Below, one piece after another: positions 1 to 64,000 of a DNA stretch of 64,000 nucleotides (position 1 is the first letter of the stretch; every line of letters begins with the position of its first letter). The notes beneath the pieces are model-generated. The model worked only from the letters and a program-made list of their open reading frames with translations, was not told the origin of the DNA and did not search any database. The stretch comes from Acinetobacter sp. XS-4 (GTDB lineage Bacteria > Pseudomonadota > Gammaproteobacteria > Pseudomonadales > Moraxellaceae): contig NZ_CP094657.1 in assembly GCF_023920705.1 (NCBI RefSeq), positions 1,240,001 through 1,304,000 of the forward strand. The letters run 5' to 3'. The position numbers were made by a program, and so were the translations under genes.

Positions 1-225
1 CCGAATATCGACTTGATCAATGGCTTCTAAGCGACCGGAATATTCTTGCCAATCGGTAATGGTTTTGCTGATGACATTGGAAATATCAACAGTAGCAGCT
101 TGTTGGGCTGTTGTCGGTGCAGCTTTTGCATCGGCATTTTCATGTAAAAACATAAAACTGCCACCCGTTGCCAAAATGGCGACAAAGATGGCAGACAGCG
201 CGAACTGTTTGCGTGAAAATGACAT
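1..225 (-). CDS. adeF: AdeF, RND efflux periplasmic adaptor (5' end only)
   Basis: These are the first 75 residues of a membrane-fusion subunit; the rest lies beyond the left edge. The start MSFSRKQFALSAIF and the segment DWQEYSGRLEAIDQVDIR match my memory of AdeF from the AdeFGH pump of A. baumannii, where AdeF links the inner-membrane pump AdeG to the outer-membrane channel AdeH. Residues 7-27 form a hydrophobic signal/anchor segment. AGGAG sits 6 bases before the ATG. The gene is divergent from adeL, the arrangement known for this locus. Only a fragment is visible, so the call leans partly on that neighbour. Confidence 0.88.
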   Translation of the reverse strand, partial: MSFSRKQFALSAIFVAILATGGSFMFLHENADAKAAPTTAQQAATVDISNVISKTITDWQEYSGRLEAIDQVDIR

Positions 226-331
226 GAGGTGCTCCTAATCATCTGGATACCTGTTTTCAGACTTTTAATTATGGTCCGTATGGGAGAAACAGGGTTTATG
301 GGATGGACGGAGCATAAAAGTTTGTCAATCA

Positions 332-365
332 CGAATAAATATATTAAATTCGATAACACTATTCG
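332..365. promoter_or_regulatory. candidate LysR-type operator between adeL and adeF
   Basis: CGAAT (332-336) and ATTCG (348-352) form an inverted repeat with 11 bases between the arms, which fits the T-N11-A core that LysR-type regulators bind. A further ATTCG lies at 361-365. The position between the two divergent genes suits AdeL control of both. This is inference from motif and place. Confidence 0.4.
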
Positions 366-426
366 TATTTTTATAACAATTGATGTGTTTGAATGAAAAA
401 ATGCATTGACTGATAGGAGTGTGCGT

Positions 427-1455
427 GTGGATCTATTTCATGCCATGAAAGTATTTAACAAAGTTGTCGAAACAAATAGTTTCAGTTTAGCGGCTGATAG
501 CTTAGGCCTACCGCGTGCTTCAGTGACTACAACCATTCAGGGTTTAGAGAGACATTTACAAGTTCGTTTATTGAACCGAACTACCCGTAAACTCAGTTTG
601 ACGCCAGATGGTGCTGTTTATTATGAACGTACTGCGCGAATTTTAGCCGATGTCGAAGACGTTGAATCGACTTTTCATGATTCGGAACGTGGACCACGAG
701 GTCGACTACGTATTGATGTTAAAGCTTCAATTGGACGACTCATCCTTATTCCAATGCTTTGTGATTTTCATGCCAAATATCCTGATATTGATTTGGTGAT
801 TGGAATGAGTGATCGGCCGGTAGATCTGGTGCAAGATGCGGTCGACTGTGTCATTCGTATTGGTCAGTTGAAAGATTCAAGTTTGGTTGCTCGTCGTATT
901 GGAACAATTCAGTGTGTGACGGTTGCTGCACCTCGTTACTTGGCGGAACATGGTGAACCGAAAGTCATCGATGATTTAAAAAAACATCAGGTTGTGCATT
1001 ATTTTAATAGTCGTACCGGACGCAATATCGACTGGGATTTTATGGTTGATGGTGAGATTCATAGTGTTGGCGTGAAAGGTCGTGTTTCTGTCAACGATGG
1101 TGATTCATATATTGATTTGGCAGTACAAGGATTTGGCCTAATTCAATGTCCATATTATATGGTAGCGAAACATCTGGAAGATGGCACACTCAAGGAAGTA
1201 CTTACTGAATGGTTGCCAGCACCAATGCCAATATCAGTTGTATATCTACAAAACCGTCATTTATCACCTAAAGTTCGTGTGTTTGTTGATTGGGTCGCTG
1301 AATTATTTGCAGGTTGTCAATTGTTGAGCGGTTGCTCAATGCTATGGGATCAGAAATGTGAATTTGCTAGTGCCAAAGAACATAACCATGAATATACCAT
1401 TCGGACATTGGTTGAAAATGAAAATATGGCAGAAGCCTATACACTCAAAAATTAG
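427..1455 (+). CDS. adeL: AdeL, LysR-type regulator of the AdeFGH pump
   Basis: This is a LysR-family transcription regulator. The N-terminal winged helix-turn-helix (about residues 4-62, with SLAADSLGLPRASVTTTIQ as the recognition region) is followed by a periplasmic-binding-like effector domain (about 90-290). The frame is open from a TTG at 406, but AGGAG at 415-419 sits 7 bases before the GTG at 427, which I take as the start (342 residues). It is divergent from adeF, as known for adeL. The tail after about residue 295 (CQLLSGCSMLWDQKCEF) extends past the usual LysR fold. Changes in AdeL are known to raise AdeFGH expression; whether this copy is wild type cannot be told from sequence alone. 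Confidence 0.9.
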   Translation: MDLFHAMKVFNKVVETNSFSLAADSLGLPRASVTTTIQGLERHLQVRLLNRTTRKLSLTPDGAVYYERTARILADVEDVESTFHDSERGPRGRLRIDVKASIGRLILIPMLCDFHAKYPDIDLVIGMSDRPVDLVQDAVDCVIRIGQLKDSSLVARRIGTIQCVTVAAPRYLAEHGEPKVIDDLKKHQVVHYFNSRTGRNIDWDFMVDGEIHSVGVKGRVSVNDGDSYIDLAVQGFGLIQCPYYMVAKHLEDGTLKEVLTEWLPAPMPISVVYLQNRHLSPKVRVFVDWVAELFAGCQLLSGCSMLWDQKCEFASAKEHNHEYTIRTLVENENMAEAYTLKN

Positions 1456-1630
1456 CCTTGGAGTTTGAGTGATTTTTCAACATTTAATCAGTTAACACAA
1501 TCCATTGTTTTGACATCTTCATAAATCCTTAACTTACTGGTATAGAAATTGCAATTATTTCGGCAGAAGAGTAATTTAGAAATACTCAAATTTTTATCAC
1601 CTTATTTGGATTTTAAGGAGAAGCTTCAAG

Positions 1631-2416
1631 ATGGCAAGCTTTATGAAAAAAATGTTCGTTTCAACAACCTTAGTTTTGGCTGCTGTTGCAACGAATGTAC
1701 AAGCAAAGGATTGGAAGGTGATTCGTTTTGGTACTGAGTCCTCTTATGCACCGTTTGAATATAAAACACCGGATGGCAAGTTAACTGGTTTTGACGTTGA
1801 TTTGGGTAATGCCATTTGTGCAAAACTCAAAGCCAAGTGTGTTTGGGTTGAAAACTCTTTTGATGGAATGATTCCAGCACTTAAAGCGAAAAAGTTTGAT
1901 GGCATTCTTTCATCAATGACAGTGACTGATGAACGTGCGAAACAAATTTTGTTTAGTAACAAAATCTATAATACGCCAACGCGTATGGTTGCAAAAAAAG
2001 GCTCACCGTTATTACCGACAGCTGCATCATTGAAAGGTAAGCGTGTAGGGGTACAACAGGGCACAATTCAAGAAACTTATGCTAAAGCTTATTGGGCACC
2101 AAAAGGTGTGGGCATTGTTCCTTATCCAACTCAAGACTTGATTTACCAAGACATGATGTCTGGTCGTTTAGATGCAACTTTACAAGATGCAATCATGGTT
2201 GATGGTGCTTTCTTAAAACAACCAAAAGGCAAAAACTTTACTTTTGTCGGCAGCAATGTGGTTGATACAAAAACACTGGGTGTAGGCGCAGCGATTGGTT
2301 TACGCAAAGAAGATGCAGATTTGAAAGCGAATATTGATAAAGCGCTCGCAGCAATCATTGCGGATGGAACATATAAGAAACTCGAGAAAAAATATTTCTC
2401 CTTTAACATTTACTAA
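1631..2416 (+). CDS. basic amino-acid ABC transporter, periplasmic binding protein
   Basis: This is a solute-binding protein of the polar amino-acid family (HisJ/ArtI/ArgT type, SBP_bac_3). It has a signal peptide with likely cleavage after residue 25 (NVQA/KDW), the GTESSYAPFEYK ligand-pocket start, the FDVDLGNAIC motif and the FDGMIPALKAKKFD segment typical of arginine, lysine, ornithine or histidine binders. AAGGAG sits 10 bases before the ATG. It is the first gene of an operon with two permeases and an ATPase. The exact substrate cannot be read from sequence; arginine/ornithine or histidine/lysine is most likely. Confidence 0.88.
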   Translation: MASFMKKMFVSTTLVLAAVATNVQAKDWKVIRFGTESSYAPFEYKTPDGKLTGFDVDLGNAICAKLKAKCVWVENSFDGMIPALKAKKFDGILSSMTVTDERAKQILFSNKIYNTPTRMVAKKGSPLLPTAASLKGKRVGVQQGTIQETYAKAYWAPKGVGIVPYPTQDLIYQDMMSGRLDATLQDAIMVDGAFLKQPKGKNFTFVGSNVVDTKTLGVGAAIGLRKEDADLKANIDKALAAIIADGTYKKLEKKYFSFNIY

Positions 2417-2424
2417 TGATGTGA

Positions 2425-2451
2425 AAAATGTCGGCTTAGTGCCGACATTTT
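2425..2451 (+). terminator. hairpin between binding-protein and permease genes
   Basis: An 11-bp perfect stem (AAAATGTCGGC with its complement) closes a 5-base loop and ends in TTTT just after the binding-protein stop. A partial terminator or 3' stabiliser here would give more binding protein than permease, a common pattern in ABC operons. Confidence 0.6.
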
Positions 2452-2507
2452 AAAATCTATTCTCATCTCATCAATATTAGATATTGTTTTTAAGGAGAAG
2501 ATGAGTC

Positions 2508-3197
2508 ATGTTTTTATCTGGCTATGGGCCACTCCTTCTCAACGGAACATGGATGACTATACAGCTTGCGCTGTTGTCACTTTTGCTTTCTGTCATTATT
2601 GGCTTAATTGGTGCGAGTTCAAAACTCTCTAATATTAAAGCTTTACGTTATATTGCGACTGCCTATACCACGCTCATTCGTAGTGTGCCTGACTTGGTGA
2701 TTATGCTGCTGTTATTTTATAGCTTGCAGTTAGGTTTGAACCAAATTACTGAAGCACTGCAAATGGACCAGATTGATATCAATCCTTTTGTGGCTGGTGT
2801 GATTACTTTAGCATTCATTTATGGTGCATATTTTACCGAGACCTTTCGTGGTGCATTTCAATCGGTTCCAACGGGTCAAATTGAAGCAGCAATGGCCTAT
2901 GGGATGACCCCTTGGCAGGTTTTTCGGCGTGTATTATTCCCTCAAATGATGCGTTTTGCATTGCCGGGTATTGGTAACAATTGGCAAGTTTTGATTAAGG
3001 CAACTGCACTGGTTTCGATTATTGGCCTAACTGACATTGTAAAAATTACGCAAGATGCGGGTAGAAGTACCATGCAACTATTCTTTTTCAGCATCGTGGC
3101 TGCTGCGATTTATTTGGTCATTACCACCGTGTCAAACCTGATTTTAATGTGGCTTGAGCGTCGTTATTCTGCTGGTGTGAGGAAGGGACAATTATGA
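2508..3197 (+). CDS. amino-acid ABC transporter permease (HisQ/ArtQ type)
   Basis: This is an inner-membrane permease of the polar amino-acid ABC importers, 229 residues, the usual HisQ/ArtQ length. Hydrophobic helices lie at about residues 10-35, 55-75, 98-115, 155-175 and 190-215. The EAA loop that docks the ATPase is visible near residues 125-150 (GQIEAAMAYGMTPWQVFRR). It shares a 4-base overlap with the next permease gene, so the two are translationally coupled. The pair would form the heterodimeric channel fed by the binding protein upstream. Confidence 0.88.
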   Translation: MFLSGYGPLLLNGTWMTIQLALLSLLLSVIIGLIGASSKLSNIKALRYIATAYTTLIRSVPDLVIMLLLFYSLQLGLNQITEALQMDQIDINPFVAGVITLAFIYGAYFTETFRGAFQSVPTGQIEAAMAYGMTPWQVFRRVLFPQMMRFALPGIGNNWQVLIKATALVSIIGLTDIVKITQDAGRSTMQLFFFSIVAAAIYLVITTVSNLILMWLERRYSAGVRKGQL

Positions 3198-3907
3198 TTG
3201 AAATCCTTCAACAGTATTGGCAGGCATACCTTTGGACTGATGGCTTACAAATGACTGGTGTCGCGATGACTGCTTGGTTATTGGTGCTTTCTATTGGTAT
3301 TGGGTTTGTGCTTGCTGTGCCTTTATCACTTGCACGAGTATCTGAAAATCTTTGGTTGCGTGGTCCAGTTTGGTTATTTACCTACGTTTTTCGTGGCACA
3401 CCACTGTACATCCAATTGCTGATTATTTATTCAGGCATTTACAGCTTTGATTACATCCATGAACATCAGACGCTCGATGCATTTTTTCGAGAGGGCATAA
3501 ATTGCACCATTTTGGCATTTGCGCTCAATACTAGTGCATATACGACTGAAATCTTCGCTGGAGCGATTCGTTCTATTCCACATGGCGAGATTGAAGCCGC
3601 CCAAGCTTTTGGCATGTCAAAATGGAAACTCTACACACGTATTATTATTCCGTCGATGTTGCGCCGTGCTTTACCATTTTACGGTAACGAAGTCATTTTG
3701 ATGTTGCATGCGACAACCATTGCATTTACAGCAACTGTTCCAGATATTTTAAAAATTGCGCGTGATGTAAATGCGGCAACCTATGACACCTTCAATGCTT
3801 TTGGGATTGCCGCGGTGTTATATGCGATGCTGGCATTTATTTTGATTTGGATATTTCGTAAGTTGGAAAAACGTTGGTTGGCATTTTTAAAGCCATCGAA
3901 TCATTAG
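3194..3907 (+). CDS. amino-acid ABC transporter permease (HisM/ArtM type)
   Basis: This is the second permease of the amino-acid importer, 237 residues. It carries the family EAA motif (HGEIEAAQAFGMSKWKLYTR, about residues 130-149) and the TFVFRGTP-like segment YVFRGTPLYIQLL near residue 62, typical of HisM. Its ATG overlaps the stop of the preceding permease gene. The ATPase gene follows after 9 bases, all on one strand, so the four genes form one transport unit. Confidence 0.88.
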   Translation: MIEILQQYWQAYLWTDGLQMTGVAMTAWLLVLSIGIGFVLAVPLSLARVSENLWLRGPVWLFTYVFRGTPLYIQLLIIYSGIYSFDYIHEHQTLDAFFREGINCTILAFALNTSAYTTEIFAGAIRSIPHGEIEAAQAFGMSKWKLYTRIIIPSMLRRALPFYGNEVILMLHATTIAFTATVPDILKIARDVNAATYDTFNAFGIAAVLYAMLAFILIWIFRKLEKRWLAFLKPSNH

Positions 3908-3916
3908 GAGACATAA

Positions 3917-4693
3917 ATGGAACACGTTGCAAAACTAGTGATTCGTGATTTACACAAAACATTTGGCGATCATGAAGTACTGAAAGGGATATCACTTGAT
4001 GCAAATGCTGGCGATGTAATTAGTATTATTGGTTCATCTGGTTCAGGTAAAAGTACTTTGCTGCGTTGTATCAACTTTTTGGAGCAACCGAGCAACGGCA
4101 CCATTAAACTCAATGGTGAAAAACTACGCACAGTCTTTGATAAAAAAGGCAATTTAAAAGTTGTTGACTCAAAGCAACTACAAAAAATGCGTACCCAACT
4201 GATGATGGTGTTTCAGCACTTTAATTTATGGTCACACATGACAGTGCTTGAAAATGTCATTGAAGGGCCAATTCATGTGCTTGGGGTGAAGCGTGCTGAA
4301 GCCGAAGAGCGTGCAAGGAAATATCTACGCAAAGTTGGATTGCCTGAAAGTGTTGAAAATAAATATCCAGCTTTTTTATCTGGTGGTCAGCAGCAACGTG
4401 TAGCAATTGCTCGTGCTTTGGCGATGGAGCCTGAAGTCATGTTGTTTGATGAACCAACCAGTGCGCTTGATCCAGAGTTGGTGGGTGAAGTACTAAAAGT
4501 AATGCAGGGCTTGGCTGAAGAAGGACGTACCATGATTGTGGTGACACATGAAATGGGCTTTGCACGTCATGTGTCTAATCAGGTGATTTTCTTGCATCAA
4601 GGGAAAATTGAGGAGCAGGGCCATCCTGATGAAGTACTCAACAATCCAAAAAGTGAGCGTTTAAAGCAATTTTTGACGGGCAGTTTAAAATAA
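3917..4693 (+). CDS. amino-acid ABC transporter ATP-binding protein (HisP type)
   Basis: This ATPase powers the polar amino-acid importer. Walker A is GSSGSGKST (residues 39-47), the signature is LSGGQQQR, Walker B is [13 protein letters not shown] and the switch histidine lies in VVTHEMGF. The segment between Walker A and the Q-loop is long and carries [20 protein letters not shown], as in E. coli HisP. That favours a histidine/lysine/arginine/ornithine system over the shorter GlnQ type. It is the last gene of the operon and a long-stem terminator follows. Confidence 0.9.
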
Positions 4694-4702
4694 GTTGTAC
4701 AT

Positions 4703-4757
4703 ACCGAGTAAGGTGAAGTTTTTGATAAAAGGATCCTCATCTTATTCGGTTGCTTTC
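4703..4757 (+). terminator. terminator after the amino-acid ABC operon
   Basis: A 14-bp stem, ACCGAGTAAGGTGA (4703-4716) with TCATCTTATTCGGT (4737-4750), includes two G-T wobbles and a 20-base loop. It is followed by TGCTTTC and lies between convergent genes. Confidence 0.5.
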
Positions 4758-4767
4758 TAATTATAAT

Positions 4768-5097
4768 TTATAGATGGGTGTTTTTAGAAAACACATTAAT
4801 AATGATAATACCTGCAATCATTAAAGTAAGACCAATACAGGCCGCCAAATCTAAATGCTGTTTGTAAAATATCCAGCCAATTGCAGAAATTAAAATAATA
4901 CCCGCGCCTGACCAAATGGCATATGCAATTCCGATCGGAATCGTTTTTAATGTCAGGGACAGTAAATAAAAAGCAATTGCATAACCCACAACCGTAATGA
5001 TGGATGGAATGGGAACAGTAAAACCTTGAGATGCTTTTAAAGCTGAAGTTGCAATGACTTCACAAACAATGGCAATTGCTAAATAAAGATAAGACAT
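4768..5097 (-). CDS. abeS: AbeS, small multidrug resistance efflux protein
   Basis: This is a 109-residue SMR-family proton antiporter with four predicted helices (about residues 2-20, 33-52, 58-79, 84-103). The essential membrane glutamate is E14 (AIVCEVIATSALK), and the signatures GIAYAIWSGAG and LASLCEVIG-like start are as in EmrE. Length and sequence match my memory of A. baumannii AbeS, a dimeric pump for dyes, detergents and some antibiotics. It is transcribed alone, convergent with the ABC operon. Confidence 0.88.
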   Translation of the reverse strand: MSYLYLAIAIVCEVIATSALKASQGFTVPIPSIITVVGYAIAFYLLSLTLKTIPIGIAYAIWSGAGIILISAIGWIFYKQHLDLAACIGLTLMIAGIIIINVFSKNTHL

Positions 5098-5344
5098 GGG
5101 AAGCCGCGCCAGGATGAGTTTTAATCAATCTATATGAAATGTTGAAATGGTTTAGCAGTTTTAACGATTGTTTAATTTTTTGGTACAAAATGACCAGTAA
5201 ATCAAACTGAACTGATAAATTGATTTTATCACTAGCAAAGCGTTCTCAGCTATGTATTCATTTATTTAATATTTTGTTTGCATGGTTATTTAAGAGGATC
5301 TGCAACTTTAGCCTGATCCTCCATAGACTTTTTTAAAAGATAAA

Positions 5345-5596
5345 TTAGCTGAGTAAATTTAGTCCCTTAAATTTCTCTAGCAGTTGATCTTGGTTTTCAA
5401 TATGGGCCGGATCTTGTTTAATACAATCAATTGGACAAACTGCTTTACATGTTGGCGCATCGTAAAAGCCTACACATTCGGTACAACGAAGTGGATCAAT
5501 TTCATAAACTTTGTTCCCTTCAAAAATAGCGAGGTTCGGGCATTCCGGTAAGCACATATCACAATTGATGCAGTCACTCGTAATCAAAAGTGCCAT
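5345..5596 (-). CDS. yfhL: YfhL-family 2x[4Fe-4S] ferredoxin
   Basis: This 83-residue ferredoxin carries two cluster motifs: CINCDMCLPECP near the start, and CTECVGFYDAPTCKAVCP, whose extended Cys spacing is typical of the YfhL/Alvin-type family. It sits 11 bases downstream of trhP on the same strand and is almost surely co-transcribed. In E. coli, yfhL has been linked genetically to RNA C5-hydroxylation by U32-family enzymes (from memory), so it may supply electrons or cluster chemistry to TrhP. That role is inference from linkage here. Confidence 0.85.
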   Translation of the reverse strand: MALLITSDCINCDMCLPECPNLAIFEGNKVYEIDPLRCTECVGFYDAPTCKAVCPIDCIKQDPAHIENQDQLLEKFKGLNLLS

Positions 5597-5607
5597 GTTT
5601 AACTCGC

Positions 5608-6969
5608 TTAATAAGCCAATGTAGAGGCAGTAATATTTTCTTTCGCATGCGGCAAATTGCGTACGAGTAGGGCATAACTGATATCAATATTTTGTGAGAG
5701 TAGAATTTCAACGAAATGCCCTGAACCTTTAGCATCTGTAATTGGGTTACCTTTAAAATCGCGCATTTCGGTTAAGGTAAAGGTGATATTGCCTTGCGGT
5801 GTCATGAGCTCAAGTGAGTCGCCAACCACAAAACGGTTTTTAACCTCAATGCGAATATAATCACCGTGACGTTCTAAAACCTCTCCACAAAATTGTTGGT
5901 AGTCAAAATGTGATGAACCATCAGCATAGTTTTGATATTCACTGTGCACATGACGTCTTAAAAAGCCTTCGGTGTAACCACGGTTTGCCAAACCTTCAAG
6001 TTGGGTTATTAAGCTTGGGTCAAATGGTTTACCTGCTAAAGCATCATCAATCGCTTTTCGATAAATTTGGGCGGTGCGGGCACAGTAAAAATACGATTTA
6101 GTACGACCTTCAATTTTCAGTGAGGCAATGCCCATTTTGGTTAAACGATCTACATGTTGTACAGCACGTAAATCTTTGGAGTTCATAAAATAAGTACCGT
6201 GTTCATCTTCTTCAGCAGCAAACATTTCTTCATCATTGCGTTGTACAAGCAAAGTTTGAGCTGAAGTTGTCTCTGATTGTGCTGATGAGTAGCAAGATTT
6301 TTCTGAGGTGTTGAGCTGAGTGACTGGAATCACATCGCCGTTTGCATCTTCTTGGGCTTTATGCAGTTTATAATCCCAACGGCACGCATTGGTACATGCA
6401 CCTTGGTTGGCATCACGTTTGTTCATATAACCAGAAAGTAGGCAACGGCCTGAGTAGGCCATGCATAGTGCGCCATGTACAAAAACTTCGAGTTCAATAT
6501 CTGGCACATGTTGCTGGATTTCTTCTATTTCTTCTAAAGACAACTCACGCGATAAAATCACACGGCTTAGACCATAATCTTTCCAGAATTTAACGGTTGC
6601 CCAGTTAATGGCATTGGCTTGAACCGATAGATGAATTTGGACTTCTGGGAAATGCTCACGCACCATCATGATTAAGCCTGGGTCAGACATAATGAGAGCA
6701 TCTGGCTGCATAGCCACAATCGGCTCAAGATCACGAATAAAGTTTTTTAATTTACTGTTATGTGGCTGAATGTTAACCACCACATAAAACTTTTTGCCCA
6801 AAGCATGGGCTTCATCAATTCCAATTTTTAAATTGTCATGATCAAAAGCATTATTACGCACACGTAAACTGTAACGTGGTTGGCCTGCATATACGGCATC
6901 TGCACCGTAGGCAAATGCATAGCGCATGTTTTTAAGTGAACCTGCGGGAGAGAGGAGTTCAGTCTTCAT
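5608..6969 (-). CDS. trhP: TrhP (YegQ), tRNA 5-hydroxyuridine synthase, peptidase U32 family
   Basis: This U32-family protein is expected to hydroxylate U34 of tRNAs using prephenate and an iron-sulfur cluster. From the ATG at 6969 it has 453 residues, the length of E. coli YegQ. The start MKTELLSPAGSLKNMRYAF and the cysteine cluster ALCMAYSGRCLLSGY ... CTNACRW are diagnostic. The frame is open for 20 codons further upstream (to 7029), but that extension (MNPKCGINKIKPYIF...) does not look like the family. No clear ribosome site precedes the start chosen. It is followed by yfhL. Confidence 0.88.
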   Translation of the reverse strand: MKTELLSPAGSLKNMRYAFAYGADAVYAGQPRYSLRVRNNAFDHDNLKIGIDEAHALGKKFYVVVNIQPHNSKLKNFIRDLEPIVAMQPDALIMSDPGLIMMVREHFPEVQIHLSVQANAINWATVKFWKDYGLSRVILSRELSLEEIEEIQQHVPDIELEVFVHGALCMAYSGRCLLSGYMNKRDANQGACTNACRWDYKLHKAQEDANGDVIPVTQLNTSEKSCYSSAQSETTSAQTLLVQRNDEEMFAAEEDEHGTYFMNSKDLRAVQHVDRLTKMGIASLKIEGRTKSYFYCARTAQIYRKAIDDALAGKPFDPSLITQLEGLANRGYTEGFLRRHVHSEYQNYADGSSHFDYQQFCGEVLERHGDYIRIEVKNRFVVGDSLELMTPQGNITFTLTEMRDFKGNPITDAKGSGHFVEILLSQNIDISYALLVRNLPHAKENITASTLAY

Positions 6970-7025
6970 AAAATAAAAGGCATAAAAAATATATGGTTTT
7001 ATTTTATTAATTCCACATTTTGGAT

Positions 7026-8486
7026 TCAACCTACTGAATTAGTAGGGATTTGACTTATATCTTTTTGTGCGGGTAGCATATTTTTTGCTAATTCTCCTAA
7101 GCGCATCAAAGCATTTAACATTTTAGGGTTTAACTCAAAACATGCTGCTATGCGTAAACAATGACTAAAACGTTTATCAGCCGAACATAAAATTCCTGGC
7201 ATACATAAGATTTTTTCGTCCATTGCTTGGTGAAATAGTTCTAATGTGTCTATCGATTCAGGCAGCTCTAGCCATAAAATAAATCCTGCTTGTGGGCGAC
7301 TGACTCGAGTACCGAGTGGAAAATAACGACAAATATAAGATTTGATGGTATCAATTTGTTGTTGATAGCGTTTTTTGAGCTGACGTAAATGCAGATCATA
7401 ACCACCATTTTCTAAGAAAAGTCCTAACGTTTCTGTGAGCAAAGCTGGCTCGGCAACGGTTGTCGTAAATTTAAGTTGCTGCACAATATTACGAAAGCGC
7501 CCAGCTTCTAACCAGCCAATTCGATAGTCGGGTGCTACAGTTTTAGTATAGCTACCACATACCAATACCCACCCATTTTGGTCAAATGCCTTCACATTGG
7601 GTAAGAGTGGTTCAGTGAGTTGCAATTCGGCGTACATCGCATCTTCAATGACGGGAACCTGAAATTGATTAGCTAGCTCTGCCAAACGGCGGCGGTTGCT
7701 TTCAGGCATGCTAAAACCGAGAGGATTGTGTCCTGTTGGAATGGTTAATATGGCTTGTACACTTTTAGACTTTAAGAGTTCTTCAAGAGCATCTAGGCAC
7801 ATACCTGTATGCGGTGAAGTCGGCACTTCTACAATTTTTCGGCCTAAATTATGAAGAAGCGGGTACAGATTGTGAAATGTAGGGATCTCAAGTGCAATGC
7901 TGTCACCCGCTTGAGTTGTTGCCATAATCGCGAGACTTAAAGCCTCCATTGTGCCATGAGTGAGTACAATATCATCTGCTGAAAGAAACATGCAGAGTTG
8001 TAAGCCTCGCCTAGCAATTTGAGTACGTAAACGTATAGAGCCGGGCGGTAAAGTATAGCTTTTAAAAATATCTGGTTGTGTCCGTAAAACTTGAGCAGTT
8101 AAACGTTTTAAGCGTTCAATTGGGTAGAAATTTTCACCAGAAGGACAAGCTAAAGCCAAATTGATATAGGCTGGGTCCATTTGCTTTTTAACGATTTGTG
8201 CGAGAAAACAACTAATGCCTGAAAGTGATACTTTTTCTTCACTTACATAACGCTCTTCGAGTTCTAGTAAGTTTGAAGGTGCATGACAAACATAGTAACC
8301 AGACTGTGGGCGAACAGAAATTAAACCTTGGTCTTCAAGCTGACGATAAGCTTCTTTTACGGTGTTAATACTGACCTGATAATGATTTGCGCAGTCTCGG
8401 ATTGATGGTAAGCGTGAACCAATAGGTTGCCTTCCATTCTGAATTTGAAGGGCTAGGTCATCACTCACTTTTTTATATTTGTACAT
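7026..8486 (-). CDS. MocR-type GntR regulator with aminotransferase domain
   Basis: This 486-residue fusion has a GntR winged helix at residues 1-68 (GSRLPSIRDCANHYQVSINTVKEAYRQL) and a class-I aminotransferase-like domain from about 110 to 470. The PLP-binding lysine is K315 (GSYTKTVAPDYRIGW), with D282 in VIEDAMY and N254 in GHNPLG. MocR proteins usually sense PLP or an amino compound and often control a divergent gene. Here that is the PhzF-family gene 235 bases away. It lies upstream of trhP on the same strand but with a separate reading context. The ligand is unknown. Confidence 0.85.
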   Translation of the reverse strand: MYKYKKVSDDLALQIQNGRQPIGSRLPSIRDCANHYQVSINTVKEAYRQLEDQGLISVRPQSGYYVCHAPSNLLELEERYVSEEKVSLSGISCFLAQIVKKQMDPAYINLALACPSGENFYPIERLKRLTAQVLRTQPDIFKSYTLPPGSIRLRTQIARRGLQLCMFLSADDIVLTHGTMEALSLAIMATTQAGDSIALEIPTFHNLYPLLHNLGRKIVEVPTSPHTGMCLDALEELLKSKSVQAILTIPTGHNPLGFSMPESNRRRLAELANQFQVPVIEDAMYAELQLTEPLLPNVKAFDQNGWVLVCGSYTKTVAPDYRIGWLEAGRFRNIVQQLKFTTTVAEPALLTETLGLFLENGGYDLHLRQLKKRYQQQIDTIKSYICRYFPLGTRVSRPQAGFILWLELPESIDTLELFHQAMDEKILCMPGILCSADKRFSHCLRIAACFELNPKMLNALMRLGELAKNMLPAQKDISQIPTNSVG

Positions 8487-8721
8487 ATCAATTCATTAAA
8501 AAGCCAAAGCAATGGATACACTTTAGAGTGATCTTTTATTTAACTCAAATATTGTGATTACTTTTGATTAGTCCATTTAACGCAAATCTAAACTAAAAAC
8601 TGTGTCTATTATTTTTCATATTAACTGGTACTGTGACCATTAAAAATAAATCAGTAAGATCAAAAAATGGTAAGGACTCAAAAGCCATATTTTTAAATTT
8701 TAAAATCAGTAGGAGTGGTCT

Positions 8722-9591
8722 ATGTCTGTTGTTGCATTTAAACAAGTTGATGTTTTTACTTCACAAGCATTTAAAGGTAATCCTGTCGCAGTCATTATGG
8801 ATGCCAGTACTTTAACGTCTGAACAGATGCAGGAAATTGCGAATTGGACTAATCTTTCTGAAACGACATTTGTGCTCCCTGCGACCGATTCGCAAGCTGA
8901 TTATCAGGTTCGAATTTTTACTCCACAAAGTGAGTTGCCATTTGCAGGCCATCCTACAATTGGTACAGCCTATGCTTTGCTTGAAGCCGGCCTTGTGACA
9001 GCTAAAGAAGGTAAGCTGGTACAGCAATGTGGTGCGGGTTTGGTAACGCTTACCGTGAGTGGCGCAAGTCATATTTCATTTGAACTACCTAAGCCTAAAA
9101 TTACACCATTAGATGCAATGCACACTGAGAAATTAGTAGAAATTTTAAAATGTGAAATTAATACTCAATGGAATGCCACATTGGTTGATGTAGGCGCGCG
9201 TTGGGTTGTATTACAAGCGGTTAATGCCGAAGCTGTTTTAGCAGCTCAACCAGACTTTGCAGCCTTAAAACAACATGACTTAGAAATGAAAGTTACGGGC
9301 GCGACAGTTTTTGGTTTTTATGAAAATAATGTTGAGCAAAAACATATAGAAGTTCGTTCATTTGGACCTGCTTGTGGAATAAATGAAGATCCAGTTTGTG
9401 GCAGTGGTAATGGTAGTGTGGCGTCTTTCATTCGTCACTATGGTATTTTACCAGCACAAAATGATTTAGTTCTTTCTTCACAAGGACGGGCTTTAGGTCG
9501 TGACGGGCAGCTTCAACTAAATTTGTATCAAGACAAAATTTTAGTGGGTGGAAATGCCGTTACCTGTATTGATGGCACAATCAAGTTATAA
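8722..9591 (+). CDS. PhzF-family isomerase/epimerase
   Basis: This PhzF-like protein of 289 residues belongs to the diaminopimelate-epimerase fold. The family glutamate sits in the N-terminal NLSETTFVLP motif (about residue 46), followed by the TPQSELPFAGHPTIGTAY signature and the C-terminal DPVCGSGNGSV loop. AGGAG is 6 bases before the ATG. Members outside phenazine clusters act on unknown substrates, and no phenazine genes are present here. The divergent MocR gene suggests it is induced by an amino compound. A terminator follows. Confidence 0.85.
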   Translation: MSVVAFKQVDVFTSQAFKGNPVAVIMDASTLTSEQMQEIANWTNLSETTFVLPATDSQADYQVRIFTPQSELPFAGHPTIGTAYALLEAGLVTAKEGKLVQQCGAGLVTLTVSGASHISFELPKPKITPLDAMHTEKLVEILKCEINTQWNATLVDVGARWVVLQAVNAEAVLAAQPDFAALKQHDLEMKVTGATVFGFYENNVEQKHIEVRSFGPACGINEDPVCGSGNGSVASFIRHYGILPAQNDLVLSSQGRALGRDGQLQLNLYQDKILVGGNAVTCIDGTIKL

Positions 9592-9601
9592 AACAGATAT
9601 A

Positions 9602-9631
9602 AAAAAACCGAGGACTGTGCCTCGGTTTTTT
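9602..9631. terminator. bidirectional terminator between phzF-like gene and fpr
   Basis: A 12-bp stem AAAAAACCGAGG / CCTCGGTTTTTT with loop ACTGTG lies between convergent genes. It has A-runs and T-runs on both sides, so it can stop transcription from either direction. Confidence 0.88.
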
Positions 9632-9644
9632 AATTAGAAAAATC

Positions 9645-10424
9645 TTATTTTTCTACGAATGCACGCTCAATCACGTAGTCGCCCATTACACCCATACGAG
9701 GTGATTCAACTAAACCGTGTTGGTCAAGTAACGCAGCAACATCTTTCAAGAAAGCAGGGCTACCGCAAAGCATTGCGCGGTCAGTTTCACGGTTGAAGCG
9801 CGGTAAACCAACTTTTTCGAATAAAGCGCCAGTTTCAATTGCAGTGGTAACACGGCCTTGAGTGTGGAAAGGTTCACGAGTTACAGTAGGGTAGTAAACA
9901 AGTTTGTCTTTAATACCTAACTCTTCAAAGAACTCATGATTTGGTAATTCATTCAAGATAAGGTCTTGATAAGCTAATTCAGAAATATAACGTGTACCAT
10001 GAACAACAATTACTTTTTCAAAACGTTCGTAAGTTTCTGGGTCACGAATAATTGATAAGAATGGTGCAAGGCCAGTACCAGAAGATAAAAGGTACAAGTT
10101 TTTACCCGGTAAAAGGTCATCATGAACCAATGTACCTGTCGGTTTTTTAGAAATTAAAATTTCATCGCCAACTTGTACTTTTTGCAAAATCGAAGTTAAA
10201 GGACCTTCTTGTACTTTAATTGAGAAAAATTCTAACTCTTCTTCGTAATTTGCACTTGCAATCGAATATGCGCGCATTAACGGTTTGCCATTCACTTCAA
10301 GTCCGATCATTACGAACTGACCATTTTTAAAACGTAAGCTAGTGTCGCGTGTAGTTTTAAAACTGAAAAGGGTGTCATTCCAGTGGTGAACATGAGTAAT
10401 GCGTTCGACGTTAAAAGCAGCCAT
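9645..10424 (-). CDS. fpr: ferredoxin-NADP+ reductase
   Basis: This 259-residue flavoenzyme moves electrons between NADPH and ferredoxin or flavodoxin. FAD binding is shown by RAYSIASANYEEELEF (about residues 50-65) and the nucleotide site by SSGTGLAPFLSI (about 112-123). The C-terminal AFVEK ending is typical of the bacterial subclass I (Azotobacter/Pseudomonas) type. The length fits that family. It stands alone, facing a shared terminator. Confidence 0.9.
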   Translation of the reverse strand: MAAFNVERITHVHHWNDTLFSFKTTRDTSLRFKNGQFVMIGLEVNGKPLMRAYSIASANYEEELEFFSIKVQEGPLTSILQKVQVGDEILISKKPTGTLVHDDLLPGKNLYLLSSGTGLAPFLSIIRDPETYERFEKVIVVHGTRYISELAYQDLILNELPNHEFFEELGIKDKLVYYPTVTREPFHTQGRVTTAIETGALFEKVGLPRFNRETDRAMLCGSPAFLKDVAALLDQHGLVESPRMGVMGDYVIERAFVEK

Positions 10425-10525
10425 TAAAGGTCTCGATCACGATTAAAAGAAAACAGATAGCTATTCTAATCTAATTTCATTCCCGATAAACTGAATATAT
10501 TTAATTGTGTTTATAAGAAAAAGTG

Positions 10526-11260
10526 ATGAACAACTCTGTCACCTTCCCCATAATCGGCCATATGTGTTCGCCTTATCGTGAAAAATTTGGTATTCCACGT
10601 CAGCCTAATTTGGTAAATATTGAGTCTTATATCGAAATGGCAGAACCTTATAATGACTTATTGGCATTTGAGGGAATTGAGCAGTTCAGTCATCTCTGGC
10701 TAGTTTGGCAGTTTCATGACAATAAAAATCAGGGTAGTGCCGATAAATTTCGTCCACAGGTTCGTCCGCCACGTTTAGGCGGTAATGAAAAAATTGGCGT
10801 ATTTGCTACACGTAGTATGTATCGACCATCTCCAATCGGGCTGTCAGTTGTAAAGCTGAATAAAGTGGAAAAAGTCGGTAAGTCTGTTCGTGTTTATGTT
10901 ACAGGAAGTGATTTATTAAATGGCACTCCAATTTTAGATATCAAACCCTACATTCAATATTCTGATGCAATTGTTGATGCACAAAGTGGTTATGCACATG
11001 CTGAACCAGAACGAAAGTCTGTCATTTGGGCTGAAGCGGCATTAACAGCGCAAAAATATTTTTTGCAAAATAGTGAAATGAATTCACAGTACATTGATGA
11101 GCTTGAACAAGTCTTAGCTTTAGACCCTCGGCCTGCCTACCAAGAAGACGCTGAACGGATCTATAAAATGAAATTTTCAGACTTTGATATTCATTTTAAA
11201 GTCGATCAATTTGTAGTTACTATCATTGATGTGGTGAAGACTTCTTCGTTTGCACAATAG
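10526..11260 (+). CDS. trmO: TrmO, tRNA (adenine-N6)-methyltransferase
   Basis: This TsaA/YaeB-family protein methylates t6A37 in threonine tRNA to m6t6A. The family pattern is clear: IGHMCSPYREKFGIPRQPNL at the N-terminus, then FSHLWLVWQFH, VFATRSMYRPSPIGLSVVKL and GTPILDIKPYI. The C-terminal part with DPRPAYQ is also typical. A GTG at 10523 directly precedes the ATG at 10526 and either could serve; I chose the ATG. It converges on the next gene with only 6 bases between stops. Confidence 0.9.
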   Translation: MNNSVTFPIIGHMCSPYREKFGIPRQPNLVNIESYIEMAEPYNDLLAFEGIEQFSHLWLVWQFHDNKNQGSADKFRPQVRPPRLGGNEKIGVFATRSMYRPSPIGLSVVKLNKVEKVGKSVRVYVTGSDLLNGTPILDIKPYIQYSDAIVDAQSGYAHAEPERKSVIWAEAALTAQKYFLQNSEMNSQYIDELEQVLALDPRPAYQEDAERIYKMKFSDFDIHFKVDQFVVTIIDVVKTSSFAQ

Positions 11261-11266
11261 AAATCT

Positions 11267-12538
11267 TTAAAACCAATGGATGTTGAGCCAAAGTAAACTA
11301 ATAAATATAGTCATATGAATGAGTTGGGCAGGCACGAAAGCAAGGGCATAGCGTAGCCCGCCCGAAATTGCAGAGTTCACACTTTTGGCAAGCGCATGAA
11401 CTGCAAAGCCTCCTAGAAAGGCAATTAATAAAGGCGTCATATGGGTGCTATCAGGTTCACCTTGCACAATGACTGCTGCAATAGCTGCATGTATTTCAAA
11501 TAAAGATGCGAGTAGAGTACCTGCGATTAATCCGGCATCGCCTAAAGATATACTTAAACCATAAACACCTGCCTGAATGAGCGTGAGTGTGCCTGCAATA
11601 ATAATGGCTTCTTTTAAGCTAAACATTCTTGAGTCGATTTCGGGTGAAGTTGTACTGGGCTCTGCTTTACGTAATAAAATGAAAGCCCAGATTGCTAAAA
11701 CAACTAATGCAATAAGTGTAGGAAATATAATGAGCTTAAACCAAGCAAAGCTAATCCCAATCACAATAATTAAAGTTTGAATGAGTGTTGAAACACACGA
11801 CATTAATGCAGCGCCTGCATTTGTAATTGCATTGGCTCTGCCAGAGCGTACTTCTAAACCTAAACTGGCAATGGTCGCTGTACTGGAAACAAATCCCGAG
11901 GCTAAAGAAGAGAGTAATAAAGCATTCTTAGATGAGAGTAACCGTTTTGCAATATGGGCGAGTGCTTGTACAAATAAGATCAAAGTGAGTAATTTTAAAA
12001 TCACATGCGGATTTAAAACAGGACCCCAAAAGGGTTTATTAGGGACTAAAGGCAGCGCTATTAAAAGTAAAGCGAGTAGGAAAATACCATCACGTAATTC
12101 CGATTCAGTAATCCATTGACTGGCAATGCCATGCATAGATTGTTTAGCCAATAAAATAATGGTCATGATCACAGCTAGGCCAGCAGCAAGCGAAATATTC
12201 CAAATACAAAGTGCCCCAATAAAATAAGTCATAATAAAGGCAAGTTCGGTGGTTACACCGGGGTCATTGGGCTGATTTTTGAGAGATACAATACTAATAG
12301 CCCCAATGAGAAGGGCACCTACAATTCCAATTTCAGTGCCGAATAAAAAACAGATGGCGCCTAATAGTGAACTAATTGCAAAAGATCGAAATCCCGCAAA
12401 AGTTTTGTATTCATGTTTAAGCTTACTTCGTTCACGTTCTAAACCAATTAGTAAACCACAACCGAGCGCCGCAGCAATGACGGTAATGAATTCTTCAAAT
12501 GAAGTTGTTTGTAATGACATTGTCATTGGAAGCTCCAT
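11267..12538 (-). CDS. MgtC/SapB-DUF4010 family membrane protein
   Basis: This 423-residue inner-membrane protein has a MgtC/SapB-like N-terminal domain (residues about 15-130, with GCGLLIGLERERSKLKHEYKTFAGFRSF) and a DUF4010 C-terminal domain. About ten or more hydrophobic helices are visible. GAGGA placed 7 bases before the ATG at 12538 supports this start over ATGs 4 and 6 codons later. MgtC proteins relate to low-magnesium survival, but the role of the DUF4010 fusion family is not established. It stands alone. Confidence 0.8.
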   Translation of the reverse strand: MELPMTMSLQTTSFEEFITVIAAALGCGLLIGLERERSKLKHEYKTFAGFRSFAISSLLGAICFLFGTEIGIVGALLIGAISIVSLKNQPNDPGVTTELAFIMTYFIGALCIWNISLAAGLAVIMTIILLAKQSMHGIASQWITESELRDGIFLLALLLIALPLVPNKPFWGPVLNPHVILKLLTLILFVQALAHIAKRLLSSKNALLLSSLASGFVSSTATIASLGLEVRSGRANAITNAGAALMSCVSTLIQTLIIVIGISFAWFKLIIFPTLIALVVLAIWAFILLRKAEPSTTSPEIDSRMFSLKEAIIIAGTLTLIQAGVYGLSISLGDAGLIAGTLLASLFEIHAAIAAVIVQGEPDSTHMTPLLIAFLGGFAVHALAKSVNSAISGGLRYALAFVPAQLIHMTIFISLLWLNIHWF

Positions 12539-12827
12539 GTTACTTCCTCTTTGGTTTATTGTTATAAGTAGATTTGAATCATTTTAAAAATCATATATTC
12601 ACGTTCAGTTTATGCTTTTTATTATAGTGAGCATAGTATCTTTTTTAGACAAAGCAACATACACAGTATTTTTATAAATATGAACTATGACGCAAAAAAA
12701 TATTAAGTTGAGAATTAGTTCAATTATTTGAAGTTAAAGAATATTTAAAAGTTGGATTTAGCAATTTTGTGGTGAGTTAAATCAAAAATATCTCTGCTAT
12801 ATTATAAAAATTTATTGGGGATAACGC
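12539..12827. other. intergenic region between divergent DUF4010 gene and gspE
   Basis: This AT-rich 289-base stretch holds the promoters of two divergent genes. I see no extra gene, no strong hairpin and no recognisable operator. GGGGA at 12816-12820 serves as the gspE ribosome site. Confidence 0.5.
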
Positions 12828-14585
12828 ATGAATGCACACGTAGAAATAGATACGTATTGGTGTCTAGAACAACTATTACAAGAAGGCAGGATTACAGAGC
12901 GAGATAAATTACTTGTACAGTCGAGCCACCGCCAAAAAGACCAGTTAAAGTGGCATCCTTTACAGTGGATTGCACATTTTAATTTAAAAGACCAGCAGCA
13001 CACACATGCTCATTTAAGTTTAAACCGCTTGTGTTTATGGTTTGCAGATCGGGTTCAGCTCCCTTTATTTGTGATTGATCCTTTAAAGGCAGATGTGAGT
13101 GCTTTAACGCAGGTAATGTCACAAGAGTTTGCTATTCGCAATCATATTTTAGCTGTTGAAATTCACGCTGACCGAATTGTGATAGGAACAGATCAGCCAT
13201 TTCAAACAGATTGGCTTAATAATCTTGAGCGAAGTCTAGCACCTAAAAAAATTGAGCGGGTATTACTTAACCCTGAACAGTTGCAACGTTATTTGCGCGA
13301 ATATTATCAGGTCAGTCGTGCGGTCAACTCAGCTCAAAAAGATGCAGCTCATGACCGAGACACTAAAAACGTTGAAGCTCTTCTACAGCTTGGCGATAGT
13401 CAAAACCCAGATGCGAATGATCAGCATATTGTGAAGTTGGTCGATTGGATTTTACAGTTTGCATTTGAGCAGAGTGCCAGTGATATTCACATGGAACCTC
13501 GCAAAGACAATGGCAAAGTCAGGTTCCGTATAGATGGTGTTTTGCACACTATTTATAACATGCCATCAAATACACTGACCGCCGTGATTTCCCGAATTAA
13601 AATTTTAGGGCGTTTAAATGTAGCGGAAAAACGTAAACCGCAAGATGGTCGATTAAAAACACGGACACCTAAAGGGCAAGAAACTGAACTCCGTTTATCA
13701 ACCTTGCCAACTGCATTTGGTGAAAAACTGGTCATGCGTATTTTTGATCCCGATGTGTTGGTACGTTCTTTTCATCAACTGGGTTTTGAAGAGGGTCTCT
13801 TACAACAGTGGCAGCAATTAACAAAAAATAGCCATGGGATTATTTTGGTTACTGGTCCCACAGGTTCAGGTAAAACCACAACGTTATATTCATCTTTAAA
13901 GCAGCTCGCAACAGATCAGGTCAATGTCTGTACCATTGAAGATCCGATTGAAATGTTAGAGCCTAGTTTTAACCAGATGCAGGTCAATAATGCAATTGAA
14001 TTAGGCTTTGCAGATGGTGTTCGCGCGCTTATGCGTCAAGACCCAGACATTATTATGATTGGGGAAATTCGTGATCAAGATACAGCGAATATGGCCATTC
14101 AGGCGGCACTCACAGGTCATTTAGTATTATCAACACTACACACCAATGATGCGCCGTCTAGTTTGACTCGATTGCATGATTTGGGTGTGCAGCCATTTTT
14201 AACAGCAGCAACTATTTTAGGTGTTCTCGCACAGCGTTTAGTGCGACAGCTTTGTCCGCACTGCAAGCTACAAACTCATATTAATGAGGATGAGTGGCAA
14301 CATTTAACATTCGACTACATTATGGAAATGCCAGAAAAAGTTTATCACGCAGTAGGGTGTGAACAATGTCGTCATACAGGCTATAAAGGGCGAGTCGGTA
14401 TTTATGAATTTATGCCGGTCAGTCTTGAGCTTAAGCATCTTATTAGTAGCCATATGACATTAAATGATTTGAGAACGCAAACTAAAAAAGAAGGTATAGA
14501 ACCCTTAAGAATTGCGGGTGCTCGTAAGGTAATTGATGGTCTTACAACATTAGAAGAGGTATTGCGGGTTGTGCCATTAAATTAA
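12828..14585 (+). CDS. gspE: GspE/PulE-type secretion ATPase
   Basis: This type II secretion/type IV pilus-class ATPase has 585 residues. The N-terminal half (about 1-190) resembles the GspE N1/N2 region. The motor follows, with the Asp-box region around SASDIHMEPR, Walker A GPTGSGKTT (about 343-351), the Walker B region DPDIIMIGEIRD, the His-box LSTLHTNDA, and a tetracysteine zinc motif CPHC ... CEQC that marks GspE/PilB rather than PilT. Type II secretion genes are dispersed in Acinetobacter, and gspL-gspM lie at 45111-46729 here, which favours GspE. A PilB role is less likely but not excluded by sequence alone. Confidence 0.82.
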   Translation: MNAHVEIDTYWCLEQLLQEGRITERDKLLVQSSHRQKDQLKWHPLQWIAHFNLKDQQHTHAHLSLNRLCLWFADRVQLPLFVIDPLKADVSALTQVMSQEFAIRNHILAVEIHADRIVIGTDQPFQTDWLNNLERSLAPKKIERVLLNPEQLQRYLREYYQVSRAVNSAQKDAAHDRDTKNVEALLQLGDSQNPDANDQHIVKLVDWILQFAFEQSASDIHMEPRKDNGKVRFRIDGVLHTIYNMPSNTLTAVISRIKILGRLNVAEKRKPQDGRLKTRTPKGQETELRLSTLPTAFGEKLVMRIFDPDVLVRSFHQLGFEEGLLQQWQQLTKNSHGIILVTGPTGSGKTTTLYSSLKQLATDQVNVCTIEDPIEMLEPSFNQMQVNNAIELGFADGVRALMRQDPDIIMIGEIRDQDTANMAIQAALTGHLVLSTLHTNDAPSSLTRLHDLGVQPFLTAATILGVLAQRLVRQLCPHCKLQTHINEDEWQHLTFDYIMEMPEKVYHAVGCEQCRHTGYKGRVGIYEFMPVSLELKHLISSHMTLNDLRTQTKKEGIEPLRIAGARKVIDGLTTLEEVLRVVPLN

Positions 14586-14665
14586 GTTTTTCTTAAGATT
14601 CACCTCATTTATGCTTGATTTAATTGCTTTATCCCAAGAGGACACCGTAAACAGAGGGTAATCAT

Positions 14666-15025
14666 ATGAAAATACTTAAAGCAATACTAATGACTACAGG
14701 TCTAACAGCGGCTGGTGTGTCTATAGCAAATACACCTGTGAATCAGGCAGCAATTGCTCCAGCAACTCTCACAACTGTTAAGCATGCATTAACGGCAAAA
14801 GATAATACACCAGTAAAAGTACAGGGTCAGGTTGTAAAATCTTTAGGTGATGAAAAATACCAATTTCGTGATAAGACAGGTAGCATTACAATTGATGTAG
14901 ATGATGAACTTTGGCAGGGTCGTCCTATTTCACCAAATACAACTGTGACTTTAATTGGTGAAGTAGACATCGACTATAAACCTTTAAAACGTGTAGAAAT
15001 TGAGGTCGATCAAGTTCAGTTCTAA
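14666..15025 (+). CDS. ygiW: YgiW/YdeI-family periplasmic OB-fold (BOF) protein
   Basis: This 119-residue secreted protein has a signal peptide ending near SIANTPVN (about residue 22) and a bacterial OB-fold core (KDNTPVKVQGQVVKSLGDEKYQFRDKTGSITIDVDDELW). The DxDW-like pattern near VDIDYKPLKRVEIEVD is typical of YgiW. Family members are linked to peroxide and metal stress and often sit beside qseBC, as here. It is followed by a hairpin and then the two-component pair. Confidence 0.85.
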   Translation: MKILKAILMTTGLTAAGVSIANTPVNQAAIAPATLTTVKHALTAKDNTPVKVQGQVVKSLGDEKYQFRDKTGSITIDVDDELWQGRPISPNTTVTLIGEVDIDYKPLKRVEIEVDQVQF

Positions 15026-15053
15026 TTCATTGATCTCTGAATCTACTACTTTT

Positions 15054-15087
15054 AGCCGCATTTAAATGATGCGGCTTTGCTTTTTTT
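15054..15087 (+). terminator. hairpin between ygiW and qseB
   Basis: AGCCGCAT / ATGCGGCT is an 8-bp stem with a 7-base loop followed by TTGCTTTTTTT. It is either a terminator or an attenuator that allows partial read-through into qseB. Confidence 0.65.
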
Positions 15088-15132
15088 ATAAAGGCTTGGC
15101 AAGATTAAAACAGCATATAACAGGAAAAATAG

Positions 15133-15795
15133 ATGAGAATTTTGCTTGCAGAAGATGATCGCTCTCAAGCTGAAAGTATTCAATCATGGTTAGAGTTAGA
15201 TGGTTATCAGGTCGATTGGGTAGAAAGAGGTGATTATGCGCTTACGGCAATCGAACAGCATGACTATGACTGTATTTTACTTGATCGGGGACTGCCGCAA
15301 TTAGCGGGTGAAAAAGTTCTAACAACGATCCGTTATAAACAAAAAAATGTTCCTGTTATTTTTATTACCGCACGTGACAGCATTCATGATCGAGTAGAAG
15401 GACTAGATTTAGGCGCAAATGATTATTTGGTTAAGCCTTTTAGTTTAGAAGAACTCTCTGCCCGAATTCGCGCTCAATTGCGTAAACAAACTTTAAGTCA
15501 GCAATCGATTTTAACGTGGGGTGATTTGCAACTTGATACACAAGCGAAAGTTGTATTAAGCGCTGGAAAATCTATTGATTTAACTGCAAAAGAATTCCAA
15601 ATATTACGTAAGCTGATGGTTCATCCTGAACATATTATTACCCGTGATCAATTAGAAGAAGCACTCTATGCATGGGGTGAGGAAATTGAAAGTAACGCCA
15701 TCGAAGTATTTATTTATCAGCTTCGAAAAAAAATCGGAAGTAGCTGCATTAAAACCATACGGGGGCTAGGTTACCGTATGGGAGATTTAAAATGA
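15133..15795 (+). CDS. qseB: QseB-like OmpR-family response regulator
   Basis: This 220-residue regulator has a receiver domain with acidic pocket E7-D8-D9, phosphoacceptor D51 (DCILLDRGLP) and K101-region LVKPF. An OmpR-type winged-helix DNA-binding domain follows (about 125-218, ending TIRGLGYRMG). The ygiW-qseB-qseC order and the sequence point to QseB rather than PmrA. The stop overlaps the start of the sensor gene by 4 bases. Targets are unknown; autoregulation of ygiW and qseBC would fit the family. Confidence 0.83.
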   Translation: MRILLAEDDRSQAESIQSWLELDGYQVDWVERGDYALTAIEQHDYDCILLDRGLPQLAGEKVLTTIRYKQKNVPVIFITARDSIHDRVEGLDLGANDYLVKPFSLEELSARIRAQLRKQTLSQQSILTWGDLQLDTQAKVVLSAGKSIDLTAKEFQILRKLMVHPEHIITRDQLEEALYAWGEEIESNAIEVFIYQLRKKIGSSCIKTIRGLGYRMGDLK

Positions 15796-17132
15796 AATCG
15801 AATCGCTCATCTTTGCAGTCGCAACTGGTTAAAACCACCATGTGGAGTAGTGTGGTGGTGGGCTTGGTGGCTTTAAGCTTACTTACCATATTTTCTGTTT
15901 ATCACAACATGTCAGTTCAAGACGAAATCATGGATGAAATTTCAGACACTTTACTGGTTTCTGATCTGTCAAAACATTCTATGAAACAGTTTGATCAGCT
16001 CAGTGATGAATTTGATATTCAGTATGAGTTATTAAGCTCTGGGCAATTACTTACTCATTCTCATAGTTATCAGCATGAACTTTTTGAACAAGGAAAGTTA
16101 TCTGAAGGTTTTTCATATTTTTGGTTTGATGGTCAATTATGGCGTAGTCTGGCTGCACAACAAGAAGACTCTCAACTAGAAGTTGAAGTCTTTCAGCCAA
16201 TGAGTACCCGTATTGAAGAAGTACTCAAAGCACTTGCAGGCTATAGCGGTCTTATGGTGTTGTTCTGGTTGCTGCAATGGGTCATTGTAAGTTGGCGTAC
16301 GGAGCAACAATTGGCTGCGCTAAATTTACTTTCTATACGTATTGCCCAAAAAACAGCTTCAAATTTAGAACCAATTCAAGATCCAGATGTCATTACCGAA
16401 ATTCAGCCTGTGATTGATGCTTTAAACCAATTACTTGCAAGATTGCAAAGAGCATTAGTGGCTGAGCAACGTTTTACGGCAGATGCTTCCCATGAGCTAC
16501 GTTCTCCGTTGTCTGCCATACAAATGCGTCTTCAAGTTTTACAGCGTAAATATCAACATGTTCCAGAACTTCATCAGGACTTTGAGCGCATACAAGAGGA
16601 CGTTTCAAGAAGTACAAAAGTACTTGAAAACCTACTCCTTCTTGCTCGCCTAGAACCCAATGAAGCAGAGCAGCCACAACTTCCTAAAACAGTTATCGAT
16701 TTAAATTACTTATTGGCTAGAGTCATTGAAACTGTAACTTTAGATGCGAATGCTAAACAGATGTTGATAGAGACAAATACCTTATCGACAGAAACTAAAA
16801 CCTTTGCGAATGAAGAATTACTGTTTATTGCTTTTAGAAATTTATTTGATAATGCCATTCGTTATAGCCCGACTTTAGGTTCTATTCATGTTGAGATTAG
16901 TCAGGACGAACAGCAAATTAAGGTCGCTATAGAGGATACAGGAAATGGTGTAGATGATGAGGTATTGCAACGTTTAGGGCAGCGTTTTTTTCGAGTATTA
17001 GGTACTCAGCAGCAAGGTTCAGGGTTGGGAATTTCAATTACTCGAAAAATTATTGAGTTGCACAATGGTGAATTGCATTTTATGCATGCTGAACAGGGTG
17101 GTTTGAGGGTAGAGGTTAATCTTCCATTATAA
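15792..17132 (+). CDS. qseC: QseC-like sensor histidine kinase
   Basis: This 446-residue inner-membrane sensor has TM helices at about 17-36 and 150-168, bracketing a periplasmic sensor of about 110 residues. The phosphorylated histidine is H234 (TADASHELRSPL), the N box is NLFDNAIRYSP, and the ATP lid is DTGNGV ... GSGLGISI. It is translationally coupled to the response regulator (4-base overlap). In enterics QseC is linked to hormone/quorum and PmrB crosstalk; the signal here is unknown. A good terminator follows. Confidence 0.83.
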   Translation: MKSNRSSLQSQLVKTTMWSSVVVGLVALSLLTIFSVYHNMSVQDEIMDEISDTLLVSDLSKHSMKQFDQLSDEFDIQYELLSSGQLLTHSHSYQHELFEQGKLSEGFSYFWFDGQLWRSLAAQQEDSQLEVEVFQPMSTRIEEVLKALAGYSGLMVLFWLLQWVIVSWRTEQQLAALNLLSIRIAQKTASNLEPIQDPDVITEIQPVIDALNQLLARLQRALVAEQRFTADASHELRSPLSAIQMRLQVLQRKYQHVPELHQDFERIQEDVSRSTKVLENLLLLARLEPNEAEQPQLPKTVIDLNYLLARVIETVTLDANAKQMLIETNTLSTETKTFANEELLFIAFRNLFDNAIRYSPTLGSIHVEISQDEQQIKVAIEDTGNGVDDEVLQRLGQRFFRVLGTQQQGSGLGISITRKIIELHNGELHFMHAEQGGLRVEVNLPL

Positions 17133-17135
17133 AAA

Positions 17136-17169
17136 ATAGCATGGTTACCCATGCTATCCATTTTTTGTT
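17136..17169 (+). terminator. terminator of the ygiW-qseBC cluster
   Basis: A 9-bp stem ATAGCATGG / CCATGCTAT with loop TTAC is followed by CCATTTTTTGTTTT, directly after the qseC stop. Confidence 0.85.
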
Positions 17170-17204
17170 TTCCCACGAATATTATTGAAACGCGAGTGTA
17201 TTTT

Positions 17205-17375
17205 TTATTTAGTTAAAATTAGACGATTGTTGCGAGTGAGGCGTAAACGATATTCCTCGCCAGCATGCATAATGCGGATTTCACGGCCTAATGCAAAGAG
17301 GTTGTTAGAATGTAACATTGGTAAGGCATGAGCTGTTTCATTGTTACGAGTAAATAAGCTAAAAGGTGCGTTCAT
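17205..17375 (-). CDS. hemP: HemP-family hemin uptake protein
   Basis: This small protein of 56 residues has the HemP signature in its C-terminal half: LGREIRIMHAGEEYRLRLT ending in LILTK. GGAG lies 8 bases before the ATG at 17375. The frame is open further upstream, but that stretch does not resemble the family. HemP is small and iron-regulated in many proteobacteria and is reported to activate haem-uptake genes in Burkholderia (from memory). The Fur box 33 bases upstream of the start fits iron control. No other haem genes are adjacent. Confidence 0.85.
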   Translation of the reverse strand: MNAPFSLFTRNNETAHALPMLHSNNLFALGREIRIMHAGEEYRLRLTRNNRLILTK

Positions 17376-17407
17376 TTGTTGTGCTCCGTGGTATGTTCTT
17401 GAACGAT

Positions 17408-17426
17408 TTAAATGATAATCATTATC
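17408..17426. promoter_or_regulatory. Fur box upstream of hemP
   Basis: This 19-base site matches the Fur consensus (GATAATGATAATCATTATC) at 16 of 19 positions, with TGATAATCATTATC intact. It lies between hemP and the divergent Nudix gene, placed to repress hemP when iron is plentiful. Confidence 0.82.
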
Positions 17427-17511
17427 GAATAGGTCTGTCAATGAGATTTTAAAAAATTTATAAAATGATAAAATTTGCTTACACTTGAGAAAAATTTTAG
17501 AGAGTAGAAAA

Positions 17512-18411
17512 ATGCCCAAACCGATAGTCGATGTCGCTATAGCAATCTTGATCCATCGTGGAAAAATACTGGTTGGATGGCGCGAAGAGCAGCAACATCA
17601 AGGTGGAAAGCATGAGTTTCCTGGAGGAAAGGTTGAGCAGGGTGAAACACCTGAAGAAGCCTGTCGCCGTGAAATCTATGAAGAAGTGGGTATTGGTTTA
17701 AAAGATTGGCACCAATTTAATTATATTCACCATGAGTATGATGACATTATCGTCAATTTACATTTATTCCATAGTTATGTGCCTGATGAACTATTAAATC
17801 TTATTCATCAACCATGGGCATGGTATACACGTGAACAGTTACTTTACTTAAACTTTCCAAAAGCGAATAAAGACATCATAAAACGACTTTATTGGCCTCA
17901 TTTCATCAAAATTAGCAATACGCTTACATCGGTAGGAAGCAGTGATGCTTTATTGTATTGGCGTATAGAAGATGAATCTGACCAGCAATCAATAGAGCAA
18001 TTAAGCACTTTAGATGAAAATCAGTTATCAAACTTAATTATTAATGTAGATATCTGGCAGCAGTTGAGCCCTGAATTAAAAAAACAGATTAAGACTGTTC
18101 ATTTAAAACAATCTCAGCTCATGAATTTGCATAAAGGCGATTTAACAATGGGCGTGCGTTATATTGCCGCTTGTCATGATGCAGTTTCTTTAAAGCAAGC
18201 TGAGCAGATTGGTTGTGATGCTGTTTTTATTAGTCCTGTAAAGCCAACAACGACTCATCCAGAAGCTGTGGCATTAGGTTGGGAACGTTTTGCAGATCTA
18301 GCTCAAAATAGCCATATTCCAGTTTTTGCATTAGGAGGAGTGCATCCTGATGATTTAGCTACTGCACAGCAGCATGGTGCATATGGTTTAGCAGGCATTC
18401 GTAATTTCTAA
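17512..18411 (+). CDS. Nudix hydrolase - thiamine-phosphate-synthase-like fusion
   Basis: This two-domain protein has 299 residues from the ATG at 17512. The N-terminal domain (about 1-130) is a MutT-type Nudix hydrolase with an intact box GX5EX7REUXEEXGU (GKVEQGETPEEACRREIYEEVGI), expected to clean oxidised nucleotides. The C-terminal half (about 165-299) resembles ThiE/TenI, with GVRYIAACHDAVSLKQAEQ, FISPVKPTTTHP and IPVFALGGVHPDD. Such fusions are known in Pseudomonas-like bacteria. It is doubtful that the ThiE part makes thiamine phosphate. Frame upstream of 17512 is open to 17485 but starts with a non-ATG. Confidence 0.85.
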   Translation: MPKPIVDVAIAILIHRGKILVGWREEQQHQGGKHEFPGGKVEQGETPEEACRREIYEEVGIGLKDWHQFNYIHHEYDDIIVNLHLFHSYVPDELLNLIHQPWAWYTREQLLYLNFPKANKDIIKRLYWPHFIKISNTLTSVGSSDALLYWRIEDESDQQSIEQLSTLDENQLSNLIINVDIWQQLSPELKKQIKTVHLKQSQLMNLHKGDLTMGVRYIAACHDAVSLKQAEQIGCDAVFISPVKPTTTHPEAVALGWERFADLAQNSHIPVFALGGVHPDDLATAQQHGAYGLAGIRNF

Positions 18412-18424
18412 TAAAAAAATAAAT

Positions 18425-18456
18425 AAGCATTAAAAGCTAGAGCGCTTTTAATGCTT
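18425..18456 (-). terminator. terminator overlapping the 3' end of the lipoprotein gene
   Basis: AAGCATTAAAAGC (18425-18437) pairs perfectly over 13 bp with GCTTTTAATGCTT (18444-18456). On the minus strand a T-rich tract (ATTTATTTTTTTATT) follows. The inner arm lies inside the last codons of the gene ending at 18437, so the stem is partly coding. Confidence 0.8.
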
Positions 18457-18988
18457 GTTGCGCTTCTTGAACAGTTTTTTGATTATTACGTTGTTGTCCA
18501 GCTTTTAAAATGGTCAACCAAAGTTGCTTTTTCATCGCCTGACTTTGGGCAAAACTCAAACCACGTCGTGCTAAAGACTCAGCATTAGAATATTGCTGTT
18601 TATGATTTGCCGTAAGGGCAAGAAATAAGTAAGTCTCAGCCGCTTGTGGTGCTAAACGCTGTGCCTGAAGTGCATAGCGTTCAGCCTCTGACCATTGCTG
18701 GTTTTTGTAAGCTTGCTGTGTTTTCTGCATTAATACTTTAAATGCAGGTAATTGACTTCCATCATCATTAAAGCGTTGAAGCTTCTTTTGCTGAGGAACA
18801 ATCACCTGTAAATTTTTGCGTTGAATTTCTGGATGTTCATAAGGTGTAATTTTTACACCTGATGGAGTTTCCGTATTTTTCTTCACTGGTGGAGTAGGTG
18901 TTTTCTCTTTGGATTCAGAATGATCAGGCAAAGTTGTACAGCCGACCATAAGAACAGCACCAATATAAAAAACACCTTTCTTCAACAT
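18437..18988 (-). CDS. TPR-containing lipoprotein
   Basis: This 183-residue predicted lipoprotein has a signal peptide with lipobox LMVGC (Cys17), a low-complexity Lys/Pro/Glu linker (about 22-50), then helical TPR-like repeats (about 75-183, e.g. YKNQQWSEAERYALQAQRLAPQ and NAESLARRGLSFAQ). The gene starts 21 bases downstream of mrcB on the same strand, so it is probably co-transcribed. It could be an outer-membrane partner of PBP1b, in the manner of LpoB or NlpI, but it lacks visible LpoB homology. That link is inference from position. Confidence 0.72.
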   Translation of the reverse strand: MLKKGVFYIGAVLMVGCTTLPDHSESKEKTPTPPVKKNTETPSGVKITPYEHPEIQRKNLQVIVPQQKKLQRFNDDGSQLPAFKVLMQKTQQAYKNQQWSEAERYALQAQRLAPQAAETYLFLALTANHKQQYSNAESLARRGLSFAQSQAMKKQLWLTILKAGQQRNNQKTVQEAQQALKAL

Positions 18989-19009
18989 ATCCTAATTTCC
19001 TGTTTACGC

Positions 19010-21406
19010 TTAGTTGTTATAACTACCAGTTGAAATTACACGTGAATTATTTGACAGATCTTGTTGCATCTGACTTTCACTTTCACGAATATAACTGTCG
19101 GTATTATCATCCTGAGAGTCAGGCGTTGTGTTATCACTTTGTGGCGTATATGTTGGATCAACTTGATAATAAGGTGCGCCACATGGCGTAGCACGGTGCG
19201 GAACTGTATGCGTTAGCATCGGAATATACATAGCACCATCACAAGCCTGAGCAGATAAATCACCCGTTGCACGATCAATCCACTGCCACTGTACAGTGTC
19301 TGGTTGACGTATATTCACAGGAGTTTGACGTAACTGTTTCATCACGTTAGTCCATACTGGCAATGCACCAGATGAACCAGTTAATCCTGTTACTTTATTG
19401 TCATCTAAACCTAACCATACTACAGCGACATGGTTACCCGAATAACCAGCAAACCATGAGTCACGTGTATCGTTAGTCGTACCTGATTTACCCGCCAATT
19501 TTAAAGCTGGAGATAAGCTGCTATAGGCTGAACGACCAGTACCCGAAGACATAACCTGTTGTAAACCGTAATTCATAATATAGCCAACAGATGGATCAAT
19601 CGTTTGTTGAACATTCAGGCCATAACGGTCAAGTAAACGACCATTCGCATCTACCACAGACCGAATTGCACGAGTTGGATATTTAAAGCCGCCTGTAGCG
19701 AAGTTTTCATAGATTCCGAGCACTTCCATTGGTGACATATTGACTGCCCCAAGGAAAATAGAAGGGTAGGCAGGAATCGTTGATTCAACACCAAACTTTC
19801 TTAGATTATTGGTAAATGTTGATAAACCAAACTCTTGACCCAAACGTACAGCTGATAGGTTGTATGAGTTTGCTAATGCTTCACTCAGACTCACTACACC
19901 ATGTCCACCACCACTATAGTTTTTAGGTGTCCAGCTTTTACCACTATCTACAGGAACACTGATTGGAGCATCTTCAATTTGGCTTGCCCAATTATAACGT
20001 CCAGATTCGATAGCACTTAAATAAATCACAGGTTTCAATAAAGAACCGACTTGACGTTTCGCATCTAAAGCACGGTTAAAACCAGTAAAATCTTGTGTAG
20101 AACCAACTGCCGCAACGAGCTCGCCATTTTCAGGATGTGCAATCAGTACAGCACCTTGTAAATTTTTCAAACGTGCTGGGTTGCTGTTGGCTAAGCGATC
20201 TACTGAAGCTTTAAACGCGTTTTGAACTTGGGTTTGAGTAATTGGGTCTAAGGTCGTAAAAATACGTAAGCCTTGATTGGTTAAATCACTTTCTTGATAT
20301 TCTGTGCGCAATTGACGACGCACAATATCTAAAAAGTCTGGGAACTTTGCAGGCCCTAAACTTGGTTTACTTAACACATTTAAAGGACGTGCAATTTCAT
20401 CTTCATATTCGGCTTGAGTTAAATAACCCATCACACGCATGTTATTTAACACAGTGTCACGGCGTTTTTTTGCACCTTCAGGGTTTTTCCAAGGATTATA
20501 TAAAGAAGGGCCTTGAACCAAACCGACTAAATAAGCTTGTTGTGCAACGCTAAGCTCACGTAATGGTAAACCAAAATAAAATTGTGAAGCCAAACCATAG
20601 CCATTAATTGAGTAGCTACCATTTTGGCCTAAATTCACTTCATTTAAATAGGCTTCTAAAATTTCATCTTTGCTGTAATGCAGCTCGATGAGTAAAGCCA
20701 TTAATGCTTCATTGACTTTACGTTTTAATGTGCGTTCAGGAGTGAGGTAGAAGTTTTTAACTAATTGTTGAGTCAGGGTTGAACCACCTTGACGCTTTCC
20801 ACCCGTAACATTACTAACCAATGCACGAGCTGTACCGCGAATTGAAATACCATGATGATGATAAAAATTGCGGTCTTCTGTAGAAATTAAAGCTTCAATG
20901 AGTGGTTTAGGGACATTATTCAGTTTAATGAGTACGCGGTCTTCATTGTGTTGAGGATAAATTCCTCCAATGAGTAACGGTTCTAAGCGTGCAACGCCGG
21001 TTGAAGAAGGTTTGGTACTTCGTACTTCAACAACTTGATCATTTGCAAAACTTAACTCTAAGACTTGTTCAGGTTCAACACTGTCACCGTAGTCAAAACC
21101 ACGTGTGTGGATATACATATTGCTGCCTTGAGCAACATAACTTCCAGACTTGTCATAATTACTTGAAGTTTTGTAACCCAATAGCTTTAATTCTTGAGTA
21201 AAATTTGCTTGAGAAATAGGCGCGTTGTTATAAATTTCCAAAGGGCGTGCAAACACTTTGGCAGGAATATCCCACCGCTGTCCTTCAAATTTTTCACGGA
21301 TAATATTATCTAAACGAATCAGATAGATACTAAGAGCAATAAAAGCACCAATGATCAAAATGGAAAAGATTAGTGCAAAGAAACCGATACCACGTTCAAA
21401 CTTCAT
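19010..21406 (-). CDS. mrcB: PBP1b, bifunctional peptidoglycan synthase
   Basis: This class A penicillin-binding protein polymerises and cross-links peptidoglycan. From the ATG at 21406 it has 798 residues, matching the Acinetobacter PBP1b length I recall; an ATG 8 codons earlier is also open. It has a short cytoplasmic tail and a TM helix at about 8-30. The glycosyltransferase shows E177 (STEDRNFYHHHG) and GGSTLTQQLVKN. The transpeptidase shows S455-L-L-K458, S514-Y-N516 and K640-S-G. The C-terminus is Ser/Asp/Thr-rich. The TPR lipoprotein gene follows. Confidence 0.92.
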   Translation of the reverse strand: MKFERGIGFFALIFSILIIGAFIALSIYLIRLDNIIREKFEGQRWDIPAKVFARPLEIYNNAPISQANFTQELKLLGYKTSSNYDKSGSYVAQGSNMYIHTRGFDYGDSVEPEQVLELSFANDQVVEVRSTKPSSTGVARLEPLLIGGIYPQHNEDRVLIKLNNVPKPLIEALISTEDRNFYHHHGISIRGTARALVSNVTGGKRQGGSTLTQQLVKNFYLTPERTLKRKVNEALMALLIELHYSKDEILEAYLNEVNLGQNGSYSINGYGLASQFYFGLPLRELSVAQQAYLVGLVQGPSLYNPWKNPEGAKKRRDTVLNNMRVMGYLTQAEYEDEIARPLNVLSKPSLGPAKFPDFLDIVRRQLRTEYQESDLTNQGLRIFTTLDPITQTQVQNAFKASVDRLANSNPARLKNLQGAVLIAHPENGELVAAVGSTQDFTGFNRALDAKRQVGSLLKPVIYLSAIESGRYNWASQIEDAPISVPVDSGKSWTPKNYSGGGHGVVSLSEALANSYNLSAVRLGQEFGLSTFTNNLRKFGVESTIPAYPSIFLGAVNMSPMEVLGIYENFATGGFKYPTRAIRSVVDANGRLLDRYGLNVQQTIDPSVGYIMNYGLQQVMSSGTGRSAYSSLSPALKLAGKSGTTNDTRDSWFAGYSGNHVAVVWLGLDDNKVTGLTGSSGALPVWTNVMKQLRQTPVNIRQPDTVQWQWIDRATGDLSAQACDGAMYIPMLTHTVPHRATPCGAPYYQVDPTYTPQSDNTTPDSQDDNTDSYIRESESQMQQDLSNNSRVISTGSYNN

Positions 21407-21591
21407 AAAAATGAGATAAAACCCTAACAATGCCTGTAATGATGCGATAGCTTGTCATCAATTTGCAATGATAAAACTGTGAATAATTGGAAAAGTTAGA
21501 TTGAATTTTACAGCATCTTGTAGTTATGTTTTTTTAAATTAATCGGGTTAATGTTATTATAGGCAAGTATCGCAGCGGAGCTTACTCATTC

Positions 21592-22500
21592 GTGCAAATT
21601 TCACATAAGTCCTTCAGAAACGTCGGGTTAATCGGTCGACCAGATAAATCATCAGTTGTAGAAACACTCTGTTTAATTCATGATCATTTATTGAACTTAG
21701 GTTTGAACCCCATTTTTGATCAGGAAACAGCCGAATTAGTGCCTTATGATCATGCACAGATAGTAAGCCGTCATTTATTAGGTGAAGTTGCTGATTTAGT
21801 TATTGTGGTTGGAGGAGATGGTTCTTTACTCCATGCTGCAAGGGCTTTGGTTCGTTACAATACGCCTGTAATTGGTATCAACCGTGGACGGTTAGGTTTT
21901 TTAACTGATATCAAACCTTCAGAAGCTATTTTTAAACTTGATCAAGTCCTTCAAGGGCATTTTCAACTTGATCGCCGTTTCTTACTTGAAATGGAAGTAA
22001 GAACAAATGGCGAAGTCATTTATGATGCAATTGCTTTAAATGATGTCGTTTTGCATTCAGGTAAGTCGGTCCACATGATTGACTTTGAACTTAACATTGA
22101 TGGCCAATACGTTTATCGCCAGCATAGTGATGGTTTAATTGTTTCGACTCCAACTGGATCAACGGCCTATGCTTTGTCAGGCGGTGGACCAATTTTACAT
22201 CCAAGCATGGACGCGATTGCATTAGTTCCAATGCACCCTCATACCTTGTCATCACGACCAATCGTTGTTGGTGGTCAAAGCGAAATTAAGATTGTTATTC
22301 GCGAAAATCGAGTGTTACCAATGGTGAGTGCAGATGGACAACATAGTATATCGCTCAATGTTGGAGATAGTTTACACATCCGCAAACATCCATTTAAACT
22401 AAGTTTATTGCATCCACCAGGTTATGATTTTTATATGGCCTGCCGTACCAAACTTGGTTGGAACCAAGATTTTGAATCTTTCCAAAGAGATGAATCATGA
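21592..22500 (+). CDS. nadK: NAD kinase
   Basis: This enzyme phosphorylates NAD+ to NADP+. Its 302 residues include the GGDGSLLHAAR motif (about residues 80-90), GINRGRLGFLTDI, the NDVVLHSGK motif and SDGLIVSTPTGSTAYALSGGGPI. The gene starts with GTG at 21592; GGAG lies 11 bases upstream and there is no better in-frame start, since NVGLIGRP lies only 11 residues in. The stop overlaps the yeaC start by 4 bases. Confidence 0.93.
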   Translation: MQISHKSFRNVGLIGRPDKSSVVETLCLIHDHLLNLGLNPIFDQETAELVPYDHAQIVSRHLLGEVADLVIVVGGDGSLLHAARALVRYNTPVIGINRGRLGFLTDIKPSEAIFKLDQVLQGHFQLDRRFLLEMEVRTNGEVIYDAIALNDVVLHSGKSVHMIDFELNIDGQYVYRQHSDGLIVSTPTGSTAYALSGGGPILHPSMDAIALVPMHPHTLSSRPIVVGGQSEIKIVIRENRVLPMVSADGQHSISLNVGDSLHIRKHPFKLSLLHPPGYDFYMACRTKLGWNQDFESFQRDES

Positions 22501-22769
22501 ATATTGAACAAATGCTATCTATTTTAAACCCTGAGATTGTAGAGCGTTTAAAAACAGCAGTAGAAATTGGTAAATGGCCAAATGGCGTTGTTTTAACAAA
22601 AGAGCAGCGTGAAACTTGTATGCAAGCTGTAATTGCTTGGGAGTTAAAGAACTTACCAGAAGAGCAGCGTAGTGGTTATATTGACCGCGGTACAAAAGAA
22701 GAGGGTGAGGTTTGTGAAGATGATCACCACAAACATGAGCCAGAATTTAAACCAATTCGTTTTGTTTAA
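22497..22769 (+). CDS. yeaC: YeaC-family (DUF1315) protein
   Basis: This is a 90-residue soluble protein of the DUF1315/YeaC family. The core pattern MLSILNPEIVERLKTAVEIGKWPNGVVLTKEQRETCMQAVIAWE is family-typical, as is the acidic, His-rich tail (CEDDHHKHEPEFKPI). It is translationally coupled to nadK through an ATGA overlap. The function is unknown. It ends just before the structured repeat at 22858. Confidence 0.8.
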   Translation: MNIEQMLSILNPEIVERLKTAVEIGKWPNGVVLTKEQRETCMQAVIAWELKNLPEEQRSGYIDRGTKEEGEVCEDDHHKHEPEFKPIRFV

Positions 22770-22857
22770 AATTTTATAAGACAGAAAACTTATTTTTGGT
22801 TATTCCATATGGCCTTGAATACCATGTTTTTCATGAGTTATAGCATATAGGCTTTAA

Positions 22858-22970
22858 TTACTTTTAAAGGATTAAAAGTAAGCAAAAATCCTTTGTATCA
22901 CTGACGATACTTCCATGTATCGCAGTGATACGGTCGACATCCATGTCGACTTTCACGATAGCATCTGTTA
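22858..22970 (+). repeat. multi-hairpin structured repeat, copy A
   Basis: From left to right: a 10-bp hairpin TTACTTTTAA-AGGA-TTAAAAGTAA (22858-22881); a linker ending CCTTTG; a long hairpin (22895-22931) with a 9-bp lower stem, one bulged A (22904), a 6-bp upper stem and loop TTCCAT; a short hairpin GTCGAC-ATCCAT-GTCGAC (22933-22950); three bases; then CACGATAGC (22954-22962) and TGTTA. Copy B at 37546-37662 has the same order, spacings, loops and bulge but different stem arms. It lies between the convergent ends of yeaC and ybiB. Confidence 0.85.
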
Positions 22971-22971
22971 A

Positions 22972-23985
22972 CTACGAATTAAGATTGCTTGAATTACGTG
23001 TTTCCCATAACACTTTTGCTTTCTGCATTGCTTCTTCAAAACTAGCAACAACTCCCATGGTATATAGTGCAATTCCGATGGTTTCTGTTACTGCCATTTC
23101 ACCGTATTCATGGTGCTGTTGACCTAACCATACTGCTTTAAAAGTTGCTAAATCTAATTCTTCTTCAATTGGACTGCGTTCAGGCGTGAGTTTTGGTAAC
23201 TCGTGTTCATAAAGTTCACCATTTTTAATACCGCAAATGAGTGTTTTTGCATCTGGATTTCGCTCAAACTCACCCCCTTCACCTTTAATGACAGCACTAT
23301 TTTGATAGCCTAAGCGCAATGCACTATGTTGATGTGAAGTTCGATAAGCTGGATGGAATATTGCTTGTAAGGTGGCTTTAGCACTAAAAGGATTGATTAA
23401 GCGAGCTAATGTATGAATAGGTGAGCGTAGACCCATTACATTTCTTAAAGAAATCAGTTCACTTAAAACTGGTGAAATCACATCTAGTGGTAAGTATGCG
23501 AAATTTTGCTCTGCTAATTGTGTTCGTACTTCTTGTTCAGAATGACAAATTTGATAACCCAGATATTCTAAAACCTGTTCGGTATAAACACGGTTAAGCG
23601 TGTGACCTGATGCACCATGCATAACAATCTTATGGCCATGCTGGGCAAGCGTAAGAGCAGCTAATAAAAACCAAGGATAATGTTTTCGTTTACCCGCATA
23701 AGATGACCAGTCTAAATCAACTTCCAATGGCTGAAAATTGAGTTGATCTCTAGTGGCTTGAACAAATCCCGCGAGTTCATCAATAGATTCTTCTTTAACA
23801 CGAAGTAGCATTAAAAAAGCACCTAACTGTACATCAAGTACTTCACCTTTTAAAATCATGGTAAATGCTTGATAAGCTTCTTCATAGCTTAAAGAGCGTG
23901 AACCGCTTTTACCCTTACCTAAAATACGGACATATTGAGCGAATGGGTGTTCAGCATCTTTATAGATATTACGTTTAGTATTCAT
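22972..23985 (-). CDS. ybiB: YbiB/TrpD2-family protein
   Basis: This 337-residue protein is related to anthranilate phosphoribosyltransferase (TrpD) but of the TrpD2/YbiB subgroup, known as nucleic-acid-binding rather than tryptophan-making. It has the helical N-terminal domain (FAQYVRILGKGKSGSRSLSYEEAYQAF), then HGASGHTLNRVYTEQVLEYLGY and LRSPIHTLARLINPFSAKATLQAIFHP. The PRPP-binding GTGGD loop of true TrpD is not visible (HGASGH instead). In E. coli ybiB is a LexA/DNA-damage gene. It stands alone, ending at repeat copy A. Confidence 0.82.
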   Translation of the reverse strand: MNTKRNIYKDAEHPFAQYVRILGKGKSGSRSLSYEEAYQAFTMILKGEVLDVQLGAFLMLLRVKEESIDELAGFVQATRDQLNFQPLEVDLDWSSYAGKRKHYPWFLLAALTLAQHGHKIVMHGASGHTLNRVYTEQVLEYLGYQICHSEQEVRTQLAEQNFAYLPLDVISPVLSELISLRNVMGLRSPIHTLARLINPFSAKATLQAIFHPAYRTSHQHSALRLGYQNSAVIKGEGGEFERNPDAKTLICGIKNGELYEHELPKLTPERSPIEEELDLATFKAVWLGQQHHEYGEMAVTETIGIALYTMGVVASFEEAMQKAKVLWETRNSSNLNS

Positions 23986-24489
23986 CGTAGTTCAAAACAA
24001 TAAAAATGATGGGATGTAGGCAGCTCAAAATGAAATGTCCACAAGTATTTAATCAATATGACATAAAAAACTGTCGAAAAAATATCAAAAGTGTTTCTTA
24101 TACTAAAGTCTTAAGGTTGCATGAGTGTTTTTTGTGCGTATTAGCTAAAAATTTAACCGAATCATTATTTAATTCGAGTACACTTTCTCGTGCTTTTTTG
24201 AGCACTCATATCATAATTTTCTGTGATTCTCCTATATCTTCAGCTTTTTATTAAAAAAGTAAGAGGTTATTTCTAACTACTCAAAGTGGTTAGAAACTTC
24301 AGGTATTCTCCTGTTTTAGAAAACAGCTTTTTTTGTTTTCATTGAGGTAGTAGGAAGGTTTTTTGTTTACAAAGAACCGTTTCCCTTTTGCGGTGTTCAT
24401 GTGAAAGGTTAGGGCTGTGTATTCGTAAAGAATAGACGTTTCATTTTGGTATTTCCAACGGACTTGGAAATATAGATTGAAGTAAAGTT
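23986..24489 (+). promoter_or_regulatory. long dctA upstream region with internal hairpins
   Basis: This 504-base gap holds no convincing gene. It holds a 12-bp hairpin (24270-24296, loop CAA, one G-T wobble), a terminator-like hairpin (24311-24335), and a 9-bp hairpin TATTTCCAA / TTGGAAATA (24450-24472) 17 bases before the dctA ATG. A structured leader of dctA or a small RNA ending at the internal terminator are both possible. Confidence 0.5.
24311..24335 (+). terminator. intrinsic terminator upstream of dctA
   Basis: CTGTTT / AAACAG with loop TAGA is followed by CTTTTTTTG. It points towards dctA but lies 155 bases before its start, so it would end a leader transcript or a small RNA. Confidence 0.65.
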
Positions 24490-25848
24490 ATGGCTAAAAA
24501 ACCGATTTATAAATCACTTTATTTTCAGGTGATTATTGCGATTATTGCGGGTGTTTTGGTAGGGCATTTTTCCCCAAGCTCAACGCAAATTGTCAATGGT
24601 GTTGAACAGCATATCCCAGGTTTAGGTGAGAAACTCAAGCCATTAGGTGATGCCTTTATTCGTTTGATCAAGATGATCATCGCTCCAGTTATTTTCTGTA
24701 CCGTGGTCAGCGGTATTGCTGGCATGGAAAGTATGAAGTCAGTCGGAAAAACTGGCGGCGTCGCGTTGTTATATTTTGAAGTTGTTTCAACAATTGCACT
24801 TCTGATTGGCCTTGTTGTAATTAACATTGCTAAACCGGGTGTAGGGATGAATATTGACCCTACAACTCTAGACACCTCGGGCATTCAAAAATACGTCAGT
24901 TCGGGTGAGTCACAATCTACCATTGATTTCTTAATGCACATCATTCCAGATACGGTTGTTGGCGCATTTGCAAATGGTGAAATCTTACAAGTCCTTCTTT
25001 TTGCAATTCTCTTTGGTTTTGCTTTACATAAGTTAGGTGATGCAGGACGTCCAGTTTTAAAATTTATTGATCAAGTTGCACATGTGTTCTTTAACATTGT
25101 GAACATGATTATGAAACTGGCTCCGATTGGTGCATTCGGTGCAATGGCATTCACCATTGGTAAATATGGCGTTGGTTCACTTGTACAATTAGGGCAATTA
25201 ATTCTCTGCTTCTATGTTACGTGTCTACTCTTTATCTTCTTGATTTTGGGTACAATCAGCCGTATGAGTGGATTCAGTATCCTCAAAATGATCCGTCTGA
25301 TTCGTGAAGAGTTATTAATTGTACTTGGTACATCTTCTTCTGAATCTGTTTTGCCTCGCATGTTGCGTAAACTTGAAATTGCAGGTTGTGAAAAGTCTGT
25401 AGTTGGTTTGGTTATTCCAACAGGTTATTCATTTAACCTTGATGGAACGTCAATTTATTTGACTATGGCAGCAATCTTTATTGCTCAGGCAACGAATACT
25501 CAGCTTGATATTCAACATCAGATCACTTTGTTATTAGTACTTTTAATTTCATCTAAGGGTGCGGCGGGTGTAACTGGATCTGGCTTTATTGTTATGGCGG
25601 CAACTTTGTCTGCTGTAGGACATATTCCAGTTGCAGGTTTGGCATTGATTTTAGGTATCGACCGTTTCATGTCAGAAGCACGTGCTTTAACTAACCTTGT
25701 TGGTAACTCTTTGGCAACAATTGTTGTTGCGAAATGGGTCGGTGCTTTAGATAAAGATAAGCTTAATGATGCTTTAAATAATCCAGATGAAGTCGACAGA
25801 AAAATGATGGAACCAAAAAGTCCTCAAGTCGCTGAAGGTCTAGATTAA
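24490..25848 (+). CDS. dctA: DctA, C4-dicarboxylate/cation symporter
   Basis: This 452-residue inner-membrane transporter belongs to the DAACS family and takes up succinate, fumarate and malate. Residue-level similarity to E. coli DctA is high in segments I recall: [60 protein letters not shown] and [20 protein letters not shown]. The serine-rich re-entrant loop and NLDGT motif are intact. GltP-type glutamate transporters are the alternative, but the match favours DctA. A strong terminator follows. Confidence 0.9.
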
Positions 25849-25865
25849 TTCAAAGAAACCTATAT

Positions 25866-25893
25866 AAAAAAGGAAGCTAAAGCTTCCTTTTTT
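25866..25893 (+). terminator. terminator after dctA
   Basis: A 13-bp stem AAAAAAGGAAGCT / AGCTTCCTTTTTT with a minimal AA loop and a T-run follows the dctA stop by 17 bases. Confidence 0.88.
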
Positions 25894-26011
25894 ATTGGCT
25901 GACTGAAAAGTACAGTTTTAATGAGCAGCTATGCCATGACAGTTGCTAAAAAAATGATTAGCATGCACAGCAATGAGATTCGATAAAACAATAAAGCTGA
26001 AGGAAAATATT

Positions 26012-27157
26012 ATGTTGGCATACGATGCAGATTTAGAATTATTCCGTGATAATTTTAAACGTTTTATGAGTGAGCATATTGCGCCTCACTACGATCAATG
26101 GGAACGCGAAGGAATCATGCCTCGTTCAGTTTGGAATCAACTGGGTGAAAATGGCTATTTATGTGTGGATGTTCCAGAAGAATACGGTGGTTATGGGGTT
26201 CCGACATATTATTCGTTAATGTTGGTTGAAGAGTCTGCACGTGCTGGTTTTTGTGCATTATCAACAGCTATTTCTTGCCACTCTGAAATTGCTGCACCAT
26301 ATATTTTACACATCGGGACAGAAGAGCAAAAACAATACTGGTTACCGAAAATGGTAACTGGCGAAGTTGTTGGTGCAATTGGTATGACTGAACCAGGAGC
26401 AGGTTCGGATTTACAATCAATGCGTACCAGCGCCATTTTGCAAGACGATCACTATTTATTAAATGGTTCAAAAACCTTTATTTCAAATGGGCAACATGCT
26501 GATCTTGTTGTGCTCGCAGTAAAAACTGACCCTCAAGCACGTGCAAAAGGTGTGTCATTATTATTAGCAGATACACATCTGGAAGGTTTTAAGAAAGGCA
26601 CAAATTTAGACAAAATCGGCCTGCACTCTCAAGATACATCTGAGCTGTTTTTTGACAATGTGAAAGTACCTAAAAACCAGTTACTTGGTCAAGCTGGGCA
26701 AGGTTTTGCTTATTTAATGCAAGAGTTACCTCGTGAACGTACTGCAATTGCATCTACTGCAATTGGGGCAATTCGCGGTGCAATTGATTTGGCAACAGCT
26801 TATGTAAAAGAGCGTCAAGCATTTGGTCAACCCATTTCACAGTTCCAAAATACACGTTTTGTTTTAGCACAAGCAAAAATTGATGAGCTTGCTACAGCGG
26901 CTTTTTATGAAAGAAACGTTGCCTTATATCAAGAAGGCAAATTAGATGTAGAAACAGCTGCGGCATTAAAAAGTTTCAGTAGTGACATGCAAATGAAGGT
27001 TGCTGACAACTTACTCCAGCTTTTTGGTGGTTATGGCTATATGACTGAATATCCAATTTCACGTTTCTTTGTCGATGCCCGTATCCAACGTATTTACGGC
27101 GGTACAAATGAAATTATGAAGGAAATCGTAGCGCGTGGATTAATTGGCAAAGCCTAA
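26012..27157 (+). CDS. acyl-CoA dehydrogenase
   Basis: This FAD enzyme for alpha,beta-dehydrogenation of acyl-CoA has 381 residues from the ATG at 26012. AAGGA lies about 7 bases upstream; the earlier in-frame ATG at 25973 has no such site. It carries the signatures GAIGMTEPGAGSDLQSMRT and QLFGGYGYMTEYPISRFFVDARIQRIYGGTNE in two blocks, with the catalytic Glu expected in the YGGTNEI segment. It resembles long-chain or AcdA-type enzymes. No beta-oxidation partners are adjacent, so the chain length is open. Confidence 0.88.
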   Translation: MLAYDADLELFRDNFKRFMSEHIAPHYDQWEREGIMPRSVWNQLGENGYLCVDVPEEYGGYGVPTYYSLMLVEESARAGFCALSTAISCHSEIAAPYILHIGTEEQKQYWLPKMVTGEVVGAIGMTEPGAGSDLQSMRTSAILQDDHYLLNGSKTFISNGQHADLVVLAVKTDPQARAKGVSLLLADTHLEGFKKGTNLDKIGLHSQDTSELFFDNVKVPKNQLLGQAGQGFAYLMQELPRERTAIASTAIGAIRGAIDLATAYVKERQAFGQPISQFQNTRFVLAQAKIDELATAAFYERNVALYQEGKLDVETAAALKSFSSDMQMKVADNLLQLFGGYGYMTEYPISRFFVDARIQRIYGGTNEIMKEIVARGLIGKA

Positions 27158-27169
27158 TTAAGCAGAGAA

Positions 27170-27206
27170 AAAACAGCCTGTCTTAGAACAGGCTGTTTTG
27201 TTTTTA
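27170..27206. terminator. terminator after the acyl-CoA dehydrogenase
   Basis: AAAACAGCCTGT / ACAGGCTGTTTT (12 bp, loop CTTAGA) is followed by GTTTTT on the plus strand. A-rich sequence on the other side lets it also serve the convergent lipoprotein gene. Confidence 0.85.
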
Positions 27207-27207
27207 A

Positions 27208-27834
27208 CTATTTGGTCTTCTGTTGAATGACAGGATAGTTTTTCTGTTTCGGTAATTGCTGTAATGCATGATTCATCTTTCTTAAAAACTCATCTGCTTC
27301 ATCTTGATGGAATGAATCTTCGGTGTATTCACTACGTTCTTGAAAGACGACACCACAACCAGTTATTTTCATATTTTCAGGATTAAATGACCAGTCATTT
27401 GGATTCTTTAAGTTAATGTTTAAATCACTTTCACAGCTTTTCCATAAACGTAAAAAATCATTTGATAATTCTGTTTTAAATCCTCGTGCTGGATAGACCG
27501 AGAAGCCTTTCATTTCGGGATTAGAAAACTGTATAAACATGTCTACTGGCATACCGCCCCAAATGATTGCTTTATTTTCTGGTAAAGCAATGCCTGATAA
27601 ATTTTTCTCTTTTAAAGCATGTGATTGCTCAAATTTCTGCCTGAAATTTTGCGACTGATAGGTCAGCTTGGTTTGAGGTGGGATTGGAATACCACGAACT
27701 TGATTACTGACAGTCGTCCTATAGTACGGAGAATTATCAGTACCATTGCATCCTGCGATTAAGGGGCAACCGCCACAAGCCGTTAAACTAAAACTTGTAA
27801 GGCCCAGTAAGCCCAATACAATAATTTTATTCAT
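27208..27834 (-). CDS. hypothetical lipoprotein
   Basis: I do not recognise this 208-residue protein. It has a lipoprotein signal with lipobox LTAC (Cys20), a Cys/Gly-rich stretch after it (CGGCPLIAGCNG), and a mixed globular region with FVIQ-type strands and a C-terminal helix (DEADEFLRKMNHALQQL). It lies 107 bases downstream of the secreted esterase on the same strand and could be read from the same promoter. Four cysteines near the N-terminus and two or more later may form disulfides. Confidence 0.7.
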   Translation of the reverse strand: MNKIIVLGLLGLTSFSLTACGGCPLIAGCNGTDNSPYYRTTVSNQVRGIPIPPQTKLTYQSQNFRQKFEQSHALKEKNLSGIALPENKAIIWGGMPVDMFIQFSNPEMKGFSVYPARGFKTELSNDFLRLWKSCESDLNINLKNPNDWSFNPENMKITGCGVVFQERSEYTEDSFHQDEADEFLRKMNHALQQLPKQKNYPVIQQKTK

Positions 27835-27941
27835 TCTATTTTACTGTTGTTATGACATATTGGGTCAGTATAACCAATCTATGCATTAAGAGGTCTATCT
27901 TTAAGAACAACGAAATAATCAGCTTTAAATGTAATTTGTTT

Positions 27942-28886
27942 TTACTTGACTGGCTGCTGTAATGGCCCATCAAATAAAGATTTGCAGCTTTCTAGGTCTT
28001 TGCACGAAGCAAACATAAGGGCTTTAGGTAGGCTTGCATACAAATTTGTAATGTGTTGTTCAGCAGGGTTATAAAAATGCCAATAAGTAAATTGATCTGA
28101 ACGTTTATTTTCCAGAGCTTTAAAGAAATCTGTTTCGTTAAATTTATTATCAAGTTGAGTACGAGGCCCGCCTTGCTCATGTGTACCGACTGTGGTCAAA
28201 AGCATCGGAGAATTGCTTTGTTTTTGACTTTGCCAATGATTTAACTTTTGAAATAACATGCCTTGATCAAACCAAAGAGAAGGGCTTGCAGCAAAGTAAC
28301 GCTGGAATGCATTAGGCTTTTGAAAAAAATGATAAAGAACCAATAAGCCGCCAAAAGAATGCCCATATAGACTCTGTTGTTTACTATTAACTGGAAACTG
28401 TTTTGCAATTTCTGGTTTGAGTTCATCATTTAAGAAATTGATGAATTTGTCAGCACCACCATATTTATATTTACCTTGTGCCTGAAATTCAGCAGAAGGT
28501 TTTGGTGTGTAATCATAAGCACGTTTCTGCACATCAAAAGTTTTTTGCTGCGGGTAACCAACCGCGACGATCATGAGTGGATCTAGGCCTAATTTTGCTG
28601 AGCCTGCACCAATAGACTGGGCAATATTGGCAGCACTTGGGAATGTTGCATTGCCATCTAATATATAAAGTACTGGATAACCCTGTTGGGGTGGGGCAAC
28701 GGGTGGTTTATAAATTTGAATAAGGTAATCATGGCCTGTATTTTTAGATTTAATTTGAAATTGTGCCTGATTATTTTGAAAAACGATTTTTGATTGATTT
28801 TGTGTAGAAGTTTGAGCCAAAACAGAGCCACTTATTAATGAGCTCAAAATAAAACAGCAAGGTAAAAAGAAAAATGATTTATGCAT
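27942..28886 (-). CDS. secreted alpha/beta hydrolase, siderophore-esterase-like (IroE/BesA type)
   Basis: This 314-residue protein has a signal peptide (about 1-24, ending SVLAQ) and an esterase-D/IroE-like alpha/beta hydrolase domain. The nucleophile is S177 in YGHSFGG, the oxyanion/strand region is PVLYILDGNATF, and the likely catalytic His lies in PAEQHITNLYASL. A Fur box 33 bases upstream of the start implies iron regulation, which fits hydrolysis of a tri-catechol or similar siderophore in the periplasm. No siderophore genes are adjacent, so the substrate is inference. Confidence 0.78.
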   Translation of the reverse strand: MHKSFFFLPCCFILSSLISGSVLAQTSTQNQSKIVFQNNQAQFQIKSKNTGHDYLIQIYKPPVAPPQQGYPVLYILDGNATFPSAANIAQSIGAGSAKLGLDPLMIVAVGYPQQKTFDVQKRAYDYTPKPSAEFQAQGKYKYGGADKFINFLNDELKPEIAKQFPVNSKQQSLYGHSFGGLLVLYHFFQKPNAFQRYFAASPSLWFDQGMLFQKLNHWQSQKQSNSPMLLTTVGTHEQGGPRTQLDNKFNETDFFKALENKRSDQFTYWHFYNPAEQHITNLYASLPKALMFASCKDLESCKSLFDGPLQQPVK

Positions 28887-28918
28887 AATGGGGAATAATA
28901 AAATTTATTACACAAATG

Positions 28919-28937
28919 ATAAATGAAAATCATTATC
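28919..28937. promoter_or_regulatory. Fur box upstream of the esterase gene
   Basis: Fifteen of 19 positions match the Fur consensus, with AATCATTATC intact on the right half. It lies 33 bases before the start of the minus-strand esterase gene. Confidence 0.72.
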
Positions 28938-29070
28938 AAATAAAGCGATTCAAGAAATGTGTGCAAAAAGGTTAATGAAAAAAGCTCTTACAGCCATATT
29001 GCCTAACAAATCAAAGCAGACTATTGTTATACTCTCGTTTAAAAGATGATTTTACTGAGGCTGCATTCTA

Positions 29071-30180
29071 ATGATCAACGATGATCAAAACAAAACGACT
29101 TCTCTTAGTTTAGAACAAATTCGCGAAGATATTGATAGCGTAGATCAACAGATTCAAGAATTATTAAATCGACGCGCAAGCCTTGCTGAAGCTGTTGCGA
29201 AAGCTAAATTTGCTTCCGAAGAGAATCCTTTGTTTTATCGTCCTGAACGTGAAGCGCAGGTCTTACGAAAAGTTATGGAGCGTAACCAAGGTCCTTTGTC
29301 TGATGTAACCATGGCACGTTTATTCCGTGAAATTATGTCTGCTTGCCTTGCTTTAGAAGCACCGCAAAGTATTGCATTTTTAGGGCCAGAAGGTACTTTT
29401 ACGCAATCTGCTGTGCTTAAGCATTTTGGTAAAGATGCCGTTGTACGACCACTTCCAACTATCGATGAAGTCTTCCGTGAAGTGGAAGCAGGTAGTGCAC
29501 ATTACGGTGTGGTTCCAGTTGAGAACTCATCTGAAGGTGTTGTAAACCATACCTTAGATTGCTTTAAAACATCGAATTTAAATGTGATTGGTGAAGTTGA
29601 ATTACGTATTCATCATCAATTTCTTGTTTCTGAAAATACACGTAAAGACAGTATTAAGCAGATTTATGCTCATCAGCAAACTTTGGCCCAATGTCGCCAA
29701 TGGTTAGATGCGCATTATCCGGGTGTTGAACGTGTTGCTTTAAACTCAAATGCAGAAGCTGCACGCCGTATTCGCAACGAATGGCATTCGGCAGCGATTG
29801 CATCTGATATTGCAGCAGGCATGTATAACCTTGAAATTTTACATAGCAATATTGAAGATAATCCGGAAAATACAACTCGTTTCTTAGTGATTGGCCGTGA
29901 AAAAATTCCACAAAGTGGCAACGATAAAACTTCATTATTGATTTCAGCACATGATCGTGCAGGTGCTTTATTAGAAATTTTAGCACCATTTGCAAAACAT
30001 AATATTAGCTTAACAAGTATTGAGACTCGTCCAGCATTACCTGAAAAGTGGGCATATGTATTCTTTATCGATTTAGAAGGTCATATCGAACAAGAGAATG
30101 TTGCTGCTGCGATTAATGATATTCGCCCAATGGTGAAAGAGATTCGTATTTTAGGTTCTTATCCTGCAGCTGTTCTGTAA
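29071..30180 (+). CDS. pheA: PheA, chorismate mutase / prephenate dehydratase
   Basis: This bifunctional enzyme leads from chorismate to phenylpyruvate. The domains in order are an AroQ-type chorismate mutase (about 12-100, with SLEQIREDIDSVDQQIQELLNRR), a prephenate dehydratase (about 103-280, FLGPEGTFTQSAV and the ENTTRFLVIG motif with the catalytic Thr) and an ACT domain for phenylalanine feedback (about 290-365; GALLEILAPFAKHNISLTSIETRP). Its 369 residues fit the Pseudomonas-type P-protein. It is followed by tyrA-aroA on the same strand. Confidence 0.93.
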   Translation: MINDDQNKTTSLSLEQIREDIDSVDQQIQELLNRRASLAEAVAKAKFASEENPLFYRPEREAQVLRKVMERNQGPLSDVTMARLFREIMSACLALEAPQSIAFLGPEGTFTQSAVLKHFGKDAVVRPLPTIDEVFREVEAGSAHYGVVPVENSSEGVVNHTLDCFKTSNLNVIGEVELRIHHQFLVSENTRKDSIKQIYAHQQTLAQCRQWLDAHYPGVERVALNSNAEAARRIRNEWHSAAIASDIAAGMYNLEILHSNIEDNPENTTRFLVIGREKIPQSGNDKTSLLISAHDRAGALLEILAPFAKHNISLTSIETRPALPEKWAYVFFIDLEGHIEQENVAAAINDIRPMVKEIRILGSYPAAVL

Positions 30181-30194
30181 TCACTTATGTTGGA

Positions 30195-30228
30195 ATAATG
30201 ACATGCATCAAGATAAGCATGTCATTAT
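30195..30228 (+). other. hairpin between pheA and tyrA-aroA
   Basis: ATAATGACATGC and GCATGTCATTAT form a 12-bp perfect stem with a 10-base loop. No T-run follows, so it is unlikely to be a full terminator. It may be a processing or partial-termination site. Confidence 0.5.
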
Positions 30229-30287
30229 GCTTAAAAACAAATTGCTCAATGGTTTAAATAACTTTGAGCAAAAGCAAAGTTGAAGTT

Positions 30288-32534
30288 ATGTCACAACCCC
30301 TATTTAAAAAAGTTGCATTTATTGGTTTAGGACTCATCGGGTCGAGTTTAGCTCGTGTTATTGTTGCAGAAAAGTTGGCGACAACTGTTGTTGCATCTAC
30401 ACGCTCACAGAAAACTTTAGAAGATGCAAAATCACTTGGCTTAATACAAGAAGGATTTGCTGATCCTGTTGAAGCCGTGAAAGGGGCAGATTTAGTTGTT
30501 TTAGCCTTGCCCGTACGTGCTACACAAAAAGTGCTTGAGCAAATTAAACCCTATTTGTCAGAAACCACGATTGTAACTGATGTGGGAAGTACAAAAGGTA
30601 ATGTCGTTGATGCAGCAAAAGCTGTATTTGGTGAAGATTTACCAGCAGGTTTTGTACCAGGGCATCCTATTGCGGGTAGTGAACACACGGGTGTTCATGC
30701 AGGTAAGGTTGACTTATTTGCAAATCACAAAGTAATTTTAACGCCGTTACCAACCAGTGCAGAATGGGCTGTTGATAAACTGATTCAACTTTGGTCAGCT
30801 GCTAAAGCTGAAGTCATTTGTATGGATGTTGCTAAGCATGATGAAGTGCTGGCACATACGAGTCATCTACCACATTTAATGGCATTTAATCTGGTCGAGC
30901 AACTTGCAAATCGTGAAGATAATCTTGATATTTTCCGTTATGCGGCAGGTGGTTTCCGTGATTTTTCGCGAATTGCGGCTAGTGATCCTCAAATGTGGCA
31001 TGACATTTTCTTTGCCAATAAAACAGCGATATTAAATGCTGTAGATGGCTTTGAAAAGCAACTTACCGTACTTAGAAAATTGATTGAAAACGAAGATTCT
31101 CATGCATTAATGGGTTTACTCGGCCATGCTCAAGCAGCACGTCAGCATTTCAATCATATGTTAGCCAAAAAACCTTTAATGGAGAAAAATAAGGTGACAC
31201 AGCAATTCAGTATCTTACCGGGAAATAAGGCTTTTAAAGGTAAATTTACCGTACCGGGTGACAAATCTGTGTCACATCGCTCCATTATGTTTGGTGCTAT
31301 TGCCGAAGGCACTACCCATGTAACTGGCTTCCTTGAAGGTGAAGATGCCTTGGCAACTTTGCAAGCTTTCCGTGATATGGGCGTAAGCATTGAAGGGCCT
31401 AAAAATGGTGAAGTGACCATTCATGGCGTGGGTATGCATGGTTTAAAAGCGCCAGCAAGTGCATTATATATGGGTAACTCTGGTACAAGCATGCGTTTAC
31501 TTTCAGGTATGCTATCAGCACAAAAGTTTGATTCCGTTATGACGGGTGATGCATCACTTTCTAAACGTCCAATGGAGCGTATTGCTAAGCCATTACGTTT
31601 AATGGGTGCGCAAATTCAGACCACAGGTGAGAAAGGTACACCACCTGTAAGCATTACTGGTAGTCAACAATTAAAAGCGATTCAATACGATTTACCTATG
31701 GCATCTGCTCAAGTGAAATCAGGTATTTTACTTGCGGGCTTATGGGCTGAGGGTGAAATCTCTGTTACAGAACCAGAGCCAACGCGTGACCATACAGAGC
31801 GCATGCTTCGTGCATTTGGCTATGATGTTAAAACCGAAGGCAACAAGATTTCTCTTGTTGGTGGCGGAAAATTAGTAGGTACTGACATTCAAGTACCATC
31901 AGACATTTCATCTGCTGCTTTCTTTATGGTGGGTGCTGCTATTACTGAAGGTTCTGATGTTATTCTGGAAGCTGTAGGTATTAACCCAACACGTACTGGC
32001 GTAATTGAAATTTTAAAACAGATGGGTGCTGACCTGACTGTTGAAAATGAACGTATCGCTGGTGGCGAACCTATTGCTGATATTCATATTAAAGGTTCAC
32101 GCACGCTTAAAGGCATTCATATGCCAGAAGACCAAGTACCTTTAGCAATTGACGAATTCCCAGCTTTATTTATTGCAGCAGCTTGTGCTGAAGGCCAAAC
32201 GGTATTAACTGGTGCGGCAGAGCTTCGTGTGAAAGAGTCTGACCGTATTCAGGTCATGGCTGATGGCTTGAAAATTATGGGAATTGACTGTACGCCAACT
32301 GATGATGGCATCATTATTGAAGGTAAGGGTAAGTCAGGCGATTGGTCACCAATCTTTGCTGGTGGTGAAATCGAATCACATCATGACCACCGTATTGCCA
32401 TGAGTTTTAGTATGGCAGGTCTTCGTAATTCTGGTCCGATTACGATTCAAGGTACTGAAACTGTGGCGACAAGCTTCCCAACTTTCACTGAGTTGGCGAA
32501 TCGTGCAGGCTTAACAATCGAAGTTAGCCAATAA
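30288..32534 (+). CDS. tyrA-aroA: TyrA-AroA fusion: prephenate dehydrogenase / EPSP synthase
   Basis: This is a single chain of 748 residues. The N-terminal part (about 1-290) is a prephenate dehydrogenase with a Rossmann motif (VAFIGLGLIGSSLARVI) and HPIAGSEHTG. From about residue 305 it is EPSP synthase (VPGDKSVSHRSIMFGAI, MGNSGTSMRLLSG, LPMASAQVKSGILLAGL, and the catalytic IDEFPAL). The fusion is known in Acinetobacter. The frame is open from a TTG at 30264, but I chose the ATG at 30288. Together with pheA it links the shikimate pathway end to Tyr and Phe branches. Confidence 0.93.
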   Translation: MSQPLFKKVAFIGLGLIGSSLARVIVAEKLATTVVASTRSQKTLEDAKSLGLIQEGFADPVEAVKGADLVVLALPVRATQKVLEQIKPYLSETTIVTDVGSTKGNVVDAAKAVFGEDLPAGFVPGHPIAGSEHTGVHAGKVDLFANHKVILTPLPTSAEWAVDKLIQLWSAAKAEVICMDVAKHDEVLAHTSHLPHLMAFNLVEQLANREDNLDIFRYAAGGFRDFSRIAASDPQMWHDIFFANKTAILNAVDGFEKQLTVLRKLIENEDSHALMGLLGHAQAARQHFNHMLAKKPLMEKNKVTQQFSILPGNKAFKGKFTVPGDKSVSHRSIMFGAIAEGTTHVTGFLEGEDALATLQAFRDMGVSIEGPKNGEVTIHGVGMHGLKAPASALYMGNSGTSMRLLSGMLSAQKFDSVMTGDASLSKRPMERIAKPLRLMGAQIQTTGEKGTPPVSITGSQQLKAIQYDLPMASAQVKSGILLAGLWAEGEISVTEPEPTRDHTERMLRAFGYDVKTEGNKISLVGGGKLVGTDIQVPSDISSAAFFMVGAAITEGSDVILEAVGINPTRTGVIEILKQMGADLTVENERIAGGEPIADIHIKGSRTLKGIHMPEDQVPLAIDEFPALFIAAACAEGQTVLTGAAELRVKESDRIQVMADGLKIMGIDCTPTDDGIIIEGKGKSGDWSPIFAGGEIESHHDHRIAMSFSMAGLRNSGPITIQGTETVATSFPTFTELANRAGLTIEVSQ

Positions 32535-32579
32535 CTTTTGACCTAACACATTTTATAATTGCTAACACAATAGCAACGG

Positions 32580-32613
32580 CAGCAGCGGGCTAAAGGCTTG
32601 GCTGCTGTTTGTT
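32580..32613 (+). terminator. probable terminator after tyrA-aroA
   Basis: CAGCAGC / GCTGCTG (7 bp, 14-base loop) is followed by TTTGTTTATT. The strength looks moderate. Confidence 0.55.
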
Positions 32614-32661
32614 TATTGCTTATGCTAAGCGCAGATAATGATAAAAGTGTTAGGACAAAGG

Positions 32662-33045
32662 ATGAAAAAATTACAATTTATTGCCAGTTGCCCACAACAT
32701 GGGGTGCTTGATCATCCACCAAATGAATGCCATATCACTCAAGAATATGTAGCTGCTTTATTATTTAAACAATTGGGGCATTATGGCTTTGATGCACAGC
32801 ACATTGTGCATGAACATGAAAAGGTAGAAGTGAGTATTGATAATCATCTTTTACCCTTGTCTATTACTTGCCAAAAAACAGACCATGATGGGCATTTAAT
32901 GTGTGAAATCTCTGCCAATCCAGATGAAGAACAAGACTGGTTTGAGAAGATTGAAACACAAAGCATTATTCGTCAGCTCGCACAGGCAGTTGAAAATAGT
33001 CTGAAAGCTGATCAAAGCTTTTCAGCATTTGAATGGAAAAATTAA
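32662..33045 (+). CDS. hypothetical protein
   Basis: I do not recognise this soluble, acidic protein of 127 residues from the ATG at 32662. AGGA lies about 6 bases upstream of that ATG; an earlier ATG at 32638 is in frame with no ribosome site. It has no signal peptide or TM helix. Three Cys and nine or more His residues are scattered through the chain (ASCPQHGVLDHPPNECH, HIVHEHEK). It follows tyrA-aroA by 127 bases behind a probable terminator, so it likely has its own promoter. Confidence 0.65.
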   Translation: MKKLQFIASCPQHGVLDHPPNECHITQEYVAALLFKQLGHYGFDAQHIVHEHEKVEVSIDNHLLPLSITCQKTDHDGHLMCEISANPDEEQDWFEKIETQSIIRQLAQAVENSLKADQSFSAFEWKN

Positions 33046-33214
33046 AACATATTATTGTTAAGACTTATTCATGAAGTACGGCTTTTTAAAAAGTCGTACT
33101 ATCTCTTTAGATTAAGATAAAAATACAAAATCTTTCCCGAAATTCCTACCTATCTTTAATGCATTGTGTATATTGAAATTATTAAGATATTTACATAATT
33201 AGAGTGTGGTTTTC

Positions 33215-34675
33215 ATGACACAAGTTGATATTGCAGCGTTATCTCCTCAAGTCGTTTGGCAGCATTTTCAAACACTTTGCACTATTCCTCGTCCATCAAA
33301 GCATGAACAGCAGCTTCGTGAGTTTTTAAAAAACTGGGCTGAAAGTCGAAATCTAAAAACTTACGTAGATGAAGTCGGTAATTTAATTATCCGTAAGAAT
33401 GCGACTGCGGGTAAAGAACATGTATCTGGAGTCATTCTGCAAGGCCATTTAGACATGGTTACACAAGCCAATACGGGCACAGTACATGACTTTTTTAAAG
33501 ACCCGATTCGCCCCATACTTGAGGATGGTTGGTTGATTGCCAAGGATACCACTTTAGGTGCTGATAATGGCATTGGGGTAGCCTTAGCTTTGGCAGTATT
33601 AGATTCAAATGATATTGCTCATGGAGCTATTGAAGTTCTTTTGACAGTTGATGAAGAAGCAGGCATGAGTGGTGCACGGCTTTTACAGGCCGGGGTGCTA
33701 AAAGGGAAATGGTTATTTAATATTGATACAGAAGAGTGGGGTGAGCTATATCTCGGCTGTGCTGGCAGTATTGATGTTGAAGTGGAGCAATCACTCACTT
33801 ATGAACCAATCCCTGAAAACTTGACCATTGTAAACATTCAGGTTGCTGGTCTTAAAGGTGGTCATTCTGGTGTAGATATTCATTTGGGGCGTGGCAATGC
33901 CAACGTTATTCTAGCCCGCTTTTTAAATGAGTATTTAGCAAAGCTTGGTGGAGGACTTGTTGAGTTTACAGGTGGTACAGCCCGTAATGCTTTACCTCGA
34001 GAAGCAGTGGCAACCATTGCAATTTTGCCTAACCAATTTCCTGAATTAGAAAAATTACTCGCTGAATATCAAACAGCATCGAAAAAGCAGCTACAAGGTA
34101 TTGATGATAACCTGCAATTAACTATTCAACTCAGTAGCGCTGAAGCGAATCAAGTGATTACTCAACAACAGCAAAACGAATGGTTACAAGCTTTGGCTAC
34201 AAGCCCTTACGGTGTTGTCAGTATGAGTCAAGCTTTACCAGATGTAGTTGAAACCTCAAATAACATTGGAGTTGTAAAACTAAATCGAGAAGGTGGAAAA
34301 GCTGTTTTAATGGTCCGCTCAATGGTGAACCAAGAAGCTCAAGATTTTGCAGAAAAAATTCAAAAGCATTTTAGTCAATTTAATATCGCCTCTACACTGA
34401 CACCATTAGTTTCGGGTTGGACACCAAATCCTGACTCAGCTGCTTTAAAGTGCTTACAGCAAGCCTATCAAAAGGCGTTTAACATTGAGCCCAATCTCAA
34501 AGTAATTCATGCAGGTTTAGAGTGCGGGATTATTGCCGAGCACTATCCAGATTTACAGATGGTTTCATTTGGTCCTGATATTCAAGGTGCACATGCACCC
34601 GGTGAACGAGTAAAAGTAGATACGGTAGAGAAATGCTGGAAACTGTTAGTAACGGCTTTAGCATCTGTAGAGTAA
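33215..34675 (+). CDS. pepD: PepD, aminoacyl-histidine dipeptidase (M20)
   Basis: This is a cytosolic zinc dipeptidase (Xaa-His, carnosinase-like) of 486 residues. M20 metal ligands are visible: H in LQGHLDMV, D in LGADNGIG, the catalytic E-E in VDEEAGMSGA, D in NIDTEEWGE, and the C-terminal His in GPDIQGAHAPGERV. The lid domain begins about GSIDVEVEQ. The frame is open from a GTG three codons earlier; I prefer the ATG at 33215. It stands alone. Confidence 0.9.
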   Translation: MTQVDIAALSPQVVWQHFQTLCTIPRPSKHEQQLREFLKNWAESRNLKTYVDEVGNLIIRKNATAGKEHVSGVILQGHLDMVTQANTGTVHDFFKDPIRPILEDGWLIAKDTTLGADNGIGVALALAVLDSNDIAHGAIEVLLTVDEEAGMSGARLLQAGVLKGKWLFNIDTEEWGELYLGCAGSIDVEVEQSLTYEPIPENLTIVNIQVAGLKGGHSGVDIHLGRGNANVILARFLNEYLAKLGGGLVEFTGGTARNALPREAVATIAILPNQFPELEKLLAEYQTASKKQLQGIDDNLQLTIQLSSAEANQVITQQQQNEWLQALATSPYGVVSMSQALPDVVETSNNIGVVKLNREGGKAVLMVRSMVNQEAQDFAEKIQKHFSQFNIASTLTPLVSGWTPNPDSAALKCLQQAYQKAFNIEPNLKVIHAGLECGIIAEHYPDLQMVSFGPDIQGAHAPGERVKVDTVEKCWKLLVTALASVE

Positions 34676-34686
34676 TTTTTAGAAAT

Positions 34687-34710
34687 AAGAAGCTCAGTTA
34701 TGAGCTTCTT
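34687..34710. terminator. hairpin after pepD
   Basis: AAGAAGCTCA / TGAGCTTCTT is a perfect 10-bp stem with loop GTTA, 12 bases after the pepD stop. No strong T-run follows on either side, so termination would be weak. Confidence 0.45.
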
Positions 34711-34780
34711 AAACTTTGACCTTTACATGGAAATGATCTGGACTTAACTCGGTAAATTTAAAATCATAGCGGATATAAGT

Positions 34781-35737
34781 TTACTCGATTTTTAGAAGTT
34801 GCCCTGTTTCACTTAAAGTAAACTGATCAAAATCATTTGCTAAATAAAAATGGCCTTTATAAAACTGACGAACTTCTTCAGCAATAGCTTGCTGCCCAGC
34901 TTTATCCTGATGTCTAGGGCTAAAATGAGTCAGAATTAAATTATCCAGAGATTGTTGTTCTGCAAATTCAGCCACCATTTTTGCAGAACTGTGCATAGGG
35001 CCTTTGCCTATTTTATCTAAACTGGCTTGTAAATAAGTCGATTCATGAATGAGTAGTTGAGCATCTTTGCAAGCATTTGCTAACAATTCAGGTTGATCAT
35101 TATCACCACCTATAATTGCATGGATTTGCTGATCCTGAACTTTGATAAAGTCTTTCGATTTTAAAACTCGTCCTTCAAACTCAACATCGTAGCCTCGTTT
35201 TAAATGCCCCCAGATATCGCCTTTGGGTACACCAAGTTGAGTTAAAGTTTGGATATCTAACTTCTTCTGCGTAGATTTTATATAAATGCTAAAGGCAAAA
35301 CTTGGGACACGATGGCTGAGGGGATGGGCCTGAACTATAAACTCATCAGAGACCTGCTGAGACTGTATTGCCTCGTTAACATCAATAAAATTGATTGGAT
35401 AGGGCAAATATAAATCTGTAAGTTGGGCCGTAATTTCAAACCATTGCCGTATTTCTTTCGGTGCAATCACGATTAATGGTTTTGTGCGGGCATTCATGCC
35501 TGCACTTGCTAGCAAACCAATTAGACCATAACAATGGTCACCGTGAACATGTGTAATGCAAATAGCAACTAGGTTTTGTAAGGAAAGTTTGGCTTGCTGA
35601 ATGCGGTGCTGAGTACCTTCACCTGCATCAATTAAAATCCAGTCTTTATTTTTGTGGTTACGAACGGCTAATCCTGAAACATTACGTGTAAGAGTGGGTA
35701 CACCAGAGGATGTGCCTAAAAAAGTAAAATGAAGCAT
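34781..35737 (-). CDS. rnz: ribonuclease Z (ElaC-type metallo-beta-lactamase fold)
   Basis: This 318-residue protein is expected to act as a tRNA 3'-end endonuclease. It opens with FLGTSSGVPTLTRNVS, has the zinc motif HVHGDHCYG (HxHxDH) and the later ligands in IIGGDND and LILTHFSPRH, and the RNase Z PSF segment (HRVPSFAFSIYI). The middle carries the expected flexible arm. Tight start: ATG at 35737 with no better alternative. The gene stands alone between two hairpins. Since Acinetobacter tRNAs here carry encoded CCA, its precise role may be limited. Confidence 0.87.
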   Translation of the reverse strand: MLHFTFLGTSSGVPTLTRNVSGLAVRNHKNKDWILIDAGEGTQHRIQQAKLSLQNLVAICITHVHGDHCYGLIGLLASAGMNARTKPLIVIAPKEIRQWFEITAQLTDLYLPYPINFIDVNEAIQSQQVSDEFIVQAHPLSHRVPSFAFSIYIKSTQKKLDIQTLTQLGVPKGDIWGHLKRGYDVEFEGRVLKSKDFIKVQDQQIHAIIGGDNDQPELLANACKDAQLLIHESTYLQASLDKIGKGPMHSSAKMVAEFAEQQSLDNLILTHFSPRHQDKAGQQAIAEEVRQFYKGHFYLANDFDQFTLSETGQLLKIE

Positions 35738-35896
35738 ATTTTTGGAATTTTTTAGTTAAATGCGTGCTGTATATTATAGACACTTATTAAAATTTTATAG
35801 TAATTATGGCGAACGAATGATAATAACCAAGTAAAAATAGATTCGTTTTGGATTGAATTGGAATAATTTTTAGAAGTTATACAGCTCATAAAATGA

Positions 35897-35921
35897 TGGA
35901 CATAGACCGAATCTATGTCCA
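35897..35921 (-). other. 10-bp palindromic hairpin
   Basis: TGGACATAGA / TCTATGTCCA with loop CCGAA lies 12 bases past the 3' end of the minus-strand hydrolase gene. On the minus strand TCATTTTATG follows, so weak termination is possible. Confidence 0.5.
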
Positions 35922-35932
35922 CCAAATACACT

Positions 35933-36565
35933 TTATTTCATGATAATAAAGCGTGTGATGATTTGACGAAGCTGTTTTAAATAACCTGTAAAGAAGTGAT
36001 TAGCACCCGGTAAAATCGTAATTGGATGTTTCTGCGGTTTTGCCCATGCAATTGCATCTGAAAGTAAGGTAATGTCATCTTGCTCACCATGAATGAGTAG
36101 AATATCACCTTGAATTTCAGGAGTTTTATAGTGGCGTAAGCCCACTACAGTAGCCGTTGGTAAACCACATAAAATTAATTGTATAGGTCGTAATTCAGGA
36201 TTAAGCTGTGCAAAGCATTTTGCTAAAACATGTGAGCCGAAACTAAAGCCACCTGCATAGAACGGTAGACCTTCGTGAAGCTTACGAACATGTTCAATTA
36301 CAGCTAAAATATCTTCAGTTTCACCATGGCCTTCATCATGAATACCTTCACTACCACCTAAGCCACGGAAGCTAGGGCGATAAACAATGCAACCATATTC
36401 ATTAAAGATTTGGGTTAAAAGGGCCGGGACTTTATGTTGGGGGGTTCCTCCTTGCAATGGATGCGGATGACAAACAACCGCAAAGCCTTTGATTTCACCT
36501 TCAGGGCGGTCAACGAAAAGTTCAATTTTACCTACTGGACCCTGGATGAAAGTTTGCTCAGACAT
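35933..36565 (-). CDS. alpha/beta hydrolase (YcjY/dienelactone-hydrolase-like)
   Basis: This 210-residue cytosolic alpha/beta hydrolase has the strand-turn HPHPLQGGTPQHKV near the N-terminus, the nucleophile motif GGFSFGS, an acid in LLIHGEQDDIT and the histidine in PGANHFFTG. This set is typical of the small COG2945 hydrolases. I take the ATG at 36565 (MSEQTFIQG); an ATG 7 codons earlier is also open. Substrate unknown; it stands alone. Confidence 0.8.
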   Translation of the reverse strand: MSEQTFIQGPVGKIELFVDRPEGEIKGFAVVCHPHPLQGGTPQHKVPALLTQIFNEYGCIVYRPSFRGLGGSEGIHDEGHGETEDILAVIEHVRKLHEGLPFYAGGFSFGSHVLAKCFAQLNPELRPIQLILCGLPTATVVGLRHYKTPEIQGDILLIHGEQDDITLLSDAIAWAKPQKHPITILPGANHFFTGYLKQLRQIITRFIIMK

Positions 36566-36690
36566 ATAAGAACCGCTAAATAACAATACGTGATGCTATT
36601 TTACCGATAGTCGTCATTGAAAACACGAGTTAGCATTAAAAAATATCTACTGTTATAGTTGGTATTAAGAATAATTTTTTCAGGTTGTCT

Positions 36691-37470
36691 ATGCTTGCTT
36701 TAATTTCTCCTGCAAAAACTTTGGATTATGAAACAGCGTTACCTACAGATGAGTTTACTCAGCCTCGCTTGTTAGAACATTCAGAACAATTAATTGATGT
36801 TAGCCGTAAACTTTCTGCTTCTGAAATTGCGAGCTTAATGAGTGTCAGTGAAAAAATTGCCACACTGAATGCAGACCGATTTAGAGATTGGAAGCCCGAG
36901 TTTGATTTTTCAAATGCTCGTCAGGCAATTTATGCGTTTAAAGGTGACGTATATACGGGTTTAGATGCGTACCACTTAAAAGACAAAGATATTGCTTTTG
37001 CACAGCAGCATTTGCGTATGCTCTCTGGTCTATATGGTTTATTGCGTCCTTTAGATTTAATGATGCCTTATCGTCTTGAGATGGGTACTAAACTAAAAAA
37101 TATGCGTGGTCATAATTTGTATGAATTCTGGGGTGAAATTATCACAAACCAGATTAATGAAGACTTGGCAGCCATTAAATCTGAATTACTTGTAAACCTA
37201 GCTTCAGATGAGTATTACAAGTCGGTCAATGAGAAGAAAATTAAGGCTGAAATTATTAAGCCTGTTTTTCTAGATCAGAAAAATGGTAAATATAAAGTCA
37301 TTAGTTTCTATGCGAAAAAAGCACGCGGTTTAATGGCTCGTTTTATGATTGAAAACCAATTAAATAAAGCTGAAGACATCAAAGCGTTTAATACTGATGG
37401 ATACTACTTTGATGCTGAGAATTCATCAGCAAAAGAGTTGGTGTTTAAGCGCGATGAACAAGTGGCTTAA
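36691..37470 (+). CDS. yaaA: YaaA, peroxide-stress protein
   Basis: This 259-residue protein of the YaaA/DUF328 family has the diagnostic start [14 protein letters not shown], then [34 protein letters not shown] and [15 protein letters not shown]. coli YaaA limits intracellular iron and DNA damage during peroxide stress and binds DNA. It converges on thiG with structured repeat copy B between them. Confidence 0.92.
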
Positions 37471-37545
37471 TTAAATTAATAATTTCACGTGCCATGCGGC
37501 TTTTGGTCTCATGTTTAATTTATTAAACTCTATATTGGCTATGCC

Positions 37546-37662
37546 TTACTTTTGACCTTTCAAAAGTAACAAAAACCTTTGTTGAACAGAGGGCACATCC
37601 ATGTGGCCCCTGTTCAACAGTGGCATCCATGCCACTCGGCACGATAGCTTTTGTTATCGTGC
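37546..37662 (+). repeat. multi-hairpin structured repeat, copy B
   Basis: It has the same architecture as copy A. Hairpin TTACTTTTGA-CCTT-TCAAAAGTAA (37546-37569); linker ending CCTTTG; long hairpin (37581-37618) with a 9-bp lower stem, bulged A (37590), a 6-bp upper stem carrying one extra bulged G, and loop ATCCAT; short hairpin AGTGGC-ATCCAT-GCCACT (37619-37636); three bases; then CACGATAGC. Here a fourth hairpin GCACGATA / TATCGTGC (37639-37662) is complete. It lies between the convergent ends of yaaA and thiG. Confidence 0.85.
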
Positions 37663-37687
37663 TTTAAAATTTAGGCAAAATTAATGA

Positions 37688-38473
37688 TTACTTAAAGAAG
37701 TAGCCTGTTTCTGGTGAGCTTGCATTTGCCATACGTTTGCGTGGCATGCGACCCGCTAAAAATGCTTCACGACCAGCTTCAACAGCTTTTTTCATTGCAG
37801 AAGCCATCAAAATAGGGTTTTGAGCAGCTGCAATTGCTGTATTCATCAGCACGCCGTCACAACCAAGTTCCATGGCAATAGCTGCATCACTTGCTGTACC
37901 AACACCTGCATCGACCAAAACTGGCACTTTTGCATTTTCTTTAATAATTGAAATAGTGTGAGGGTTTAAAATACCCAAACCAGAACCAATAAGACTACCT
38001 AAAGGCATGATCGCAACACAGCCCATACTTTCAAGTTCTTGAGCAATGATCGGGTCATCAGATGTGTAGACCATAATCTCAAAACCGTCATCAATCAAAG
38101 TGCGTGCGGCTTTTAAAGTCTCAGTTACATTTGGATATAACGTTTTTTCGTCACCCAAAACTTCAAGTTTTACCAAGTTATGACCGTCTAGAAGTTCACG
38201 TGCTAACATGCAAGTGCGCACTGCGCTATCAGCATCAAAACAACCTGCGGTATTTGGCAAAATTGTATATTTTTCTGGCGGAATGACAGAGAGTAAATTC
38301 GGTTGATCTGGATTTTGTCCAATATTCACACGGCGGATTGCGACAGTTACGATTTCTGCACCACTCGCTTGAATGGCTAAATCTGTTTCATTTAAGTCTT
38401 TATATTTGCCAGTTCCTACCAATAAACGAGATTGAAAAGAACGTGAACCAATAATGAGAGGGGTGTCTTGCAT
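37688..38473 (-). CDS. thiG: ThiG, thiazole synthase
   Basis: This enzyme forms the thiazole ring of thiamine using ThiS thiocarboxylate. It has 261 residues from the ATG at 38473, with GGAG 6 bases upstream; the frame is open further but the extension is not family-like. Motifs: [15 protein letters not shown], the Schiff-base lysine in [16 protein letters not shown], and [30 protein letters not shown]. thiS lies 13 bases upstream on the same strand, so the two are co-translated. Confidence 0.93.
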
Positions 38474-38486
38474 GGATAACTCCGAC

Positions 38487-38684
38487 TTAGCCGCCGCCAA
38501 CAGCGTGAATAATTTCGATACGGTCATGTTGAGCAATAGTGATTTGCTCTAATTTGCTTTTAGAAACGATTTGCTGATTGTGCTCGACAGCAAATCGTTT
38601 TCCTTCAAGTGCCATTTCCTGAATGAGTTGTAACAGGTTTTGACAAGGCGTGTCCGTTAATTCGCCATTTAAATAAATTTGCAT
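38487..38684 (-). CDS. thiS: ThiS, sulfur carrier protein
   Basis: This ubiquitin-like carrier has 65 residues from the ATG at 38684 (MQIYLNGEL) and ends in AVGGG. The C-terminal Gly-Gly is adenylated and then thiocarboxylated to supply sulfur to ThiG. It is encoded just upstream of thiG. An in-frame extension to 38720 overlaps the preceding gene and lacks family likeness. No TPP-riboswitch-like sequence is seen nearby, and the preceding DUF423 gene probably shares the transcript. Confidence 0.9.
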
Positions 38685-38697
38685 GATCACATTCCAA

Positions 38698-39063
38698 TTA
38701 TTTTGCGTATTTGAGGGCATTCCAAGCCAAAACGAGCCATCCAGCTATCATAAATGCTCCACCAATTGGGGTAATTGCCCCTAAAATTCGCGGTAATCCA
38801 AGTGCCATGATATAGAGTGAACCACAGAAGAATAAAATACCGATCTGAATCAATATGAATGGTAATTTAATGGGGAACGTAAGGATAACTTTACTTAAAA
38901 TACCAAGTGCTAAGAGACCTAAAGCATGGTAAAAAAAATAGTCGGTTGCAGTATGCCACCAAACAAGTTGCTCCGGACTCGCATGAGCTTTAAGACCATG
39001 TGCTCCAAAAGCACCCAACATGACTGCAAAGGCAAGATTAAGGGCTGAAATGGCAATCCACAT
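38698..39063 (-). CDS. ygdD: YgdD-family (DUF423) membrane protein
   Basis: This 121-residue inner-membrane protein has four hydrophobic helices (about 4-24, 44-64, 70-90, 98-118). Its pattern FAVMLGAFGAHGLKAHASPEQLVWWHTATDYFFYHALGLL and AGWLVLAWNAL is typical of DUF423/YgdD. The function is unknown. It starts the run ygdD-thiS-thiG on the minus strand; the 13-base gap to thiS suggests shared transcription. Confidence 0.85.
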   Translation of the reverse strand: MWIAISALNLAFAVMLGAFGAHGLKAHASPEQLVWWHTATDYFFYHALGLLALGILSKVILTFPIKLPFILIQIGILFFCGSLYIMALGLPRILGAITPIGGAFMIAGWLVLAWNALKYAK

Positions 39064-39137
39064 AACAAAAAACGCAAATGAATAATGAAGGGCAACGTTA
39101 TCATAGATTGGGTTGGCTAAACATAGCCAGATAAAAC

Positions 39138-39165
39138 AAAAGGGCTAATCGCCCTTTTATTTTTT
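39138..39165. terminator. terminator between rpoH and ygdD
   Basis: AAAAGGGC / GCCCTTTT with loop TAATC lies just after the rpoH stop on the minus strand, followed there by GTTTTATC. The plus side also has a T-run. Confidence 0.78.
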
Positions 39166-39174
39166 AAACTTATT

Positions 39175-40041
39175 TTAGCTTGCAGACATAGCAATTTTAA
39201 TTTTTTCCATTGCATTCTTTTCAAGCTGGCGAATACGCTCTGCTGATACATTATATTCGGCCGCTAATTCGTGGAGAGTAGATTTATCATCATCTAACCA
39301 GCGACGTTGTAAAATGTTACGCGAACGGTCATCTAACTGATCCATTGCATCATGTAAAGCAGATGTACTTTGCTCTTCCCAGTCTTCATTTTCAACTAAA
39401 CGAGCTGGATCATAGCGGTTATCTTCAAGATATAACGCAGGCGCAGTATGTGGGGTGTCATCGTCGTCATCGCCTTGAGCTTCGAAAGCAGCATCATAAG
39501 CGGTTAAACGACCTTCCATCTCCAGAACTTGTTCTGCAGTAACATTTAAGTCATTCGCAATCGATTGAGCTTCTTCGAGCGTTAATTTTTTACTCGATTT
39601 TTTTAAACTACGTAAATTGAAAAATAATTTACGCTGTGCTTTGGTCGTTGCAATTTTGACAATACGCCAGTTACGAATAACGTATTCGTGAATTTCTGCC
39701 TTAATCCAGTGGACGGCAAAAGATACAAGACGCACACCCATGTTTGGGTCGAAACGCTTCACGGCTTTCATTAAGCCTAAATTACCTTCTTGAATAAGGT
39801 CGCCTTGTGGTAGGCCATAACCTGCATAGCTGCGCGCAATGTGAACGACGAAACGTAAATGCGACATTACCAGCATTTTTGCGGCATCTAGATCTTGGTC
39901 ATAATAATAACGTTCAGCAAGTTCTTTTTCTTGCTCGGCCGTTAAAATAGGAATCTGATTGACAGTACTGATATATGCACCAAGGTTTACACCGGGCGCA
40001 GACAATGACAGGGGCATCAATTGATTGCTGCTGTCACTCAT
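39175..40041 (-). CDS. rpoH: RpoH, heat-shock sigma factor (sigma 32)
   Basis: This sigma-70 family factor directs RNA polymerase to heat-shock promoters. Its 288 residues have region 2 ([20 protein letters not shown] and [19 protein letters not shown]), the RpoH box (QRKLFFNLR, about residue 137) that marks sigma 32, and region 4 ([27 protein letters not shown]). The acidic linker ([10 protein letters not shown]) sits between. It has its own upstream region of 134 bases and a downstream terminator. Temperature control by 5' mRNA structure is known in E. coli and could not be judged here. Confidence 0.95.
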
Positions 40042-40175
40042 GATTTCTCCTTGTAGGATCGGATGGGATAACCAATAGATTCATCTTAATTTGAATCAGC
40101 TTCATAATTAAGGAAAATTGGGTAGAGAAATGTAAAATTTTATGCAATTTCTAATCTTTTTAGTTTATCAAAGAA

Positions 40176-40421
40176 TCATTGAGTTTCAATTAAATAGTGA
40201 AATTCTCTTTCAGATATCTGTGTCGTCTGACACATAAAATGATGTAAACCACAGTAACGAGTTACATCTATTTCACTATGAGGGTCAGAAGATTTTAATA
40301 AGAATAGCTGTTTACCCGATACTTTTTTAAGTTCGCGTTTTAGCATTAATAACGGCATTGGACATGGTTGGCCCAAAGCATTAATTTCAATAACTGCTAG
40401 AGTAGAAGAAGTGTTGGTCAT
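40176..40421 (-). CDS. TusA/SirA-family sulfurtransferase-like protein
   Basis: This 81-residue protein has the TusA fold signature: N-terminal LGQPCPMPLLMLKRELKK with the CPMP cysteine (Cys20). TusA relays sulfur for tRNA 2-thiolation and other pathways; YedF/YeeD-like paralogues have the same motif, so the exact role is uncertain. A second and third Cys (YCGLHHFMCQ) lie in the C-terminal half. It stands alone. Confidence 0.8.
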   Translation of the reverse strand: MTNTSSTLAVIEINALGQPCPMPLLMLKRELKKVSGKQLFLLKSSDPHSEIDVTRYCGLHHFMCQTTQISEREFHYLIETQ

Positions 40422-40796
40422 TCATTATCAAAACAACTAAAAAGATTATTCTAACAAATTTTTTTATAAACGCTGCACATTTTATAAAAGAAGAAACAAG
40501 CAATTACCTATAAAAAATATTGTAATAAGCTGTTTAAAAAAAGGACTAAAAATAGGGGGAATAATTGAAAAAAATTCTATTAATTGTCATAAACCCATGG
40601 TAAGCTCGAACCGTTTTAAGATTTACCGCACACTTAAATTGGTTTAAAAATCTTATAACAAATGGATGTAACCGGAAATTGTTGATAGTTTTACAGAATG
40701 ATTACAAGCTTTAAGATTATAAATATTTTAAACACTTGTTTGCTCTGCTGTTTGCAACACCGGAAGGTCCTTTTTTCAACATCTGAGGATTGACTT
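40422..40796 (+). promoter_or_regulatory. cold-shock gene promoter and long 5' leader
   Basis: This 375-base gap holds no gene. A candidate promoter has TTGAAA (40565-40570), 17 bases, then CATAAA (40588-40593), giving a transcript start near 40600 and a leader of about 197 bases. Long leaders are typical of cold-inducible csp mRNAs. The promoter is a motif call only. Confidence 0.5.
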
Positions 40797-41009
40797 ATGA
40801 CAGCTCGCGAACAAGGCGTAGTAAAGTGGTTTAACGACACTAAAGGTTTTGGTTTTATTCAACGTAACGGCGGTGACGACGTATTCGTTCATTTCCGTGC
40901 AATCGTTGGTGACGGCCACCGTTCTTTACGTGACGGCCAACGCGTAGAATTTAGTGTAGTACAAGGTCAAAAAGGTTTTCAAGCTGAAAACGTTCAGCCT
41001 TTAGACTAA
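40797..41009 (+). CDS. cold-shock domain protein (CspA family)
   Basis: This 70-residue single-domain RNA chaperone has RNP1 KGFGFIQ and RNP2 DVFVHF. It starts [15 protein letters not shown]. It binds single-stranded RNA and DNA and melts RNA structure. A rho-independent terminator follows; a RhlB-type helicase gene comes next on the same strand, a fitting partner in RNA unwinding. A second family member lies at 62775. Confidence 0.92.
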
Positions 41010-41031
41010 TTCATCTTTTGATGAATAATGG

Positions 41032-41062
41032 ACGCTCCAATTTTTGAATTGGGGCGTTTTTG
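41032..41062 (+). terminator. terminator after the cold-shock gene
   Basis: An 11-bp stem ACGCTCCAATT / AATTGGGGCGT (one T-G wobble) with loop TTTG is followed by TTTTTG. Confidence 0.85.
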
Positions 41063-41111
41063 TTTATAGTGATCTTCTCATTAGAGAGATTGTTTGTTAG
41101 AGCACGTATTT

Positions 41112-42263
41112 ATGACATCTGGTTTTGAAACCTTGAATTTACATCCGCAACTTAAAAAGGCGATTGATGCTTTAGGGTTTAAGCAAATGACCCCGATTCA
41201 GCAAAAGGTTTTAAAATATACGTTGGGCGGGCATGATGCTATTGGTAGAGCACAAACGGGAACAGGTAAAACTGCAGCATTCCTTATTAGTGTCATTAAT
41301 GACTTATTACATAACCCGATTCAAGGGCAGCGTTTTCGTGGTGAGCCACGTGCCTTGATTTTGGCGCCTACTCGTGAGTTGGCATTGCAAATTGAAAGCG
41401 ATGCGAAATTACTCACAAAATTTTCAGATTTACACATCGTGACACTGTTAGGTGGTGTAGATTTTGATAAGCAAAAGAAACAGCTAGACGCTAATTTTGT
41501 CGATATCATGGTTGCCACTCCTGGGCGTCTAATTGATTTTGTAGAACAAAAAGAAGTTTGGCTTGATCAAATTGAATTCCTTGTCATTGATGAAGCTGAC
41601 CGCTTATTGGACATGGGTTTTATTCCTTCTGTAAAACGTATTGTGCGTTTTTCTCCGCGTAAAGAAGAACGTCAAACCCTTATGTTCTCGGCTACTTTTA
41701 GTTATGACGTGCTTAATTTGGCGAGACAATGGTTGTTTGAGCCAATCACTGTTGAAATTGAGCCTGAGCAAAAAACCAATAACGATGTTGAACAACGCGT
41801 TTATGTAGTGGCTAAACAAGATAAATATCGTTTGCTACAAGATATTCTGCGTGAAGAACCGATCGATAAAGTCATGATTTTCGCTAATCGACGTGATCAA
41901 GTACGCCGTCTTTATGATCATTTAAAGAGAGATGGGTATCGGGTCGGGATGCTTTCTGGTGAAATTGCTCAAGATAAGCGTTTAAAAATGTTAGAGCAGT
42001 TTAAGCAGGGTAAAAATAACGTCATGATTGCAACTGATGTTGCAGGCCGTGGTATTCATGTTGATGGCGTATCTCATGTAATCAACTATACTTTACCTGA
42101 GCAATCAGATGATTATGTGCACCGCATTGGTCGTACAGGTCGTGCTGGGTCACAAGGTGTAAGTATTAGTTTCTTATCTGAAGATGATGCTTTTTACTTG
42201 CCAGAAATTGAAAAAGCAATTGGTAAGAAATTGCCATTAACCCGGCTAGAGGGTTATTGCTAA
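41112..42263 (+). CDS. rhlB: DEAD-box RNA helicase, RhlB type
   Basis: This ATP-dependent RNA helicase has 383 residues from the ATG at 41112; the frame is open from a TTG at 41094. Motifs in order: Q motif [18 protein letters not shown], Ia PTRELALQ, Ib TPGRLID, II DEAD ([13 protein letters not shown]), [39 protein letters not shown]. Short tail and sequence suggest RhlB of the RNA degradosome rather than RhlE. It shares a terminator with the convergent lipoprotein gene. Confidence 0.88.
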
Positions 42264-42264
42264 T

Positions 42265-42299
42265 AAAAAAATCCCAATCATTTGATTGGGATTTTTTTT
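42265..42299. terminator. bidirectional terminator after rhlB
   Basis: A 16-bp stem runs from AAAAAAATCCC through CAATCA / TGATTG to GGGATTTTTTT, with T-runs on both strands, between convergent genes. Confidence 0.92.
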
Positions 42300-42301
42300 G
42301 A

Positions 42302-42682
42302 TTAATTAATTTTACAATAGAAAGTAAGTGTTGTTTGATAATCATCGTCTTTTGCTAGAGATGCATTTTTACCAGTTAAGGTGCCAATTACACCAGCTGC
42401 TGCTTCAACTATTTGACCTGTTTTCTCACTTACTACATCTTTTAATACACCGTTGTAAGTTGTTTTTTCATCTACAACAACGGGGGTAGTACTTTTTGAA
42501 CAAGTTTTTTGAGCGGCAGTAATCGCATTATTTTTTGCAATTAGATTTGTTTTACCTATGCCTGTAACTTCAAATTGATTATTTTCTTTTTGAACAGCCA
42601 ATGTGTTTTTAGGGGTAGTGGCACAAGCACCTAGTAATAAAACAACACTACTCAACGCACTCGCTAAAATTATTTTTTTCAT
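42302..42682 (-). CDS. small hypothetical lipoprotein
   Basis: I do not recognise this 126-residue protein beyond its signal. It has a lipobox LLGAC (Cys19), then a compact domain with KNNAITAAQKTCSKS (like the LppP/COG-type 'NAITAA' helix seen in small outer-membrane lipoproteins), a Gly/Ala stretch AAAGVIGTLTGKN that could be a hydrophobic hairpin, and a C-terminal FYCKIN whose Cys may bond with the earlier one. It stands alone, facing rhlB. Confidence 0.75.
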   Translation of the reverse strand: MKKIILASALSSVVLLLGACATTPKNTLAVQKENNQFEVTGIGKTNLIAKNNAITAAQKTCSKSTTPVVVDEKTTYNGVLKDVVSEKTGQIVEAAAGVIGTLTGKNASLAKDDDYQTTLTFYCKIN

Positions 42683-42891
42683 GTTTCACCTAATATCGTT
42701 AATCGTCAAAAGATCTCACTATTTGAACACAAGTTTTCTAATTGATTTTGAAGACGTTGTATAAGTTTTGATGTTTTGTCTTAGAAAAATGTCAAAGTAT
42801 GAATTCGTTATTTTTATGTTCTAGATACAATGGTGGATTATCTGTAGATTATGCTAATCTATTTTGAATTTTTTGAGTTAGATCAATATTA

Positions 42892-43467
42892 ATGACGGAT
42901 TCAGCAACACAAATAATTCATCAGAATATTCACCAACGTCAATCTATTGGGCAATTGATTGAGCCTGCACCGAATGCAGATCAATTAGAGTTGGCTTTTC
43001 AAGCTGCGTTAACTGCTCCTGACCATCATAGACTTAAACCAACACGTTTTGTCGTTATCGAAGCTGAACAACGTGGTGCTTTTGGTGAGGTTTTAGCGAA
43101 AGCATTGGCTGACTTAGGTGAAACTGACTCAGCGCAACTTGAGCGAGTTAAGCAACATCCTTTTCGCGCGCCCTTACTTATTTTAGCGCTTACGCAATTG
43201 CAAGATCATCCTAAGGTTCCACATTTTGAACAGATTTTAAGTACTGGGGCTGCCGTACAAAATCTCTTATTGTCTTTACAAGTTCAAGGTTTTTCTACGA
43301 TGTGGCGTAGTGGTGCTGTTGTCGAATCAAACTGGTTAAAACAGCATTTAGGATTGCAACCACATGATTTAATTTCAGGTATTATTTATGTGGGCACGGC
43401 AGCTAAAGCGATTGCACCACGGGCAGATATTGAAAGTAAAGAATTCGTAAAAGTTTGGCAGGCATAG
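42892..43467 (+). CDS. nitroreductase-family protein (YdjA-like)
   Basis: This 191-residue flavin-dependent oxidoreductase resembles the short YdjA group. Its segments PDHHRLKPTRFVVIE, FRAPLLILALT, STGAAVQNLLLSLQVQGFSTMWRSGAVVES and GIIYVGTAA fit FMN contacts and the dimer core. It probably reduces nitro or quinone compounds with NAD(P)H; its natural substrate is unknown. gpsA follows after 34 bases on the same strand. Confidence 0.83.
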   Translation: MTDSATQIIHQNIHQRQSIGQLIEPAPNADQLELAFQAALTAPDHHRLKPTRFVVIEAEQRGAFGEVLAKALADLGETDSAQLERVKQHPFRAPLLILALTQLQDHPKVPHFEQILSTGAAVQNLLLSLQVQGFSTMWRSGAVVESNWLKQHLGLQPHDLISGIIYVGTAAKAIAPRADIESKEFVKVWQA

Positions 43468-43501
43468 AAGTCTGTAGAAGTAAGAAATAGGATAATAAAG
43501 C

Positions 43502-44575
43502 ATGACTGAATTTAAGTTTACAGATTTAGTGGAACCTGTTGCGGTCGATAAAAAAACGGCATTACGTATTACTGTTTTAGGTGGAGGCAGCTTCGGTACG
43601 GCTATGGCGAACTTAGCTGCACGTAATGGTTGTGACACCATGATCTGGATTCGGGATGCTGATACAGCAGAAGAAATCAATAAAACCCATATTAATAAAC
43701 GCTATTTGCCAGACTTTGTTTTGGAGTCATCATTACGTGCTGTGTGTGACCTAGAACAAGCAGTGTGTGATCGAGATATTATTTTGGTGGCCATTCCTAG
43801 CCATTCATTTCGTGATGTATTAAAGCAAATAGCCCCTTTTATTACTGCACAGGCGGTTGTTTCTTTAACGAAGGGTGTCGAGGCTAAAACTTTTAGTTTT
43901 ATGAGCGATATTATTCGTGAAGAATTACCAGAAGTTCCTTATGGGGTGTTGTCTGGTCCAAATCTCGCTAAGGAGATTATGGCGGGCATGCCATCTGGTA
44001 CTGTTATTGCCAGTGATTCTGAACTCGTTCGTTATGCTGTACAGCATGCTCTTCATAGTGCTTTATTCCGAGTTTTTGGTAGTGATGATGTGCATGGCGT
44101 TGAACTGGGCGGGGCGCTTAAAAATATTTATGCCGTTGCAATGGGAATTGGCGCTGCCTACAAAATTGGCGAAAACACCAAGAGTATGATTTTAACGCGT
44201 GCTTTGGCAGAAATGAGTCGTTTTGCAGTCAAACAAGGGGCAAATCCATTAACGTTCTTAGGTTTATCTGGCGTTGGTGATTTATTTGCAACCTGTAATA
44301 GTCCATTAAGCCGTAATTATCAAATAGGTTATGCTTTGGGTTCAGGCAAAACACTTGATCAGGCGAGTAAAGAGTTGGGGCAAACCGCTGAAGGAATTAA
44401 CACGATTGTTCAGGTGCGTGGTAAAGCAGAAGAGCTAGACGTATATATGCCTATTACCAATGCTTTATATGAGGTTATCTTTGAAGGGGCGCCTCCTTTA
44501 AATATTGCCTTATCTCTCATGAAAAATGGGCACCGTAGTGATGTTGAGTTTGTTTTACCTCATCATGAAGTCTGA
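43502..44575 (+). CDS. gpsA: GpsA, NAD(P)+ glycerol-3-phosphate dehydrogenase
   Basis: This cytosolic enzyme makes sn-glycerol-3-phosphate for phospholipids. Its 357 residues include a Rossmann motif VLGGGSFGTAMAN (about 24-36), LTKGVEA, SGPNLAKEI, the catalytic lysine in GALKNIYAVAMG, and TFLGLSGVGDLFATCNSPLSRNYQIG. The first 20 residues extend beyond the E. coli protein. It sits between a nitroreductase and sixA on one strand. Confidence 0.93.
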   Translation: MTEFKFTDLVEPVAVDKKTALRITVLGGGSFGTAMANLAARNGCDTMIWIRDADTAEEINKTHINKRYLPDFVLESSLRAVCDLEQAVCDRDIILVAIPSHSFRDVLKQIAPFITAQAVVSLTKGVEAKTFSFMSDIIREELPEVPYGVLSGPNLAKEIMAGMPSGTVIASDSELVRYAVQHALHSALFRVFGSDDVHGVELGGALKNIYAVAMGIGAAYKIGENTKSMILTRALAEMSRFAVKQGANPLTFLGLSGVGDLFATCNSPLSRNYQIGYALGSGKTLDQASKELGQTAEGINTIVQVRGKAEELDVYMPITNALYEVIFEGAPPLNIALSLMKNGHRSDVEFVLPHHEV

Positions 44576-44631
44576 AGAAGAAATGTCATAAATTACGGTT
44601 ATAATGCAAGAATTATTAATAAGGAATATTT

Positions 44632-45087
44632 ATGCAACTGACATTGGTTCGTCATGGGGAAGCCGCTCCTCCAGTAAATGGTAATGACACTAAACGTCCA
44701 CTTACCGCTCGTGGGCATGCTCAAGCTGAGCAGACAGCAACATTTTTAAAAGATATTGTTAAGCCTGATATTTTTGTAGTGAGTCCATTATTGCGTGCTC
44801 AAGAGACATTGGCGCATATTCAAACTTACTTTAAAGATGTTCCTGTGCTGCTATGCGATAAAATTAAACCAGATGATAATGCAAAAGAAGCAGTTGAGTG
44901 GTTGTCTCAGGTTCCGTACGAGTCAATTGTAGTCGTGTGTCATATGAATGTAGTAGGGCATATGGCCGAACTACTGACTCATGAAAACTTTAATCCATTT
45001 GCACTTGCCGAAGCTCGAATTTATGATCAGGCTGTGATTGCTACTGGTTTATCAACACAAAAAAATAGTTTTGTACCCACAATATAA
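44632..45087 (+). CDS. sixA: SixA, phosphohistidine phosphatase
   Basis: This 151-residue histidine-phosphatase superfamily protein has the RHG motif at residues 7-9 (LTLVRHGEAAPP) and the second His in VVVCHMNVVGHMAELL. In E. coli SixA dephosphorylates His-containing phosphotransfer domains (ArcB, NPr). It is followed by gspL after 23 bases, so it may share a transcript with type II secretion genes, with no known functional link. Confidence 0.87.
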   Translation: MQLTLVRHGEAAPPVNGNDTKRPLTARGHAQAEQTATFLKDIVKPDIFVVSPLLRAQETLAHIQTYFKDVPVLLCDKIKPDDNAKEAVEWLSQVPYESIVVVCHMNVVGHMAELLTHENFNPFALAEARIYDQAVIATGLSTQKNSFVPTI

Positions 45088-45110
45088 TTAAAAAGGTCAT
45101 TTAGCCCATT

Positions 45111-46250
45111 ATGCTGTATTTATGGATGCCTGAAACCAATGGAATATGGCATTGGTCTAACGGAGAAAATTGGTCGCAGGCAGCAAGTCTTGATCAATTA
45201 ATACAAGACCTGCAATTACATCAAGGAAAAGAAGCTGTCATCTTTTTCCCTAGTCGCCATGCTCAGGTATTCCAACAGCACATGGCAAAGTCTCATTACA
45301 AGCAACTAGGGGCAGATGGTGTTAAATATTTGCTTGAAGAGTTTGTGACTTTGCCGATTGATCATATGAAAGTGGTTCATCATTTTCATGCTGATCAATT
45401 AACTGTATTGGGGGTTGCAAAAACAACAGTAGAAACGTGGCAGCATGCAATGGCTTTGCTACCTATTAAACTCGTTGCTTTATTGCCAGACTTTCTAATT
45501 TTACCGGAACCTCAAGAGCAGCAAGTGGTCTTATGTAATATTGACCAAAAATTACTTGTGCGTGAAAGTAAATGGGTGGGTAATTCACTAGATGATCTAG
45601 GGTTGTTTTTAGAGTTCCAGCCAATTGAAACGCACTATCAATATAGTGGTTTGACAACAGAGCAACTAGAAAGCTTGATGGCAGCTTCAAGTGTCGAGCA
45701 ACGTTCAGAATTTATTTATCAATTTCAAGGTTTAGATAAACCTAAACAGCATCCTTTTAATGTTCTGCCTAAAGCTAAAGGGCAAGAGCAAACTGTTTCA
45801 GGTTATTGGAAAGCGTGTGCCGCTGTAATTTTGGCAATTATAGTGGTTCAGTTTAGCTATGATTTATTGCGCTGGGTAAAGTTAAAAAGTGTGGCGAATC
45901 AAACTGCTGAGCAGACGATTGAGCAATATAAATATTGGTTTGGTTCCTCTAGTCGTGTAAATGAACAAAACATAAAAAGCCAATTTGAAAGTCATTTACG
46001 CATGAGCAAGCAAGGTGATACACAAGCACTTTCTTTATTGAGTCGTGTTGGGCCTATTTTGATGCAAAGACAAATTTTAGCTCAGCAGTTAAATTATGAT
46101 GCTTCAATACTAACTATGGCATTAAAAGCAAAATCGGCAGACGATTTGCAAGCTTTAACTCAGCAACTTAACCAGCAAGGTTTTAAAGCAGAGCTCGGTA
46201 ATGTTCAAGCTGATGGTGGTGGGGCAATTGGGGTGGTGAAAATACAATAA
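45111..46250 (+). CDS. gspL: GspL, type II secretion inner-membrane protein
   Basis: This is an inner-membrane platform protein of 379 residues. The N-terminal cytoplasmic part (about 1-225) has the actin-like GspL fold that binds GspE; PLPIK/LVALLPDFLILP lies in its middle. A single TM helix sits at about 232-250 (KACAAVILAIIVVQFSY) and a short periplasmic ferredoxin-like domain follows. The stop overlaps gspM by one base. The next gene has GspM features, confirming the call. The matching ATPase gene gspE is 31 kb away in this window. Confidence 0.85.
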   Translation: MLYLWMPETNGIWHWSNGENWSQAASLDQLIQDLQLHQGKEAVIFFPSRHAQVFQQHMAKSHYKQLGADGVKYLLEEFVTLPIDHMKVVHHFHADQLTVLGVAKTTVETWQHAMALLPIKLVALLPDFLILPEPQEQQVVLCNIDQKLLVRESKWVGNSLDDLGLFLEFQPIETHYQYSGLTTEQLESLMAASSVEQRSEFIYQFQGLDKPKQHPFNVLPKAKGQEQTVSGYWKACAAVILAIIVVQFSYDLLRWVKLKSVANQTAEQTIEQYKYWFGSSSRVNEQNIKSQFESHLRMSKQGDTQALSLLSRVGPILMQRQILAQQLNYDASILTMALKAKSADDLQALTQQLNQQGFKAELGNVQADGGGAIGVVKIQ

Positions 46251-46729
46251 TGAAAATGATAACTCAATTGCAAAACCGCTTTGATCAGTGGGTCGAACAA
46301 ATCGTTCAATATTTAGATCGTTTAACTATCCGTGAACGTATTATGGTGGTCTTTACTACAATCTTTGTAGTCGTGGCTATTGTAGGGGCTTCACTTTGGA
46401 AAATGCATTCTTTGGCAGAGCAACAACAACAACGCTTAAATGATTTAAAAGATTTGATGGTATGGATGCAGAGTAATGCCGTTACCATGAAGCCAGCCAA
46501 TGAACTTGAATTGGGTCAATCGGAAAAAATACAACGAGTAGCTCAGCAACAAGGCTTAACGGTCACTTCTCAACAAAATGGTGAGCAGTTACAAATTATT
46601 GTTACTCATCAGAATTATGCAATTTTAGCAAACTTTTTAACCCAACTTGCTCAAATGGGCTTAAGTATTCAAAAAATGGAAATGGTTTCAAGTGGCGGAC
46701 AGATTAAATTAACAGCGACAGTTCAATAA
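46250..46729 (+). CDS. gspM: GspM, type II secretion inner-membrane protein
   Basis: This 159-residue protein has an N-terminal cytoplasmic tail, one TM helix (about 31-51, IMVVFTTIFVVVAIVGASLW), a coiled-coil stretch (HSLAEQQQQRLNDLKDLMVWMQ) and a C-terminal ferredoxin-like periplasmic domain (QQGLTVTSQQNGEQLQIIV ... ANFLTQLAQMG). This is the GspM/PilO-like plan. It overlaps gspL by one base and closes the pair; GspL and GspM form a heterocomplex. Confidence 0.85.
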   Translation: MKMITQLQNRFDQWVEQIVQYLDRLTIRERIMVVFTTIFVVVAIVGASLWKMHSLAEQQQQRLNDLKDLMVWMQSNAVTMKPANELELGQSEKIQRVAQQQGLTVTSQQNGEQLQIIVTHQNYAILANFLTQLAQMGLSIQKMEMVSSGGQIKLTATVQ

Positions 46730-46818
46730 CACATTAAAATATGCTGTTCTTAAGCATGGTGTTTTGTGCTACCTGTGCCTATAATATGCCTACCTAAAAT
46801 CAGTAGATTGTGATTGGT

Positions 46819-47823
46819 ATGTTATATTCACTTGCTCGCCCGATGTTGTTTAGTTTAGCACCAGAGCGTGCCCATGAATTAACATTATCTATGCTTGATA
46901 AAGCACATAAGTTCGGCCTGCTACGCCAGAGCGTAGAATCAAAACCAACAACCTGTATGGGAATTGAATTTCCAAATCCGGTAGGTTTAGCGGCTGGGCT
47001 TGATAAAAATGGTGCACATATTGATTCTTTAGCTGGACTGGGTTTCGGTTTTATTGAAATTGGAACAATTACACCTCGTCCGCAGTCTGGTAATCCACAG
47101 CCACGCTTGTTTCGTATTCCTGAAGCGAAAGCCATTATTAACCGAATGGGTTTTAATAATGATGGTGTTGATAAGCTCGTTGAGAATGTCAAAGCTTCAA
47201 AATTTAAAGGAATTCTAGGTATTAATATTGGTAAGAATGCAGATACGCCTGTAGAAAAGGCTGTTGATGATTACCTGATTTGCCTTGAGAAAGTTTATAA
47301 CTACGCTTCTTATATTACCGTTAATATTTCATCTCCAAATACCAAGAACTTAAGAAGTTTACAAAGTGGTGATGCATTAACTGAATTATTGCAAACATTA
47401 AAAGAAAGACAACTTGAGCTTGCCGAGCAATATAACCATTATGTTCCTTTAGTTTTAAAAGTTGCACCTGATTTAACAGCGGAAGATGTTGAGTTTATTG
47501 CAGCGCAATTACTGCAATTTAAAATTGATGGTTTAATCGTTACCAATACGACTTTATCTAGAGAAGGTGTAGAAAATCTTCCTTATGGTAATGAGGCGGG
47601 CGGCTTATCAGGTGCGCCTGTTTTCGAAAAAAGTACCGAATGCTTACGTTTATTTGCCCAAACGTTAAAAGGACAAATCCCGTTAATTGGTGTGGGTGGA
47701 ATTTTGTCGGGTGACCAAGCAGCAGTCAAACAGCAAGCTGGAGCAACATTAGTACAGATCTATAGCGGATTGATTTACACAGGTCCTATATTAGTAAAGC
47801 AATGTGTTGCAGCTATGACTTAA
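46819..47823 (+). CDS. pyrD: PyrD, dihydroorotate dehydrogenase (quinone)
   Basis: This class 2 membrane-associated enzyme oxidises dihydroorotate to orotate with ubiquinone. It has 334 residues from the ATG at 46819. FMN and substrate motifs: [59 protein letters not shown], and NTTLSR; the catalytic Ser lies in NISSPNT. An in-frame GTG three codons earlier has no better context. cvpA follows after 6 bases. Confidence 0.93.
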
Positions 47824-47829
47824 GTGAAT

Positions 47830-48417
47830 ATGAACACAATTGATATCATTATTCTGATACTTTTGCTCATTGGGGGGCTAAACGGTTTGCGACAAGGATT
47901 TATCAAAGCCTTTGCGAACTTGGTAGGATGGATCATTGCATTAATTATGGGTGCAAAATATGCTGTCCTCCTTGCGCCGTCCATGTCGGGTTTAAGTCAT
48001 GATCCGGTTGTTCAAAAAATTGCAGCTTTCGCATTTATAGCACTTATGATCATTGTTTTAACATGGATCGTCACTGCTTTTTTAAATGGCCTCTTGAAAA
48101 GTCTAAAATTGGGGCCATTAAATCGTTTAGCAGGTGGTGCTTTTGGTTCCTTAAAAGGCTTGTTAGTTGTGTTGATTACAATGCAGGGCGTAGGGCCTTG
48201 GGTTGAAAGTTCACCAAACTGGAAACAGTCCATACTTATACAATTTTTACTGCCTTATGCGCCTTTAGCGACCGAGTTGTCTAAAGATGCAGCGAGTGAG
48301 GCATTTCATCAAATAACATCTGGAGGTAGTGCATCAAGCACTCCTTCAAAAACAATGGACGAATCGGAAGATTTAGAAAACCGATCCGACCATTCGACAA
48401 AGAATCCTTTTTATTAA
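47830..48417 (+). CDS. cvpA: CvpA-family membrane protein
   Basis: This 195-residue inner-membrane protein of the CvpA/colicin V production family has four helices (about 2-20, 30-50, 65-88, 100-120). The family start is IDIIILILLLIGGLNGLRQGFIKAF. It lies between pyrD and purF, as cvpA-purF linkage is widespread. Its C-terminal tail (STPSKTMDESEDLENR) is polar. Function remains unclear, with links to envelope and purine regulation. Confidence 0.88.
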   Translation: MNTIDIIILILLLIGGLNGLRQGFIKAFANLVGWIIALIMGAKYAVLLAPSMSGLSHDPVVQKIAAFAFIALMIIVLTWIVTAFLNGLLKSLKLGPLNRLAGGAFGSLKGLLVVLITMQGVGPWVESSPNWKQSILIQFLLPYAPLATELSKDAASEAFHQITSGGSASSTPSKTMDESEDLENRSDHSTKNPFY

Positions 48418-48442
48418 TTCCTAGCTTGTCTGCGAGGTTGCT

Positions 48443-49984
48443 ATGTGTGGAGTTGTTGGTATAGCCGGTAAATCGCCAGTGAACCAAATGTTGTTTGATG
48501 CTTTAACGATGTTGCAACATCGTGGGCAAGATGCAGCTGGAATAGTAACCTGCCATGAAGGCCGTCTTTTCCTTCGTAAGGATAACGGTATGGTGCGTGA
48601 TGTTTTTCATACTCGTCATATGAGAGCATTACTTGGTAATTATGGTATTGGCCATGTACGTTACCCAACTGCTGGTTCTGCTAGCAGTGCTGAAGCACAA
48701 CCATTTTATGTGAACTCACCTTACGGTATTACGCTTGCGCATAATGGTAATTTAACCAATGCTGAAGATATTCATGATGACCTGTTTAAAACAGATTTAC
48801 GTCATATGAATACGGACTCTGACTCAGAAGTTCTTTTGAACGTATTTGCGCATGAGTTGCAGAAGAATGGTACTTTAAATCCTACACCAGATGATATTTT
48901 CCACACAGTTTCTCGTGTACACGAGCGCTGTCTTGGCGCATATGGCGTAGTGGCGATGATTACTGGCCATGGTCTAGTTGGTTTCCGCGATCCAAATGGT
49001 ATTCGTCCACTCATCTATGGTTCACGTATGACTGAACAAGGCGAGATGGAATACATCATCGCTTCTGAATCAGTTGCTATTACAGCTCTTGGTTTTAAAA
49101 TTGAGCGTGACATTGAACCAGGTGAAGCAATTTTTATTACTGCTGATGGTGAATTGTACTCAAGACAATGTGCAGCTAATCCAAAATACCGTCCATGTAT
49201 TTTTGAATATGTTTACTTTGCGCGTCCTGATGCCATTATTGATGGAATTTCAGTTTATAAAGCACGTTTAAAAATGGGTGAAAAGCTTGCTCATAAAATT
49301 TTACGTGACTGGGGTGAGGACCATGATATTGATGTGGTTATTCCAATTCCAGATACGAGCCGTACTTCAGCATTAGAGCTTGCAAATATTCTAGGTGTGA
49401 AGTTCCGTGAAGGTTTTATGAAAAACCGTTACATCGGTCGTACCTTCATTATGCCAGGCCAGCAACAACGAAAAAAATCAGTACGCCAGAAATTAAACCC
49501 TGTAGAACTTGAGTTTAAGGGTAAGAATGTACTACTGGTTGATGACTCGATTGTTCGTGGTACAACCTGTAATGAAATCATTCAGATGGCACGTGATTCT
49601 GGTGCGAAAAAAGTATACTTTGCATCAGCTGCACCTCAGGTTATGTATCCAAACGTTTACGGTATCGATATGCCTGCTAAAACTGAGCTAATTGCATCAG
49701 AGCGCAGTGTAGAAGAGATCCAAGAAATTATTGGTGCTGATCGTTTGGTTTTCCAAGAACTGGAAGACTTGAAAAATGCTGTACGTACTAGCAAAGTGCC
49801 TGATCTAACTGAGTTTGATTGCTCTGTATTTGATGGAATCTATGTCACAGGTGATATTGATGGTGCTTATCTAAATAATTTGGAGCAGAAGCGTAATGAT
49901 TCTGCGAAAAAGAAAAAAGATGGTTACATTGATGTTAATGTTGACGCAGCTTCTGTCGATTTAACAGGCATTAAAGAAGAATAG
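48443..49984 (+). CDS. purF: PurF, amidophosphoribosyltransferase
   Basis: This glutamine-dependent first enzyme of purine synthesis has 513 residues. The catalytic Cys2 is seen in MCGVVGIAG. The glutaminase domain has [12 protein letters not shown] and [13 protein letters not shown]; the phosphoribosyl domain has the PRPP loop [13 protein letters not shown]. The start is fixed by the N-terminal Cys. The Lys-rich C-tail ([16 protein letters not shown]) is typical of the family. A strong terminator follows. Confidence 0.95.
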
Positions 49985-49993
49985 AAATAGCTG

Positions 49994-50022
49994 AAAAAAG
50001 CGGGTGTTTCCCGCTTTTTTCT
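49994..50022 (+). terminator. terminator after purF
   Basis: AAAAAAGCGGG / CCCGCTTTTTT (11 bp, loop TGTTT) followed by CTTTT. Confidence 0.9.
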
Positions 50023-50062
50023 TTTATGATGAAAACTAACAATGTAATTGGGAATATTTACA

Positions 50063-51952
50063 TTGAAAGAAGTAAGCCACTATCTAATCGAAAATAAGAA
50101 TATGGCATGGTCCATCACTATGTGTTTGGTTGCTGTGCTGCTTACCATTTTTATCTTAAATTTAATTTTAGGTTTACTCGTCCATTTTTTTGATTATAGT
50201 CAGCCTATCTGGTGGCACACCTTAAGTCCTTATTTCGTCGCGCTATTGCTTTTTATTATGGTTTGGTCGGTAGTTACTGAACTTTATATCTTGCGTAAAG
50301 GTGGACATTCTTTAGCAAAGCAACTTAAAGCACGTTGTCTAGTAAAAGAAGAAAGTACGCCAGAAGAACTTGAAGCATTAAAAATTACTGAATATTTGGC
50401 GCAAAATTTTTCACTTAAAGTTCCAACCTTATATGTTTTACCTGATGAAGTTGGTGTAAATGCACTTACAGCAGGTTTTCACCCTAAAGATATTGTGATT
50501 ATTTTGACGTGGGGTGCTCTGCAAAACCTAGATAAACTTGAGCTATATGGTTTATTGGGCCATGAGTTTAACCAGATTTTATCAGGTGAAGCTGTTGAGA
50601 ATACTAAATTAAAGATTTTATATAGTGGATTAACAACGTTTAGTCAGTGGGGCAGTAAATTAGCCAAACAAGGCTTTAAGCGCTATAGCCCAGGTTATAA
50701 ACATAAATTTGAAACCGTTTTTGTTGCGGTGGGTGGTGTCATTTGGCTGGCTGGAAGCTTAGGTGTATTAATTACCCGATTTATTAAATATTTAACCTTA
50801 AGTGGTCGTACATTTCGTAATGACCAAAAAACGGTACGATTATTAAAAAATAGCGCCAATACTCAGACTTTATTGCGTATTTATGTTCACCATTCTGGTT
50901 CACAAATTCATAGTGCTTATTCTGAGTCAATCGCGCATATGTGTTTTGCAAACTCTCTTAGCCCTCAAAGCTGGATGAATATTCACCCGAGCATTCGTGC
51001 ACGGATTTATGAGTTAAATCCAACTTTGCTCCAAGATTTACAATTAGAAAATTTAAAAAAACTCCGTAATCGTCCGTTATTTAGCTTATTTCATTTTTTA
51101 GAGGAATCTGAGAAAGAAATTTATGTTCCGTGGTCATCTCCACAACCTTTGCCTTTACTACGGTTGTCACCGATTAGTTTTGCATTAAATGATGCTATTA
51201 AGCCTCTTAGCAGTGATGTGCGTCGAAATAAAAAGCGCCCTGAGCTCATTCAGCGTGCGCTACAAACTGCTACGGGTTCTCGTGAGGTAATGGTCGCTAT
51301 TTTGATGATTCGTCAATATCGAGAATTTATCCCTAAAGATGCGCCAGTGAGTCATGCGATTATTGATGCCTTGTTAAATCTTGATGGACGTATTCATATT
51401 CAGATATTTCATGATGCTTGTAAAAACATTGGGCATATGCCAGCAAGTATTGCGCGGCAATTTCTAACAAAGCTAGCGCTCATTATTCAAGAAGATGGCG
51501 AAATTGGTTTGCTAGATGCACTTTTGTTGGAGCGAGTTAAATATGAATTGAATTTGATGCCATTACATTTGCCAACAGCACTTGAAGAAGTCAAACCTCA
51601 AATTGTTCGTTTGATTGATGCTTTGCTTCATGTTCAACAAATTAATAGCCCAAATCAGTTAGAAGTACGTGAACGTATTTTACGTTCGCTACTCAATCCA
51701 GATGAAATGTATGTCTATGATGAGATTTCGGATGAGCCTTTAGATTTGGCCGAAATTTTAAATGATATTGCGGGTTTATTGTTGCGTGACCGTCTTGGTA
51801 TTTTGGCGATTGCAGAAATGTGCTTATGGAGTGATCGTATTATCACGCAAGATGAGCTAGATGTACTTGAATTGCTTTATTGGCGTTTTGGCTTTGAGAC
51901 AGAAGAAATTGTTGAGCAAATGCAAAAAAGAAATAGTGTTATGATTATTTAA
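50063..51952 (+). CDS. M48-like membrane protein with degenerate zinc motif
   Basis: This is a large protein (629 residues from the TTG at 50063, with GGGAA 8 bases upstream; the frame is open from 50048). It has TM segments at about 19-40 and 58-78, then an M48/HtpX-like domain. Where active M48 proteases have HExxH, this has LLGHEFNQILSGEA (H167, E168, then Q171), and the downstream third-ligand region SGRTFRNDQKTVR lacks the usual ExxAD. It has further helices and a C-terminal part with TerB-like acidic helices (MCLWSDRIITQDELDVLELLYWRFG). It is probably not an active metalloprotease. It precedes the candidate psi-subunit gene. Confidence 0.75.
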   Translation: MKEVSHYLIENKNMAWSITMCLVAVLLTIFILNLILGLLVHFFDYSQPIWWHTLSPYFVALLLFIMVWSVVTELYILRKGGHSLAKQLKARCLVKEESTPEELEALKITEYLAQNFSLKVPTLYVLPDEVGVNALTAGFHPKDIVIILTWGALQNLDKLELYGLLGHEFNQILSGEAVENTKLKILYSGLTTFSQWGSKLAKQGFKRYSPGYKHKFETVFVAVGGVIWLAGSLGVLITRFIKYLTLSGRTFRNDQKTVRLLKNSANTQTLLRIYVHHSGSQIHSAYSESIAHMCFANSLSPQSWMNIHPSIRARIYELNPTLLQDLQLENLKKLRNRPLFSLFHFLEESEKEIYVPWSSPQPLPLLRLSPISFALNDAIKPLSSDVRRNKKRPELIQRALQTATGSREVMVAILMIRQYREFIPKDAPVSHAIIDALLNLDGRIHIQIFHDACKNIGHMPASIARQFLTKLALIIQEDGEIGLLDALLLERVKYELNLMPLHLPTALEEVKPQIVRLIDALLHVQQINSPNQLEVRERILRSLLNPDEMYVYDEISDEPLDLAEILNDIAGLLLRDRLGILAIAEMCLWSDRIITQDELDVLELLYWRFGFETEEIVEQMQKRNSVMII

Positions 51953-52052
51953 AAGACATCTACGATTATAAAAACAACTGAACGAAATAAAACACTGAAA
52001 AAAAAACTGAAGCCCGTTAGAATGTAGTTTGAGTAGAGGTATTGATTCACAC

Positions 52053-52700
52053 ATGATTGGGCAGCAAAGAAATATACTGGCAACTTTAGGAATTGATTTG
52101 TGGATTCCTAAGACACAGACATGCCAAAAAAATAATGCTCAAAGCCTTTGGCGAGATCATGTGGTTGAAGAAACTGAACCGATGATATTGCCTTCTGTAG
52201 AACCAATAGTTTTTGAACAGCCCACAAAGCCACAAATTAACGATATTCCAAAAGTTGAACCTGAAATTGTGGCACCAGTTTCAATGCCGGTTCAACCTGT
52301 TATAGAACCTCGTAATGAATTGCAAGCACCTATTATTAAGATTACATCATTTGAGTTACAGGCTTTTTCTCTTGAAAAATGTGTTATTTTTTTAGATGTT
52401 ACCCATTTAGGTGAAGAAGAAAAACACCTTTGGATTAACATACAAAAAGCAAAAATAGGGCAATATGCTGAATTAAAATGGCCTTTCCCTTTAGCTACTT
52501 ATCAAGATCAGCGGGGTGCTGGTTCATATATACAAGGCTTCTTAGATGCTGTTGCAGCTGAGAAGAAAATATTGTGTTTGGGTGACTGTTCTTACATTCA
52601 ACACACCAATATTATTCATTTAGCAAGCTTAAAAGAGATGCTGGAGAAACCACTCCTTAAAAAAAGGTTATGGAAATTAATGCAAGATAACAACGAGTAG
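52053..52700 (+). CDS. candidate DNA polymerase III psi subunit (HolD-like)
   Basis: This 215-residue protein has a conserved-looking N-terminal segment (QQRNILATLGIDLWIPK), a long Pro/Glu/Val linker (about 40-95), and a compact C-terminal domain with KKILCLGDCSYIQHTNIIH and LASLKEMLEKPLLKKRLWKLM. The N-terminal LGI..W motif and C-terminal L..L..P..K..LW pattern resemble HolD (psi), in which the N-terminal segment binds the clamp loader and the globular domain binds chi. Longer psi proteins with Pro-rich linkers occur in Pseudomonas. Start at 52053 is the first ATG; upstream TTGs are possible. Inference only; annotators may call it TonB-like. Confidence 0.5.
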   Translation: MIGQQRNILATLGIDLWIPKTQTCQKNNAQSLWRDHVVEETEPMILPSVEPIVFEQPTKPQINDIPKVEPEIVAPVSMPVQPVIEPRNELQAPIIKITSFELQAFSLEKCVIFLDVTHLGEEEKHLWINIQKAKIGQYAELKWPFPLATYQDQRGAGSYIQGFLDAVAAEKKILCLGDCSYIQHTNIIHLASLKEMLEKPLLKKRLWKLMQDNNE

Positions 52701-52711
52701 TAGGGATTTAC

Positions 52712-53677
52712 ATGAAAAAAGTTGTAGTTTTTAGTCAAATTGATGAAGAAATTTTGTCTCGATTACAACAGGATTATCATGTTGTAGTTCTTAACCCTAA
52801 ATTGGGTGATATTAATGAGCAGATACGACAACACGTTGTAGATGCTGACGGGATGATTGGTGCAGGACGGTTGCTCAATGAAAATAACCTCGCACCAGCC
52901 CAAAAACTAAAAATTATTTCATCTGTAACGGTGGGCTATGACAATTATGATCTGGATTATTTAAATCAAAGAAAAATCTGGTTATCAAATACGCCTCATG
53001 TTTTAACAGAAACAACAGCTGATCTTGCTTTTACATTATTACTAAGCGCTGCTAGAAAAGTTCCTTTTCTTGATCATTGGACTAAACAAGGTGAATGGAA
53101 AAGAACTGTAGGGCCTCAGCAGTTCGGTTTGGACGTTTTTGGAAAGACATTAGGTATTATTGGACTTGGTAATATTGGTGCTGCAATTGCACGTCGTGGT
53201 TTTTATGGGTTTAACATGAATATTGTTTACCATAATCGTCGTGAAAAGCCTGAATTAGCTGAACCGTTAAATGCAGAATATCTTGATTTAGATCAATTGC
53301 TACAGCAGTCTGATTTCGTGGTCACTGCCGTTGATTTAAATAATGAATCAAAAGCCTTAATGGGTAAAGCTCAGTTTGAGCTTATGCAAAAACACGCTAT
53401 TTTTATTAATATTGCGCGCGGTTCGGTAGTTGATGAACAAGCTTTGATTGAGGCTTTGCAGCAAAATCAGATCTTTGCTGCTGGGTTAGATGTGTATGAA
53501 AAAGAACCTTTACAAGATTCAGCACTTTTTAAATTACCAAACGTAGTCACTTTACCTCATGTCGGTTCAGCTACTGCTGAAACCCGTAAAAAAATGGCAA
53601 ATCTTGCCTATAAAAATCTGGTTGAAGCTTTAGAGGGTAAAACACCTAGATATCTGGTAAACCAAAACTTTATATAA
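52712..53677 (+). CDS. ghrB: D-isomer 2-hydroxyacid dehydrogenase (GhrB-like)
   Basis: This NAD(P)H-dependent reductase of glyoxylate, hydroxypyruvate or 2-ketogluconate has 321 residues. It has SSVTVGYDNYDLDYL, the Rossmann motif TLGIIGLGNIGAAIARRG, the catalytic-Arg segment INIARGSVVDEQAL, a Glu in DVYEKEPL, and the catalytic His in LPHVGSATAETR. AGGGA is 6 bases before the ATG. It starts 11 bases after the candidate psi gene. Exact substrate is open. Confidence 0.85.
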   Translation: MKKVVVFSQIDEEILSRLQQDYHVVVLNPKLGDINEQIRQHVVDADGMIGAGRLLNENNLAPAQKLKIISSVTVGYDNYDLDYLNQRKIWLSNTPHVLTETTADLAFTLLLSAARKVPFLDHWTKQGEWKRTVGPQQFGLDVFGKTLGIIGLGNIGAAIARRGFYGFNMNIVYHNRREKPELAEPLNAEYLDLDQLLQQSDFVVTAVDLNNESKALMGKAQFELMQKHAIFINIARGSVVDEQALIEALQQNQIFAAGLDVYEKEPLQDSALFKLPNVVTLPHVGSATAETRKKMANLAYKNLVEALEGKTPRYLVNQNFI

Positions 53678-53756
53678 GTGATGAATAACACTTCATTGCA
53701 AAACTAGTCGATTTCGAGTGATATAGTAAAAGTCTATTGATTGAAAATCATTTTTT

Positions 53757-55247
53757 ATGGTTTACATCAGTAGGCTTTTTTTATGGTTTGATTTTAATAG
53801 AGAAAAACTTTTGAGATTTTTGCCAGTTATTTTAAGTGCGACTTTTATAGCAAATGCTGCGTATGCACAGTCTTTCGACCCTCAGCCATCTGCGAATCAG
53901 GTGGAAATTCCGAATATCGGAAGTGGAATAGGCTTGCTTGATCAACAAAAAGAAAAATTTATTGGTGAAAAAGTATTCCGTGAAGTTCATAAGCAAATGC
54001 CAGTTCTCCAAGATGTCTGGCTCGAAGACCAATTTTTCCAAGTATTTTCAAGTATTTTGAGTGAGACTCAACTTGGTCAGCCTATTGGTCTGGTTGTTAT
54101 TAAAGATCCACAAATTAATGCTTTTGCTGTTCCTGGTGGCCTATTTGCGCTTAATACTGGGCTTATTGCTTCAGCTCGCAATATTGATGAAATTGCTGGG
54201 GTTATGGCGCATGAAATTGCACACGTATCACAAAGGCATTTTAGTCGTTCAGAGGAAGCCTTTAAGGGGCAAACTTTATTAAGTTTAGCTGGGCTTTTGG
54301 CAGGTGTGGCCATCGCAGCACAGGGCGGTGGAGATGCAGGAGCAGCAGTGATGTTGGGAACACAGGCTGCACTAATGGATCAACAATTAACATATAGTCG
54401 AAATCAGGAACGTGAAGCAGACCGTATTGGCATGCAATATATGTATGCAGCAGGTTATAACCCGCAAAGTATGGCAGACTATTTTGAAACAATGCACCGT
54501 GCGACGAGTCGGGTAAGTTTTTTACCAGATTTCTGGCTGACTCATCCATTGACGACTGAGCGCATGAGTGAAGCTCGACTTCGTGCGAACCAGATGCCTA
54601 AAGTCAAAAATCGTATATATGATGCCGATTTTGAAATTTTAAAATGGTACACAATGGTGGTTTCAAATCAGGCTACTGAAAACCAACTACAGAGTTTGGC
54701 CTCTCAAAAAAATATTGCTGGTCTTATTGCTTTGGCAGCTTTTTACGTAAAACAAGGTGATTATGCACAGGCACAATCCACCTTAGATCAAGCAAAAACG
54801 AGTGGAAAACCTCTTGTTACGCTATTGCAGACTGATATTTATCTGGGGCAAAACAAGCTGGATCAGGCATATACTTCAATTGCTTCAACACAAATGACTA
54901 TGCCGGAAAATAGAGCTTTTAGTTATAAATTGGCTGAAGTTTTGCTACGGCAAGGTAAATTTGCGCAAGTTCAAACTCTCGTTCAACGATTTATTAATAA
55001 AAACCCAAGAGATATACAAGGTTGGCAATTTTTACAGCAAGCTGCTAATTTGGACAAGGCTGGATCATTAAGAGCAGTCAACGTTTTACGCTATCGAGCG
55101 GAAGCTGAATATTGGTCGGGGAGTGAGGAAAATGCAATTAAATCGATGTTGCATGCTCAGCGATTAGCAAAAGACAATCAAGCCATGTCGGCTAGAATAG
55201 ACAGTAGATTAAAGCAAATGCAAGATGAGCGAAGAATGAAAATTTAA
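53757..55247 (+). CDS. bepA: BepA-like periplasmic M48 metalloprotease with TPRs
   Basis: This 496-residue secreted protein (signal region ending ANAAYAQS, residue 38) has an intact M48 site H152-E-I-A-H156 with the third ligand in SRNQEREAD (E218), followed by TPR repeats (about 310-490). This is the BepA/YfgC plan: quality control of outer-membrane proteins such as LptD. The ATG at 53757 gives a long n-region; a TTG at 53811 is an alternative start with a normal signal peptide. An AT-rich palindrome (55238-55269) overlaps the stop. Confidence 0.87.
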   Translation: MVYISRLFLWFDFNREKLLRFLPVILSATFIANAAYAQSFDPQPSANQVEIPNIGSGIGLLDQQKEKFIGEKVFREVHKQMPVLQDVWLEDQFFQVFSSILSETQLGQPIGLVVIKDPQINAFAVPGGLFALNTGLIASARNIDEIAGVMAHEIAHVSQRHFSRSEEAFKGQTLLSLAGLLAGVAIAAQGGGDAGAAVMLGTQAALMDQQLTYSRNQEREADRIGMQYMYAAGYNPQSMADYFETMHRATSRVSFLPDFWLTHPLTTERMSEARLRANQMPKVKNRIYDADFEILKWYTMVVSNQATENQLQSLASQKNIAGLIALAAFYVKQGDYAQAQSTLDQAKTSGKPLVTLLQTDIYLGQNKLDQAYTSIASTQMTMPENRAFSYKLAEVLLRQGKFAQVQTLVQRFINKNPRDIQGWQFLQQAANLDKAGSLRAVNVLRYRAEAEYWSGSEENAIKSMLHAQRLAKDNQAMSARIDSRLKQMQDERRMKI

Positions 55248-55336
55248 AGATATATCTTTAAAAATTTTCAGATATGCAAATATTCGCAAACTAAAAGGAA
55301 TTTTGGTTTGAAGGAATATAAAATTTAAGAGAGAAA

Positions 55337-55783
55337 TTAAGCTAATTTAGCTTTAATTTTTGCTGAAACTATAGAAGGATCGGCACGCCCGGCTATGATC
55401 GGACGTAGAGAATTCATCACCTTACCCATATCTTTCATGCTAGTTGCTTCTTGAGCAGAAATCGTTTGCTCAATGAGAGAATCAAGCTCTTCCTCAGTCA
55501 TAGCTTCTGGTAGAAACTGGGATAAAATCTCAGCTTCGGCTTGTTCTTTACTAGCTAAATCATCACGACCAGCACCTTCAAAGGCTTTGATCGATTCTTT
55601 ACGTTGTTTAATTTGCTTTTCAATGACCGCAAGAACCTGAGCGTCGCCAAGCTCTATGCGTTCATCGACTTCGATTTGCTTAATTGCTGCTTGTAGACTA
55701 CGCAAAACCGTCACTGTTGCCATATCTTTGGCACGCATAGAAGTTTTTAATGCATCAGTAATTTGGTTTTTTAAAGTAGTCAT
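55337..55783 (-). CDS. yqeY: YqeY-family (GatB/YqeY domain) protein
   Basis: This 148-residue helical protein matches the YqeY family, related to the tail of the GatB amidotransferase subunit. It has RAKDMATVTVLRSLQAAIKQIEVDER, QIKQRKESIKAFEGAGRDDLASKEQAE and GKVMNSLRPIIAGRADPSIVS. It is 25 bases downstream of rpsU on the same strand, a common pairing. Function unknown; a tRNA-binding role is suggested by the domain. Confidence 0.88.
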   Translation of the reverse strand: MTTLKNQITDALKTSMRAKDMATVTVLRSLQAAIKQIEVDERIELGDAQVLAVIEKQIKQRKESIKAFEGAGRDDLASKEQAEAEILSQFLPEAMTEEELDSLIEQTISAQEATSMKDMGKVMNSLRPIIAGRADPSIVSAKIKAKLA

Positions 55784-55808
55784 AATTCAGCAGTCAATCA
55801 CAAATTAA

Positions 55809-56024
55809 TTAGTAAAGGCGAGTAGTACGTACAGATTCGCGAGCCAATTTCTTTTGGTAGCGTTTAACTGCAGCAGCTTTTTTGCGCTTACGTTCTTGAG
55901 TTGGTTTTTCGTAGAATTCGCGTTTACGAACGTCAGCTAAAACACCAGCTTTTTCGCATGAACGTTTGAAACGACGGATAGCTACGTCAACTGGTTCGCC
56001 TTCTTTCAACTTAACTTGTGGCAT
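55809..56024 (-). CDS. rpsU: 30S ribosomal protein S21
   Basis: This 71-residue basic protein has the S21 signature [41 protein letters not shown] in its first part and a Lys/Arg-rich helix after it. It starts the minus-strand pair rpsU-yqeY, divergent from tsaD across about 145 bases. This rpsU/tsaD neighbourhood is common in gammaproteobacteria. Confidence 0.96.
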
Positions 56025-56169
56025 GTAAAATCCTCTAGATTATGGATAAGATCAAGCACACTATTGTGCCGGATCACAAGTGAAGGTCAGTATTTTACTC
56101 ATTTACAACTCATATCACAAGTCTATAATAGCGATTGCAATATTTTGACTCATATAAAAGGCAGTTTTG

Positions 56170-57180
56170 ATGATTGTTTTAGGCTTGGAAACTTCTTGTG
56201 ATGAAACAGGGTTGGCACTTTATGATAGCGAACTCGGCTTGCGGGGACAGGTTCTTTATAGCCAAATTAAACTTCATGCCGAATATGGTGGGGTAGTACC
56301 TGAACTTGCTTCTCGTGACCACGTTCGTAAATTAATTCCTTTAATGAATCAACTGCTTGAACAAAGCGGAATAAAAAAGCAAGAGATTGATGCGATTGCT
56401 TATACGCGTGGTCCTGGCTTAATGGGAGCCTTAATGACAGGGGCTTTATTTGGAAGAACCTTAGCTTTTTCTTTAAATAAACCTGCCATTGGTGTCCACC
56501 ATATGGAGGGACACATGTTGGCACCTCTACTCTCAAGTCAACCACCCGAATTTCCATTTGTTGCTTTATTAGTTTCAGGTGGGCATACACAGTTAATGGC
56601 AGCCCACGGTATTGGTCAATATGAGCTTTTAGGTGAATCTATTGATGATGCGGCAGGGGAAGCTTTTGATAAAGTTGCAAAAATGATGAGTTTGCCATAC
56701 CCAGGTGGTCCTAATATTGCGAAATTGGCTTTAAGTGGTAATCCTTTAGCGTTTGAATTTCCGCGACCAATGCTTCACCAAGGCCTAGATTTTTCTTTTA
56801 GTGGTTTAAAAACAGCTGTTTCTGTGCAATTGAAAAAATTGAATGGTGAAAACAGAGATGCTGACATTGCTGCTTCATTCCAAGAAGCAATTGTAGATAC
56901 CTTGGTAAAAAAATCAGTAAAAGCCTTAAAGCAAACTGGACTTAAGCGTCTAGTTATTGCTGGTGGAGTAAGTGCAAATTTACGACTACGTGAACAGTTG
57001 GAAACCTCATTAGCTAAAATTAAGGCACAAGTTTATTATGCAGAACCTGCTCTTTGTACTGATAATGGGGCAATGATTGCTTTTGCAGGCTATCAACGCT
57101 TAAAAGCCGGCCAACAGGATGGTTTGGCTGTAACCACAACACCACGTTGGCCAATGACTGAGTTGTCTATTCCTGAATAA
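56170..57180 (+). CDS. tsaD: TsaD, tRNA threonylcarbamoyladenosine synthase subunit
   Basis: This is the catalytic subunit that transfers threonylcarbamoyl to A37 of ANN-decoding tRNAs. It has 336 residues from the ATG at 56170, with a TTG one codon earlier. Motifs: [25 protein letters not shown], the metal site [29 protein letters not shown] and [13 protein letters not shown]. It ends 2 bases from the convergent DUF6670 gene with no terminator in between. Confidence 0.95.
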
Positions 57181-57182
57181 AA

Positions 57183-58286
57183 CTATTCATCTTCAAAGGC
57201 CTGTTGGTTTTCGACATCAATGTATTCGATATACCCACGGCCTTGAACTTCATTACCGAAATAATTACCGGTAAATATATAACTACTTGCATAACCTCGC
57301 CCATGACCGTAGCGGATTGGGCAGTCAATTTCTGCTTGAATATTTAAAATTATTTGTTTCGCTTCATTTCGAGCAATCCACGAAAAGAATTTAGGAAGTC
57401 GCATCTTTTGCCCAGTCGGTGAGATGTAATTATCTACTTGATGGGAAATAACATCAAAACTGACATCTGTATAAATTTCTGCGGGTTGATCAAGATATCT
57501 AATATGCAAAGTATATGCAGCAGTCTTTCCTGCTATATCTGCTTTGGTAAGAAGAAGTTGAGTGGTCTCATTTAAATTGATAATTTGATAAGTAAAAAAA
57601 TCAAGCGGCAGCTTATAAGCATCAGGAATAAGTTTATTTGCGATGGAGTGAGCTCCAACTGCTCGAGCATACTCGTAAGTGCAGAGTCCCTCACTTTCAA
57701 TCCTTTCTGATTGATAGCTTAAGAAGCCTTTAAACTTTGCCAATAAACTAAAATGATCATAAATCGGTGTTTTTATAAACCAAGAAACATGCGAGGTGAC
57801 ATCAATATCAAAGTCGAAATCAAGACCCTCATAATGTCCATGAACGTGAATTTGTGGGAATTTTCCTTGAATTGAAATTTCCTGTCCTAGTTCGATTAAA
57901 CTTCCATCTTTAGTAATTTTTGTATCTTCAGGAATGACATAAGCCTTAAGCAAAGCTTTCTCTACCGCGGCGGTACTTGAAAAGAGTGTAGCTGTTTTTC
58001 TAGGGTTTCCATGAATTATGTCATCATGATCAAATGCAAGAGCACCTGGGGTGCCTAATAAAATCATAATATTTAAATAGCGATGCGGCTCAGGCAAAAG
58101 TGGAAAAAAGATACCGTAATGTGTCCAGCTATAATATTTTTCATTAACTCGGGGCTGGATGATATGAGGCTGAGAAAAAGGAAGAGTTGAGTGTTTTTCT
58201 GCTTTATCTATAACACTTTGTGCGAGCAATAAGCTTTGACCTAAAACTTTGCTGCCTATAGAAATTTTGGGCAATTGTTTTTTCAT
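57183..58286 (-). CDS. DUF6670-family protein
   Basis: This 367-residue protein belongs, from memory, to a family common in Acinetobacter annotated DUF6670. It has no signal peptide or TM helix. Beta-rich segments dominate (FPQIHVHGHYEGLDFDFDIDVTSHVSWFIKTP). Several His and Asp-rich strands (FDHDDIIHGN, IRYGHGRGYASSYIF) recall lipocalin-like carotenoid 1,2-hydratase/AttH domains, though this is only a resemblance. It lies between tsaD and the DUF815 ATPase. Function unknown. Confidence 0.7.
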   Translation of the reverse strand: MKKQLPKISIGSKVLGQSLLLAQSVIDKAEKHSTLPFSQPHIIQPRVNEKYYSWTHYGIFFPLLPEPHRYLNIMILLGTPGALAFDHDDIIHGNPRKTATLFSSTAAVEKALLKAYVIPEDTKITKDGSLIELGQEISIQGKFPQIHVHGHYEGLDFDFDIDVTSHVSWFIKTPIYDHFSLLAKFKGFLSYQSERIESEGLCTYEYARAVGAHSIANKLIPDAYKLPLDFFTYQIINLNETTQLLLTKADIAGKTAAYTLHIRYLDQPAEIYTDVSFDVISHQVDNYISPTGQKMRLPKFFSWIARNEAKQIILNIQAEIDCPIRYGHGRGYASSYIFTGNYFGNEVQGRGYIEYIDVENQQAFEDE

Positions 58287-58394
58287 ATATAAACCTAAAT
58301 GAGGATAGGACTATCTTTGTTTTAGGTTATGAAAAACAACTGTCAAAACTAAGCGGTTTTCAGGCCAAAGCTAAGGCTTTCCGGGACATTTTAT

Positions 58395-59276
58395 TTAATT
58401 GTTAGACAACTCTTTTAAGCCATTTAAACCAATCCAGTGCTTAGAAAACTGATATGCAGCACGACCTGAACGCTGACCACGCATTTGACACCAACGTAAA
58501 CTTTCAGCACGAACTTCATCATTAAAAACCATGTCTGCTTTATGAATGTAATGCTCTACGATTTCTAAATATAGACTCTGGTCCATTGGATAAAAAGATA
58601 GCCATAAACCAAAACGATCTGACAAAGAGATCTTTTCTTCAATCGCTTCTTGTGGGTGTAATTCAGTGTATTGTGGAACATCAACTCTAGTTACAGGTGT
58701 ATTCTCATGCATGAATTCTGGTAATAAATGACGACGGTTACTGGTTGCATAAATAATAAAATTACTTGAACCAGACTGTAAGGAACCATCTAATACACTT
58801 TTTAAACTACGGTAATTTTCATCTTCAGCATTAAACGCTAAGTCATCACAATACACGATGTATTTTTCAGGTCGGTTTTGAATGAGTTTCTGAACTTTAG
58901 GTAAATCTGCTAAGTCATCACGCTCAATTTCAATTAAACGTAATCCTTGCGGAGCATATTCAGTCAATAAAGCACGAACAATAGATGACTTTCCTGTACC
59001 ACGTGAGCCAGTTAAAAGCACATCATTTGCGGGTAGACCATTTAAAAACTGCAAAGTATTTTGAATGATTTTCTCTTTTTGACGTTCAATGCCTTTTAAG
59101 TCATCCAGATAAATATTTTTGGGTGTATAGATAGCTTTAAGTTGCTGATTTTCCCATCTAAAAGCTGGTGCATTAAAATCTGTCTCTTGTTTAGGTTCAG
59201 GTAAGACCTGCTGTAACTGATTTAATACAAGTGATAATGTTTGAACTAAATTATCTGGTAAATCAATGGTAGCCAT
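58395..59276 (-). CDS. DUF815 AAA-type ATPase
   Basis: This 293-residue P-loop protein has Walker A GSRGTGKS (90-97), Walker B YIVYCDDLAF (139-148) and a sensor-1 asparagine in IYATSNRRHL (about 180). The arrangement NDVLLTGSRGTGKSS and LKSVLDGSLQSGSSNFIIYATSNRRHL is typical of DUF815. Family members are widespread in proteobacteria and function is unknown. It has its own upstream region, divergent from the patatin gene. Confidence 0.87.
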   Translation of the reverse strand: MATIDLPDNLVQTLSLVLNQLQQVLPEPKQETDFNAPAFRWENQQLKAIYTPKNIYLDDLKGIERQKEKIIQNTLQFLNGLPANDVLLTGSRGTGKSSIVRALLTEYAPQGLRLIEIERDDLADLPKVQKLIQNRPEKYIVYCDDLAFNAEDENYRSLKSVLDGSLQSGSSNFIIYATSNRRHLLPEFMHENTPVTRVDVPQYTELHPQEAIEEKISLSDRFGLWLSFYPMDQSLYLEIVEHYIHKADMVFNDEVRAESLRWCQMRGQRSGRAAYQFSKHWIGLNGLKELSNN

Positions 59277-59454
59277 GGTAAGTCAATCATGTTAAACAGT
59301 AATTTACTAGGATACTAACACCGAAATTAACAGGCTGACAAAAAAGTTATTGTCTATACAGTTTATCGGTTTTGCAATTGATTGAAATCTTCAGACCGCG
59401 CATAGTGTTGTTGTGTCTATTCAGTAAAATCATCTGTGAAGATGAGGACGAAAT

Positions 59455-60963
59455 ATGTTTGAAAAAATACGAAGTGATATGAATCCGCATCAGGCCTACC
59501 GTATCAAAAAATTACAACGTCAATTAGACATGGCTGAATCTTATGAAGAGTGGAAGTCTTTTGCATTAAAACTAGATGAAGAAACAGGGGTACAAGAGTG
59601 GAAGTTTGATAATAGTTCGCCTTACTTTGATGCAGAGCTTATTTCTTATAGATACACTTTACTGAAAAGATATCGTCAGCAACATCGAACGCTAGATCTT
59701 ATTTATTTACTCAAAGAAGGCCTAACCTACGATATTGCAAACATTGGCCACCCTATGCTGTTTGCTGCAACGCATGTGGGAACAAAAAAGTTAATTGAAG
59801 ATTATATTGAAGAAGTTAGCCAAAGCTTGGCCTATATTGCTTCAAGTGAATGTATTACTTTCCAACGCAAAGAAAAAATTGAGTTTTTTGAAAATTGTGA
59901 AAAAGCATATGGCCAACCAGCCCTTATGTTCTCGGGTGGGGCGACTTTAGGTCTTTTTCACACAGGTGTGTGTAAAGCATTAATTGAACAAGATTTAATG
60001 CCTAAAGTATTATCTGGCTCAAGTGCTGGAGCAATTATGACGGGCATGCTCGGAACTTCTGCCAGTGAAGATGTTCAAAATTTATTAAATGGAGAACAAT
60101 TCTTTAGTGATGCTTTTCATTTTAGAAAACTTCGGGAACTCATTAAAGGAAATGGTGGAATTGCCGATGTGCACTACTTGAAAAAATTCCTTGTTGAAAA
60201 TCTGGGTGATCTTACTTTTGAAGAAGCTTTTAAAAAATCAGGTTTAAACATTAATGTTGCAGTTGCACCTTACGATGCAACAGAAAACCCGCGCATCATG
60301 AATGCCATTATGACGCCTAATGTTTTAGTGTGGAGTGCTGTGTTGGCTTCATGTGCAGTACCTGTGCTATTTCCACCCGTACGTTTAACCAGTAAACGTT
60401 ATGACGGTGAACACACGCCTTATATGGCAAATACAAAATGGGTAGATGGCAGTGTAAGAAATGATTTTCCGCAAGAAAGAATGGCACGACTTTATAATTT
60501 AAATTACACCATCGCCAGTCAGGTAAACCCACATGTTGTTCCATTTATGCAGAATGATGCAGACCGCTTTCGTAAAGACGTTTTAAGTTGGCCTGAACGG
60601 ATTTTAAGACGTCAAGGTAAAGTGCTATCCATGGGGCTTATGGACTTTACACGTCAAAGACTTGGTTCTATTTCTCCAATTAGACGGTTACTCGATCATG
60701 GCTATGGTGTAATGGGGCAGCGTTATTATGGTGATGTGAATATCATTGCTAAATATGGCTTGAGTCACTATACCTATACTTTACAAAACCCACGTCCACA
60801 TTTGTTCAAACGTTTGCAACGAGAAGGGGAGCGTGCGACTTGGCCAAAAATTTCTTCGATTGAGACCCATGCTCGTATTGGCAAGACGATTCAGCATTGT
60901 TTAGAAGTTTTACGTTTTGAAGAAAAGCAACAACAGCCTGAGTCTTACTATGCTGAAGCATGA
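59455..60963 (+). CDS. patatin-like phospholipase with DUF3336 N-domain
   Basis: This 502-residue lipase-fold protein has an N-terminal DUF3336-type region (about 15-150) and a patatin domain with the GGATLGLFHTG oxyanion loop, nucleophile S190 in GSSAG, and catalytic D331 in DGS. Such DUF3336-patatin proteins include Saccharomyces TGL-type lipases and bacterial homologues, acting on acylglycerols or phospholipids. GAGGA precedes the ATG. No signal peptide: cytosolic or membrane-bound. The last 14 bases overlap the next gene. Confidence 0.87.
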   Translation: MFEKIRSDMNPHQAYRIKKLQRQLDMAESYEEWKSFALKLDEETGVQEWKFDNSSPYFDAELISYRYTLLKRYRQQHRTLDLIYLLKEGLTYDIANIGHPMLFAATHVGTKKLIEDYIEEVSQSLAYIASSECITFQRKEKIEFFENCEKAYGQPALMFSGGATLGLFHTGVCKALIEQDLMPKVLSGSSAGAIMTGMLGTSASEDVQNLLNGEQFFSDAFHFRKLRELIKGNGGIADVHYLKKFLVENLGDLTFEEAFKKSGLNINVAVAPYDATENPRIMNAIMTPNVLVWSAVLASCAVPVLFPPVRLTSKRYDGEHTPYMANTKWVDGSVRNDFPQERMARLYNLNYTIASQVNPHVVPFMQNDADRFRKDVLSWPERILRRQGKVLSMGLMDFTRQRLGSISPIRRLLDHGYGVMGQRYYGDVNIIAKYGLSHYTYTLQNPRPHLFKRLQREGERATWPKISSIETHARIGKTIQHCLEVLRFEEKQQQPESYYAEA

Positions 60964-61738
60964 TTTTGCTTCGCATGTAGAAAGTTTAAAAAATGTGATA
61001 AATCCTACAAGTGCCGCTTTAGGGCGGTATCTATGGACATGCAGCATAGATAACAAAGACTATTGGTTAAAATATCATTTACCGAAAACAGATGTTCAAA
61101 GTGAGCAAGATTTCATTCGAGAACAATTGTTTTACGAAGAAATTACTCATAAGAAACCTGCGTGGCTTTTGCCCTATAAAATAATTGAAGTTAGTGCCAT
61201 TCCTCAGTTAACCCATTCTTTAGGTACAGTTTTAGTTTTACCTGATACTGATTTGTGGTTTGGCTCATTGCCTCATGAAGCTGATGTATATCATACGATT
61301 TGGTTCGCGTTAGATAAGCTCGCAGAACTCCATAGATTTGGTTGGATTCATGGAGATATTAAGAAAGAGCATTTTCGAAAGTTTCAGCAAAACCCTTATT
61401 TGATTGATTTTGAGAAAGCCCGACTTATATCGCGCTCAGATTCAAGAATGGATGCTACACCACGATATATGGCTCCAGAGCTGTTTAGAGGTGCTTCTAA
61501 GGATATACAAAGCGATTTATATGCATTTGGTATCGTTTTATATGAATGGTTAACCCAAACTCGCTTAGAAGCAGGGAGTTACTATGAGTGGGCAGTATTG
61601 CATTGCCAAAATTTAACCATTCAATTACCCACACAATTTATGAATTTTTATCCATTACTTTTAGGTTTATTGCAAAAAAAGCAGCAAAATCGATTCTTAA
61701 ATGCTGCTGAAGCAATCAATTGCTTAAAAATAGTTTGA
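60950..61738 (+). CDS. kinase-fold protein (Hanks/WaaP-like)
   Basis: This 262-residue eukaryotic-like kinase starts at the ATG at 60950, inside the last codons of the patatin gene. It has a catalytic loop H134-G-D136-I-K-K-E-H141, where the usual metal-binding Asn is His as in lipopolysaccharide kinases, a metal motif DFE (153-155) in place of DFG, and a Hanks-type APE (175-177, RYMAPE). The likely ATP lysine is in YWLKYH (K41). The mix suggests a lipid-A-core or protein kinase; target unknown. Overlap suggests translation coupling with the patatin gene. Confidence 0.78.
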   Translation: MLKHDFASHVESLKNVINPTSAALGRYLWTCSIDNKDYWLKYHLPKTDVQSEQDFIREQLFYEEITHKKPAWLLPYKIIEVSAIPQLTHSLGTVLVLPDTDLWFGSLPHEADVYHTIWFALDKLAELHRFGWIHGDIKKEHFRKFQQNPYLIDFEKARLISRSDSRMDATPRYMAPELFRGASKDIQSDLYAFGIVLYEWLTQTRLEAGSYYEWAVLHCQNLTIQLPTQFMNFYPLLLGLLQKKQQNRFLNAAEAINCLKIV

Positions 61739-61849
61739 ATCTGATAAAAATCATTGCTCTAGTTTCTGTATACAAATTACACGGTCAGTTTTTTTTAGAA
61801 AAAAAACACTTGTCACTGCAAGTTCTTATCGCTAATATACACAGCCATC

Positions 61850-61934
61850 GGGGGCGTGGCGAAATTGGTAGACGCACTGGATTTAGGTTCCAGCGCCGCA
61901 AGGTGTAAGAGTTCGAGTCTCTTCGCCCCCACCA
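61850..61934 (+). tRNA. tRNA-Leu(UAG), copy 1
   Basis: This is an 85-base class II tRNA with encoded CCA. The acceptor GGGGGCG pairs with CGCCCCC, the anticodon TAG lies at 61884-61886 in loop TTTAGGT, and a long variable arm CGCCGCAAGGTGT marks leucine. The discriminator is A. It is identical to the copy at 62090-62174. Confidence 0.97.
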
Positions 61935-61988
61935 CTTTAAGTTAAAACTTAAAGTTTAATATGGATGTTAAGGCATCTATATTTTGGA
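61935..61988 (+). other. hairpin spacer between tRNA-Leu and tRNA-Trp copy 1
   Basis: CTTTAAGT / ACTTAAAG with loop TAAA (61935-61954) starts the 54-base spacer. It is likely a processing signal in a joint tRNA transcript, as no T-run follows. Confidence 0.5.
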
Positions 61989-62062
61989 AGAGGATTGGTG
62001 TAATGGTAGCATGACGGTCTCCAAAACCGTTCGTCAAGGTTCGAGTCCTTGATCCTCTGCCA
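61989..62062 (+). tRNA. tRNA-Trp(CCA), copy 1
   Basis: This is a 74-base tRNA with encoded CCA. The acceptor AGAGGAT pairs with ATCCTCT, the 4-bp D stem and loop AATGGTA are regular, the anticodon CCA (62021-62023) lies in loop CTCCAAA, the T arm is CAAGG / CCTTG, and the discriminator is G. The A1-T72 pair and G73 fit tryptophanyl-tRNA identity. It is identical to the copy at 62243-62316. Confidence 0.92.
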
Positions 62063-62089
62063 CATTTATTTTAAATAAATGTCCCAGAT

Positions 62090-62174
62090 GGGGGCGTGGC
62101 GAAATTGGTAGACGCACTGGATTTAGGTTCCAGCGCCGCAAGGTGTAAGAGTTCGAGTCTCTTCGCCCCCACCA
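62090..62174 (+). tRNA. tRNA-Leu(UAG), copy 2
   Basis: This is identical over 85 bases to copy 1, with anticodon TAG at 62124-62126. The spacer before it differs from copy 1's upstream region and carries an ATTTATTT / AAATAAAT hairpin, so duplication is limited to the tRNA bodies. Confidence 0.97.
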
Positions 62175-62181
62175 TTAAAAG

Positions 62182-62208
62182 AAGCAAGACGATGTTCTTG
62201 CTTTTTTT
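62182..62208 (+). terminator. terminator inside the tRNA cluster
   Basis: AAGCAAGA / TCTTGCTT (8 bp, loop CGATGT) is followed by a TTTTT tract right after the second tRNA-Leu. It may reduce read-through to the last tRNA-Trp, which is followed by a second hairpin, ATGATTAAA / TTTAATCAT (62209-62236). Confidence 0.75.
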
Positions 62209-62242
62209 ATGATTAAATTATTGGTTGTTTAATCATAAAGAT

Positions 62243-62316
62243 AGAGGATTGGTGTAATGGTAGCATGACGGTCTCCAAAACCGTTCGTCAAGGTTCGAGT
62301 CCTTGATCCTCTGCCA
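62243..62316 (+). tRNA. tRNA-Trp(CCA), copy 2
   Basis: This is identical over 74 bases to copy 1, with anticodon CCA at 62275-62277. It lies after an internal terminator, so it may need its own promoter or read-through. Confidence 0.92.
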
Positions 62317-62333
62317 ATGATTTAAAAAAGAAG

Positions 62334-62354
62334 CTCCTCTTTAGGAGTTTTTTT
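62334..62354 (+). terminator. terminator after the tRNA cluster
   Basis: CTCCT / AGGAG (5 bp, 4-base loop) is followed by seven Ts, closing the tRNA cluster. Confidence 0.82.
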
Positions 62355-62774
62355 ATTGCCCGAATTTTAAAGCTCAAATTATTTCATCTCTTTGTTTATA
62401 TATTATTCTGTCATTTGATAAGTTATAACCAACTTATTCTTCTGCCCACTTATATTTTATCTAATCAGATATAAGTTGTTGGTTAAGTAGGGAATATACT
62501 AAGTTTTTAGTTGTCTTATTAAGTTATTGTTTTTCGGTTTTTTATTATAATTTATAAATTTTTTTTCATAAAAAGCTTGAATAGAAATTTATTTCAGGTA
62601 TCATGCTCTTAACTAGAAAAAAGTCTTGTTAGTAAATCTTCTTTAAAGTATCGTAGTTTTAGTCATAATCCTTCGTTTTTTAAGATCTTAACTCAATTTG
62701 TTATTCTTTTTTCAAAGTTATGTTAGTGTCATTATTAAATGATGCTAAAATATTAGAAATCAGTAGGATATATC
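62355..62774 (+). promoter_or_regulatory. promoter and leader of the second cold-shock gene
   Basis: No gene is seen in this AT-rich stretch. A promoter-like pair TTGAAT (62577-62582), 16 bases, TATCAT (62599-62604; 5 of 6 to consensus) would start the transcript near 62611, giving a leader of about 164 bases. The region before it (62355-62570) is AT-rich and otherwise featureless. Confidence 0.5.
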
Positions 62775-62984
62775 ATGTCTAATACAGTAAGCGGTACAGT
62801 AAAATGGTTTAACGAAACTAAAGGTTTCGGTTTCATTCAACAAGACAATGGTCCAGACGTGTTTGCACACTTCAAAGAGATCTCTGGTTCAGGTTTCAAA
62901 ACTTTGCACGAAGGTCAACGTGTAACGTTTACTGTTACTCAAGGTCAAAAAGGCCCAAATGCTGTAAATATTATTCCACAATAA
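62775..62984 (+). CDS. cold-shock domain protein (CspA family)
   Basis: This 69-residue single-domain cold-shock protein has RNP1 KGFGFIQ and RNP2 DVFAHF (with Ala in place of Val). AGGA at 62765-62768 lies 6 bases before the ATG. It is distinct from the paralogue at 40797 ([15 protein letters not shown] vs [15 protein letters not shown]). It sits 277 bases before blsA, whose product is active at low temperature, which makes the pairing noteworthy. Confidence 0.93.
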
Positions 62985-62996
62985 TATTTCAGTAAG

Positions 62997-63024
62997 AAAA
63001 AAAGCACTATTTAGTGCTTTTTTT
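62997..63024 (+). terminator. terminator after the second cold-shock gene
   Basis: AAAAAAAGCACT / AGTGCTTTTTT with loop ATTT, followed by a T-run, 12 bases past the stop. Confidence 0.9.
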
Positions 63025-63066
63025 ATTTTAGGCTTAAAAGGAATTCTATTTTCTTTTAAGCGCTAT

Positions 63067-63092
63067 AAAAGCCCTCTATAAGAGGGCTTTTT
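63067..63092 (+). terminator. second tandem terminator
   Basis: AAAAGCCCTCT / AGAGGGCTTTT (11 bp, loop ATA) followed by TG lies 42 bases after the first. It guards against read-through towards blsA. Confidence 0.85.
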
Positions 63093-63261
63093 GTTCTTTT
63101 ATCTAATCGTTTGTAAGTCTAACAAGTTTCTGCAATCACTCATCGATTGCTTGTTTAAAGCATAGATCTAGTGTAGGTGTGAAATATAAATTATCAGGAA
63201 TAGATATGTGTTAGATTGAAAAATCTTTAGATAAGAAATTTTATATTTCACGGAATTGTTA

Positions 63262-63732
63262 ATGAACGTTCGACTGTGTTATGCCAGCCAACGAAACGAA
63301 AAAAATGAAGATTTATTGCAAGATTTACGTGATATCCTAACAGAAGCTAGAAATTTCAATGATTTGAATCAAATTTGTGGTGTGCTCTATTATGCTGATA
63401 ATGCTTTCTTTCAATGCTTAGAAGGTGAACAAGACTTAGTAGAGCGATTATTTGAAAAAATTAAAAATGATCAAAGGCATTACAATGTTAAATGGCTATG
63501 TACATATTCCATCGAGAAGAACTCTTTTCAGCGTTGGTCAATGAAATATGTACAGCGTAATACGAATATTGAATCTTTCTTTTTAAGTATGGGAGAAACT
63601 AGTTTTAATCCTATTTGTCTTGATGAGCAAAGTTTAAAAATTTTCTTAAATGAATTATTAAGTGCCGAGCAAAGTAAAATTAATACAGTTAAGAAAGTCG
63701 GCATGGTTAAGCGTGGGGTGAATCCTTTTTAG
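63262..63732 (+). CDS. blsA: BlsA, BLUF-domain blue-light/temperature sensor
   Basis: This 156-residue single-domain BLUF protein binds FAD and senses blue light and temperature. The photocycle residues are present: Y7, Q51 and W92 (in FQRWSMKY, with M94). Length and sequence match my memory of BlsA, which in A. baumannii modulates motility, biofilm and iron uptake through protein contacts, including Fur. Its start MNVRLCYASQ is at 63262; an ATG two codons earlier is also open. The last 26 bases overlap the convergent membrane gene. Confidence 0.9.
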   Translation: MNVRLCYASQRNEKNEDLLQDLRDILTEARNFNDLNQICGVLYYADNAFFQCLEGEQDLVERLFEKIKNDQRHYNVKWLCTYSIEKNSFQRWSMKYVQRNTNIESFFLSMGETSFNPICLDEQSLKIFLNELLSAEQSKINTVKKVGMVKRGVNPF

Positions 63733-64000
63733 CTATCACACCAATATGGATGGTTTTGAGTTTAGGAATCATTTTAGTCATCACCAGATAGACAATGACT
63801 GAACTTGAGAGCATCCATATCACTTCTAAACTCTGGCTGATCACAAACATTGCCCAGTAAAAAAAGCTAAATAAGGCAAGACACAGTCCGCTACCTTTGA
63901 AATACCAAGTAATGAATATTCCAAAAAGTGCTGAAGAGAGCAGAAGGTTAGTCGTCTCATTCATTCCAAGGTAGTTAAAGAAAATAATCAGTAAGCATAA
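63707..64000 (-). CDS. small membrane protein, cut at right edge
   Basis: A convergent reading frame ending 26 bases inside blsA encodes a hydrophobic protein with helices at about LLLSSALFGIFITWYFKG and LCLALFSFFYWAMFVISQS, then SSVIVYLVMTK. An ATG at 63964 gives 85 residues, but the frame stays open to the window edge and the upstream codons (LCLLIIFFNYLG) read as another helix. The true start may lie beyond the edge, so the gene could be longer. Family not recognised. Confidence 0.55.
   Translation of the reverse strand, partial: LCLLIIFFNYLGMNETTNLLLSSALFGIFITWYFKGSGLCLALFSFFYWAMFVISQSLEVIWMLSSSVIVYLVMTKMIPKLKTIHIGVIAKKDSPHA

Follow-up and report, generated by a model that had tools for sequence, protein, structure and literature searches.

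REP and BIME elements are short intergenic palindromic sequences, mostly found at gene ends, which form inverted pairs and occur in several to tens of copies. Where they are associated with a RAYT transposase, a conserved tetranucleotide head (GTAG/GGAG) precedes the palindrome, and the stem sequence of the DNA hairpins that REP transposases bind is usually conserved. ERIC, RU-1/RU-2/RU-3 and MITE-like repeats are non-coding mobile intergenic units of 100–170 bp (for RU, the available text of PMC2759123). MITEAba12, a small non-autonomous mobile element of Acinetobacter, measures 111–114 bp and is described in the accessible part of PMC6382973 with 16-bp ISAba12-type terminal inverted repeats and 9-bp target duplications.

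CsrB/C, RsmX/Y/Z and the flaA leader of Campylobacter carry CANGGANG-type hexaloops at a distance compatible with a protein dimer (PMC4894983, in the text available). According to the same source, CsrA/RsmE binds CANGGANG apical hexaloops with high affinity, the optimal distance between two sites for a CsrA dimer is 18 nt, and the flaA leader, which titrates CsrA, presents two adjacent hexaloops 21 nt apart. RsmA-regulating RNAs have been predicted by scanning intergenic DNA for at least two ANGGA motifs together with a poly-U tail and a Rho-independent terminator, or by similarity to such sequences (PMC5568370). Several sequence-similar predictions were reported for Pseudomonas syringae and two for Acinetobacter ADP1, one of the latter being a 119-nt RNA on the minus strand between the convergent genes ACIAD0018/0019 and the other lying at ACIAD2750/2751; in the available portion of that paper the RNAs are not described as mobile or as a genus-wide repeat. 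csrA is reported to be essential for growth of A. baumannii on rich medium (PMC12802169, available text), and RsmX/Y/Z are listed in brackets for this species (PMC7366521, Table 1). Our literature search, in sources accessible in part, returned no experimental proof of a CsrA-antagonist RNA in Acinetobacter.

Here we describe a family of short, non-coding and apparently mobile repeats which seems not to have been reported before and which extends through most of the genus Acinetobacter. Like REP/BIME elements, it is a dispersed intergenic palindromic repeat of many copies that lies mostly at gene ends and forms inverted pairs, but it differs from them in its length of ~158 bp, its three hairpins, its loop-linker helix, and its combination of freely varying stems with fixed loops. 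It resembles ERIC, RU and MITE-like repeats as a non-coding intergenic unit that is probably mobile; unlike in these, neither terminal inverted repeats nor a target duplication could be found, and its stem compensation is biased to one strand. Compared with MITEAba12, as described in the accessible text, the ends of the present unit consist of different letters and are not inverted repeats. With the Csr and Rsm RNAs it has the hexaloops and their spacing in common, yet it carries two sites per copy, is dispersed and apparently mobile, and gave no Rfam match and, at the two copies of the window, no minus-strand promoter. The predictions of PMC5568370 are likewise intergenic and carry ANGGA loops. 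Each of the three kinds is known by itself: CsrA modules with two sites, multi-copy ANGGA RNAs (as predictions) and mobile repeats between genes. The literature searched, accessible in part, gave no description of this mobile repeat or its kind, and as far as our searches show, a mobile family that combines them throughout a genus is undescribed.

Two copies, A and B, lie in the window, the 64,000-nucleotide stretch of contig NZ_CP094657.1 of Acinetobacter sp. XS-4 that was analysed (Table 1). A sequence-only reading of this DNA had listed the hairpins, linkers, bulged A, loops and CACGATAG of both copies, in plus-strand order, and all of these parts are found where it had placed them. The unit itself begins ~50 bases earlier than that reading had it, at ~22805 in A and ~37492 in B. 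The claim that almost all stem bases differ between the copies was too strong: pairing is indeed kept, but the changed pairs between A and B number 7 of 15 in H2 and 4 of 6 in H3. TGTTA, which had been placed after CACGATAGC, is common to A and B but is not general, GATAG standing there in 92 of 135 copies (40 of these 92 continue (C/T)AAAT, and the rest vary).

Table 1. Coordinates, in the window, of the two copies of the repeat, their parts and the neighbouring genes. The minus-strand label of copy A derives from the pairing selection on H2.
Feature	Position	Strand	Remarks
Copy A, whole unit, ~158 bp	22805..22963	-	ends from L318 (inverted) against L319 and the window, and from column conservation
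Copy A, 5' module	22805..22852	.	CCATATGGCC ... TATAGGC; GCC/GGC may pair (P0)
Copy A, hairpin H1	22858..22881	.	TTACTTTTAA / TTAAAAGTAA; loop complementary to linker
Copy A, linker GCAAAAATCCTTT	22882..22894	.	complementary to H1 loop
Copy A, hairpin H2	22895..22931	-	9+6 bp; covariation
Copy A, H2 bulged A	22904	+	
Copy A, H2 loop	22911-22916		TTCCAT (+) = AUGGAA on minus strand
Copy A, hairpin H3	22933..22950	-	covariation
Copy A, H3 loop	22939-22944		ATCCAT (+) = AUGGAU on minus strand
Copy A, CACGATAG	22954-22961		
Copy A, 3' end CACGATAGCA	22954..22963	.	
Copy B, whole unit	37492..37649	-	3' end placed as in copy A
Copy B, hairpin H1	37546..37569	.	loop is the reverse complement of the loop of ortholog L196/L072
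Copy B, hairpin H2	37581..37618	-	bulged A at 37590; one extra base in 3' arm of upper stem
Copy B, H2 loop	37597-37602		ATCCAT (+) = AUGGAU on minus strand
Copy B, hairpin H3	37619..37636	-	
Copy B, H3 loop	37625-37630		ATCCAT (+) = AUGGAU on minus strand
Copy B, CACGATAG	37640..37647	.	
YeaC family protein gene (left of A)	22497..22769	+	open reading frame; name from orthologous A. baumannii record
Glycosyl transferase family protein gene (right of A)	22972..23985	-	open reading frame; name from A. baumannii record
yaaA, peroxide stress protein (left of B)	36685..37470	+	open reading frame; name from A. baumannii ortholog
Thiazole synthase gene (right of B)	37688..38536	-	open reading frame; name from A. 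baumannii ortholog

Both copies fold far better than shuffled sequence, with plus-strand z values of -6.3 (copy A) and -9.0 (copy B), reached by none of 200 shuffles of either copy, and a range of -5.9 to -9.0 over both strands of both copies. The 24-base H1, searched with at most 3 mismatches, recovered only copies A and B in the window (four matches on the two strands, 0.48 expected). In copy B, the loop of H1 is inverted exactly with respect to the ortholog (L196/L072), and because it is reverse-complemented, copy B is without the loop-linker pairing that most copies keep. A local inversion of this kind, here within 37546-37569, is what template switching in a hairpin would give.

The folding of the repeat is maintained by selection. 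In seven copies from the XS-4 genome 95.7% of cells were paired, against 81.1% with partners shuffled, and in 57 diverse copies 96.0% against 80.8%. Double-changed cells in these 57 copies numbered 311 as compared with 81 after shuffling (0 of 500 shuffles), and at most 52 when partners were slid by 1–3 columns; pairs with double changes numbered 22 against 15.2. Further pair types were no higher than in shuffles of the 57 copies (49 vs 47.6; 176 of 500). Covariation above chance had been set as a test beforehand, and it proved strong and double-sided against shuffled partners. Together with the fixed loops it supports the earlier suggestion of selection on RNA or DNA structure, or of protein recognition of the loops.

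Beyond the three hairpins, there is complementarity between the H1 loop and the linker. The mean longest Watson-Crick run between the two was 4.89 in 131 copies, against a shuffled mean of 3.84 and a maximum of 4.10 in 1000 shuffles; runs reached at least 5 in 77 of the 131 copies and at most 3 in 19. The linker tracks changes of the loop (AAGGAT/ATCCTT, AAAGAT/ATCTTT, AAAGGT/ACCTTT). With 85.3% of cells paired in the 57 copies this helix stays below the others. Either an H-type pseudoknot or an alternative helix would account for it. A short helix in the 5' module, P0 (GCCT/AGGC), is weakly supported by a mean longest run of 3.81 in 120 sequences, against 3.50 in shuffles with a maximum of 3.72 (0 of 1000).

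A covariance model (R1) built from seven copies of the XS-4 genome retrieved 10 copies in this 4.17 Mb genome and matches in 102 of 119 Acinetobacter genomes (own genome included), with 1 to 28 in each, leaving 17 genomes without any. Further genomic copies, the lack of which was to count against the sequence-only reading, are many. From 207 matches, 160 rows remained after length filtering (98-116 nt) and 139 after removal of identical cores; the set of 135 copies excludes a further four badly paired rows. One hundred of the loci were drawn from the head of the genus match list, and the copies analysed are mostly the best-scoring ones. A second model (R2) matched 85 of 249 genomes of the bacterial family, comprising Acinetobacter and weak matches elsewhere, the latter in seven genomes of two sister genera. 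All 12 sister-genus loci have an H1-type hairpin; the second loop,.TCC.T on a stem of 3-4 bp, is seen in 10 of 12, and the third loop,.TCC.T, in 12 of 12, with a stem of just 0-3 bp. The restriction of strong matches to the genus, with weak ones in sister genera, indicates a genus repeat with distant cousins.

Across 293 genomes of the order, strict filters returned the own genome and one weak match, L225, from another family of the order (E 8e-4 per genome, corresponding to ~0.24 expected by chance over the 293). L225 has two ATCCAT-loop hairpins, a bulged A at the same place and a long enclosing stem, and is possibly a chance match. A strict pattern scan with one genome per species gave 67 stretches, of which 65 were from Acinetobacter and 2 from Flavobacterium; the Flavobacterium matches were rejected, as by eye they are without the hairpin layout, and ~1 chance match is expected by rough estimate. 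Matches to copy A in phage and plasmid collections were confined to Acinetobacter records, several of them chromosome-sized. NZ_CP104448.1, NZ_CP064203.1 and NZ_CP077849.1 (3.7-4.1 Mb), which are filed as plasmids, look like A. baumannii chromosomes.

Simple sequence patterns hit 10 and 6 sites in the XS-4 genome, and the reversed pattern hit 0. Four of those 10 sites (L001, L005, L006, L009) belong to a sister repeat family, which has the H1 TTACTTTT..AAAAGTAACCAAAA in common with the present repeat and one long hairpin of the GTCATCCAC..GTGGATGAC type; a 5' module like CACGACGGAGTC is present in three of the four. Two loci, L023 and L026, are hybrids which combine the sister-family 5' module with the two-loop hairpins.

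The sequence-only reading had given no family name, and Rfam holds no matching family either. At gathering thresholds, Rfam release 15 found only tRNAs in the whole window. Among five copy-bearing loci, with E values up to 5, two chance-level matches overlapped copies: HOTTIP_2 at 17.5 bits (gathering threshold 80) and rli43 at 16.3 bits (gathering threshold 100). The window holds a tRNA-Leu(tag)/tRNA-Trp(cca) pair twice in a row at 61850-62316, and a fluoride riboswitch (RF01734) lies near one copy elsewhere (L017, 2195-2261, minus strand).

Strains and species differ in where the repeat lies or in its orientation. One case is the copy-A site in A. baumannii, where the unit in p2VB280821 (135 kb, filed as a plasmid) is inverted relative to that of strain 2021CK-01407, with identical H1 and H2 stems and one compensated pair in H3. 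The flanks of these two units are unrelated, which delimits the unit to ~158 bp, from CCATACAGCC to CACGATAGCA, and the opposite orientations at one site imply that the unit moves or inverts. Thirty loci were fetched for locus A, of which 18 were readable across both flanks and 12 were partial. Six of the 18 show the orientation of the window (G000, G083, G004, G062, G007, G100), three carry the unit inverted (G109, G008, G085), and nine have other sequence, three of them in close relatives (G054, G047, G053). At locus B, 12 of 30 loci were readable and 18 partial: the unit is present in two (G000, G062), inverted with other stems in three (G100, G109, G007), and seven have a stretch of 760-774 bp (G083, G054, G047, G008, G085, G004, G053). 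That the unit moves is a conclusion from such comparisons; the opposite orientations could also arise if it inverted in place or if an inverted pair lost one of its members.

By its position between yaaA and the thiazole synthase gene, the 760-774 bp stretch (L199) is the A. baumannii metal-dependent hydrolase gene; the window has the repeat alone at 37470-37688 where the seven relatives have this stretch. Inverted pairs of the repeat occur tail-to-tail (L106, L107, L109) and head-to-head (L020/L026, L087). An intergenic site next to a gene whose beginning is thiolase-like (MKNAYIIDAIRTPFGRYAGG, by eye) holds two or three copies whose orientations differ between species (L020/L026 in the XS-4 genome, L100, L106, L107, L147).

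Of the terminal features of a MITE neither was found: there is no peak of target-site duplication over 20 sites, and the two ends, CCATACAGCC and CACGATAGCA, do not form an inverted repeat. Membership in RAYT-driven REP elements was rejected, as the Y1 transposase domain PF01797 has 0 matches in the complete XS-4 genome; it matches in 22 of 119 Acinetobacter genomes.

With regard to the neighbouring genes, 50 sites were examined and both sides could be called at 49, of which 22 are convergent, 26 in line and 1 divergent; gene directions were taken from open frames, often in just ~400 bases of flank, the 51 groups from flank clustering may merge different sites, and locus A is counted twice among the 49, once in each orientation. 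Both neighbours read with the plus strand at 16 of the 49 sites, and both loops are intact in 15 of these 16. Neither copy A nor copy B showed an intrinsic terminator, a hairpin followed by a T-run or a minus-strand promoter. At locus A, three relatives that lack the element (L172, L173, L175) have a hairpin-plus-T terminator behind the left gene, as judged by eye.

Mismatches in the stems indicate the strand on which pairing is selected. Stem registers were chosen on Watson-Crick pairs alone, so neither wobble type was favoured by the parsing. In H2 and H3 of 139 copies, the mismatched cells on the plus strand were 77 A.C, 22 G.T and 51 other. Site-and-pair events numbered 47 A.C, 19 G.T and 41 other (47 vs 19, p 8e-4), and 82 distinct H2 stems, each with at least 12 of 15 Watson-Crick pairs, held 31 A.C, 4 G.T and 22 other (sign test p 3e-6); these p values are optimistic, as haplotypes, copies and sites share descent. 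The bias rests on H2, with H1 adding 4 A.C against 0 G.T, since H3 alone (8 A.C vs 6 G.T) shows no bias and the loop-linker helix (15 vs 11) little. A mutational strand bias was considered as the source of the A.C excess and is not seen in the flanks, where, within clusters of at least 4 copies, changes giving A.C and G.T were balanced (62 vs 54, p 0.5). An A.C on the plus strand is a G.U or G.T on the minus strand; the excess therefore disfavours a plus-strand RNA for H2 and indicates that pairing of H2 is selected on the minus strand, whether in RNA or in single-stranded DNA. In single-stranded DNA, too, G.T is tolerated better than A.C, and the strand test is thus no proof of RNA.

Read on the minus strand, loop 2 is A-N-G-G-A-N, the four named bases being present in 133, 135, 127 and 134 of 135 copies, while both N positions vary, the first seldom being C. 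Most copies have AUGGAU as loop 3. Both hexaloops read A-N-GGA-N in 121 of 135 copies, a C-G pair closes loop 2 in 109 and loop 3 in 128, and the GGA-to-GGA spacing is 24-27 nt. Fixed loops on freely varying stems suggest that a protein may read the loops. Both loops resemble the CANGGANG hexaloop sites of CsrA/RsmE, a match at the level of sequence that was noticed after the fact. The host genome has one csrA match, whose first 52 residues are identical to those of the solved CsrA 1y00 at 50, and CsrA is present in 117 of 119 Acinetobacter genomes. The two ADP1 RNA predictions of PMC5568370 could be copies of the present repeat; the record of A. baylyi DSM 14961 holds a copy (L263), at another kind of site. 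The predictions and the weak H3 of the sister-genus loci pull the probability of a CsrA function in opposite directions. Predictions of ~138 nt in P. syringae and ~180 nt in P. putida, in Table 2 of the same paper, could be comparable mobile repeats.

We tentatively favour, as a possible reading of these sequences, a non-autonomous mobile repeat whose minus-strand RNA would bind a CsrA dimer. Such an RNA would be made by read-through or from a putative promoter, and would display two ANGGAN hexaloops, mostly closed by C-G and ~25 nt apart, which would together bind one CsrA dimer. Depending on its place, the RNA would either decoy CsrA or make the stability of a co-transcribed mRNA depend on CsrA, and the H1/linker fold would present or lock the two-loop module. 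Read-through as the only source of the RNA is a weakened model: where both neighbours read with the plus strand, as at 16 of the 49 sites, it would give the wrong strand, and the loops are nearly always intact there.

Since the loops are intact whichever way the neighbours read, the same structures might instead serve mobility as single-stranded DNA. The repeat would then be REP/BIME-like, its minus-strand hairpins forming the substrate of a transposase or recombinase and its loops the recognition sites, with no role as RNA. We consider this somewhat unlikely. It agrees with the opposite orientations at one site between strains that have the same H1 and H2 stems, and likewise between species, with the 1 to 28 matches in each of the 102 genomes, with the inverted pairs, and with the minus-strand bias, which fits single-stranded DNA as well; it is opposed by the distribution of Y1 transposase matches (none in the host, 22 of 119 in the genus), by the flat target-site signal over 20 sites, and by stems that vary freely where those of REP transposase hairpins are usually conserved. 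A role as a two-way transcription end or a protector of mRNA 3' ends, REP-like and selected for folding only, appears distinctly unlikely. The preponderance of convergent over divergent sites (22 against 1 of 49), the lack of an intrinsic terminator at A or B, and the terminators behind the left gene in the three relatives lacking the element all suit such a role, whereas no T-run follows a hairpin at A or B, and folding alone explains neither why some loop bases are fixed and two positions vary, nor the H2 strand bias. It is very improbable that the element encodes a minus-strand small RNA whose loops pair with other RNAs or ribosomal RNA rather than with CsrA, as the two variable loop-2 positions are not predicted by base pairing, even though the loops contain a Shine-Dalgarno-like GGA and H1 loop and linker are complementary.

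If the CsrA-binding reading holds, a mobile repeat with a two-site module would offer insertions a direct route to rewire post-transcriptional control. An unlikely further step is that a mobile element, selfish or domesticated, has spread a ready-made CsrA-dimer module, its roughly ten copies in a genome such as that of XS-4 forming a distributed and evolvable CsrA sponge or mRNA-tagging system; these copies would then act beside, or instead of, ordinary Rsm-type RNAs. Even without CsrA, the compensating stems and fixed loops offer a natural way to test whether selection acts on RNA or on single-stranded DNA, and the repeat marks sites at which Acinetobacter strains differ.
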